Position numbers and translations under genes: made by a program. A stretch of DNA of 34,921 nucleotides from positions 1 through 34,921 of IMG/VR virus record IMGVR_UViG_3300037247_000115. One strand, 5' to 3'. Source of the DNA: a virus. Position 1 is the first letter of the stretch. Every line of letters starts with the position of its first letter. Below, one piece after another: positions 1 through 34,921 of the stretch. The notes below the pieces were generated by a model. That model ran no database searches. It was not told where the DNA came from and saw only the letters and a program-made list of their open reading frames with translations.

Positions 1-132
1 TCTAACGTCGCATGCTGTCATTCCTAAGTCGTATAATTCCATTGGATCTAAATTAAAGATAATAGAATCAATAACTATCTGTTTTTCTGTGAATACTCCT
101 AATGTTTTTAGCCATATGCTATTTTGTTTCAT
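1..132 (-). CDS. Unknown protein, 5' part only (runs off left edge)
   Basis: An open frame of 44 codons starts at an ATG at 132 and continues past base 1. The start is supported by a strong ribosome binding site (AAGAAGGAG, seven bases before the ATG). It overlaps the end of the preceding gene by 14 bases, the usual tight packing of this genome. The visible N-terminus begins MKQNSIWLKTLGVF and has no signal peptide or membrane segment. I do not recognise the family. It belongs to the small transcription unit that follows the lysis genes. Confidence 0.6.
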   Translation of the reverse strand, partial: MKQNSIWLKTLGVFTEKQIVIDSIIFNLDPMELYDLGMTACDVR

Positions 133-322
133 GTTGTTTCTCCTTCTTAAGTAATGGCTTCAACTCCAACATAGTCTTTTTTATTCTTGCCATAGTTTTT
201 TTACTTTCTTTGATTGACCTCGTAGCTTCTTCAATATATTTTTTATCTATAGCAATATATGCTCTGCAATATCTTAGGTTATTTTCTAGCCTTTCATATC
301 TTTTTCGTGCGTCTTCTTCCAT
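119..322 (-). CDS. Small charged coiled-coil protein
   Basis: Encodes 67 residues, very rich in Lys, Glu and Arg and probably helical or coiled-coil along its length; it has no Cys motif or membrane segment. The start ATG at 322 is preceded by AAAGAGGTAATAAT. It is the second gene of the unit transcribed from the promoter at 881-909, separated from the gene before it by a 207-base spacer. The function is unknown. Such short charged proteins are common in phage accessory regions, so only the reading of it as a real gene is reasonably sure. Confidence 0.65.
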   Translation of the reverse strand: MEEDARKRYERLENNLRYCRAYIAIDKKYIEEATRSIKESKKTMARIKKTMLELKPLLKKEKQHETK

Positions 323-341
323 ATTATTACCTCTTTCATAA

Positions 342-412
342 TTTAGTACTACTCACTATCTTTGTCGGCTTGTAACGATTGATATATTCCAATCAGCTAG
401 TTTAGTACTACT
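342..412. repeat. Direct repeat TTTAGTACTACT, two copies
   Basis: The 12-base sequence TTTAGTACTACT (plus strand) is at 342-353 and again at 401-412, 59 bases apart start to start, both upstream of the gene starting at 322. Each contains the palindrome AGTACT. The distance is between five and six helical turns. They could be operator half-sites, or just a local duplication. Confidence 0.5.
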
Positions 413-496
413 TTTCAGTTTAAGTATAACTATATGATGTCCTGCTCATATTCAGTGGCGATTGGTGTCTTAATATTTAGTGTTGTCAAGGTGCAT

Positions 497-519
497 TCCC
501 CGTATAAGCCGCTAGGTCA
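497..519 (-). repeat. Dispersed motif, copy 1
   Basis: On the minus strand TGACCTAGCG, three bases (GCT), then TATACGGGGA. The same two 10-base blocks separated by two bases occur at 28719-28740. This copy lies just after the stop of the gene at 530-835. Confidence 0.5.
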
Positions 520-529
520 GCTTTGTAAT

Positions 530-835
530 TTATTTGCTCAATGTAAATGCTTTTGCATACTTGTTGTAGTTTAATTTTTTAGCTATTTCTCTAACTAGTT
601 TGTTTCTCAAGTCTAAATTGTTTAATATATCTAAGAAATACATTGTATATCTTGGCTGGTAGTTTAATGCGATACCTGATGATTTTTCTAATTGTGGACC
701 ATAACTTACTTCTAGTCCATTTTTTAATGTCAACTTGTAACTTGTTGTTTTCGCTTCTACCTTTGTAACTCCAATTCCTAATTCTCTCATTGTTCCTAAT
801 AATTTTTTTAAATCTTTATTTTGTTCGTTTGTCAT
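530..835 (-). CDS. Unknown 101-residue protein
   Basis: First gene of the left-hand transcription unit. It starts at the ATG at 835, preceded by AAAGGAG seven bases upstream, and has its own promoter at 881-909. The protein has an amphipathic N-terminal helix, then what looks like a beta-hairpin (residues about 25-50), then a Lys/Arg-rich helical C-terminus with several Tyr and Asn. No known motif is visible. Its position after the lysis cassette, under an operator-bearing promoter like the one in the early region, suggests an early or accessory gene rather than a virion component. Confidence 0.65.
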   Translation of the reverse strand: MTNEQNKDLKKLLGTMRELGIGVTKVEAKTTSYKLTLKNGLEVSYGPQLEKSSGIALNYQPRYTMYFLDILNNLDLRNKLVREIAKKLNYNKYAKAFTLSK

Positions 836-880
836 GTTCTTTCTCCTTTTCGTTTTTCCCTGATTCCCTGTCCCAACTAT

Positions 881-909
881 AGTATACCATACTTTATAAT
901 ACTATGCAA
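881..909 (-). promoter_or_regulatory. Promoter of the left unit with embedded operator-like repeat
   Basis: Minus strand: -35 TTGCAT (904-909), a 17-base spacer, -10 TATACT (881-886). From -35 into the spacer runs CATAGTATTATAAAGTATG (888-906), a near inverted repeat (CATAGT against AGTATG, one mismatch). It matches 14 of 19 positions of the perfect inverted repeat in the promoter at 32399-32427, at the same place relative to -35. It drives the gene at 530-835. Confidence 0.75.
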
Positions 910-970
910 TACTTATTTATAATATTACCCATTTACTTTATTTTATGCAGATTTATTTATTTTGTGCATG

Positions 971-995
971 AGAAAAGAACACCCGAAGGTGTCCT
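971..995 (-). terminator. Rho-independent terminator of the late operon
   Basis: Minus strand: an 8-bp stem (AGGACACC against GGTGTTCT, one G-T pair) closed by the very stable TTCG loop and followed by TTTTCTC. It lies 32 bases after the endolysin stop and before the promoter of the next unit, where the late transcript is expected to end. Confidence 0.8.
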
Positions 996-1026
996 CTCTT
1001 GAAATGAATATGTGTAAGCCTATCGG

Positions 1027-1500
1027 CTAAGGGGCTAAATTTACATGTACATGTCTTGAGGTTTTTAAATAATACTTATACGAGGTAGTTACTTTATATC
1101 CTCTAAGTTTAGCACAATATATAATAATTCTCGACATCATTACAGGGTCTAGTTTTATACCTTTTTTCTTGCCTGTAATATCTATGGCTCTTCCATACAT
1201 ATGATTCGAGTTTTTGTCTACATAGTTCGGGAATCCTATTCCAGTCTTTTTAAATTCTTCATGAGATACCCACATATCATTGTTATATTCAGGGCATCTG
1301 TACCCAGTAACACTTACTGTACAAGTCTTTAATTCATATATAGCATTTAAAACGTCTCTAACGTCCTGTGCCAGTATTTTAAGCTCTGGACGTACATTGC
1401 TTCTATTCTCATTATAAGTAGTCTTACAATGACTGCAAGAGAATTCATTATTCCAGAAATTCTCTTGTGCTTGATAATCAAATCTTACTTTTGAAGCCAT
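1027..1500 (-). CDS. Endolysin, peptidase M15 family
   Basis: A 157-residue cell-wall peptidase, expected to cut the peptide part of peptidoglycan at lysis. The zinc site of the M15 family is complete: a SxHxxGxAxD-type motif at residues 98-107 (His100, Asp107) and HVH at 150-152 (His152). The N-terminus carries a Cys pair (Cys22, Cys25), and TGYRCPEYN at 65-73 is the usual strand-turn of these enzymes. There is no signal peptide and no separate wall-binding domain, so export depends on the holin encoded two bases upstream. The ribosome site is a modest AAGG inside the end of the holin gene, so the two are translationally coupled. Substrate bond (L-Ala-D-Glu or D-Ala-D-Ala type) cannot be told from sequence. 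Confidence 0.9.
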   Translation of the reverse strand: MASKVRFDYQAQENFWNNEFSCSHCKTTYNENRSNVRPELKILAQDVRDVLNAIYELKTCTVSVTGYRCPEYNNDMWVSHEEFKKTGIGFPNYVDKNSNHMYGRAIDITGKKKGIKLDPVMMSRIIIYCAKLRGYKVTTSYKYYLKTSRHVHVNLAP

Positions 1501-1502
1501 CT

Positions 1503-1715
1503 TTAAAAGCCTTTCTTGTTAGTTGGGTTGTTACCATTTGCAAATACACCAACTACTGTGCTTATAGATATAAGTGCTACTTTTAAAGTCTCCATTTGTG
1601 ATACATCAATAATATCAAATGCTACCAATATTGTTAATATGTGGCATGCAATACCAGCCCAAAATACTGGACTTTTAAATCTATTTTGTTTTGTTTCTTT
1701 TACGTTGTTTTCCAT
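1503..1715 (-). CDS. Holin, LC3-like
   Basis: A 70-residue membrane protein that should form lesions in the cytoplasmic membrane and release the endolysin. Two hydrophobic segments are visible (about residues 17-35 and 45-60), with the N-terminal KSPVFWAGI pattern and an Asn-Pro-Thr near the C-terminus (NNPTNKKGF), as in the phi-LC3 holin family. The charged N-terminus and short Lys-rich tail fit class II holins. The start ATG at 1715 has AAAGGAG eight bases upstream. The adjacent endolysin supports the call strongly. Confidence 0.88.
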   Translation of the reverse strand: MENNVKETKQNRFKSPVFWAGIACHILTILVAFDIIDVSQMETLKVALISISTVVGVFANGNNPTNKKGF

Positions 1716-1738
1716 TTTAATCTCCTTTAATAAAAACT

Positions 1739-1802
1739 GGCACTACTTGTTTATCGTATAAATATGATTAAGCATCACGAGCTTTCGATTACTTGTAGTG
1801 CC
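1739..1802 (-). repeat. Long-range inverted repeat before the holin
   Basis: On the minus strand GGCACTAC (1795-1802) pairs exactly with GTAGTGCC (1739-1746). The 48 bases between them can form further small stems (AAGC/GCTT; ATCG/CGAT). The second arm is followed by AGTTTTTATT and then the holin ribosome site. It may be a partial terminator or a structured spacer that tunes holin expression. Confidence 0.5.
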
Positions 1803-1825
1803 TATTTACTATCTTGATTTAATTA

Positions 1826-1981
1826 CTACTTTTCCATAGTATTGATATGATTAATCAAAATTTCAATTCCTTCTACTCCGAATTCGTCATATACTTTCTG
1901 TGGAAGTGAAGTCGTTTCTCCTTTTACTACTGATGCGTTTGTATCGCATAGTGATGGGAATAATTTACAAAACCAATCCAT
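1826..1981 (-). CDS. Small protein in the lysis region, 51 residues
   Basis: Encodes MDWFCKLFPSLCDTN followed by an acidic helical tail, 51 residues in all. The ATG at 1981 is preceded by AAAGGAG at seven bases, and the gene starts two bases after the stop of the upstream membrane protein. It has two Cys close to the N-terminus (5 and 12) and no membrane segment. Function unknown; its place between the tail genes and the holin suggests a lysis-timing or tail-accessory role, which is inference only. Confidence 0.65.
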   Translation of the reverse strand: MDWFCKLFPSLCDTNASVVKGETTSLPQKVYDEFGVEGIEILINHINTMEK

Positions 1982-1982
1982 G

Positions 1983-2420
1983 TTATTTCTCCTTTCTTTC
2001 AACGCTTATTTTATTTAATCTTTCGATTACTTGAAGCCTAATCTCGTGGTCAATTAGCATGTCTCCATGTTCTTTTTGCTTTTCTAATGTTTGCTTTACT
2101 AAAGAATGTATATTCTTTGATTTATCGTTGCTATCTTTAATCTCTCTTAGTACAACTGTATTATCCCATTTACTAATAACGTCTTTTAAACTTTTAATTT
2201 CAAAACCAAATATCTTCTTAGCTAACTTTGAAATTATTTTATATAGTATTGTTAAGACTATAAATAATACAATTATCAATCCCACACAAAACCCTAGCAT
2301 TGATACATAATATAGTCCCCTATTCAAGCTAGGATTAGTTATTGCTAGTAAATCATAACTAAGTATGTACCCTGCAAATAGCAGTAAAGCTACCAATATA
2401 TTCTTACCAGTTTTTCTCAT
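1983..2420 (-). CDS. Two-pass membrane protein with coiled-coil tail
   Basis: 145 residues. Two hydrophobic segments (about residues 7-27 and 38-62) are followed by a Lys-rich stretch and a long helical, probably coiled-coil, C-terminus (about 75-145). The layout is the reverse of XhlA-type proteins, which have the coil first and the membrane segment last. The start has AAGGGG upstream. Its position just before the holin makes an accessory lysis role (antiholin or second holin) possible, but no family signature confirms it. Confidence 0.7.
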   Translation of the reverse strand: MRKTGKNILVALLLFAGYILSYDLLAITNPSLNRGLYYVSMLGFCVGLIIVLFIVLTILYKIISKLAKKIFGFEIKSLKDVISKWDNTVVLREIKDSNDKSKNIHSLVKQTLEKQKEHGDMLIDHEIRLQVIERLNKISVERKEK

Positions 2421-2455
2421 ATACTACCCCTTGTTTAAATCACATATCCGTTTTA

Positions 2456-2983
2456 TCATGCCAAACTAGCGTGTTCATACCAATCTAAGAATATAGTTCT
2501 ATGTCCAGCTGCGAATGTTTCTAGCTCCATTACATAAGCTGTATTGGGTTTCAATAGAACTTCATTATTTCCTCTTCTGCTACCAGGAGTTAGACTTCTT
2601 CCATTAGTTGCAGTAGTTCCATTTCGTATTTCAAATATCACTGTTCCGTCTGTAGTGCCGCCTGATACACTTTCAAATACAGTAGCATCATTGGTTTTGA
2701 TTGAATCCCTATCTCTGTTAAATGCAGTACCTTCTGTTGCCAATACTCTATCGCCAGCTTCTGAAATTGTAACTCTAAGCTCCCCAGTACATTCTATGTC
2801 AAATAACATGTGTACCCTTTTTGGGCTGTTCGGTGTCATTATAGCCAACTTATCAGTTTGTATTCCTATTGTATCTAATTTGTTGTAATAGTAATGATCC
2901 CCAGCGTGTATCTCTTTGTGTGCGTAGTCTATAGTTGACACTGCATTTGTTACTTTATCATTGTTTAGTATATTTGAACCCAT
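2456..2983 (-). CDS. Putative virion structural protein
   Basis: 175 residues with a beta-rich look. After a short leader comes the pattern KEIHAGDHYYY (about 23-33), later GGTTDGTVIFE and LLKPNTAYV, and a closing LDWYEHASL. This arrangement recurs in a family of small phage proteins of unknown role that I recall being encoded near virion genes; this is from memory, not a search. Start ATG at 2983 overlaps the previous stop (TAATG) with AAGGAAGG upstream. The location among tail-fibre genes suggests a baseplate or decoration component. Confidence 0.7.
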   Translation of the reverse strand: MGSNILNNDKVTNAVSTIDYAHKEIHAGDHYYYNKLDTIGIQTDKLAIMTPNSPKRVHMLFDIECTGELRVTISEAGDRVLATEGTAFNRDRDSIKTNDATVFESVSGGTTDGTVIFEIRNGTTATNGRSLTPGSRRGNNEVLLKPNTAYVMELETFAAGHRTIFLDWYEHASLA

Positions 2984-3327
2984 TATAATGCCTTCCTTTC
3001 AATTTCTTTGCTAGCTTTATATTCTTTTGATAATGTTTTTGTTGTTGAAATGTCATTAGTACCATCAATTATTTCTGGTATGTTATTAAACCCTCTACTT
3101 ATACATGATTCGATAAATACCTTTGCTGTCTCTTCATTCACAATAGGAAAATAGGAAGTCATTCTTCCACTATCATCTTCTTGGAATTGTTTTGTCTTGA
3201 ATAAATCATCATTCTCTCGGTCTAAAAGAATAGCTTCTTTGCTAGTTCCCATGATATTCCAATTCATAGCTTCTTTACTATTTGCCAATAGTCTTAAATT
3301 CTTTGCTTTTACTTTTAAATATTTCAT
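2983..3327 (-). CDS. Unknown protein in the tail-fibre region
   Basis: 114 residues, mixed charge, with no signal peptide or membrane segment. The ATG at 3327 follows AGAAGGAG, and the stop overlaps the next start by one base. Its place between the repeat protein and the structural protein at 2456-2983 suggests a fibre-associated or assembly role. I cannot assign a family. Confidence 0.65.
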   Translation of the reverse strand: MKYLKVKAKNLRLLANSKEAMNWNIMGTSKEAILLDRENDDLFKTKQFQEDDSGRMTSYFPIVNEETAKVFIESCISRGFNNIPEIIDGTNDISTTKTLSKEYKASKEIERKAL

Positions 3328-3338
3328 TTGCTCTCCTT

Positions 3339-4004
3339 CTATTTTACTCCACCTATGCCAAATGGGTTTGCGGCAGGTGCATTATTGCTGTTTAATATCA
3401 CGATAGTGTCGGGATCAATTTCAAAAAGTAAATCTGCTGCAGAATCACAATAGTATAAATTCTTGAATATCCCCCCTATACCGCTTGGGTTTGTTGTGGT
3501 AGCCTGAACAGTGTCAAGTACTAATAGGAAGTCAGGATCTAATTCGTAAATGTTATCGCTTGCAAAGTCACATTGGTATAGCCTGTTACGATTACCGCCC
3601 ATTCCATTTAAAGTGCTTACTATAGCATTGTTTGAATTTATAACTTGTAACGTATCAGGATCCAATTCACGATTTTGCCCAAAGTTTTGAAAGCATTGGA
3701 AAAGTCTTTCTTGCATTCCTCCGATTCCACTTGGTTGAGTAGATGCAGAAGTCACGTTATTAAGTACCGCGAAAGTATCTAAATCAATTTCATCAGTTCT
3801 GTTTGATGAAAAATCACAAGCATATAACCTTCCTTCTATTCCACCAACACCGCTTACTGTGCCACTAGGTGCTGTCCCATTGTTTAACTCTACTAAAGTA
3901 TCAGGGTTATGTTCATATATTTGGTTTGTATCAGGATCACATGAATACAATCTACTTATTAATATTCTATTTGCTACTTGTTGTAGTACCCCTAAAATTA
4001 TCAT
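3339..4004 (-). CDS. Five-repeat, beta-propeller-like tail protein
   Basis: 221 residues: an 18-residue leader, then five tandem repeats of exactly 41, 41, 41, 41 and 39 residues. The repeat consensus is LYxCD (positions 1-5), E-hydrophobic-DPDT (13-18), V-L-N (21-23) and PSGIGG (32-37). This pattern resembles the blades of YVTN/YncE-type beta-propellers, where each blade brings a D-P-x-T turn. A Cys at repeat position 4 is present in all five. I prefer the ATG at 4004 to a TTG 24 bases upstream because AGGAG lies seven bases before it and ATG overlaps the previous stop (ATGA). Placed directly after the fibre gene, it may be a receptor-binding or fibre-tip protein. Confidence 0.8.
   Translation of the reverse strand: MIILGVLQQVANRILISRLYSCDPDTNQIYEHNPDTLVELNNGTAPSGTVSGVGGIEGRLYACDFSSNRTDEIDLDTFAVLNNVTSASTQPSGIGGMQERLFQCFQNFGQNRELDPDTLQVINSNNAIVSTLNGMGGNRNRLYQCDFASDNIYELDPDFLLVLDTVQATTTNPSGIGGIFKNLYYCDSAADLLFEIDPDTIVILNSNNAPAANPFGIGGVK
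3342..3950 (-). repeat. Five tandem 123-bp coding repeats
   Basis: Five in-frame units of 41 codons (the last 39) in the gene at 3339-4004. Protein identity between units is moderate while the period is strictly kept, which suggests an old, selected duplication rather than a recent slippage array. Confidence 0.8.
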
Positions 4005-5941
4005 ACTTCTGCTCCTATTAATGACCAATCATTTACATCTAGTTTCTTTAAGGTCATAACTTTGTATTGAGTTTCTAATTTAGTTGAACTCTCTGCTGCC
4101 CTTAGTATAATCCCGCCAGTGGGTACTATTGTTATGTCGCCGCCATCAAACATAACTATATCTATCTGTGTTCCGATTAAGAAATCAACGCTAGCATCTA
4201 ACGGTATAGTCACGTTTACAGGCGTTGCTGAATCCATTTCTATGAACTTAAACGCATCTGCAAGTGTTAAGGTAATACTTGTGGTATATGAAATCACATT
4301 ATTTACCGGTTCAAAATCATCTTTTATCCACGAAATATTTTCGCTATTTATTATTGCTTGCTGTCTATCTGAATTACTTACTCCTAAAGTAGTTGTAGGC
4401 AATACATTAGATTCACTTGATTGTGTTATTGTTCCATTTGGATATACTAACAATGCTGAACTACCAACTTCTTTTGTTATTGGTGTTACTAAAGGCAAAT
4501 AGGTTGAGTGGTCTACATTTTGGGTATAGATTAATGCTCCACCATTTCTAGTTAGTGTATCAAACGTTGTTCCGTTAGTTGCTCTAGCTAATGTTAATGA
4601 CCTAGTTGTAGATATTATATCGTCTTTGTGTTTCTCATATACTGTAGCTACTGAACCACGTTCTATTTGAATCCTAGAATCTAAGTCCACGCTTAATGCT
4701 CTACCTCTCACATAACGAGTATTAGCTGTAGTTGTAAATACCCCTGCACTAACTGTTTGAATCCAAGTCTGTGAACTATCATATTCAAAAATACTCTCAA
4801 AATTAACATCATCTGATGCGACGATATATTGTGTGTTTGGTTCTATTTTTACAAATCCAACGTTTCTCATTCTTGCTGGGTTAGCAACATTAAGACCTGA
4901 ACCAGTTGCAATGTCTCCTACTTCCAATATGTCGTTGAATATATTCTTGCCAATAGAAGTTATCAACGGCTTGAATACGCTTGTTAATCCTTCAAAATAT
5001 CCGCCGATTAAATCTAGCATTTGTTGTTTTGTGTTTGATTCTATGCCTAATGCGTCCATGTCAATAAGGAAAACACCAAAATCAGCGTCAACCTCTAAAA
5101 GTTTACCGTTTGCTGTTCCTGCATCAACGTAAAAGTGATTTAGTGTAACAAACAAATCAACATTATCATTAACCATAGTTACTATATCGCTTAATATATA
5201 CCATTGGTTTTCAATGGGGTTTGTTTGTATTATATCTTCTGAACCAACACCTAATTTAATATCCGTTGATACAGAATTCGTAGTTCTTGCACGCATCATT
5301 GCGAATATTGTTTGACCTGTTCTTTGTAAACCTGTATCTTGTATACCTGATGCTTTTAAGCCACCCCCATCACCTATTATATCTAATATTCGTAGTGATT
5401 CAGATAAAACAGCGTTAACACCAGTCCAACCGACTACACCATTTATAAAATTACCATTATTAGGTGCATTATTCAAAGTATTACCCTCGACTAATATTTC
5501 ACCAACTGGTCTAGTGTATTCGATGCCAACTGTTACTGGTGTAGTTGTGCCGTTGGCTAGCTGTTCTAAGAATGTATCTTGATTGAACTCACCTACATAT
5601 TCGTAGTAAGTTGCCTTAAAAGCGATTATATGGATTCCTGCGTTTAGGGATTCTATTGCTAACCCGTTTGAATCTTGAAGTGGTTTATCGCCATTAGCAT
5701 TTACATTTAAGGTTATTGCTCCACCTTCTATTTTGTCTGAAACCTCAACCCCTAAAATATCATTTGGTGCTTGAGTGTAACTTGAATCATCTAATGTGAT
5801 AGCTTGCAACACTACATTAGTGGGTTTAGTTTCACCAGCTTTAACGTTGCCGTTGAAAATACCTTGCTCATTAGCGTTTAGATTGTCTTCATCTATGAAT
5901 GGTGTACTATCGTTTACCCAAACTGTTTTTGTATAAGCCAT
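4001..5941 (-). CDS. Tail fibre / receptor-binding-region protein
   Basis: 646 residues. The N-terminus (YTKTVWVNDSTPFIDEDNLN, residues 3-22) matches the start shared by many Gram-positive phage tail proteins (N-V-W-x-D-x-x-T-P-I-x-x-x-x-L-N). The middle is beta-rich with an internal NGNFINGVVGW-type carbohydrate-binding-like start near 160-172. The last 80 residues (VNVTIPLDAS, then GTQIDIVMFDGGDITIVP and NDWSLIGAE) match the common phage-fibre C-terminal beta domain with a G-x-Q-hydrophobic turn. It is placed after the hub and the baseplate protein and before the repeat protein, so it probably forms or carries the host-recognition fibre. Start ATG at 5941 has GAGAGG upstream. Confidence 0.82.
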   Translation of the reverse strand: MAYTKTVWVNDSTPFIDEDNLNANEQGIFNGNVKAGETKPTNVVLQAITLDDSSYTQAPNDILGVEVSDKIEGGAITLNVNANGDKPLQDSNGLAIESLNAGIHIIAFKATYYEYVGEFNQDTFLEQLANGTTTPVTVGIEYTRPVGEILVEGNTLNNAPNNGNFINGVVGWTGVNAVLSESLRILDIIGDGGGLKASGIQDTGLQRTGQTIFAMMRARTTNSVSTDIKLGVGSEDIIQTNPIENQWYILSDIVTMVNDNVDLFVTLNHFYVDAGTANGKLLEVDADFGVFLIDMDALGIESNTKQQMLDLIGGYFEGLTSVFKPLITSIGKNIFNDILEVGDIATGSGLNVANPARMRNVGFVKIEPNTQYIVASDDVNFESIFEYDSSQTWIQTVSAGVFTTTANTRYVRGRALSVDLDSRIQIERGSVATVYEKHKDDIISTTRSLTLARATNGTTFDTLTRNGGALIYTQNVDHSTYLPLVTPITKEVGSSALLVYPNGTITQSSESNVLPTTTLGVSNSDRQQAIINSENISWIKDDFEPVNNVISYTTSITLTLADAFKFIEMDSATPVNVTIPLDASVDFLIGTQIDIVMFDGGDITIVPTGGIILRAAESSTKLETQYKVMTLKKLDVNDWSLIGAEV

Positions 5942-5943
5942 AA

Positions 5944-6429
5944 TTAACCTCTCTGTGTTCTATCGAAACGAGTTATAAATACCTCGTCATTTGCTGTTTT
6001 TGTAAAAGACCATAATATCCTTGAAAGCATGTTCCCTGTATCGGCTGAACCTGTTGCTGTGCTTCCGCAGAATATACCTATCTCTTCTAACTGACCGATT
6101 GCTACTAGCTTACTTAGAATGAATTGTGTTCTTACTACCCCTAAACTAACTAGCGTTGGTGCTGATGTTGGTGTTATCCTGAATATTTCAGCATCTAGCA
6201 TTGTGTCAGTATCTTCAATAATCTTATTAGAAGTTCCGACTGCTACAAAATTAATCTCGAAATCAGGTACAACTCCTACTAAGGTATTAGATATTGAATT
6301 AATGTACAAATCAGTCAACCTATTAACTATAATCTTCTTCGCTATTATCTTACCACATCTCCTCACTTCAATCAAGAATATGCCTGATAAATTCCTGTCT
6401 GATTTGAATTTGTTTGTTATATCAATCAT
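5944..6429 (-). CDS. Baseplate/tail-associated protein
   Basis: 161 residues. The arrangement NRLTDLYINSISNTL (36-50), then FVAVGTSN, DTMLDAEIFR and LEEIGIF, matches a family of small tail proteins that usually sit between hub and fibre genes in siphophages of Gram-positive bacteria. No enzymatic motif is visible. The start ATG at 6429 lies inside the end of the hub gene (8-base overlap), with GAGG upstream. Probably a baseplate element attaching the fibre; this comes from position and resemblance. Confidence 0.7.
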   Translation of the reverse strand: MIDITNKFKSDRNLSGIFLIEVRRCGKIIAKKIIVNRLTDLYINSISNTLVGVVPDFEINFVAVGTSNKIIEDTDTMLDAEIFRITPTSAPTLVSLGVVRTQFILSKLVAIGQLEEIGIFCGSTATGSADTGNMLSRILWSFTKTANDEVFITRFDRTQRG

Positions 6430-7876
6430 TTATTATTTCCTCTCCGTCAAATTGTTTGTTAGGCGTTAGAGTAGCTGATGGTGTTAAAGTTGCTGATGGA
6501 AATAACCCGGTAGCATTAAATAGCAATTCAGTCTCACCACTTTGTAAGTTTATCTCTGTTTGTGATACCAAACTTATTAATACTTCATCATTAGCAATAC
6601 TAAAGTCCCGTCCACCATCCATTAATCCCCTGAAATATTCTTCCCAGCCACCTAGTGTTGTTCCGTCAATAGCTGATATAGTATATTCTATTTCAGTTTG
6701 TGTGAAATATGTTGCGCTTATACTCTCTATTAAGAAGTCACCATTTATCCCAAATAAATCTTTTTTAACTGGTAATACCATTCCTTCTTTTAATCCATCT
6801 GTATATGTTATAAAATTAACTCTATCTGCTATTTCTCCATATTTGGTAAGAAGTCCATTGTTGAATTCTAGTGCTTGATCTACATCTGTTATTGTAGTAT
6901 CGTTAGAAACTACTTCATATATTCCAGAAGTACCTTGTTCTGCCAATGCTCTTGCTGATATCTGTACTGGGTCTTCTGTTATTGTTAGAATTGTAAACAA
7001 CCCTCTATACTGTACATCGTCAAACGTATCTAAAGACGTTAGAACTGGGTCTGTAGGCTCTTGTGAAATCTGATTAGAGTTATAAGCCCAATACCATTCT
7101 TTGCCTGTGTCAAGTCCTCTAATACCTATATTTGAACTTAAAACCGGTGTTCCGTTAATTGTTAAAGTTGGCTCTTGTGCTAAAGGTAAGCTAACGATAA
7201 ACTCTCTTGATACTCCGTCTGGTGCTGGTGTTGGTTCTTCATTCAATAAAGTAGCTGTTGCACCTTTGCCATTTTTCCCTATTTGTCTATTCCTATATTG
7301 TTCGTTAGAGCGTTTTAACTGGAAATCTAACACTCTTGATGAATCTGTAATAGTGAATGGTGCTAAAATAGTTCCCTTATTAACATAGAATAACTTCCTG
7401 TTTTCATCAATAAACCAGTCTAACCCAGTTACGTTGGCGATATAATTCAATGCATTTTCGCAGCTAATTCTATTAAATACTGCAAGACTAATAGTTACAC
7501 TTGATTCGATTGTTCCAGCTGTTACACCTTCTTCCGCTAGAATCGGTAGTATCTCATTCTCGATAATGAATTTGTCTGTTTGGTTAGATACTATAGCAGC
7601 CACTATTCTTTTTGTTGCTAATCTATTAAAAGATACTGCTTGAACTTGGAATAATATATCTAAGTCTTGTTGAAATAATACAACTGATCCAATTAACCCT
7701 GCAAACAATATAATACTATCATCTTTGAATTCTACAATATCACCTACATTAATTTCAGGTAATGTCAATAAATCATCTACAGTAAAAGACATAGTAGAAG
7801 TAGATGTTACGCTACCCCCAAATGTCCAATCTTTTAAGAATCTGATTTCTATGCCTGCTATAGTTAGTATTCTCAT
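6422..7876 (-). CDS. Tail hub / tail-associated protein
   Basis: 484 residues, beta-rich throughout, with no obvious hydrolase motif. An N-terminal domain (1-90: RILTIAGIEIRFLKDW, GDIVEFKDD, FAGLIGSV) looks like the barrel of gp27-type hub proteins, where F-x-G-hydrophobic-I is typical. The region CENALNYIANVTGLDWFID (about 133-151) matches the tail-hub family helix found before Y-V-N-K-G. Near the C-terminus TLTPSATLTPN forms a short repeat. It starts four bases inside the tape measure gene (ATGA overlap), so it is the expected next component at the tail tip. No separate distal-tail (Dit) gene lies between. Confidence 0.78.
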   Translation of the reverse strand: MRILTIAGIEIRFLKDWTFGGSVTSTSTMSFTVDDLLTLPEINVGDIVEFKDDSIILFAGLIGSVVLFQQDLDILFQVQAVSFNRLATKRIVAAIVSNQTDKFIIENEILPILAEEGVTAGTIESSVTISLAVFNRISCENALNYIANVTGLDWFIDENRKLFYVNKGTILAPFTITDSSRVLDFQLKRSNEQYRNRQIGKNGKGATATLLNEEPTPAPDGVSREFIVSLPLAQEPTLTINGTPVLSSNIGIRGLDTGKEWYWAYNSNQISQEPTDPVLTSLDTFDDVQYRGLFTILTITEDPVQISARALAEQGTSGIYEVVSNDTTITDVDQALEFNNGLLTKYGEIADRVNFITYTDGLKEGMVLPVKKDLFGINGDFLIESISATYFTQTEIEYTISAIDGTTLGGWEEYFRGLMDGGRDFSIANDEVLISLVSQTEINLQSGETELLFNATGLFPSATLTPSATLTPNKQFDGEEIIND

Positions 7877-9432
7877 GCTGTAATTAATCCTTTCAAGCGT
7901 AATCGGTCTACCACTGGATTCATCATCTTACTAACATCGTTAGCATCGAAGAATTTAGGATTATTAATATTAATAACCGCTCCGTTATTTAAAGCATTTA
8001 CCGCTGTTCCTGCTGCCAAGTTATTTGTGCCAACCCCCGCTCTACCTATAACGGCAGCGCTCGCTCTTGTGATTGTGCTGTTCTCCCCTAGTAAAGGTAT
8101 TTCTTGAAAATCAAACCCGAACTTTTTGCCACCTATTTCAGGTACCCAGTCAGGAATGTCAATACTTATTTTATTAACTGCACTTATGAAAGAGTTAATC
8201 CCTTTAATGATGCCGTTGATTATATTTTTGAAGAAATCTCCTACCCCCTTAAAAACATTTTTAAACTTATCCCCGAATGATTTAATTGCATCAGGCAAAG
8301 TAACTTTAAAGAAATCAACTAGGTTTTTAACGAATTTCACCATTACGTCAAAACTTAATTTGAATCTGTTTGCTAACCATACTACTGCTCCAATTATTAT
8401 AGGTATGATTGTTTCTGCTAAAAACTTTAGTCCCGCAGATAAGAAAGGCATAGCCCATTCAATCATTCTAGTAAAAACCTCTAGTAGAGGTATTATAGCT
8501 AAATCTAGCAATACTAAAAATATTGAAATTAATGGGTCTATTATTGGTAGTAATGCTAATAAAAGTGTAGCTAGCGGTGGTAGTAATTTGCTTATTAGTT
8601 CAAAAAACACTGGTGCTAACTTTTCAATCAATGGTGCAATTACTGCAATAATTGGCGGTAATAATTCTGCAAAGTTTGTCGCTAAATCTTCTATTAAAGG
8701 TAACAGTGGCGTGATTGCTTTTGCTATTACCCCACCTAGAGTACGTTGCAATTTATCCATTGTATCTGTGAATGATACTCCTGCATCTACTGCATCATCT
8801 GATAGCACCAACCCTAAATCGTTGGCTTCTTTTTTCATATTATTAATAGACTCTGCTGTTTGATTTAATAGTGGTGCTAATTGTTGACCACTTCGCCCTA
8901 ATAGATCATTAGCAATAGAAGCTCTCACAGTTTCATCTTCTACACCTTGCAGCGCTGTTATTGTTTTCTCGAATATTGCTTCTTGAGTGAGTCCTGCTAA
9001 ATCTTCATAAGTCAACCCAAGCTGACCAAACGCATCTGTAGCTATTGCTCCGCCTGTGGATAAGTCTGCTACTTGATTCGTTAGAGTTTTCATTCCAGCA
9101 CCTAGCGAATCAATAGAACCACCATTTTGCGAGATTACAAAATCCCACTCTTGGAATGCTTTTCTTGAAAAACCTAGTTGTTGGGATTGTTTATCGACTC
9201 TGTCTGTGGTTGCAGCAACTTTTTCACCTAATTTGAAGATGGCTGTTGCTCCAGCTAGTGCGAATCCGCCAATTGCTAATCCTGCTTTGCCGATTCCTTT
9301 TCCTACTTTACCTAAGGTATTGCCTAATCCCGAACCTTTTTTATCTATTTGATCTAAGTCTTTTTTTGTTCCGTCTGCCCCTTCAAGGAACACAGTACCA
9401 AAGGACTTAAATAATTCTATTCCTGATGCCAT
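7873..9432 (-). CDS. Tape measure protein
   Basis: 519 residues; sets tail length and is later ejected ahead of the DNA. The N-terminal third carries a Gly/Ala-rich segment (about 32-66) and the TP901-type core (KQSQQLGFSRKAFQEWDF, then TLTNQVADL and LLGRSGQQLAPLL). The centre (about 240-355) is very hydrophobic with many Pro, Ile and Leu, typical of the membrane-penetrating part. The C-terminus is positively charged with a VPEIGG-type segment near 425. At about 0.15 nm per residue it predicts a tail near 75-80 nm, short for a siphovirus. Start ATG at 9432 has AAAGGG upstream. Confidence 0.9.
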   Translation of the reverse strand: MASGIELFKSFGTVFLEGADGTKKDLDQIDKKGSGLGNTLGKVGKGIGKAGLAIGGFALAGATAIFKLGEKVAATTDRVDKQSQQLGFSRKAFQEWDFVISQNGGSIDSLGAGMKTLTNQVADLSTGGAIATDAFGQLGLTYEDLAGLTQEAIFEKTITALQGVEDETVRASIANDLLGRSGQQLAPLLNQTAESINNMKKEANDLGLVLSDDAVDAGVSFTDTMDKLQRTLGGVIAKAITPLLPLIEDLATNFAELLPPIIAVIAPLIEKLAPVFFELISKLLPPLATLLLALLPIIDPLISIFLVLLDLAIIPLLEVFTRMIEWAMPFLSAGLKFLAETIIPIIIGAVVWLANRFKLSFDVMVKFVKNLVDFFKVTLPDAIKSFGDKFKNVFKGVGDFFKNIINGIIKGINSFISAVNKISIDIPDWVPEIGGKKFGFDFQEIPLLGENSTITRASAAVIGRAGVGTNNLAAGTAVNALNNGAVININNPKFFDANDVSKMMNPVVDRLRLKGLITA

Positions 9433-9435
9433 GCT

Positions 9436-9780
9436 TTACCCTTTCCGCTTAAAAATCTCGACTATTTTAGCTGTTTCTTGCTCTATTTGTTCCCACCCCT
9501 TTTCGGGTACTACATCTTGTGGGTTATCTATCTCTTTTAATGTTTGGGAAATAGATTTAAACTTGCTGTTTTTCCTATATATATGCACATGTATCATATC
9601 GTTGATGTTATGCAAATATAAAGAAGGGTATCTAGCAATTACGTCCGCTTTAGTCTCTTCTAAAAACGCTTTCTTAAATACTTCTATACCTGTTTGAGCA
9701 TCTAACTCGTCACAGGTATGTCCGTATCTTTTTAAGAGAATATCCAATATGTCTATTTCATCATACTGGATAACTGTGAA
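9436..9780 (-). CDS. Tail assembly chaperone, frameshift extension (gpT-like part)
   Basis: This frame has no good start of its own (the first candidate, a TTG at 9747, lacks a ribosome site). It is open upstream in the -1 frame as far as the slippery site at 9779-9786. After a -1 shift following codon 99 of the upstream gene, it adds 114 residues, giving a 213-residue fusion. The added part is acidic and helical with a His/Arg-rich centre. It is placed exactly between the chaperone and the tape measure gene, as gpG/gpGT in lambda and its counterparts in Gram-positive phages. Role: keeps the tape measure soluble and helps the tube polymerise on it. Confidence 0.8.
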   Translation of the reverse strand, partial: FTVIQYDEIDILDILLKRYGHTCDELDAQTGIEVFKKAFLEETKADVIARYPSLYLHNINDMIHVHIYRKNSKFKSISQTLKEIDNPQDVVPEKGWEQIEQETAKIVEIFKRKG

Positions 9781-10076
9781 AAAAAACTTTTGAAATCAAC
9801 CTTCTTGAATTCTCCAATAATAGCCTTGATTACTGCTTGCATGTCTGTTTCCGGTATATTCTCCAAGCCTGTCAAATCGGTTATAAACTGGTATAACTCT
9901 TTGTCTGCTAAAGATACATTTTCAACTAACAACATCACTAGGCTAAGTCCTAACGCTTCTTGAGCACCTTTGTCTGTTGCCTTGCTTCTTGCTTCTGTAA
10001 CCCTGTTAATTATTTCGTCTCTAACTCCCATTTTCTTTATGATGTGTGAAAGTTGTATTATAAGTTTAAATTTCAT
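9753..10076 (-). CDS. Tail assembly chaperone, short form (gpG-like)
   Basis: 107 residues, mostly helical. It ends shortly after a run of eight T on the coding strand; ribosomes that slip -1 there make the long form. Start ATG at 10076 follows AAAGGGGACGAA. Upstream is the major tail protein and downstream the tape measure gene, the standard order. Sequence similarity within this family is low, so the call rests on position, size and the slippery site. Confidence 0.82.
   Translation of the reverse strand: MKFKLIIQLSHIIKKMGVRDEIINRVTEARSKATDKGAQEALGLSLVMLLVENVSLADKELYQFITDLTGLENIPETDMQAVIKAIIGEFKKVDFKSFFSQLSSMMK
9779..9786 (-). promoter_or_regulatory. Programmed -1 frameshift site (T8)
   Basis: On the coding strand the frame reads AGT TTT TTT TCA, giving the perfect heptamer T TTT TTT (codons 97-99 of the gene at 9753-10076). 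A -1 shift changes the next codon from TCA to TTC and enters a frame open to 9436. No strong stem-loop is obvious just downstream. Confidence 0.78.
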
Positions 10077-10086
10077 TTCGTCCCCT

Positions 10087-10872
10087 TTATACTGGTACCA
10101 TCTCTACTGCTACTGCTGTTGTGTCGGCTGTTATATCTACTGTTCCTGATTGTGTAACAAATGTGTCTGCAGTCACTGTCCAAGTGAACCCTGTTCCCTT
10201 ATCGCCTGTGAATACTGCTACACCTAATACATCAGTTAACCCGAATTGACCATCAAAGATTATTTCTGCATCTTCAATTGGTGTTGCCGTTGCTTCAACT
10301 GTAAATGTTACTTGTGAAGTATCTTTAATAATATAATATGGATAAGTTAATTTGTCGCTAGGATCAAAAGTCCCATCAACGTGTGCTGTCCATAAAACAG
10401 ATACTACTATTTCTTCCTCTTTAGCTGTTGCTGGTATTGCAAGTGGTCCGTCTCCTAATGCGTTTTTTAAAACGATAACCATTAGTTTACCTTGCCTGCT
10501 TGCTCCAACAAATGCTACGTTTTCTATATAGCTAGATGATAAATCTATAGTCCTATATAACCTTGTTTCTCCCGGTGTTGTTACGCTGTCTTCTATCATT
10601 CCTGCTGCGAATTTAACTAAATTAGCTGTTGAAAGTTTCAAAGCTGGCACTGTTAATTGTGGCATTATCTTAGTTAAATTTCTGTGCCCTTTAACTGGGG
10701 CGTAATCGCCGTCAGCTTCTCTCTCCCTAAATTCTGCATTGTCTGTGAACTCTGCTCCACCCTTAGTAACTCCTACTAACGCTTCACTTGATAGTCCCCA
10801 GTTGAAATAAACAGCACCTGCGCCAAGATACTCCGTTGCTGGTAATCCTATTCCTGAATATGCTTTGCCCAT
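10087..10872 (-). CDS. Major tail tube protein
   Basis: 261 residues. The N-terminal part (GVTKGGAEFTDNAEFRERE, about 36-54, then DGDYAPVKGHRNL) is the typical tube-protein motif in which G-A-T-x-G-G-x-x-F precedes an R-E-x-D-G turn. The last 75 residues (from about 187, QVTFTVEATATPIEDA onward) read as an added immunoglobulin-like domain, probably displayed on the outside of the tail. I start at ATG 10872, which has GTGAGGAG seven bases before it, rather than at an in-frame GTG 15 bases upstream. It follows the tail terminator gene by one base. Confidence 0.85.
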   Translation of the reverse strand: MGKAYSGIGLPATEYLGAGAVYFNWGLSSEALVGVTKGGAEFTDNAEFREREADGDYAPVKGHRNLTKIMPQLTVPALKLSTANLVKFAAGMIEDSVTTPGETRLYRTIDLSSSYIENVAFVGASRQGKLMVIVLKNALGDGPLAIPATAKEEEIVVSVLWTAHVDGTFDPSDKLTYPYYIIKDTSQVTFTVEATATPIEDAEIIFDGQFGLTDVLGVAVFTGDKGTGFTWTVTADTFVTQSGTVDITADTTAVAVEMVPV

Positions 10873-10873
10873 G

Positions 10874-11269
10874 CTAGTTCTCCTCACTGTACGTGTTTAC
10901 CGTACAATCTATTTCTCTACGCATAGTGTATTCGTCCGGTGTAGGTAGTCCTGATTGAACGTTTACTCTTAATATTAAGAAGTAATACCCATCACCAAAT
11001 ACGTGCGTTTTGTGTAATTTTGTTGATACTAGGTTGGTCAATTGCTCGACCTCTGTAGTGTCCCTATCTTCATTATGATCTAAGATAACAACATTTAAAG
11101 CAAATACTACTTGCTCTGTGTTATCTGTGTCCCCTTCTGTGGAATTCTCTAAGGCATATGCTATATACGGAAATGAAGCATCTTTCGGCACTCTGTTCTT
11201 TTCGTAAGTTGTACCTACTTCGGCTAATAAATCATATACTTTGGTTTTTAGTTCTATAATGTCTATCAT
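10874..11269 (-). CDS. Tail terminator / tail completion protein
   Basis: 131 residues. It begins with an amphipathic helix and ends with a beta strand-rich section (YYFLILRVNVQSG, then a strand with a REIDCTV core), the layout of DUF3168-type tail terminators that cap the tube and dock it to the head. It starts inside the stop of the gene before it (ATGA overlap). Its place directly before the major tail protein is the usual one for this protein. Confidence 0.75.
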   Translation of the reverse strand: MIDIIELKTKVYDLLAEVGTTYEKNRVPKDASFPYIAYALENSTEGDTDNTEQVVFALNVVILDHNEDRDTTEVEQLTNLVSTKLHKTHVFGDGYYFLILRVNVQSGLPTPDEYTMRREIDCTVNTYSEEN

Positions 11270-11661
11270 AACTGCTCCATAACTTTTTTGTATATTGCTC
11301 CTATTTGCCCTTTTATTTGAGTGAATCCCTCGACTATATAAGGCTGTGGCTTTTGACCATGAGTTAAGAAGTATTGTCCGCTCTGTGGGTCAAAATAAAC
11401 CCAAGGAGTTGAACGTCCTCCTGCTACAAATACCCCTGTACCCTTGTTTACATATATAGAGTACTCTAAAGTGTTTCCTGCTCCTACTAGCATCTTCTGA
11501 ACATCTGCTTCAAACTTAATATCTTGTCTTAGAGTTCCGTTTTTAACTGGTGCTCTCTTTTTCATTGAAGTCACCATAAGTGATCCAACTGCTAATAGAA
11601 ATGCTGCATTCCCTTTGTCAAACTCTTTTTTAAATTCAGGTATCTTAGTTTCGTAACCCAT
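11266..11661 (-). CDS. HK97 gp10-like head-tail (neck) protein
   Basis: 131 residues with the gp10-family core: a helix with RAPVKNGTLRQDIKFE (about 36-51; P-V-x-T-G-x-L-R-x-S in the family), a strand with YSIYVNKGTG (67-76; Y-A-x-x-v-e-f-G-T), and the closing QPYIVEGF with a C-terminal helix. These proteins complete the neck where the tail joins the head. ACGAGG before the ATG gives the ribosome site. Confidence 0.83.
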   Translation of the reverse strand: MGYETKIPEFKKEFDKGNAAFLLAVGSLMVTSMKKRAPVKNGTLRQDIKFEADVQKMLVGAGNTLEYSIYVNKGTGVFVAGGRSTPWVYFDPQSGQYFLTHGQKPQPYIVEGFTQIKGQIGAIYKKVMEQL

Positions 11662-11662
11662 T

Positions 11663-11998
11663 TTAAACCTCGTCTAGTGATATTCTTCTCAAGAGTATTT
11701 TAAAGTGGTGATTTCTGTGGACTGTGTTCTTGTTGTTGGATACTACTCTATAAAGTACATCATCTACATTCTTGACTATCTCGTCTATGCTTAGAGGATT
11801 ATTAATTGATGTATATAACTTAGAGTTAATGTCTAACCCTAGCTTTTCTGCCATCAGTATCTCTCTTCCGTTAGCATCATTGATTAAGCCTTGAAATTCA
11901 ATTGCTACATCTTCAGCATAAGTGTTCCCACCTCTGCCATCAGATGTTTTTGTAAATGTTACCTTTTCTATAGTCTGATAGTAGTTCTCTATCGCCAT
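11663..11998 (-). CDS. Head-tail stopper
   Basis: About 111 residues, beta-rich, with GRGGNTYAEDVAIEFQGLIND (as in SPP1 gp16-type proteins: G-x-x-x-x-x-W/Y, then a strand and G-x-l) and the closing HFKILLRR strand. It should plug the portal channel and join adaptor to tail. The start is uncertain: ATG 11998 has GGAG 12 bases before it, while ATG 12016 would add six residues but has no ribosome site; both overlap the previous gene. Confidence 0.75.
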   Translation of the reverse strand: MAIENYYQTIEKVTFTKTSDGRGGNTYAEDVAIEFQGLINDANGREILMAEKLGLDINSKLYTSINNPLSIDEIVKNVDDVLYRVVSNNKNTVHRNHHFKILLRRISLDEV

Positions 11999-12465
11999 TG
12001 TATGCACCCGCTCCATTTTAGTCTATCGTCATATACTTTTCTATAAATTGCTAATTGGCTTTGGAATGCTGTAAACACTCCACCAATCCCATCTGCTCCA
12101 GTTCCTATTGAATAGGAATAATCATCTATTGATTCACTCACTATCCCAGCACTTATGTTGCTAGAATCAATCTCACTTACTAAAGCGACAAATCCGTTAG
12201 GTGGTGTACACCCATAGAACCTGATACTTTCGCTTGTGTTCTCGTCTGTGAATGTTTCCTCAACTGTGATTACGTTACCTGCTACAAGTGTTATCTTATA
12301 TACTCCGTTGTTGACAAAACTATCTTCCACCATTAAATACATACCAGCCAAGTACGTATCACCAAAGCTTGCAGTTACTGTTTGACCAGCAAATACAGCT
12401 GTTACAAGTTCACTACTTCTAATGAAATGATTTTTACAATAATCCATTACTTGACTGATACCCAT
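11989..12465 (-). CDS. Head-tail connector / adaptor protein
   Basis: 158 residues. Placed after the coat protein and the small HeH protein, and before the stopper, where siphophages encode the adaptor that docks under the portal. Unusually it is beta-rich rather than the all-helical SPP1 gp15 fold (strands VTAVFAGQTVTASF, YKITLVAGNVITVEETF, FYGCTPPNGFVALVSEI), ending with a helix including YRKVYDDRLKW. Start ATG 12465 follows AAAGGAG. The assignment rests mainly on position. Confidence 0.62.
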   Translation of the reverse strand: MGISQVMDYCKNHFIRSSELVTAVFAGQTVTASFGDTYLAGMYLMVEDSFVNNGVYKITLVAGNVITVEETFTDENTSESIRFYGCTPPNGFVALVSEIDSSNISAGIVSESIDDYSYSIGTGADGIGGVFTAFQSQLAIYRKVYDDRLKWSGCIQWR

Positions 12466-12467
12466 TG

Positions 12468-12671
12468 TTATACTCCTTTAATTAACTCAATTAATTGTGC
12501 ATTAGTCGGTCTACCTGTTATCTCAATGCCTTTGTCTTCTGCTATCTCTGTTAGAGTAGCTTTAGTGCATTTAGTTAGGTCTACCTCTACCTCTTGGTTC
12601 CCTTTACATATTTTCATATGAATTATACAAACCTTTGTTGAGTATTCTTCTCCACATTCAGGACATTTCAT
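12468..12671 (-). CDS. Zinc-ribbon plus HeH/LEM-like small protein
   Basis: 67 residues in two parts. The N-terminus has a CPECG knuckle (Cys3, Cys6) with further Cys15 and Cys22 completing a possible zinc site. The C-terminus (about residues 32-66, ending GRPTNAQLIELIK) is a HeH/Rho-N-like helix-extended-helix motif. Such modules occur in proteins encoded just after phage coat genes, where they may bind DNA or decorate the head. Whether it is structural is not shown by the sequence. Ribosome site TAGGAG. Confidence 0.7.
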   Translation of the reverse strand: MKCPECGEEYSTKVCIIHMKICKGNQEVEVDLTKCTKATLTEIAEDKGIEITGRPTNAQLIELIKGV

Positions 12672-12681
12672 AATTTTACTC

Positions 12682-13836
12682 CTAACCTAGTGTTACTACT
12701 GCTAATTCAGGATATAATGGCGCCCATCCATATAGTAAATCAATTGACATAATAGTCTTCTTGCTAGTAATGCTTCCTTGAATACTAACTCTTACGGATA
12801 ATCCACCAAAAGATGCTGTTGAACTATCTGCTCCTGCTAATGGAGATTGTGGTCTTGTTACAAAACCAAATGCGCTCTTATTGAATCCTAAGTTTGCAAC
12901 GTGTGATCCTGCTGTAACATCTGCAAAAACAACGTCTGCTGCTGCTAATGTTGCTGCAACTTTACTGAATAAAGAAACTGTTACTACGCCTGATATTGCT
13001 GCTACTGTATCTGCAAATACTGTGTATTGAACTCCACTGATTGTTAATAAGTCACCTTGCTTCAATACTGCTGTTGATGACCCTGCAGTTGATGTTAATA
13101 CAACATTAGAATAAGTCAATCCAGTTGTTGAATCAACTACATCTGTTGCATCTAGAGTATAAGCAGCTTTTACATCTGCCAATGCTGAATACAACCCAGC
13201 TGTATGCGTTTTAACTGCTTGTGACATAAAGTTATTGATTCCTTGAACTTTACCAATAGATCCTTCTCTTAGCGCTGCTGTAGAACCTGATTTTTCAGCG
13301 TTTACTATAGCATCTACTATTGATAATGCTGCATCTGCGTCAGGGTCCCATACACCACTTCGGTTTCCCATAGGTGCTTTTGAGATGTTAAGAGATTTCC
13401 TTACATTAGCAATATCTGCTAAAGCGTCAGGTGTTGAGCCTGCTGTACCTTCAAAATGTGGCACGTATACATATAAACCTAACCCGGCTGAGTTAACTTG
13501 TTCAGCTATAGATATTAATGCTGGGTTCAATACGTCTTCTGCGAAGTCGTCTAACTCTAACGCTAATTCTAATGCTGTAACTTCTACTGATACATCTGCT
13601 ATTGTGTCCATTTTCAGCAATACTGGGAAAGGGTTAATGTTTTGTAGATTAATTGTACCGCTGAATTCGTCTGCTACATATACTGCTGGTCTTTTTACTT
13701 GTATTGTGTCACCTTCTTTAGCGAATGTATCCGAATAATCAACATTTGCTAGTGCTGGCATTACTAAGTTATCCATTAGTGTTGGCAAAGCCTTTTGTGC
13801 TATTCTTTTTGATGTTAACATTGTGTTTGTAGTCAT
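12682..13836 (-). CDS. Major capsid protein, P22 coat-like
   Basis: 384 residues. The start (TMLTSKRIAQKALPTLMDNL, 5-24), the acidic E-loop segment EGDTIQVKRPAVYVADE (about 41-57), and the end (LLYGWAPLYPELAVV) match the P22 gp5-type coat family within the HK97 fold. Between about residues 225 and 325 is a beta-rich insertion (QGDLLTISGVQYTV, later VANLGFNKSAFGFVTRP) corresponding to the inserted domain of P22-like coats. It follows the scaffold gene by 17 bases, the standard order. The ATG has AAGGAG eight bases upstream. No N-terminal maturation peptide is obvious. Confidence 0.88.
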   Translation of the reverse strand: MTTNTMLTSKRIAQKALPTLMDNLVMPALANVDYSDTFAKEGDTIQVKRPAVYVADEFSGTINLQNINPFPVLLKMDTIADVSVEVTALELALELDDFAEDVLNPALISIAEQVNSAGLGLYVYVPHFEGTAGSTPDALADIANVRKSLNISKAPMGNRSGVWDPDADAALSIVDAIVNAEKSGSTAALREGSIGKVQGINNFMSQAVKTHTAGLYSALADVKAAYTLDATDVVDSTTGLTYSNVVLTSTAGSSTAVLKQGDLLTISGVQYTVFADTVAAISGVVTVSLFSKVAATLAAADVVFADVTAGSHVANLGFNKSAFGFVTRPQSPLAGADSSTASFGGLSVRVSIQGSITSKKTIMSIDLLYGWAPLYPELAVVTLG

Positions 13837-13853
13837 TTGTTTGCTCCTTCTTA

Positions 13854-14450
13854 TTATAAGCCTTTCAGATTCATTCTCTTGAAAGCAGCTTCTACCGATT
13901 CATCGCCTGTTGGTTCGGGAGTTCCTCCGTCTCCACCGCCTGAATTTGTTTGAGTAACTGTAAACATAGATTTTCTTTTAGCCTTAACAGCTTTTTCGTG
14001 TATATCCCAATCAACTATATTGTCTTTACTATCTAGTGTTATTTCTGATAGTGTGAATTCCTTTGTCAATAGGTCAATTGCATCTTCTGCTGCTCCACTT
14101 AGTCTCAAAGCCTTTTCTAGCGAGCCTATTTTAACGCTTTCACCTTGTCTAGCAACTGTTTCCTCTTTGAATGTGTTAAATTCATCAGTTATTTTAGTTA
14201 ACGACTCTTTTAATGCTTCTGCGTCTCCTTGGCTTGCTGTTGCTGTTTCAATCTGTGCTTGCAATCCTTCCATCTTCTCTGTAGTAACTTTTAATTCATT
14301 AGCCTTAGAATTGTATACATCTTTAGGTATATACCTTAGTGGCATTTCCTTGTTAATGCTAGTCTCTAGTGCTGTTGCTACTCCTTCTAGTTCTGCTTCC
14401 TCGATTTTGCCTGTTAGGCTGCTTTTAATGATTGTTTGTAACCATTCCAT
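13854..14450 (-). CDS. Scaffolding protein (GP20-type)
   Basis: 198 residues, acidic and mostly helical. A coiled-coil covers about 50-110, followed by a conserved helix pair (SLEKALRLSGAAEDAIDLL, 109-127) and a Gly-rich linker (about 169-177) before a short C-terminal helix with AAFKRMN, which would contact the coat protein. The family (minor structural protein GP20) guides coat assembly and leaves the head. Start ATG at 14450 follows GTAGGAGGAACAATT. Confidence 0.85.
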   Translation of the reverse strand: MEWLQTIIKSSLTGKIEEAELEGVATALETSINKEMPLRYIPKDVYNSKANELKVTTEKMEGLQAQIETATASQGDAEALKESLTKITDEFNTFKEETVARQGESVKIGSLEKALRLSGAAEDAIDLLTKEFTLSEITLDSKDNIVDWDIHEKAVKAKRKSMFTVTQTNSGGGDGGTPEPTGDESVEAAFKRMNLKGL

Positions 14451-14522
14451 AATTGTTCCTCCTACATTGCTTATACAGCTGTCGCTGTTTAGATTGTAGT
14501 ATATACTGACTACTCCAGTTAT

Positions 14523-15422
14523 CTATCCTTTGGCATTTGCTGCCCAAGTTTTAAAGTTAGTGTCGGGAACTAATGCGTTCTTCCCGTCTAGTCCTCTTGC
14601 TCTCCTACTGTCCTGTGCTGTCTCGAATCCCATCAATCTAGTAGTTAGTGTACATCTGCAATTAACTACCTCTGATGCTGCCCCTGATTGGTCACCCGGG
14701 TACATTAATCCATTTGCGAATGGTTGCCCCACTAATACATAAGTCTCGTCTAATTCCCTGTGAGTATCTCTCGTCACTGCATCTAACGTTGCTAACCAGC
14801 CTTTTTCTACTTGTATCTCTTTAGAAGTCTCTAGTATTTGTTGTTCTTCAGCTGCCCCCATTACTCTTGTCGTTTCAGTTCTAGCTATCCTAAATGTATT
14901 ATTCAAGTTGCCTTCCATTGACTTTTTAATCCCTGCAGCCATCTTATTAATACCTTCGCCCCTAGCGATTGAATTGGTTATAGCTTTCTTTATCCCAATT
15001 ATAGCACTTTTACGATTGTTTTGTAAAGATACCTTAGCTAATGGATTTCTAACGGCAGATGCTACTTGCCTTTTGTTGCTTAGCACTGTGGATAACTTCA
15101 CTTGATACTCTGTTTCAACAATGAACGATGTATATAATTGGCTGAATTCGTATTGTGATCCTAAATAATCAAATACCTTTATATCGTCTAATATCTTTAA
15201 GTCTGAATTAATGCTCTTAATTAAATTCCTATATCTAGCACCTTTGAATACTTCGCTTCTTGTGAATATCCCATTAGGCATTTTACTTGCTAAGACTTGC
15301 ATTTCTTTTTTAACTTCTTTGAATACTTGAGTATATACCTTTGTTAATTCAGCGCTGAACTTTGTCTCTCGTGCTGTAACTATATTCCTTAGTATGTCAA
15401 ATCTCTTAGCTTCTGCGTTCAT
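14523..15422 (-). CDS. Minor head protein (SPP1 gp7 / Mu gpF family)
   Basis: 299 residues. A long basic helical N-terminus leads to the conserved Mu-F-like core: FRIARTETTRVMG (about 177-189), GWLATLDAVTRDTHRELD (about 208-225), then the Cys-containing VNCRCTLTTR (about 253-262). In SPP1 the homologue binds the portal and packaged DNA and helps ejection. It starts right after the portal stop (TAAATG). The 72 bases after it hold only the scaffold ribosome site and weak short inverted repeats. Confidence 0.88.
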   Translation of the reverse strand: MNAEAKRFDILRNIVTARETKFSAELTKVYTQVFKEVKKEMQVLASKMPNGIFTRSEVFKGARYRNLIKSINSDLKILDDIKVFDYLGSQYEFSQLYTSFIVETEYQVKLSTVLSNKRQVASAVRNPLAKVSLQNNRKSAIIGIKKAITNSIARGEGINKMAAGIKKSMEGNLNNTFRIARTETTRVMGAAEEQQILETSKEIQVEKGWLATLDAVTRDTHRELDETYVLVGQPFANGLMYPGDQSGAASEVVNCRCTLTTRLMGFETAQDSRRARGLDGKNALVPDTNFKTWAANAKG

Positions 15423-16862
15423 TTATTCATTGTCCATATCATCTTCTAAATCATCTTCTAAATCGGTTATTGTTAAATCTCCCAGTTCTTCGGCTAGTCT
15501 TTCCATTTCCTCTTCAACATTATCAACCATAGGGTGATTCTCTAGCAATGTCTTATCGGATATAATACCCTTTTGTTTAACTAGTGATTCTAGTTGTTCT
15601 TTCTCGTTTATTACCATTGACCTATTAAATGTTAATTTAACTTCACTAGGCTCAAATACCATAGCTGGGTTGTATACCTCGTAGTAAGCGTTTAAGAACC
15701 ACAACAAAGCGTTGAATGATGCGTCTACTTCTGCTTCAAAGTCATTAGCTTTTAAATCTAATAAAGAGAATAATGCTCTTATTCTAACGTTAGTTACTGT
15801 GCCTTCTAAATCGTCAGGATTAACTCCCATGCCGAATTTATATATTAATTTCTCTGTGAGTGCTAAGAATGTACTTCTAGCTTCTGTTGGTACTTCTTGT
15901 GTTTCTGTTTTAACATCTCCGTTTTCTCCAACTGGTATAGCTTTAAACCTTTTGAGTTGCTCGAAGAACTCATCTAAGTTTTCACCATTGTAATTCTTCA
16001 ATATATAATACATGTCTTGAAAATCGTCTATATTATTGGCGAAGTCTGAATTTGTTATATCGTATATGTCTATGTATGGTTTGATTGGCTGTAGTTCAGT
16101 CTCTAACTCGTCATTATTATATAATGGTACGAATGGAGGTCTACCCCATGATTTTCCTACACTGCCTGTGACATTGTCATTCACTCTACTTGTCACTATT
16201 AAGTGTGGTCTAGGGTTAGGGACTTGATCTGTTGGATCTATCAATGTTATTCCACCATCTGATTTAGTGAACATAACAACTACTTCATCTGTCCATAATT
16301 CCACTACCTCTTGCTCAACTACTTTGTTTTCCTTGACCATATCCACTGTATAAAACTTAACAACATAAGATGCTTTGTTATGATCGAATAAATCGGGTAT
16401 GAATATAATCTGTTCTGCATTAACCAGTTTATAGGTGAATAAATTATCGGGAGATACTGCAATTTGATAATATCCTACTGCTTTTTTAGTAGTTTCGTTT
16501 GCAAGTTGCTTTAGTTTCAATCTCCATTTTCCTAAGTCTGATTCTATTTGGTCTATATTGGCTGTCTCTGAACTCATGGTCATTTTCTTATTAACTGAAA
16601 AATTAACCTTCTGTTTAGAGATTAGTTTCATATATCCACTAGGTAGTTTATGATTCGCTCTATATGGGTCTGGTATTGGCTTTGCACCCTCAAGGAAACA
16701 TATCTTTTGTCTCTCCATTATAACTGTGTTCTGTTGGTTGTAGTAAGCTACACCCTCCGCCATATCTAACCTAAAGTCACTTCCTTTAAAATCGTCTACT
16801 ACTTTATTTAAGACTATTCCTAAGTCTGTATAGTTTTGTTCATCTATTAGTTGTTGTATCAT
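15423..16862 (-). CDS. Portal protein (SPP1 gp6 family)
   Basis: About 479 residues, a normal size for this family. Recognisable are the early MAEGVAYYNQQNTVIM stretch (38-53 if counted from the upstream ATG), PSGYMKLISKQKVNFSVNKK, and the DWLDDL-like clip and crown regions; the last residues are strongly acidic (EDDLEDDMDNE). The dodecameric portal forms the DNA channel. I favour ATG 16862, which overlaps the terminase stop as TAATG with GGGG just upstream; ATG 16874 would add four residues but has no ribosome site. Confidence 0.9.
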   Translation of the reverse strand: MIQQLIDEQNYTDLGIVLNKVVDDFKGSDFRLDMAEGVAYYNQQNTVIMERQKICFLEGAKPIPDPYRANHKLPSGYMKLISKQKVNFSVNKKMTMSSETANIDQIESDLGKWRLKLKQLANETTKKAVGYYQIAVSPDNLFTYKLVNAEQIIFIPDLFDHNKASYVVKFYTVDMVKENKVVEQEVVELWTDEVVVMFTKSDGGITLIDPTDQVPNPRPHLIVTSRVNDNVTGSVGKSWGRPPFVPLYNNDELETELQPIKPYIDIYDITNSDFANNIDDFQDMYYILKNYNGENLDEFFEQLKRFKAIPVGENGDVKTETQEVPTEARSTFLALTEKLIYKFGMGVNPDDLEGTVTNVRIRALFSLLDLKANDFEAEVDASFNALLWFLNAYYEVYNPAMVFEPSEVKLTFNRSMVINEKEQLESLVKQKGIISDKTLLENHPMVDNVEEEMERLAEELGDLTITDLEDDLEDDMDNE

Positions 16863-18097
16863 TACCAACCCCATTTCTGCATTGTCATTTCGCCTTCTAA
16901 TGCATATCTACACCCGTCTATGTGGTGATTGTCTTTGTCTCTTAGTCTATTCAATGTATTTCCCATTCTGTCAACCTCGTAGTCTGCTGACTCAAATTCC
17001 TGTGCTATATGTGATGTTCTATTTGGATCTATTACTATGGCTTCTAAATCATCTAACCACTTTTCGCCAAACTCTACGCTTCCTTGTCCCTTCTTTGCTC
17101 CTTTTATATTTATGTTATAAGTTTTCATTTCAGCTATACTCTTGGGTTCTGCGCTATCTGCTATTGTTAAATCTCTATCATAGCCTTTAGCTTTGAGCAT
17201 ATCAGATACCTTTCTATTGGATAGTTTAATCTGATATATTTCATCTATAGCATATAATATCCTTCTAGTCTTGTCATAATGCCATCTTCCGAATGCTAAT
17301 GGATCTGCAGCATATCCCCAGTCAAGTCCTTGCTTAATATTGTCAAATGATTTTATTTCATCATCTGTTATTTCCCTAAACTCTAGGTTTGTAAAAGGTA
17401 CAATTCCACTACCTACTGGTTCTCCCATGTATATCCAATTATATTTCTGTATGCTACTTTCCTTAACTCTCTCTGCTTCTTCTATCATCTGTTTACTACA
17501 ATAAGGGTTATCTAGGTAAGTGCTGTGGTGTATATATGTGTTATCAGCCGTTACTGCTGTGTTATACTTTTTGTTTAGCCAGTGGCTTTTCTGCTTAGGT
17601 GGGTTATAACTGTATAATGCGTGATACTTTAACCCGTCCGGTAATTCTTCTCTTAGTAGTGAGTTCAATATAACTAATACTTCATCTTCTGTTCTGAACT
17701 CCATTAGTTCCTCAATCCACATTATAGCTATTGGGAACTTCTCACTCTTAATTGATTGTATCTTAGTGGGGTTATCTGCTCCCCTGAATATTATCTGTTG
17801 CCCTGTAGGTGTATACGTTAGCCTTAGAGGTTTCTTTGTTCCTGTCCATTGTTCTGATACTCCCAATTTATTAACCGCCCATAGTAGCTGTGCGAATACG
17901 CTTAGTTCCATTGTATTTTCTACTTTTCGTATAATCAATGCATTTATTGGGTGCTTCATTACCTCTACTATTATCTTTAGTGCCTTGTGAGTTGACTTGC
18001 CTGAATTTCTTCCGCCTTTGCCAACTATATGTAAATGCTCATCATATGCCCTCCAAAAATTATAGAAGGCTGGTGTTACTATGTCTGATAGTCTCAT
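16862..18097 (-). CDS. terL: Terminase large subunit
   Basis: 411 residues; the ATPase-nuclease motor that packages DNA. Walker A is GGRNSGKST (28-36), Walker B is IAIMWIEE with catalytic Glu (123-130), and YSYNPP (163-168) is the coupling motif. The nuclease domain shows its acidic residues in GLDWGYAADP (Asp259), IADSAEP (Asp314) and HHIDGCRYALE (Asp394). It is of the PBSX/SPP1 type, which usually goes with headful (pac) packaging, although the sequence alone does not prove this. Start overlaps the small subunit stop (ATGA). Confidence 0.93.
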   Translation of the reverse strand: MRLSDIVTPAFYNFWRAYDEHLHIVGKGGRNSGKSTHKALKIIVEVMKHPINALIIRKVENTMELSVFAQLLWAVNKLGVSEQWTGTKKPLRLTYTPTGQQIIFRGADNPTKIQSIKSEKFPIAIMWIEELMEFRTEDEVLVILNSLLREELPDGLKYHALYSYNPPKQKSHWLNKKYNTAVTADNTYIHHSTYLDNPYCSKQMIEEAERVKESSIQKYNWIYMGEPVGSGIVPFTNLEFREITDDEIKSFDNIKQGLDWGYAADPLAFGRWHYDKTRRILYAIDEIYQIKLSNRKVSDMLKAKGYDRDLTIADSAEPKSIAEMKTYNINIKGAKKGQGSVEFGEKWLDDLEAIVIDPNRTSHIAQEFESADYEVDRMGNTLNRLRDKDNHHIDGCRYALEGEMTMQKWGW

Positions 18098-18564
18098 TTT
18101 ATATCATCTATTATTTGTACTGCCATATTACCTGAATGTTCAATTTCTTGTTTATCTCTCCAGTCTTTAGGTTGTCTATTCTTCAACCAAAAAATAATAG
18201 CCGTTGTATCAGGTGGTGTATACACTTCATCTGCTGCGGTTATTATCTCTTCCTTTTCTATTAGTCTCTTGCCGTTATCATAAGTCACCTGTTTAACTTT
18301 GAATGCTTTCTGTATAGTTGTCTTATGCCCTTTGGCTTTTTTAAACAAAGAATCTTGTATCTCCATATCAGCTAATAGCTTACTTGCTTTTAAGGACTCA
18401 AAGAATGCTTCGTGCTTTAATTTCCAGTTATTTATTGTTGTATCGGTTATATTAAGAACATCAGCCATCTGCTTATCTGTTAAGCCATACTTAGCCATGT
18501 TAATTATGAAATCTTTATAATCCTCGAACTTGCTAGGCTGCCCAGCTTTGCGTTTTTCTGACAT
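18094..18564 (-). CDS. terS: Terminase small subunit
   Basis: 156 residues. The N-terminal HTH (YGLTDKQMADVLNITDTTINNW, about 26-47) is that of terminase small subunits, which recognise the packaging site. A helical core follows, and the end (FWLKNRQPKDWRDKQEIEHSG, about 125-145) matches the family's C-terminal motif that contacts the large subunit. It is the first gene of the late operon: its own promoter lies at 18583-18611, and GTGAGG lies before the ATG. In SPP1-like phages the pac site lies in or near this gene. Confidence 0.9.
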   Translation of the reverse strand: MSEKRKAGQPSKFEDYKDFIINMAKYGLTDKQMADVLNITDTTINNWKLKHEAFFESLKASKLLADMEIQDSLFKKAKGHKTTIQKAFKVKQVTYDNGKRLIEKEEIITAADEVYTPPDTTAIIFWLKNRQPKDWRDKQEIEHSGNMAVQIIDDIK

Positions 18565-18582
18565 ATATAATACCTCACCACT

Positions 18583-18611
18583 ATATTAAACTAAAAATTA
18601 TATTTTGTCAA
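18583..18611 (-). promoter_or_regulatory. Promoter of the late (structural) operon
   Basis: Minus strand: perfect -35 TTGACA (18606-18611), a 17-base spacer, -10 TAATAT (18583-18588), 19 bases before the terS ATG. A consensus host-type promoter is notable for late genes, which often need a phage activator; no activator binding site is obvious. Confidence 0.82.
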
Positions 18612-18634
18612 GAAAAAAGACAGCTTAACTGCCT
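18612..18634 (-). terminator. Rho-independent terminator ending the early operon
   Basis: Minus strand: AGGCAG, loop TTAAG, CTGTCT (six pairs, one G-T), followed by a run of T. It lies 30 bases after the last early gene and its T-run touches the -35 box of the late promoter, giving a compact early/late switch point. Confidence 0.75.
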
Positions 18635-18663
18635 AGTCCCTATAAATCTTCAAGAAGGTAGCT

Positions 18664-18885
18664 TTAGTCTACACCCTCTAATAGGTTAGTGTCAATAGTG
18701 CCGTCTTTGATTCTCTCTATTAGCTTGATTAAATCATCTGCCTTTTGGATTGCATTGCATCCTTGTATTCCCATTTTTTTTATTTCTTCATGGCGTTCTT
18801 CCATGCGCTTCTTCTTTTTTATTGCTATTTTGTAATATCTCTCTGCTTCTGCTTTGTATATTGCTATTACTTGCTCTTTCTTCAT
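18664..18885 (-). CDS. Small basic coiled-coil protein
   Basis: 73 residues, helical, with a very Lys-rich block (IAIKKKKRMEERHEEIKK, about 20-37) that may bind nucleic acid. It is the last gene before the early terminator, starting within the stop of the previous gene (TAATG), with GGAGGGG upstream. No family recognised. Its position just before terS is where many Gram-positive phages keep a late-gene regulator, but it has no HTH. Confidence 0.68.
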   Translation of the reverse strand: MKKEQVIAIYKAEAERYYKIAIKKKKRMEERHEEIKKMGIQGCNAIQKADDLIKLIERIKDGTIDTNLLEGVD

Positions 18886-19136
18886 TACCCCTCCAACCCT
18901 AACTCTTCTGCTGTGCTATTTCCTGTTTCAATCTCTTCTGCATATTCAGCTTCTATCTTTTTAATTAGTACCGCCCACCGCTTAATATGTTCTTCAATAA
19001 GCTTAGTCTCCTCATTCAAATTCCTTACAGCTTCCATTAAATGCTTAACAGTTCCGTTTTTCACAGTTAGCTTATCTCTTAGATCCCTAATGTTGGTTCT
19101 GTAACCTTTTAATAGTTTGTCTTTTTTGATTTTCAT
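18885..19136 (-). CDS. Small coiled-coil protein
   Basis: 83 residues: a basic N-terminus (MKIKKDKLLKGYRTNIRD) and then heptad-like Leu/Ile spacing, with an acidic end. It partners the next gene, which starts on its stop codon; the two could form a complex since both are short coiled-coils. Ribosome site GGAAAGGG. Function unknown. Confidence 0.65.
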   Translation of the reverse strand: MKIKKDKLLKGYRTNIRDLRDKLTVKNGTVKHLMEAVRNLNEETKLIEEHIKRWAVLIKKIEAEYAEEIETGNSTAEELGLEG

Positions 19137-19195
19137 ATTCTTTCCCTTTCCTGTTTATACTCTATCATATGCTTGTGTTTTTGTTTTGATATTAT

Positions 19196-19354
19196 TTATC
19201 TACACATTCTCCCTATTTGGATTAGCCACTTCCACAATTTTATATATAATAGCAATTGGAAATCATTTGTTAGCTTCATGTAGAATATCCCTATGCCTAT
19301 ACTACGGCTATGTTCTATTTTTTCTAGTGTAATTAAAAATCTTGTTTCTCTCAT
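19196..19354 (-). CDS. Small hydrophobic/aromatic phage protein
   Basis: 52 residues. It contains IGIGIFYMKLTNDFQLLLYIKLWKW, given here as positions about 19-43, a pattern seen in small phage proteins that carry GIGI followed by aromatic residues. I choose ATG 19354 (GGAG five bases before) over an ATG 33 bases upstream that lacks a site. It may associate with the membrane. No known function. Confidence 0.55.
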   Translation of the reverse strand: MRETRFLITLEKIEHSRSIGIGIFYMKLTNDFQLLLYIKLWKWLIQIGRMCR

Positions 19355-19373
19355 AATCTCTCCATTCCAAATA

Positions 19374-19586
19374 TTAGCCAACGGCACTCTCTTTTTTAAT
19401 TATCAAATTACCTCCACAAACCTTGCAATCAACACAAAATACATCAAATCCATACCAAGTGTCTTTGTTAAGGTTTCTTTTGCTATAAATGGCAACTCCC
19501 TCACATTTGGAACATTCTATTTTAAGTTCATTGTGGTGGCTCATTTCCTCTAATTCTTCTTTTGTTAATGCTTTTAACTCTTTCAT
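19374..19586 (-). CDS. Small zinc-ribbon protein
   Basis: 70 residues with four to five Cys: CSKC (25-28) and CVDCKVCGG (51-59), a zinc ribbon with 22 residues between the knuckles. The N-terminal helix (LKALTKEELEEMSHHNEL) is acidic. Start ATG 19586 follows GGAGGAAAG. One of many tiny zinc-ribbon genes in this early region. Function unknown. Confidence 0.72.
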   Translation of the reverse strand: MKELKALTKEELEEMSHHNELKIECSKCEGVAIYSKRNLNKDTWYGFDVFCVDCKVCGGNLIIKKESAVG

Positions 19587-19594
19587 CTTTCCTC

Positions 19595-19963
19595 CTAAAA
19601 ATTCTTATCTCTCTTCGACTGCCCTCGTTTTGCCATTACTATTGCCCGGGCAATATCGTCTACTAATATTTCTACATCATTTGTGTTTTCTGTTATCATA
19701 GCCACTTTTAAATGTATCAATTCGTGTACTAATGTCTTTTCAAAGTCAAAAGCTATTATTCTGTCCCCATACTCTTTTTTTGATATTATTCTTATTACTG
19801 ATGCTTTGCTAGTCAGTATCCATTCATTGGTGCCACAACAAGGCTCGTCATCTATTTTCACATCTTCTTGTTTTTGATTAATCATTAGCTTGATAACCCA
19901 GTCTTGCAAGCCTAGTATCTTCTTGTAGTACTTTAGTAGTTTATTTGCTTTTGTTTTATTCAT
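19595..19963 (-). CDS. HEXXH metallopeptidase-like protein
   Basis: 122 residues. VHELIHLK (79-86) gives a clear HEXXH zinc-binding motif (His80, Glu81, His84) in a helix, preceded by a strand (RIIAFDFEKTL). The size and layout (about 80 residues before the motif, a helix after) resemble compact ImmA/IrrE- or SprT-like domains. A CC pair at 42-43 is unusual. If active, it could cleave a host or phage regulator; phage genes of this type next to early genes are often linked to repressor control. It is cytoplasmic (no signal). The third zinc ligand is not obvious (Glu97 is a candidate). Confidence 0.72.
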   Translation of the reverse strand: MNKTKANKLLKYYKKILGLQDWVIKLMINQKQEDVKIDDEPCCGTNEWILTSKASVIRIISKKEYGDRIIAFDFEKTLVHELIHLKVAMITENTNDVEILVDDIARAIVMAKRGQSKRDKNF

Positions 19964-20207
19964 TTTTCACCTCTTCGCATATGTTATCATCAACTATTGA
20001 AATTGTCATATCTCTAAACTCTTGCATCTCTAACCTAGGGAAACTTGGATCACCTATTACTGGTTTTTTATCGTAACACTCAAAATACAACTCTTCATAT
20101 TCTTTTGTAGTCATATCAATTACATTTGGGTACATACCGTGTTTCCTTTTAAACTCTGTCATTGCCCTTGCTACCCTATCAACGGGATTTCTATAATATA
20201 CTTCCAT
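19956..20207 (-). CDS. Unknown small acidic protein
   Basis: 83 residues, with VARAMTEFKRKHGMYPNVIDM and LYFECYDKKPVIGDPSFPRL stretches. No Cys cluster (two isolated Cys) and no membrane part. The gene overlaps both neighbours (17 bases upstream, 8 downstream), so it is co-translated with them. Ribosome site AGAGGGAG. Unassigned. Confidence 0.65.
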   Translation of the reverse strand: MEVYYRNPVDRVARAMTEFKRKHGMYPNVIDMTTKEYEELYFECYDKKPVIGDPSFPRLEMQEFRDMTISIVDDNICEEVKNE

Positions 20208-20469
20208 TTTCTCCCTCTTTCATAAACATATTACATGCTTTATTCTTTAACCTAATGTCTGTTGCTGACGAATGACTTATTATCCACTTTTCACATTTGT
20301 AATAACTGTAATCGTGGTAGTCTAGCTTTAAACAATGTTGACATTCCTTGCAAGTGTGACCAGCATAAGTCCCATAACTTTCTTGCATTGTTTTAAGTTT
20401 TGGTCGACCTCTTTTTTCTACACGAGGTTTAACTTCATCTTCTCCACCCCATATATTATATTGCTTCAT
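20191..20469 (-). CDS. Cys-rich zinc-finger-like protein
   Basis: 92 residues. The motif CKECQHC (40-46), then YYKCEKW and NKAC, gives a Cys-x2-Cys-x2-Cys...Cys...Cys pattern typical of a family of small phage early proteins in Firmicutes. A basic stretch with RGRPKLK (20-26) looks like an AT-hook and may bind the minor groove of AT-rich DNA. Start ATG 20469 has CGGAGAAGAA upstream. Role unknown, possibly DNA-binding. Confidence 0.7.
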   Translation of the reverse strand: MKQYNIWGGEDEVKPRVEKRGRPKLKTMQESYGTYAGHTCKECQHCLKLDYHDYSYYKCEKWIISHSSATDIRLKNKACNMFMKEGENGSIL

Positions 20470-20810
20470 TTCTTCTCCGTTATGGTATCGTTTAATATGT
20501 CTTTCAATTCCTTGAATCTTGTTACATCTTTTTTAAATGTTTCGTAGGTTGATTCTTCATCTTCGGCATTAAGCATTTCACTCATTACTTTATTAAGTGT
20601 TTTTTCTGTGATTGGCAATACTTGCATCACCCCATTAACCATTAAGTCGTATTTAGCATTTAAGGCAGAGGAGTTATAATCTCCAGTTCTTACTTCTACA
20701 ATACTAATCGCCATTCCTTTTGAGAGAATCGCTTTTCTTGTTACTACCTTGCTAACATTGTTTTCATCATATTCGTTATCTAAAAACTCTATTTCTATAA
20801 AACCTTTCAT
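20466..20810 (-). CDS. Unknown 114-residue protein
   Basis: A beta-rich N-terminal half (FIEIEFLDNEYD, KAILSKGMAISIVEV) and an acidic helical C-terminal half. No catalytic motif. It starts on the stop of the previous gene (TAATG) with AGGAG upstream and ends four bases into the next gene (ATGA overlap). Unassigned; presumably cytoplasmic. Confidence 0.62.
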   Translation of the reverse strand: MKGFIEIEFLDNEYDENNVSKVVTRKAILSKGMAISIVEVRTGDYNSSALNAKYDLMVNGVMQVLPITEKTLNKVMSEMLNAEDEESTYETFKKDVTRFKELKDILNDTITEKK

Positions 20811-21145
20811 TATTCTACTCCTATCCTTTCTACTAATCTAACATATTCCCACGTCAAAATATTATACTCCTTGATAAGTTCACTTAAATCATAACTAGGT
20901 GCCTCTGTGACCATCTGTGTGGGTTTCTCTGCGATTAAATGTAATTGTACCCTAATGTCGCTTAAATCTTCTTGTAGGCTCTTGTACTGCCCTTGTAAAA
21001 TATGGAGTTCACTTTGTATATCAGGCTCAAGATCGCCAATCTCCTTAATTTTATAAACTCCAAGAGTGAATACGCATGTTAGCATTATCAACAATAACAA
21101 TATAACTATAATTGATGTTAGAATATTTTTAGTCTTTTCGCTCAT
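20810..21145 (-). CDS. Single-pass membrane protein with coiled-coil
   Basis: 111 residues. Short basic cytosolic start (MSEKTKN), one strong hydrophobic segment (about 8-29), then a helical, probably extracellular coiled-coil (about 40-70). I use ATG 21145, with GAGGGAG six bases before it; the upstream ATG at 21163 lies inside the previous gene and lacks a site. A membrane protein in an early operon may act on host entry or exclusion of other phages; this is speculation. Confidence 0.65.
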   Translation of the reverse strand: MSEKTKNILTSIIVILLLLIMLTCVFTLGVYKIKEIGDLEPDIQSELHILQGQYKSLQEDLSDIRVQLHLIAEKPTQMVTEAPSYDLSELIKEYNILTWEYVRLVERIGVE

Positions 21146-21146
21146 T

Positions 21147-21344
21147 TTACGCTCCCTCTGCATTTATACCTAAATATTTAAAAACTTCTATGAGAAGTTC
21201 TTGACCAAACTCTGTGAATCCGTACCTAAACTCTTCGTCGCTGTTGCTGTATACAATTATGCAATCATTGTCTATCATAACCTCGAATGTTTTCCCCTTG
21301 TCTTGTATCAATCGTGTCATCATGCGCTTATCATTTTCGTTCAT
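21147..21344 (-). CDS. Unknown 65-residue protein
   Basis: Acidic small protein with a beta-hairpin-like middle (FEVMIDNDCIIVYSN) and a helix at the end. The ATG at 21344 follows AAGGAG and overlaps the previous stop. No family recognised. Confidence 0.6.
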   Translation of the reverse strand: MNENDKRMMTRLIQDKGKTFEVMIDNDCIIVYSNSDEEFRYGFTEFGQELLIEVFKYLGINAEGA

Positions 21345-21550
21345 TTGTTAATCTCCTTCATTCTTTTTGCTATTATTCGCTTGTTAATTTTATCCATTTG
21401 TTCTACTTTGACTTTACTTTTGCATACACTGCATTCTGCTGTTTTTCGTCTGTAGTAGTAATCTCTAATTCTCACACGTACTTTATCCTCATCTGTGTGT
21501 ACTTTATATCTACTCATCTTTTGGCAAGTTTTACAATATGTTTTAATCAT
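21341..21550 (-). CDS. Small zinc-ribbon protein
   Basis: 69 residues with two Cys pairs: CKTCQ (6-10) and CSVCKSK (40-46), separated by a basic beta-like stretch (KVRVRIRDYYYRRK). The rest is a Lys-rich helix. Structure fits a YgiT-like or ribosomal-type zinc ribbon that could bind RNA or DNA. GGAGGCAGAAG precedes the ATG, which overlaps the previous stop. Confidence 0.7.
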   Translation of the reverse strand: MIKTYCKTCQKMSRYKVHTDEDKVRVRIRDYYYRRKTAECSVCKSKVKVEQMDKINKRIIAKRMKEINK

Positions 21551-21885
21551 CTTCTGCCTCCAGTTTCTATGAAGTTTATATCAGGGTATTTATACAATAA
21601 TAATTTCTTCTTGATTTTGTACACATCTGTTTTCATGCCCTTGTAATCCTCTACTATCGTTGCTCCATTCTCTTTGTATCTAAAGTCTGCGATATATTTA
21701 ATTGCTCTGTGTGTCTTGCCTGCCCTCTTGAACTTGTCTTGTAGCACGAATACTGGCTGTAGTTCAAGGTCTGATATTGCCTTCGATCTTACTAGAAATT
21801 TTAATTCAGAATATCTAGCACCCTCTGCGATACTTGGGAATCTATGTCCATCTATTATTACTGCCTTTGCTCTGTATTTATTCAT
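21547..21885 (-). CDS. DUF1064 protein, nuclease-like fold
   Basis: 112 residues. The pattern KYRAKAVIIDGHRFPSIAEG (about 3-22), LELQPVFVLQ (about 39-48), YIADFRYKENG and VEDYKG (78-83) is that of DUF1064, a phage family thought to have the restriction-endonuclease (PD-(D/E)XK) core: Glu of the SxxEAxR-like helix, Asp of IADF, and E-D-x-K-G. It could be a Holliday-junction or structure-specific nuclease for replication-recombination intermediates; no other junction resolvase is visible here. I choose ATG 21885 after TAGGAGGGG, not the ATG 54 bases earlier inside the previous gene. Confidence 0.78.
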   Translation of the reverse strand: MNKYRAKAVIIDGHRFPSIAEGARYSELKFLVRSKAISDLELQPVFVLQDKFKRAGKTHRAIKYIADFRYKENGATIVEDYKGMKTDVYKIKKKLLLYKYPDINFIETGGRR

Positions 21886-21893
21886 ATCCCCTC

Positions 21894-22229
21894 CTAATCT
21901 GCAAATGGTATGTGAAATATATCTCCACATGATTTGCACTTACAATTAAATTCATCCACATATTCAAAATCTTCTGCATCACATTCATAACAGCACCACC
22001 ATGTTAACTCTTCTACTATAATTTCTCTAGTGTTCAATTCTTTTGATGGTAGGTTGGTGCGTTGAACTCCATTTCCGTCTTTTATTAACTTAATTCTGAT
22101 ATCAATAAAATCTTCTTGGCTTAGGTAGTCTGTCTTTAAAGCTATTTCCCTTGCTTCTTTCCCATTTTTGGCTGAGATGTAAATATACCCTCCGACATAT
22201 TTAGTTGTTGCTGTATATAATTTATTCAT
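21894..22229 (-). CDS. Protein with C-terminal zinc ribbon
   Basis: 111 residues. The first part has a beta-alpha layout (TATTKYVGGYIYISAKNGKEA, positions 6-26; acidic/basic helices after), and the end carries CCYEC and CKCKSCGD (from about 79 to 103), a zinc ribbon. Ribosome site TTAGGAGGG. Start ATG 22229 follows a 54-base spacer. The N-terminal part resembles small phage proteins that regulate in response to metabolites, but I cannot name it. Confidence 0.66.
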   Translation of the reverse strand: MNKLYTATTKYVGGYIYISAKNGKEAREIALKTDYLSQEDFIDIRIKLIKDGNGVQRTNLPSKELNTREIIVEELTWWCCYECDAEDFEYVDEFNCKCKSCGDIFHIPFAD

Positions 22230-22283
22230 ATTCCCTCCTAATTCCGTTTTACTACCATATAAAACTACACTAATATCAAACTC

Positions 22284-22592
22284 CTAATTATTCAACAAAG
22301 CATCTGCTATTATCGCTTTTGTATCTGCTGTTAATGCATCTAAGTCTAGTTTTATAGAGATATTTGAGTTCATTATCGCTATCAACAATTTTCTGCTTTC
22401 TCTTTTCTGAATTTTGTACTCTTTGCAGAATTTATAATATGTCTTTAGAGGCATATCGTTTAATCCTTGTTCCATCATTAAAACACTTGACCTTGATTTG
22501 CCTAACCTTATCGACATAGCTAATCCACTCTCGCCTAGTGTCTTACGTTTATTTCTTAGATACTTGCCTAGTGGTGTAACAGGTTCTTTTAT
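22284..22592 (-). CDS. HTH DNA-binding protein with apparent ATA start
   Basis: Up to 102 residues. The HTH reads PLGKYLRNKRKTLGES, then LAMSIRLGKSRSSVLMMEQG, an XRE-type fold that needs the N-terminal residues lying upstream of the first ATG (22517). Reading back, the frame has no ATG, GTG or TTG; the codon at 22590-22592 is ATA, preceded by AGAGGAGG four bases before it. It overlaps the previous stop (ATAA) exactly where other genes show ATGA, so a G-to-A change probably turned ATG into ATA. Starting at 22517 would cut the HTH. The protein may regulate this phage; translation is probably low. Confidence 0.68.
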   Translation of the reverse strand: MKEPVTPLGKYLRNKRKTLGESGLAMSIRLGKSRSSVLMMEQGLNDMPLKTYYKFCKEYKIQKRESRKLLIAIMNSNISIKLDLDALTADTKAIIADALLNN

Positions 22593-22882
22593 AATTCCTC
22601 CTCTAGCATCTGTAAGATATCATTTATTGCTGATAGTTTGGTTTTTAGTTCAATGTCGAAATTATTTGCTGAACACTGTTTTGCACCATAGTAACTTCTA
22701 TTTTTAATTATCTCTTCTACTGCTTCTTTATAGTCTTTAATTAGTTGTATTTTATCTTTTACCATCTTTTCTGCTATTTTACTTGATAATATACGCATAG
22801 TACACTTCCAGTCGGATACAAAACAGTTACCATTTTCACCAACGCTATAGCAACAATCTTTATTTTCACATTTAATCATCAT
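22589..22882 (-). CDS. Cys-rich protein with coiled-coil tail
   Basis: 97 residues. Five Cys within the first 27 residues (CENKDCCYSVGENGNCF, then KC) look like a small metal knuckle. The rest is helical, with a Lys/Glu-rich coiled-coil. GAGGTG before ATG 22882, which overlaps the previous gene by 11 bases. Unassigned. Confidence 0.65.
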   Translation of the reverse strand: MMIKCENKDCCYSVGENGNCFVSDWKCTMRILSSKIAEKMVKDKIQLIKDYKEAVEEIIKNRSYYGAKQCSANNFDIELKTKLSAINDILQMLEEEL

Positions 22883-23111
22883 TCACCTCTACAATCTTAA
22901 TAGTTTTGCCAAGTATTTCGATTTCATCAATAGTAAATCCACTTTTGCTAGCATTAGTTCTGTTGCATATAGTTTTGGAACAAGTTCGTTTATTGAAGTC
23001 TAATACTATTCTTTCTTTATAACTTCTAAGTTCCCTCAAAAATATTAAACAGTCTGCATCTCCTGATATTTGATACCCTAATTTATTCCACATCTTGCTT
23101 ATTTCTTTCAT
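22872..23111 (-). CDS. Unknown 79-residue protein
   Basis: Small, basic in the middle (LRSYKERIVLDFNKRTCSKTICNRTNASKSG), with three Cys and an acidic end that includes a beta-strand pair (IDEIEILGKTIKIVEV). AGAGGTGAAAG precedes ATG 23111, overlapping the previous stop. It does not continue the truncated ASCH domain of that gene. Unassigned. Confidence 0.6.
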   Translation of the reverse strand: MKEISKMWNKLGYQISGDADCLIFLRELRSYKERIVLDFNKRTCSKTICNRTNASKSGFTIDEIEILGKTIKIVEVNDD

Positions 23112-23641
23112 CTTTCACCTCTCATTGCTATTGGTAATGTTCTGCGAAATTCAAGAACTTTATCTCCTGACTTAATCATGTCGAACCACTTCTGATGTGT
23201 TGGCATTAGGATCGCTTTTGTTGGAGCCATGTATGGTTTACATATATATTGGAATGATTGTGGTAATCTTTTGATTATTTTAGTATCACAACCTTCTTCA
23301 TCTCCATAGCCTACGATATAATCGTTGCAACCATGAGCATGAGCATTTAATCTTTCATAATCATTAGCTAATTCATAGTCCTCTTCTCTGAAATCTTTAA
23401 TCTCTATTGCATACTTAGGCACTTCCCCATCATATCCCTGTCTTTGTAATCCAGCATAATCTTCATCATCTATAAACAAGTCATGTGATATGTCTTTAGT
23501 TTTGCTGAATCTAATATGTTCTAATACTCTTTTGTAATCGTTCCCATAATACAAAATCTCATAGATATTCCCTACTTCATAACTTCCTCTAACCATTCCT
23601 CCTGTACCTGTAATTCCTAAATATATTCTCGTACCTTTCAC
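23108..23641 (-). CDS. Protein ending in a truncated ASCH-like domain
   Basis: 177 residues, GTG start at 23641 (GAGGTG upstream; GTGA overlap with the previous stop). The first 130 residues form an unknown acidic domain with beta-strands (GTRIYLGITGTGGMVRGSYEVG) and a D/E-rich middle. Residues about 144-171 (AILMPTHQKWFDMIKSGDKVLEFRR) match the beginning of an ASCH domain, known for RNA-binding and base-modification roles, but the protein stops six residues later, without the rest of the domain (usually some 80-100 more residues). Confidence 0.68.
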   Translation of the reverse strand: MKGTRIYLGITGTGGMVRGSYEVGNIYEILYYGNDYKRVLEHIRFSKTKDISHDLFIDDEDYAGLQRQGYDGEVPKYAIEIKDFREEDYELANDYERLNAHAHGCNDYIVGYGDEEGCDTKIIKRLPQSFQYICKPYMAPTKAILMPTHQKWFDMIKSGDKVLEFRRTLPIAMRGER

Positions 23642-23841
23642 TTTTCCACCTCGTATTCTTGTATTTTTATTTTTAATTTTTGTGCCTTTATTAAAAGTTC
23701 AGTTACTTGGTTTGTAACTCCCAATGCTTTATTTGGGTCAGTAAACATAGCCTGTATTTTGTGTAAACTTTCTGCTTTATCCAGTATTTTTTCACGTTTC
23801 TTTTTTAAATTGTTTAATGTTAATATTTTAAATATCCTCAT
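23638..23841 (-). CDS. Small basic helical protein
   Basis: 67 residues, Lys-rich N-terminus (LNNLKKKREKILDKAE) and helical coiled-coil after. I choose ATG 23841, with AAAGGAAAG before it, over an ATG 51 bases earlier that lies inside the previous gene. Possible nucleic-acid binding. Unassigned. Confidence 0.58.
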   Translation of the reverse strand: MRIFKILTLNNLKKKREKILDKAESLHKIQAMFTDPNKALGVTNQVTELLIKAQKLKIKIQEYEVEK

Positions 23842-23854
23842 CTTTCTTTCCTTT

Positions 23855-24313
23855 CTAATAACGCCATTTATACAAATACACCATATAATCACATCTCTTG
23901 ATAAAAGTTAGTGTATGAATATTTGTATTGCCTATGTCGTTGAATGTTGCATCTAGGTAATAAAACCTTTTTTGTATTCTGACAGCGTTCCATGTGTGCG
24001 TTTCTCCATCTACTATACCAAAACATATGTTATTAGTTATGCCTAAGTGATCAAAGAATAGCCTAGCCGTCTCTGTATAGCCCATACACATAGACTTATT
24101 TAATAAGACAGCTGATATCATATCGTTATACGCTCCTGTGTAATCGTATTCTGTGTTCCTGGCTATGAAATCATTAACTGCTTCAACTTGGGCTTGTTCA
24201 GATAGATGCTCATATAATTTAGCTTCGTTATAAACTATGGCATCTGCTTTTGGCTCACTTGCATGTGCTGTTGTTGGCAATAATATTAATAATACGATTA
24301 TAAGTGTTTTCAT
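23855..24313 (-). CDS. Secreted transglutaminase-like cysteine protein
   Basis: 152 residues. N-terminal signal peptide: MK, then a hydrophobic core (3-13), and a cleavage site after Ala18 (A-H-A). The mature part holds the transglutaminase-like triad: Cys76 (KSMCMGYT), His106 (ETHTWNAV) and Asp121 (YYLDATF), in the right order and spacing. This superfamily contains cysteine peptidases and amide-forming or amide-breaking enzymes acting on proteins or cell wall. ATG 24313 has AAAGG seven bases upstream; the earlier ATG at 24361 would bury the signal peptide. Being early and secreted, it may alter the host surface, for instance to block other phages or help spread. No membrane anchor or second domain is visible. 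Confidence 0.78.
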   Translation of the reverse strand: MKTLIIVLLILLPTTAHASEPKADAIVYNEAKLYEHLSEQAQVEAVNDFIARNTEYDYTGAYNDMISAVLLNKSMCMGYTETARLFFDHLGITNNICFGIVDGETHTWNAVRIQKRFYYLDATFNDIGNTNIHTLTFIKRCDYMVYLYKWRY

Positions 24314-24651
24314 TATATTTCCTTTCCTACATATTTTAATAATTCCCATAGTGCATCGCATAGTTCCTTTTCTTCATGTTCGACTCCATCTTTAAAGCCT
24401 TTTCCAAGTTTCACCATAGATTTTTCTAAACCTGTGTAAACAGTAACTCCCCAATCTATGTTCAATATCTCTATCATCTTCCCTATGTTAATCTCACTTA
24501 ACAATTTATTTAGCCCTATATATTTGCTATTTTTAATATCTAGTATTCTTTTTGATGCCTTTATTCCATTAGGTCTTATTAACTTATATAACTTCATAAA
24601 TGTTTTATCATCAAGTTCTCTTAATTGTTCTAATTTTATATGTTGTTTCAT
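24313..24651 (-). CDS. Unknown 112-residue protein
   Basis: Helical and basic, with two segments of interest: ASKRILDIKNSKYIGLNKLL and EEKELCDALWELLKYVGKE. It ends exactly at the start of the transglutaminase-like gene (one base overlap), so the two are co-translated; it could be a cytoplasmic partner. GAAGAGG precedes ATG 24651. Unassigned. Confidence 0.63.
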   Translation of the reverse strand: MKQHIKLEQLRELDDKTFMKLYKLIRPNGIKASKRILDIKNSKYIGLNKLLSEINIGKMIEILNIDWGVTVYTGLEKSMVKLGKGFKDGVEHEEKELCDALWELLKYVGKEI

Positions 24652-24669
24652 GTTATCCTCTTCTTTCCT

Positions 24670-24861
24670 TTACTTTCCCTCAATATAATCTAGGAACTCA
24701 ATATATTCTGTGAGTTCTTTGTCGCTTAGCACTTTGAAGTCTATGGGTTCTAAGCCAGTACCCGATTCAACCTCTCTAATAAATTGCCTATATGTTTGTT
24801 TATTAGTAGCGGTTGGCTCTATGTCGCATATTCTTTTATCAATGTTTTCTATTTTGTACAT
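24670..24861 (-). CDS. Unknown small acidic protein
   Basis: 63 residues, helical, ending EYIEFLDYIEGK. Start ATG 24861 with AGGAGAGG about ten bases upstream. No motif. Located in the replication region just after the helicase-loader-like gene. Confidence 0.6.
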   Translation of the reverse strand: MYKIENIDKRICDIEPTATNKQTYRQFIREVESGTGLEPIDFKVLSDKELTEYIEFLDYIEGK

Positions 24862-24865
24862 TAAG

Positions 24866-25402
24866 TTATACCTCTCCTACTTTCACTTGTACTAATCTCC
24901 TACTTGCTACTACGTCTTTTACATTTTCATATTGCATAGAGTTTGATGTTATTAAATCTGCTGGGTCTATATATTTACTTAGCGGTTCCATATGATATGG
25001 TGATGGTCTTGATTTTTTAATTTTACGTCCATCATAGCGTTCTTCATTTCCTTTTTCACATTGATCACAATATAAAGTGTACTCGTTGTAATAAACCGCA
25101 GTTCTAATATAAATCTTCTTATCATATGTTATTAATCCGAAATCCATACAACACCAACATTCCACATTAGTTGAAACTTCTTCTTCAAATGGTTTTTTAA
25201 ATATATTGTATTCTTTTTTTATTTCAGCCATTGAAGGTAAGAATTTAGAAGTCATTTGCAGTCTAGCAATTGTTGAGGTAGTAATATCATAATCTAATTC
25301 CATTAAGAAATTGCCGTATACATCACGCATTTCTTGATTTACAGTTCTAGCCCATGAACCAGTTATTTTATCTAATAATACTCTTGCTTGTTTCTTATCC
25401 AT
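24866..25402 (-). CDS. Helicase-loader-like replication protein
   Basis: 178 residues. The N-terminus (about 8-65: LDKITGSWARTVNQEMRDVYGNFLMELDYD, then TTSTIARLQMTSKFLPSMAEI) follows the pattern of SPP1 G39P-type helicase loaders: a W-x-x-x-V helix, a Y-x-x-x-L-x-D/E-Y helix, then K-F-x-P-S. A Cys-rich part (CWCCMDFG at about 82-89; YCDQCEKG at about 110-117) adds a zinc ribbon. It starts on the stop of the replisome organizer (TAATG), the common pairing of initiator and loader. It would load the host DnaC-type helicase. Confidence 0.72.
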   Translation of the reverse strand: MDKKQARVLLDKITGSWARTVNQEMRDVYGNFLMELDYDITTSTIARLQMTSKFLPSMAEIKKEYNIFKKPFEEEVSTNVECWCCMDFGLITYDKKIYIRTAVYYNEYTLYCDQCEKGNEERYDGRKIKKSRPSPYHMEPLSKYIDPADLITSNSMQYENVKDVVASRRLVQVKVGEV

Positions 25403-26178
25403 TAAAAATGCTCACTTTCTATTTCTTCAATTTCAGAAAAATTGCCGTTTGTGTAATCAATATATCCATTGTTAAAGAAGGTACTTCCATTCTGTATATA
25501 CTTGTTATCATTAGCTTTCTCTGCTGTGTATCGTGTTATACAAGTTTTAAATTCATCACCTAGTTTATAAAGTTTAGTCTTAGTTGTTGCGCTCACAGAC
25601 CCTTTACCACGTTTGACTGGGTACATAGCCCAACATTCTTCAAAGAAATTATTTACTTTCTTTTTCATTTCTATTTCATTTGGTTTACTTTCTCTTTCTG
25701 TTTCCTTTCCTTTTACTTTACTTTGTGTACCAATGTCATCATTTAAGGGTAAAATGTCTACATTAATGTTTTCCGAGTTGTATTGTTCTTTAACATTTAT
25801 GAGTAAAAACTCTTCAATAAAACTAACTTCTTTTCTTCTTTCTGTAGCCGAACAATAGTTGAATTGTATGCGTTTAGAAGTTAAAATATCGTACTTTTCG
25901 TATAGTTTCTTATCAAACAGTTCTTTATTAATGCAATCATTTAAGATTAAAATGTATACATTTAAGGCTAAATTGTTATCATCACAGAACAGAATATTGT
26001 AATCTTCGTCTAAATGTATGTAGTAACCTTTTGACCTATATATGTCCTCTAGCAATCTTAGATACACAGCATATCCAATTAATCCATGTTTGGCTTTGAT
26101 GATTTTAACTTTAGTATCTTGCAACATATCTACATCATGGCTGAAATATTGGATTCCAACTTTACCTTTTCTAGCCAT
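25402..26178 (-). CDS. Replisome organizer (DUF4373 N-terminus)
   Basis: 258 residues. The first 130 residues (YFSHDVDMLQDTKVKIIKAKHGLIGYAVYLRLLEDIYRSKGYY as positions about 11-53) are the DUF4373 winged-helix module of phage replication initiators, where H-D-x-D-m-l-x-D-x-K opens the domain. The acidic/polar linker follows (about 140-175). The last part (FEECWAMYPVKRGKGSVSATTK, about 178-199) matches the C-terminal DnaD-like or G-K-rich DNA-binding end of such proteins. In related phages the origin lies within this gene; here two in-frame 27-base repeats with palindromes (25738-25764, 25936-25962) are candidates. Confidence 0.83.
   Translation of the reverse strand: MARKGKVGIQYFSHDVDMLQDTKVKIIKAKHGLIGYAVYLRLLEDIYRSKGYYIHLDEDYNILFCDDNNLALNVYILILNDCINKELFDKKLYEKYDILTSKRIQFNYCSATERRKEVSFIEEFLLINVKEQYNSENINVDILPLNDDIGTQSKVKGKETERESKPNEIEMKKKVNNFFEECWAMYPVKRGKGSVSATTKTKLYKLGDEFKTCITRYTAEKANDNKYIQNGSTFFNNGYIDYTNGNFSEIEEIESEHF
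25738..25962. repeat. 27-base direct repeats in the initiator gene, possible origin boxes
   Basis: Plus strand ATCATTTAAG, two variable bases, TAAAATGT, one variable base, TACATT occurs at 25738-25764 and 25936-25962 (24 of 27 identical). Each copy contains a palindrome-like AATGT-N-TACATT core. They are 198 bases apart, so the same reading frame is kept (peptide NV-x-IL-x-LND). Confidence 0.5.
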
Positions 26179-26179
26179 G

Positions 26180-26572
26180 TTACTTCTCCTTTAATAAATC
26201 GTTTAATAGCGGTTTGTAGTTGAAATATGCACCATGCTTTTTAATTATAAATTTCTCAATAGCCTTAGCAATTCTATTTCTAACTATGTTAATTTTTTTA
26301 TTGTCTGTGTGAATATATGCGTGTATTTCTTTACCCCTAAAATCCCATTCATATACGCCGACTTTATTGTGTGAAATATCTCGCTTCCAATATGCGCTGT
26401 CTCCAAAATATCTTACTGACTCAAAGTTATAATTATCCAACACATAAAAATCTTTATTTATAGCAATTATTTTATGTTCAGATACTGCATCTTTCTTAAC
26501 AGATTGTTTTTCAAAATCAATAGTTATTGAATGATAATATATTATATCTCCTACTTTTAATATTTTATCCAT
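26180..26572 (-). CDS. Unknown beta-rich protein
   Basis: 130 residues. The first half is beta-rich (KILKVGDIIYYHSITIDFE; EHKIIAINKDFYVLDNY) and resembles a small SH3-like barrel; the C-terminus is basic and helical (NRIAKAIEKFIIKKHG). It lies between the small MerR-type gene and the replisome organizer. Function unknown; basic tail suggests nucleic-acid contact. Confidence 0.62.
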   Translation of the reverse strand: MDKILKVGDIIYYHSITIDFEKQSVKKDAVSEHKIIAINKDFYVLDNYNFESVRYFGDSAYWKRDISHNKVGVYEWDFRGKEIHAYIHTDNKKINIVRNRIAKAIEKFIIKKHGAYFNYKPLLNDLLKEK

Positions 26573-26573
26573 C

Positions 26574-26750
26574 TTACCTCTCCTTTAATTGTAGAAAATC
26601 CTCTACATCTTTTTCATCTAAGACTCTACGCTCTTTCTTGCCAATAACTCTTTCTGTGGTGTAAGGCAACCCTTTTTCTATCCATTTTTGAACAGCCATA
26701 TAAGTAACTTCATACCTGTCTGCTGTTTCTTGAACTGTGTATTTTGCCAT
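26574..26750 (-). CDS. Small MerR/excisionase-type HTH protein
   Basis: 58 residues (too short for usual gene calls). Sequence reads YTVQETADRYEVTYMAVQKW (4-23), then GLPYT and the wing GKKERRVLDEKDVEDF. This is the HTH_17/excisionase fold: a TVxExAxxxxVxxxxVxxW helix-turn-helix and a short wing with basic residues. GGAGG lies six bases before ATG 26750, and the next gene starts two bases after its stop. It may regulate early or lysogeny genes or act as a replication-region accessory factor; its target cannot be told. Confidence 0.76.
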   Translation of the reverse strand: MAKYTVQETADRYEVTYMAVQKWIEKGLPYTTERVIGKKERRVLDEKDVEDFLQLKER

Positions 26751-26760
26751 TTGATACCTC

Positions 26761-27117
26761 CTAATCCATTTCTATTTTAAGCTTTTCACACGCCATTTTT
26801 ATTATTTCATAATTTTCTAAGTTAGATATTCTTTCTAGTTCAACATCATTGTTTTCGTTCGGCATGAATTCACATGTTATTAATTCATGTATGTTATACA
26901 TAAAATCATCACTACCTACACCTTCTTCACAACCATCGAACATATCTAATTCATTAGCAATTTCTCTACAATGGAAATGGTTTTTCCAAGAAGCTATTTT
27001 ACCATCATATTTTATAGTATCGTTTTCGTACTTTTTTCCTTTTTCAATTTTGCAAAGACACCAATCACATGTATGTTCTTTTTTTGCCACTGGTGCTGTT
27101 TGTTTTAATACTTCCAT
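26761..27117 (-). CDS. Cys/His zinc-finger protein
   Basis: 118 residues. N-terminus has HTCDWC (Cys17, Cys20), then KIEKGKKYEND, and later WKNHFHCREI, giving a CxxC...HxHC treble-clef-like site at residues 17-51. An acidic middle follows, then a Lys-rich helical end. First gene after the promoter at 27140-27168; ribosome site AGGAGG. Function unknown; a zinc-bound DNA-binding or protein-contact role is plausible. Confidence 0.7.
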   Translation of the reverse strand: MEVLKQTAPVAKKEHTCDWCLCKIEKGKKYENDTIKYDGKIASWKNHFHCREIANELDMFDGCEEGVGSDDFMYNIHELITCEFMPNENNDVELERISNLENYEIIKMACEKLKIEMD

Positions 27118-27139
27118 AATGTTTCCTCCTATATCTTAT

Positions 27140-27168
27140 ATTATAGTTTATTTTAGTTTATAAGTCAA
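27140..27168 (-). promoter_or_regulatory. Early promoter for the replication genes
   Basis: Minus strand: -35 TTGACT (27163-27168), 17-base spacer, perfect -10 TATAAT (27140-27145). On the plus strand TAGTTTAT occurs at 27144-27151 and 27154-27161, a 10-base period covering spacer and -10, so a regulator could bind one face of the helix. It reads into the gene at 26761-27117. Confidence 0.8.
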
Positions 27169-27200
27169 GATAATTTAAAAAATATTACCTTTCCCTCCAA

Positions 27201-27377
27201 TTAATTCTTGCATTCACTTTCTATCTTGTCTATTATTTTTTGGTCAAACTCCCAATAGTTATTGTTTATACATTCACAGCAATATAATTTATCTCTATCG
27301 TTGTTACAATTACTACACCCGACTTGTAAATACCTTAGTTCTTCTTTTAACATTTTATATGCTTTTTTATATTTCAT
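27201..27377 (-). CDS. Small Cys-rich protein
   Basis: 58 residues. A helical Lys/Glu start is followed by CSNCNNDRDKLYCCEC (about 21-36) with two knuckles, forming a compact zinc site. Start ATG 27377 (GGAGG five bases before) rather than a TTG 12 bases upstream; it overlaps the previous stop (ATGA). Unassigned. Confidence 0.66.
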   Translation of the reverse strand: MKYKKAYKMLKEELRYLQVGCSNCNNDRDKLYCCECINNNYWEFDQKIIDKIESECKN

Positions 27378-27553
27378 CTCTTCCTCCAATACTTACACGC
27401 TCCACTACCTTTTGGGTCAAATCTTCTTGTTGCGATTAAACACGATCCTCTATGTATGTGCTTGCATTTCTCACATTCTCTCTTGAGCAGTTTGTTTAGT
27501 ATTATATTCAGCCATAATTTAACTGGGTATAATGCTCTTCTGATTAGTTTCAT
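27374..27553 (-). CDS. Small Cys/His-rich basic protein
   Basis: 59 residues (short gene). Basic, with a hydrophobic N-terminal helix (LYPVKLWLNIILNKLL, 8-23) and then CEKCKHIHRGSC and GACKYW: four to five Cys and two His for a zinc site. ATG 27553 follows AAGGAGG. Stop overlaps the next start. Resembles small phage zinc proteins, function unknown. Confidence 0.66.
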   Translation of the reverse strand: MKLIRRALYPVKLWLNIILNKLLKRECEKCKHIHRGSCLIATRRFDPKGSGACKYWRKR

Positions 27554-27562
27554 AATTCCTCC

Positions 27563-28141
27563 TTATTTATTAGCTTCGTAAAACGCTTTTGCAAAGCCTT
27601 GTGGTGTCATGCTTCGCCTTATTTTCCTAGTGTATATCCCGTAGTATTCAGGTACTATATCTTTGCTTTTTAATAACGAAAACTTGATGATACCTTTTGG
27701 CTTTATCTCTACTGACTTAATAGGCTTATTAAAGTTGCCCCATAACGCTGTTGTCTTTTGGTAATCATCTCCAAATTCCCACGGTTCAAACTTATACACT
27801 GGCTCGTATAACCACCTTTTTAAGAAGCCACTAGAGGGATTTTCTAATACCCAGAATTCAGGGTTGCACGTTAGTATAATTCTCATACATGCTGAAACTG
27901 TTTCTAATCCTTTTACAAAGTCATGCGTATAGTTGCCTTTGCCGTGAAAAAACTTTGCTTTTGAAAACTCTGTGCATGGTGGAGCTGCTAAAACTCCGTA
28001 TACGTTCTTTGGTGGTATATATGTTCTCACATCTATTTCAGGTAGAGTAACCAATCTAACATCATACCCAGCATCTTTGTATGGCTTACTCCACGAAGCA
28101 GTACCTCCACACAAATCCAGTATCACTTTATCTTTGTTCAT
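27563..28141 (-). CDS. Short cytosine-C5 DNA methyltransferase
   Basis: 192 residues. Motif I ILDLCGGTASWSKPYKDAGY (7-26) binds S-adenosylmethionine; motif IV has the catalytic Cys in LAAPPCTEFS (51-60, Cys56); motif VI is the ENP triad (100-102). The later part (LWGNFNKP, then a K/R-rich end with RSMTPQGFAKAF) matches motifs IX-X. It is half the usual length (300-400) and lacks a clear target-recognition domain, as in a phage subfamily of solo enzymes. No restriction partner is encoded nearby. It may protect phage DNA from host restriction. Confidence 0.8.
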   Translation of the reverse strand: MNKDKVILDLCGGTASWSKPYKDAGYDVRLVTLPEIDVRTYIPPKNVYGVLAAPPCTEFSKAKFFHGKGNYTHDFVKGLETVSACMRIILTCNPEFWVLENPSSGFLKRWLYEPVYKFEPWEFGDDYQKTTALWGNFNKPIKSVEIKPKGIIKFSLLKSKDIVPEYYGIYTRKIRRSMTPQGFAKAFYEANK

Positions 28142-28442
28142 AGCCTTCCCTCTCCTTAGCCAAATTAATAGCTGTTATATTCCCAGCTGCTTCCATTTCT
28201 GCTTCATCTCTGCTTCTTTTGCCGAACTCATTCGTTGTGTGCATTATCTCCCCGGGGTTGTCAGTTAGCCAATAGCCTTTGCCACTAGAGTAGCTAGCTA
28301 TGGGTTCATTTTCTAATCGCAAAGCCTTTAGAGCGTATCTCACAGACCGCTCGTTGCTTTGTATGTCCTTAACTATTTGGAATCTAGTCTTAGGCTTGTT
28401 TAGTTCTAGTTGGTTTAATACGCTTGCTTGGTATTCATTCAT
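28128..28442 (-). CDS. Winged-helix DNA-binding protein
   Basis: 104 residues. The N-terminus (VLNQLELNKPKTRFQIVKDI, then NERSVRYALKALR, and GKGYWLTD) reads as a winged helix-turn-helix: helix, helix, recognition helix with S-V-R-Y-A-L, and a wing ending Y-W-L-T. An acidic/helical tail follows. Overlaps the methyltransferase start by 14 bases. Likely a transcription factor of this phage or a replication accessory. AAGGAG before ATG 28442. Confidence 0.72.
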   Translation of the reverse strand: MNEYQASVLNQLELNKPKTRFQIVKDIQSNERSVRYALKALRLENEPIASYSSGKGYWLTDNPGEIMHTTNEFGKRSRDEAEMEAAGNITAINLAKEREGYEQR

Positions 28443-28459
28443 TTTTCAACTCCTTTAAA

Positions 28460-28705
28460 TTATAATTCCCAAAAAAATCTGAACACTCTTCTGAATAATC
28501 CAAACATTTCTTGAAACTCCATTTCATCTCTCGTTAATATTCTTTGTTTACAATCTGGACATCTTTTCATAGTGCCATATTCCCAATCATCAAGAGGGTA
28601 TTCACATTTTGGACACAACGTTTCACTTTCGTCTCCACACGAATCCCAAGATTGATAGGCTGGTGTAAAGTAAGTCACTTGTGATTTTTTAAAATAATTG
28701 CTCAT
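28460..28705 (-). CDS. Zinc-ribbon protein
   Basis: 81 residues with CPKC (31-34) and CPDC (49-52) knuckles 14 residues apart, a rubredoxin-like zinc ribbon (LCPKCEYPL, RCPDCKQRI), and a hydrophobic helical end (FGLFRRVFRFFWEL). ATG 28705 follows GGGGAGAAGAGG. Function unknown. Confidence 0.7.
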   Translation of the reverse strand: MSNYFKKSQVTYFTPAYQSWDSCGDESETLCPKCEYPLDDWEYGTMKRCPDCKQRILTRDEMEFQEMFGLFRRVFRFFWEL

Positions 28706-28718
28706 AATAACCTCTTCT

Positions 28719-28740
28719 CCCCGTATACTCGCTAGGTCAT
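28719..28740 (-). repeat. Dispersed motif, copy 2
   Basis: Minus strand TGACCTAGCG, two bases (AG), then TATACGGGGA: the same blocks as at 497-519. It lies in the 44-base space between ssb and the zinc-ribbon gene, just before its ribosome site. Confidence 0.5.
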
Positions 28741-28749
28741 GTGTTTAAA

Positions 28750-29142
28750 TTAGAATGGAAGATCGTCATCAAGGACTGCTTCCTTAGATTCGCTTTGTTG
28801 TGGCTCTTCCTTTGGCTTAGAACTTTGATTGTCTGCCTTAGATCCTGCGAAGTATTGCTCTTCCACTACTACATCAGTTGCGTATCGTCTCTTGCCGTTT
28901 TCATCTTCCCAACTTCTTGTATTAAGTCTACCGACAATTGAAATTTTTGTCCCTTTTGTGAAGTACTTACTTGCAAATTCGGCTTCCTTGCTCCACACAG
29001 TGCAGTTGATGAAGTCTGTCTCATCTTTCTTAAACCTTCTTTTTACTGCTAGTGTATAGGTGCATACTGCTGTGTTATTTGAACTCGTATATTTTAGTTC
29101 AGGGTCACGAGTTAGATTCCCCATTAATACTAACTTATTGAT
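28750..29142 (-). CDS. ssb: Single-stranded DNA-binding protein with apparent ATC start
   Basis: 130 residues from the proposed start. The OB fold follows the bacterial SSB pattern (GNLTRDPEL, then FINCTVW, GRLNTRSWEDENGKRRY, Y-F). The C-terminus is the standard acidic tip DDDLPF that recruits partners. The first ATG (29124) would start at MGNLTRDPEL and miss the first beta strand (NKLVLMGNL), and it has no ribosome site. The frame continues six codons upstream to ATC at 29140-29142, with GGGAGG five bases before it, giving INKLVLMGNLTRDPEL, which matches the usual MNKVVLMGNLTRDPEL. No ATG, GTG or TTG lies in this stretch. Confidence 0.88.
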   Translation of the reverse strand: MNKLVLMGNLTRDPELKYTSSNNTAVCTYTLAVKRRFKKDETDFINCTVWSKEAEFASKYFTKGTKISIVGRLNTRSWEDENGKRRYATDVVVEEQYFAGSKADNQSSKPKEEPQQSESKEAVLDDDLPF

Positions 29143-29336
29143 GGTGTCCTCCCTTCATACATTCTAAGTGTTTCGGGTACAACTTCTACAAATGTATATT
29201 CTCCATATAATTCTTTAACGTGCTTTTCACTCCACTCTAGTATTGTGTGTTCTTCTGTTAATTCGTGGTACACGTAATTACCATATATCCATTTACCGTT
29301 ATCAGCCCTTAATGCTTTAAACAAATATTTATTCAT
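29130..29336 (-). CDS. Truncated YopX-like protein
   Basis: 68 residues. KALRADNGKWIYGNYVYH (8-25) and VEVVPETLRMYEG (50-62) match segments of the YopX family (a full-size relative is encoded at 33076-33543, with VIPETVGQFTG), but the protein ends where that family continues for about 60 more residues with the barrel-like domain. AAAGGAG precedes ATG 29336. Could be functional as a minimal form or a decay product. Confidence 0.65.
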   Translation of the reverse strand: MNKYLFKALRADNGKWIYGNYVYHELTEEHTILEWSEKHVKELYGEYTFVEVVPETLRMYEGRTPSIS

Positions 29337-29338
29337 GC

Positions 29339-29593
29339 CTACTCTCCTTTAATCCTTAGATTTTTAATCCCATATTTTTCTTCTAACTCTGTTATTGTCA
29401 TTACAGTTTCTTTCTCTATTTTATGGAAAATTGATTTGTATAATTCTAAATGTGATTTTTTTGTAATCCCCCAAGTGCGGTCGATGCGGTAAAAAAATAT
29501 ATTACCAGACTCTAGTTTATATGTGCCAAGATTATGAGTATATGTTTCGCCTTCTTCCATTTCCCAATATCTTGTTAGTCTGTTTTCTTTCAT
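29339..29593 (-). CDS. Unknown 84-residue protein
   Basis: Small, with a beta-like middle (TYKLESGNIFFYRIDRTW) and a basic end. ATAGGAGGAAAGC before ATG 29593. Ends two bases before the next start. No motif recognised. Confidence 0.6.
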   Translation of the reverse strand: MKENRLTRYWEMEEGETYTHNLGTYKLESGNIFFYRIDRTWGITKKSHLELYKSIFHKIEKETVMTITELEEKYGIKNLRIKGE

Positions 29594-29602
29594 GCTTTCC
29601 TC

Positions 29603-30121
29603 CTATTTCCAGTTCTCTTTTAAAGAACTCAATTCACTAGGTGACATTGTCTCTATGCCTAGTTCCTTTGCTTCGGATACTATTTCGTCTATTAGTTTAG
29701 ACATTTCTTTTGAATCGTATGTGCTAGATCCGTAATAACATTGTAACCTTACACAATCGTCTAACTTTGAACTTTGCTCTATGCAGAAGAACCCTAGTCC
29801 CTTTCCCGACCAACATTCCTTGAACCGCTTAACTGCTTTCTCTTGTACTGCTATTGGCTCAAATACACCAACTCTTAGCAATGTCCTTTGATATACTAAG
29901 TCTTTTGTTGAGCCTATTACTTTAGCAATCTTGTCTGCCAAGACCCATAAATAAGAATTGCTATCAAGGCTACGCTTCTTTCTAAGCACCTTAATTTCCA
30001 CTTGAACCTGTTTGCCTTTTAGCTTTTCTAATTGCTTCTGAATGTTTGGGCGGTCTTTGAAAGGTACAAGAAGCATGTTAGTTACCTTAGAGATTTTAAT
30101 GTCTTTAGTTATTAGTTTCAT
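29603..30121 (-). CDS. NinB-like recombination protein
   Basis: 172 residues. The core KKRSLDSNSYLWVLADKIAKVI (48-69) is the hallmark of NinB-type proteins (K-R-S-l-d-x-N-a-y-x-W-x-l), which in lambda-like phages bind single-stranded DNA and assist Red recombination. A zinc-like Cys scatter (104, 113, 123, 128) lies in the second half. It sits in the cluster with ERF, ssb and a HNH nuclease, consistent with recombination. The ATG overlaps the previous stop (ATGA). Confidence 0.78.
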   Translation of the reverse strand: MKLITKDIKISKVTNMLLVPFKDRPNIQKQLEKLKGKQVQVEIKVLRKKRSLDSNSYLWVLADKIAKVIGSTKDLVYQRTLLRVGVFEPIAVQEKAVKRFKECWSGKGLGFFCIEQSSKLDDCVRLQCYYGSSTYDSKEMSKLIDEIVSEAKELGIETMSPSELSSLKENWK

Positions 30122-30402
30122 CTTATTAAGTCGATTCTGTATTTTGCAGCACCTTCCCCATTATCTCTGTCATATAAACGTTCTTCAAACCCATCATCAT
30201 TAGTTAAATCAACTTTCATAACTTTACCTAATAAATAGTCGAAATAAAGAATTATCCTAGTGTCAAAGGCTAATATACCATTAGCTTCATCTATAGTCAT
30301 CTCGTGGTCTTCTAATGCTAAGAAGCTAAGTCCTTGTGCTTTTGACCCATTGTGTAATGTCTTTAATATCTCTGCTTTGTCTAATCCTTTTGTATTAATC
30401 AT
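30118..30402 (-). CDS. Conserved phage early protein of unknown function
   Basis: 94 residues. The sequence MINTKGLDKAEILKTLHNGS (1-20), SFLALEDHEMTIDEA, YFDYLLGKVMKVDL and YDRDNGEGAAK forms a pattern shared by many early-region proteins of Firmicutes phages, still without known role. ATG 30402 follows GAGGAGG five bases before it; an earlier GTG/ATG lies within the preceding gene. Acts with NinB and HNH neighbours in the operon. Confidence 0.72.
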   Translation of the reverse strand: MINTKGLDKAEILKTLHNGSKAQGLSFLALEDHEMTIDEANGILAFDTRIILYFDYLLGKVMKVDLTNDDGFEERLYDRDNGEGAAKYRIDLIR

Positions 30403-30689
30403 AATTCCTCCTCGCAATTCTTTCCAAATACTCTCATGTATTCTTCGCGGCTGTGATTCTCCTCAAACTTCCTTTGTCCCCATAGTGACCACTTGTTTCG
30501 CATCTTCTTATCTGTGTGTGCTAATCTGTGCCAACAATCTTTCAACTCGACAACTAAATCGTATTCGTCTGATAGCTTTCTTCTACCTTGTCCAAATAAA
30601 ACGTGGTGCCATGTTAAATAGCAATACTCACCACTTTCAGCACATGTTCCCCAATGATAGCCACTCCATTTGGCTTTATACTTAGTCAT
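30399..30689 (-). CDS. HNH-type nuclease-like protein
   Basis: 96 residues. CAESG (16-20), TWHHVLFGQGRRKLSDEYDL (26-45), ELKDCWHRLAH (48-58) resemble the Ref/HNHc-like domain: Cys, HH, RR, D and H residues build the metal site. Such nucleases sit beside ERF/RecT genes and cut at recombination intermediates. AGGTGG upstream of ATG 30689, which overlaps the ERF stop by eight bases. Confidence 0.75.
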   Translation of the reverse strand: MTKYKAKWSGYHWGTCAESGEYCYLTWHHVLFGQGRRKLSDEYDLVVELKDCWHRLAHTDKKMRNKWSLWGQRKFEENHSREEYMRVFGKNCEEEL

Positions 30690-31290
30690 TTGGGTTGTTC
30701 CACCTAGTTATAATTTTAGTAGCTTGGATTTTTGTTAATTCGCTCACTTCTTTAACTTTATAATAAGTTAATGCAGCCTTGAGATTATTAGTCAGACTTA
30801 ATTTCTTGATAAGTTTTATTTGCGTTTGACTTATTTCGTTCGGATCAATTTCTTCACCATTACCAGTTTTTGTGGTGCTTTTCTTATCTCCGTCGGTTTT
30901 TGTGTTATACAGCGAGTCTATATCTTTTGTATCATCAATTAGGAATAACCCGTTTAAAGCATACTTTCTAGCATAAGAAGATGTTCCTCCAGTTATTTGA
31001 CTAGCTATTTGACCTTTTAAGCTTAACTCTTCTCTTGCATATGCTGTTGCTATTTCAACTTCATCTTTATAAGTTAATTGAGCATGTGCCTTAATATAGA
31101 ATCTATCTCCCAACATTACCATTTCATCATATAACTTTAATGTTAGACCTTGCTCATTTAGTAATGGTTTCACAGCTGTTAGTATAGCTTCGCAACTTCT
31201 ATAGTTGAACTTAGCAAAGTCATTTCTCAAGTCTTTTGGTGCTTTCAACTGCATTTGTACCTTTAGCAATCTTTCTTGTAGTTCGCTCAT
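30682..31290 (-). CDS. erf: ERF-family single-strand annealing protein
   Basis: 202 residues. The first 130 are the ERF domain: FNYRSCEAILTAVKPLLNEQGLTL (28-51), then AREELSLKGQIASQITGGTSSYARKYALNGLFLIDD (given here as positions about 85-120; G-x-x-x-S-Y-x-x-R-Y-x-l-x-x-l-f-x-i-x-D). The C-terminus (from about 125) is a polar linker and a small helical domain typical of this family. It anneals complementary single strands for recombination and circularisation. GGAGG precedes ATG. Confidence 0.88.
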   Translation of the reverse strand: MSELQERLLKVQMQLKAPKDLRNDFAKFNYRSCEAILTAVKPLLNEQGLTLKLYDEMVMLGDRFYIKAHAQLTYKDEVEIATAYAREELSLKGQIASQITGGTSSYARKYALNGLFLIDDTKDIDSLYNTKTDGDKKSTTKTGNGEEIDPNEISQTQIKLIKKLSLTNNLKAALTYYKVKEVSELTKIQATKIITRWNNPND

Positions 31291-31298
31291 AATTCCTC

Positions 31299-32180
31299 CT
31301 AAATCCTTTTGTATTCGTACTCTGCAAAATCAAGAGTAGCAAATAATTCTTGTACTTGTACTTTCTTCAATGTAACTTCTATGCAGATAGTTACCTTATC
31401 ATCAACCCATTTTTCAAACTGTTCTTGTACTTCCGGTGTAGCTTCATTTACATCTTGGAGATTAACCACTCCGTTTTGTTCCAGTTCAAATGGTTCTTCA
31501 ATCTCTTCAACTTTTTCAGCTTCAATTCTTGCAAGCCTATCTTCTTCTCTAGCTTCTTCTTTTTTGATTGCTCTTTGTCTTTCAGCTTCAATTCTTGCAA
31601 CTCTGTCATTCACTGTGCTTACGCTTTGCGAGAAGTCTAAACAAACTTTATACTCTGCTAATACTTCTATTGAGTGTGCCATTGATGAAATAGCATCAAG
31701 ATTCTTTTGAACTTCTGTGTTAGACCAGCCTATAGCATCTGTCCATTGTTTAGCAGATGTTGAAAGTCCAATTGTAAATTTAATAACATCGTTCCACCTC
31801 AAAAAGTCATGTTTATTATTCTCTTTGAAGTAATCAGTTGCCCGTTGAATCTTTTCTTTTTTTTGAATATCTTCAATTTCATCAATCTTAATTTTTAGAT
31901 CCCCAATAGCAGGCACTAACTTATTGGTTACATTCTCCTTGTAGATTTTCTCAAATTCATCATAAGGAGCCATAACCTCTTTTTTTACTGATATCTTTTT
32001 GGCTTCTAATTCTTTGAGCGTTTTATTCAATTCTGCCCTAGTGCTTTTAACTGATTTTTTTGATTTTTCGGTGCAAGCTAATGAATTCGCTTCTGATACT
32101 TGCTTATCAATCTTTTCTCCTAGAATTTTCAACTGTTCTTTTATAATTGGTAATTGTTCTACTATTATTAATTCTGTCAT
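31299..32180 (-). CDS. DUF1351 protein (recombination cluster)
   Basis: 293 residues, mostly helical with long coiled-coils (25-75, 100-130, and about 195-235, where the ARIEAE segment appears twice). The family DUF1351 is nearly always encoded next to an ERF or RecT annealase and may be its partner; its activity is unknown. The end (ICIEVTLKKVQVQELFATL) is conserved in the family. AAAGGA before ATG 32180. Confidence 0.8.
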   Translation of the reverse strand: MTELIIVEQLPIIKEQLKILGEKIDKQVSEANSLACTEKSKKSVKSTRAELNKTLKELEAKKISVKKEVMAPYDEFEKIYKENVTNKLVPAIGDLKIKIDEIEDIQKKEKIQRATDYFKENNKHDFLRWNDVIKFTIGLSTSAKQWTDAIGWSNTEVQKNLDAISSMAHSIEVLAEYKVCLDFSQSVSTVNDRVARIEAERQRAIKKEEAREEDRLARIEAEKVEEIEEPFELEQNGVVNLQDVNEATPEVQEQFEKWVDDKVTICIEVTLKKVQVQELFATLDFAEYEYKRI

Positions 32181-32184
32181 TTAC

Positions 32185-32370
32185 TTATCCTTTCTTATAT
32201 CTGTCTTTGTGCCATTGTACGCAAGCACTTACTTTGTACCTTGGGAATTTTCCATTTTTCCCAATCCTTATTTCTATCGGCATACCTTCCTCAGTCATTG
32301 CATCTATTCCCACGACTGTCATTTTAAAGAATTTTGCTATTTCTTTTTTAGTTAATAGTTCTTCGTTCAA
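32185..32370 (-). CDS. Small HTH (MerR/excisionase-like) protein, TTG start
   Basis: 61 residues. TKKEIAKFFKMTVVGIDAMTEEGMP (7-31) is a HTH_17-like helix-turn-helix, followed by a wing (GKNGKFPRYKVSACVQW) resembling phage terminase-small-like or excisionase folds. Start is TTG at 32370, with GGGG seven bases upstream and a strong promoter directly before it (32399-32427). It is the first gene of the recombination operon and may regulate that promoter. Confidence 0.74.
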   Translation of the reverse strand: MNEELLTKKEIAKFFKMTVVGIDAMTEEGMPIEIRIGKNGKFPRYKVSACVQWHKDRYKKG

Positions 32371-32398
32371 TTTATTTCCCCTTTCAATATTTTATTAT

Positions 32399-32427
32399 AT
32401 TATATCATAGTTAGTTGTACTATGCAA
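32399..32427 (-). promoter_or_regulatory. Early promoter with embedded operator
   Basis: Minus strand: -35 TTGCAT (32422-32427), 17-base spacer, perfect -10 TATAAT (32399-32404). Its spacer and -35 carry CATAGTACAACTAACTATG (32406-32424), a perfect 6-bp inverted repeat (CATAGT/ACTATG) with a 7-base centre. It matches 14/19 positions of the site in the promoter at 881-909, in the same phase. Confidence 0.83.
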
Positions 32428-32429
32428 TT

Positions 32430-32576
32430 CTAACTCTCCATATATTCATTATATATTGTAGCTACTTCTTCTAATGTCATAGCTTTTAAGTCTTTTAGTG
32501 TCTTTGCTTCTGTTTTAAACAAACTAACGTTACACATAATAGCTTTTATATATGTTTCTTTTAAATATCCTTCCAT
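32430..32576 (-). CDS. Small acidic protein
   Basis: 48 residues, helical, with AKTLKDLKAMTLEEVATIYNEYM (about 23-45). ATG 32576 has AGGAGG five bases before it; a further ATG 39 bases upstream has no site. Unassigned. The last gene before the operator-bearing promoter. Confidence 0.6.
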   Translation of the reverse strand: MEGYLKETYIKAIMCNVSLFKTEAKTLKDLKAMTLEEVATIYNEYMES

Positions 32577-32584
32577 CTTTCCTC

Positions 32585-32722
32585 CTAGTGCGTCCACATG
32601 TAAATTAAAATACATATGAGCGTTGCTACTATTGCTGTATATCCTACTACCATACAGCAGCCTTTGTTAAAGCTTATTTTCTTGCTTGTTCTGAATATGT
32701 TTAATCTATCGTAGTTTTTCAT
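32585..32722 (-). CDS. Single-pass small membrane protein
   Basis: 45 residues (short gene): basic start (MKNYDRLNIFRTSKKI), then a hydrophobic stretch from about 23 to 43 (CMVVGYTAIVATLICILIYMW). ATG 32722 follows AAGGAGG and overlaps the previous stop (ATGA). Unknown; a tiny membrane protein such as a host-interaction factor or antitoxin-like peptide is possible. Confidence 0.62.
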   Translation of the reverse strand: MKNYDRLNIFRTSKKISFNKGCCMVVGYTAIVATLICILIYMWTH

Positions 32723-32880
32723 ATTTCCTCCTTAGACAGTTTTTTATTGGCTTCACAATCAATATTGCTACAAAACACTTCTATTTTTTTCTTATTTAAT
32801 AGTAGATTGTTGCCACAGCAAGGACATTTCCAATCTTTTTCATCTAAATTAGTAATGCACTCTTCAAGTTTATAATCCAT
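32719..32880 (-). CDS. Small zinc-ribbon protein
   Basis: 53 residues (short gene). CPCCGNN (19-25) with CSNIDC (37-42) gives a four-Cys ribbon with a short loop (Cys19, Cys22, Cys37, Cys42), DNA-topoisomerase type. Start ATG 32880 follows AGGAGGAATT. Function unknown. Confidence 0.68.
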   Translation of the reverse strand: MDYKLEECITNLDEKDWKCPCCGNNLLLNKKKIEVFCSNIDCEANKKLSKEEI

Positions 32881-32888
32881 AATTCCTC

Positions 32889-33089
32889 CTAATAATCGTC
32901 AATTGCGACTTCTTTATATCCTAGATTAGCTTTGCAATCTGCTATAAAACATTCTTCCTTACAAAAATCCCCATCATCTGATTGAGAAAATTCATAGTTT
33001 TCATCTATTTCTTCACCGCATAACTCGTAAGTGCATTTTCTAGGTGGTACACTTAGTCTTGGTTCATAATTTGGATCATTCCTTTTCAT
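32889..33089 (-). CDS. Small Cys-rich protein
   Basis: 66 residues with CTYELCGEEID (19-29) and DFCKEECFIADC (41-52): a C-x4-C...C-x3-C-x4-C zinc cluster resembling the sequence start of small zinc-finger domains near YopX genes. Overlaps the next gene upstream by 14 bases. Ribosome site GGAG. Confidence 0.66.
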   Translation of the reverse strand: MKRNDPNYEPRLSVPPRKCTYELCGEEIDENYEFSQSDDGDFCKEECFIADCKANLGYKEVAIDDY

Positions 33090-33543
33090 TGTTTTTCTCC
33101 TCGTGTATAACTTCTATTTCTTCTGAAGGTTCTTCCATAAGTCCGAATGGATATATTTTGCCTTCTCTATTAACAACACACCACTCATGTACATCGAATA
33201 TTACTACTCCAATCACCTCGTTATCAGTTTCGCTGCCGTTAAACCCGAAGTAGTGCATTAGTACTTTTTGCCCCTCGAATATCTTAACTTTATTAATACC
33301 TTCAGTGCCTGTGAATTGCCCTACTGTTTCAGGAATAACCTCGTAAGAAACATATTTATAATATTTGCCGTTTTCTTCCACAGTTGTTTGTATTGCCGTT
33401 CCCCAATAATCTGTCATCATTGTCTTTAATTTTTCTGACCATTTTTCTTTACGTATTTTTATAGGGTTTCCTATCACCCAATCTCCTGCGAATTTATGGT
33501 TGCCATTATATTTGACTTTCCCCCGGAATAACATTTCTCTCAT
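33076..33543 (-). CDS. YopX family protein
   Basis: 155 residues. The family's start (REMLFRGKVKYNG), VIPETVGQFTGTEGIN (about 91-106), KIFEGQKVLMHY and the GVVIFDVHEWCV stretch are clear. YopX proteins are common in Firmicutes phages, encoded among early genes, with a beta-barrel-like second domain; biochemical role unknown. A cut-off relative is at 29130-29336. TTGAGGAG before ATG. Confidence 0.8.
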   Translation of the reverse strand: MREMLFRGKVKYNGNHKFAGDWVIGNPIKIRKEKWSEKLKTMMTDYWGTAIQTTVEENGKYYKYVSYEVIPETVGQFTGTEGINKVKIFEGQKVLMHYFGFNGSETDNEVIGVVIFDVHEWCVVNREGKIYPFGLMEEPSEEIEVIHEEKNNEKE

Positions 33544-33552
33544 AATCTCTCC

Positions 33553-33741
33553 TCAATATTCTTTCCAATCTATAGGGTTATGTTTTGGTTTAGCACCTGA
33601 ACTGTGAAATGTGTGTAGGTTTGCTAGTCTTCTTAAATGGTTTTCAGATGCCTTCTTAGCTTTCTTTTCTTGGTCATACTCACAATTCGTGTGACAGTTT
33701 GGTTCTATGCATCTGTCTGTGCATTTTATACATTTATCCAT
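33553..33741 (-). CDS. Small Cys/His-rich protein
   Basis: 62 residues. CIKCTDRCIEPNCHTNC (4-20) gives five closely spaced Cys, a zinc or metal knot. The rest is basic with several His (HTFHSSGAKPKHNP). ATG 33741 preceded by GAGGAAGAACGAA; a TTG/ATG 21 bases upstream lies in the previous gene. Unassigned. Confidence 0.64.
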   Translation of the reverse strand: MDKCIKCTDRCIEPNCHTNCEYDQEKKAKKASENHLRRLANLHTFHSSGAKPKHNPIDWKEY

Positions 33742-33752
33742 TTCGTTCTTCC

Positions 33753-34025
33753 TCAATAACAAGTTTCTTTAAAAGCGTTTAATGAGAAAATAAGAGTATT
33801 CCAGCTAGGTATATCAAATAATATTTCCCCATCTTTTATATAACCATGAATCCAACCATTCATCTCAAACACTTTGTTTTCAGTTCCTAATACCTCTAAA
33901 TATTTTACATCTATTGCGTTTAGCTTATCTTCTAGGTCTTGCTTTGATAACGTCATGTTTTTAATATCAGTACTCTCGTCTGTATTGTTCCTTACTATCT
34001 TATCTGCTATGTCTTTAATTTTCAT
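33753..34025 (-). CDS. Unknown 90-residue protein
   Basis: Helical basic start (KIKDIADKIVRNN) followed by a beta-like part (YIKDGEILFDIPSW). ATG 34025 overlaps the previous stop (ATGA) with AGGTGAG upstream. No motif recognised. Confidence 0.6.
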   Translation of the reverse strand: MKIKDIADKIVRNNTDESTDIKNMTLSKQDLEDKLNAIDVKYLEVLGTENKVFEMNGWIHGYIKDGEILFDIPSWNTLIFSLNAFKETCY

Positions 34026-34168
34026 AACTCACCTAATACCCATTCTAGCAACTGTGACTTAATGGTTATCTGAACATAATATTGAGTAGCGCCACGTGCA
34101 TCAAGCTCTAAATTTGCTAATTCTTTTAACTTCCTTAGTTGCTCCCTAATTTCTGCTTCTGTTTTCAT
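34022..34168 (-). CDS. Small helical protein
   Basis: 48 residues (short gene), a single charged helix pattern (KTEAEIREQLRKLKELANLE) and a hydrophobic end. ATG 34168 follows GAGGAGG, and the stop overlaps the next start. Unassigned, but the ribosome site and tight overlap make it a real gene. Confidence 0.64.
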   Translation of the reverse strand: MKTEAEIREQLRKLKELANLELDARGATQYYVQITIKSQLLEWVLGEL

Positions 34169-34177
34169 GATTCCTCC

Positions 34178-34405
34178 TCACACTGTTTCGTATGATTTGT
34201 ATTTCGTTCTTACCTCTTGTGGTTTTAACCCTAAATCATTAGTCGATTTACCACATTTTTTACATTTAATCTTTGGTGTCGCTACAGTATGAAAAAATGT
34301 ATCATCGTATCCACTAACTTTTTTCTCAATATGACCACAACTTTCGCACGCATAATTCCCCCAAAAATCTCTTCTGTTTTGACTTGTTTTTCCTATTAAT
34401 CTCAT
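34178..34405 (-). CDS. Small zinc-ribbon protein
   Basis: 75 residues with ACESCGHIE (19-27) and IKCKKCGKS (46-54), a classical zinc ribbon whose knuckles are 26 residues apart. The start overlaps the previous stop (ATGA), with AAAGGAG upstream. Unassigned. Confidence 0.68.
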   Translation of the reverse strand: MRLIGKTSQNRRDFWGNYACESCGHIEKKVSGYDDTFFHTVATPKIKCKKCGKSTNDLGLKPQEVRTKYKSYETV

Positions 34406-34641
34406 TTTAAAAACTCCTTTAATTTATTTTTTACTAATTCTTTTATTTCATCATCTGCCAATTTCGATACAGTATCGACCCACATATGATTCTCGTCCGG
34501 TATGACGATAGCACCTACAAGCGACACGTACGATACTCCAAGCCATACTGGATAGAATAGTCCTAGCATTAATGCGACTACGAAAGAGCCAACACAAAGG
34601 GCGTGAAGCCGTCCAGTACGCATATTTTTAAATGTGTTCAT
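34402..34641 (-). CDS. Two-pass membrane protein of atypical base composition
   Basis: 79 residues. Two hydrophobic segments (about 13-29 and 31-47; VGSFVVALMLGLFYPVWLG, then SYVSLVGAIVI), followed by an acidic linker with DENHMWVDTVS and a Lys-rich helix. GGAGGAAAC before ATG. By my count bases 34501-34620 are about 48% GC, clearly above its surroundings, which suggests recent arrival from another genome. Resembles small phage membrane proteins with a His/Glu/Asp polar pattern after the second segment; no firm family. Confidence 0.65.
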   Translation of the reverse strand: MNTFKNMRTGRLHALCVGSFVVALMLGLFYPVWLGVSYVSLVGAIVIPDENHMWVDTVSKLADDEIKELVKNKLKEFLK

Positions 34642-34886
34642 GTTTCCTCCATATCTCTTAAAACTATTTCTTTTTCATAAGCTAATTTCATCATAGTTCT
34701 AATTATTATTTCTTGTTGTTCTAAAATGCTATTTCTGAATTCAAGGTCACGAGAAGCTAAATTTGAGCTAACTGCACTTTTCACATTTTCTTCAACTTCT
34801 CGCATAAATTTTAAATGGCTCTCGCATTTCAATTCAGATATTGTACTTAATGCTATTTCACATATTCTTATTATTTCGCTGTTCAT
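34638..34886 (-). CDS. Small coiled-coil protein
   Basis: 82 residues, charged helices with heptad spacing (SHLKFMREVEENVKSAVSSN, then ILEQQEIIIRTMMKLA). ATG 34886 follows AGGGAGGAATC; overlaps the previous gene's stop (ATGA). Unassigned. Confidence 0.6.
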   Translation of the reverse strand: MNSEIIRICEIALSTISELKCESHLKFMREVEENVKSAVSSNLASRDLEFRNSILEQQEIIIRTMMKLAYEKEIVLRDMEET

Positions 34887-34921
34887 GATTCCTCCCTTAT
34901 ATCTTCCAACAATGCTTTTAA
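34883..34921 (-). CDS. 3' end of an unknown gene (runs off right edge)
   Basis: The last twelve codons and stop of a frame entering from the right: LKALLEDIREES, stop TGA. Its end overlaps the next ATG as ATGA, the pattern used throughout this genome. Nothing can be said of its function. Confidence 0.5.
   Translation of the reverse strand, partial: LKALLEDIREES

Follow-up and report, generated by a model that had tools for sequence, protein, structure and literature searches.

A putative exported transglutaminase-like enzyme encoded in the replication-side operon of a phage with a probable clostridial host

Analysing a viral contig of 34,921 nucleotides (IMG/VR record IMGVR_UViG_3300037247_000115; the whole stretch of DNA analysed is hereafter called the window), we found that a gene of 152 codons encodes a protein, P0001, which is a new phage member of the transglutaminase-like superfamily, and we consider this annotation sound. 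The protein sequence, the catalytic triad, the domain assignment, the position of the gene in its operon (Table 1) and the absence of the domain from the sampled relatives of the phage are direct observations; activity, substrate and benefit to the phage are what we infer from them. Unusual about P0001 is the combination of a bare, presumably exported domain with a place in a replication-side operon. On balance, we lean towards the reading that P0001 is a minimal, stand-alone, Sec-exported transglutaminase-like enzyme, the product of an accessory gene, which would attack an amide bond in the host envelope and would do so by hydrolysis rather than by cross-linking.

Table 1 Features of the window discussed in the text, with the evidence on which each assignment rests
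Feature	Position	Strand	Basis
Replication initiation protein, early/replication operon	25402..26178	(-)	PF14297 E 4e-26; PHROG 2562 E 4e-44
112-aa protein, widespread phage family	24313..24651	(-)	31 relatives in viral contigs
Ribosome-binding site AGGAAAGGA, within the end of the upstream gene	24320..24328	(-)	Sequence
Stop/start overlap TAATG, 112-aa gene and P0001	24315-24311	(-)	Sequence
P0001, gene of a predicted exported transglutaminase-like protein, 152 aa	23855..24313	(-)	Translation, PF01841, AlphaFold2 model and fold matches
Residues 1-18 (MKTLIIVLLILLPTTAHA), predicted signal peptide, with S19 as the predicted first mature residue	24260..24313	(-)	Sequence; hydropathy of 3.1 in a stretch of 11 residues
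C76-M77, predicted nucleophile Cys76 in CMGYT	24083..24088	(-)	Invariant in 76 sequences; begins helix 76-90 in the model
His106, predicted catalytic, in HTWN	23996..23998	(-)	Invariant in 76 sequences; on strand 104-113
Asp121, predicted catalytic, in YYLDAT	23951..23953	(-)	Invariant in 76 sequences; end of strand 116-120
Terminase small subunit, start of the late genes	18094..18564	(-)	PHROG 309 E 4e-46
Holin-like gene, late region	1503-1715	(-)	
M15-type endolysin, late region	1027-1500	(-)	

Catalytic triad, fold and predicted export

The original prediction, made from the sequence alone, had described an early-region secreted transglutaminase-like protein and had left its strand unstated. 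Translation of the minus strand from 24313 down to 23855 confirms the observation, the plus strand across the same interval being packed with stop codons. The protein begins with MKTLIIVLLILLPTTAHA, followed by SEPK, and Cys76, His106 and Asp121 stand exactly in the contexts claimed for them (C-M-GYT for C-x-GYT, H-T-WN for H-x-WN, and YYLDAT). In a profile search, Pfam family PF01841 (Transglut_core) matched with 25.1 bits against a curated gathering cut-off of 23 (E 2.2e-5). The NCBIfam model NF045980 (MAG6410 transglutaminase-related lipoprotein) also matched (E 7e-15), with a score so far under the model's own cut-off that it denotes homology only and not identity with that family. Judged from these profiles and from the alignment described next, the resemblance of P0001 to the transglutaminase-like superfamily exceeds chance. 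Five residues (C76, H106, W108, D121 and T123) are invariant in an alignment of 76 sequences, which comprises P0001 and 75 related stretches out of bacterial genomes and viral contigs. Neither PF06035 (BTLCP/LapG) nor PF12386 (pseudomurein endoisopeptidase, C71) appears among the Pfam matches of P0001 at E <= 1, and PADLOC gave no match for it.

An AlphaFold2 model of the protein, computed from the alignment of 76 sequences (block-mean pLDDT 92-98 for residues 21-120, pTM 0.76, the last 25 residues being poorly modelled) contains the papain-like core that was to be expected of a true member of this superfamily: as modelled, the Cys begins a helix (residues 76-90), and His and Asp lie on the strands that follow (94-101, 104-113 and 116-120). 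Profile, alignment and structure model thus agree on an intact Cys-His-Asp triad in a papain-like fold, and the superfamily proposed at the outset stands; it should be noted that the model is not independent of homology, because its input alignment contains a single structural family. Among solved structures, the top match to the model was TglA of S. pyogenes (PDB 9crn; Z 15.5, rmsd 3.6, 124 residues aligned), followed by the S. suis TGase (PDB 4xz7; Z 12.5, 122 aligned), a putative cysteine protease of Cytophaga (Z 11.0) and LapG (Z about 10). Weaker matches were PeiW/PeiP (Z 8.2-8.3), TgpA (Z 8), and human TG3 and factor XIII (about 8). Scores as high as those of PeiW/PeiP are common to eukaryotic transglutaminases and arylamine N-acetyltransferases too, and on the evidence of the model the matches to PeiW/PeiP, TG3 and factor XIII are at a level that can be reached through the common arrangement alone. 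A fold search of BFVD hardly illuminates the viral relatives, since its sole match under E 1e-3 (I1ZBG7, 4e-4) is an unnamed protein.

The two best fold matches were both deposited as transglutaminases, which would suit a true cross-linking enzyme that joins surface proteins to one another or to the wall, as TglA might. The next matches (LapG, PeiW/PeiP and 3isr), however, are proteases or isopeptidases or are so named, P0001 is devoid of TglA's accessory parts (124 of 361 residues aligned), and the fold alone cannot separate a transamidase from a hydrolase, so that we consider cross-linking distinctly unlikely. Although TglA and the S. suis enzyme share their fold with P0001, they are cellular proteins of 360-380 residues with about 23% identity to it, too far off for their function to be transferred. 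The most likely role of P0001 is that of a hydrolase which is exported and acts on the envelope of the host.

Export had been proposed together with an A-H-A cleavage site, and the features of the N-terminus support it: a charged end with one lysine is followed by a hydrophobic stretch, a proline and the AHA of an AxA site, and reading of this region revealed no lipobox. On the minus strand of the window, six frames begin with a strongly hydrophobic N-terminus. Only P0001 reads as having a cleavable signal peptide, the other five being holin-like, membrane-anchored, structural or doubtful; by the same reading, it is the only gene of the window that combines a hydrophobic N-terminus and an AxA site without a further membrane segment. 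P0001 is accordingly annotated here as a predicted Sec-exported protein, whose mature domain would comprise 134 residues.

Operon position, neighbouring genes and the phage

All recognised genes of the window lie on the minus strand. Their order starts with an Erf-like annealing protein, SSB, the replication initiator (PF14297), a helicase-loader-like protein and a 63-aa protein, continues with the 112-aa protein, P0001, small genes, a Holliday-junction resolvase and the terminase, and ends with portal, head, tail, holin-like and endolysin genes. This order puts P0001 at the downstream end of a replication-side operon, and the term 'early' given to the gene holds as a statement of position only, the gene being flanked at a distance by the replication initiator on one side and the terminase small subunit on the other. 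Two further frames deserve mention. One of them (23108-23641, minus strand) ends with 30 residues that match ASCH-like families at their beginning (PHROG 3136, PADLOC PDC-M11B) before its stop, and this end is probably a truncated ASCH-like domain. The other (20810-21163, minus strand), which belongs to P0001's operon, encodes a membrane-anchored coiled-coil-like protein; a protein of similar layout is found at L105:5260-5595.

The ATG of P0001 and the TAA that ends the 112-aa gene have one base in common, and AGGAAAGGA precedes this ATG. The start is therefore coupled to the upstream stop, as had been predicted, and from the sequence the arrangement is best described as ordinary translational coupling. 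The further suggestion that the 112-aa protein may be a partner of P0001 found no support and was rejected: none of 31 viral loci of this family, collected with two short patterns, adjoins a transglutaminase gene, and no signal peptide was found in the family. Its members share the frame MKQHIT..EQL ... IG.MIE.L ... ELCDALWE, and the family is widespread among phages and apparently unnamed; the 112-aa protein gave no Pfam or PHROGs match here. At 1 of the 31 loci (L106/L140), the family member adjoins an exported HEYGH protein. The overlap also bears on the origin of the contig. Relatives of P0001 are mostly cellular, and the matching GenBank 'phage' records are bacterial contamination, which might raise the suspicion that the gene is bacterial DNA misassembled into a phage contig; yet the start of P0001 overlaps the stop of a phage-family gene, and phage genes lie on both sides on the same strand, making such a misjoin extremely improbable.

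The terminase of the window has relatives with 48-50% identity in viral contigs and with up to 61% in bacterial genomes, the latter drawn from the class of a Clostridium. The prophage with the 61% identical terminase, which is the nearest prophage, has an integrase. On the contig itself, which is linear, incomplete and without end repeats, neither an integrase nor a repressor was recognised. Based on the terminase relatives and on the integrase of the nearest prophage, the host is probably a member of the Clostridia, a Clostridium-like bacterium, and the phage is possibly temperate, a lifestyle that is plausible because this prophage relative carries an integrase.

Exported accessory enzymes of temperate phages commonly act as lysogenic-conversion factors, and conversion genes are usually located downstream of the lysin gene or next to the attachment site. 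The former counts in favour of P0001 being such a factor, which would help the lysogen through an effect on cells in its neighbourhood or on an animal host and not on phage infection; the latter counts against it. The integrase of the prophage relative and the description of the S. suis homologue as important for virulence (PMC10318531) agree with a conversion factor, but the gene lies inside a replication operon, and integrase and repressor were not recognised on this incomplete contig. We judge this explanation very unlikely.

Relatives in bacterial genomes and in viral records

PF01841 was found in none of ten viral records with related terminases, in none of seven with related replication initiators and in none of three prophage regions read, although these counts carry less weight because several of the relatives are short fragments. 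As the domain is missing from all 17 records that were related by terminase or by replication initiator, P0001 is regarded as accessory. In a sample of 391 genomes from one class (Clostridia), 86 match P0001 at E <= 1e-8, and across the genome collection relatives are encoded in at least 392 places. The 81 relative frames examined measure 267-1371 aa, the domain typically begins well inside them, and none is as short as P0001; in 48 of them the N-terminal part includes a hydrophobic stretch. By these sequence counts, related domains appear to be common in exported proteins of Clostridia and were only rarely found here in phages. Identity of P0001 to any relative amounts to only about 22-41%, and in the tree it forms a long branch (support 94/72) without a secure place, for which reasons function cannot be transferred from any characterised protein. 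No near relative of the gene was present in any collection searched, and a single-sequence search of viral contigs with P0001 returned no match.

Two loci were confirmed in the viral collection, L019 and L020. The former (IMGVR_UViG_3300020112_000656, L019:5455-6717, plus strand) encodes a 420-aa protein which, like P0001, combines PF01841 with a hydrophobic N-terminus in a phage contig, but lies within a tail operon, contains a Big_2-like region and is only 28% identical. L020 was rejected as a viral relative, the match being located beyond the prophage edge, in the bacterial flank among PTS-like genes. Phage records of GenBank were rejected as well, the flanks read in the faecal MT83xxxx scaffolds carrying host housekeeping genes. 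Caution should be undertaken with MT839980, MT835487, MT838290 and other MT83xxxx entries deposited as 'Bacteriophage sp.', whose bacterial flanks mislead searches for phage homologues.

Compared with the exported PF01841 proteins of Bacillota, P0001 has the same domain, the same triad (C-x-G / H-x-W-N / D-x-T) and the papain-like core, and these proteins, too, are often exported. The cellular relatives contain other regions beside the domain, whereas P0001, encoded in the replication operon of a phage, consists of a signal peptide and the bare domain. The simplest reading of these comparisons makes P0001 an accessory gene that came from bacteria and was reduced to its catalytic domain.

Possible action at the host envelope

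The following course of events is proposed. The gene probably derives, through an old acquisition, from the transglutaminase-core proteins that Bacillota export, and its product would now be made with the replication-region operon. P0001 would cross the membrane by means of its signal peptide and be cleaved after A18, whereupon Cys76, His106 and Asp121 of the mature domain could act on an amide bond of some envelope protein or peptide of the host. Hydrolysis, be it proteolysis, isopeptide cleavage or deamidation, would be more likely than cross-linking, and the likely benefit would be an altered host surface during infection or lysogeny.

Related enzymes of phages are consistent with such a role. 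BTLCP proteinases were the commonest auxiliary gene in a single-virus survey of river phages in 2024, and its authors suggested that they modify the surface (PMC11283719). Like P0001, LapG/BTLCP (PF06035) is a small exported cysteine proteinase of similar fold, but P0001 has no match to its profile. PeiW and PeiP (PF12386, C71) are phage-encoded and have the Cys-His-Asp triad and the fold class in common with P0001; they cut isopeptide bonds of the wall and lyse cell walls (PMC4592898). In contrast to these enzymes, which act on archaeal walls, P0001 has a signal peptide, adjoins replication genes and does not match PF12386.

The same enzymes raise the question whether P0001 could be an accessory lysis or cell-wall enzyme, which cuts a wall peptide or an isopeptide link and loosens the wall before lysis. 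Beside the fold and triad shared with PeiW/PeiP, other small hydrolase-like genes in the early regions of two related phages (the HEYGH protein of L106 and the PF01832 protein of L168) would fit this explanation. Nonetheless, a holin-like gene and an M15-type endolysin are already present in the late region of the window, P0001 lies in the replication region and is without a recognisable wall-binding domain, and its score with PeiW/PeiP is also reached by the eukaryotic transglutaminases and arylamine N-acetyltransferases mentioned above. A contribution to lysis is thus unlikely, and we retain an exported hydrolase that alters the host surface as the preferred reading.

Should P0001 work outside the infected cell while infection proceeds, a phage would possess in it a compact tool for editing the surface of a Gram-positive, anaerobic host, and it would provide a handle on why transglutaminase-like proteinases recur as accessory genes of phages. 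As a bare catalytic domain, it is furthermore a convenient subject for finding out what the many uncharacterised exported PF01841 proteins of Clostridia do.

A broader idea, to which we assign a low probability, is that phages of Clostridia keep an interchangeable place in or beside the replication operon for a small exported envelope enzyme, which alters the host surface before the late genes are expressed and could, for example, shut out competing phages. P0001, the HEYGH protein and a glucosaminidase hint at this, three cases that were chosen by looking. The HEYGH protein (L106:3952-4425, plus strand) is an exported protein of 157 aa with a zinc-peptidase-like motif, which adjoins the relative of the 112-aa protein in an early region; it has no significant Pfam match, a SprT-like match stays under the cut-off, and its structure model reaches a pLDDT of 40, too low to be of use. 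The glucosaminidase (L168:13391-13741, plus strand; 116 aa), whose export is doubtful, matches PF01832 above the cut-off and is encoded in the early region of a prophage, the terminase of which is about 54% identical to that of the window.
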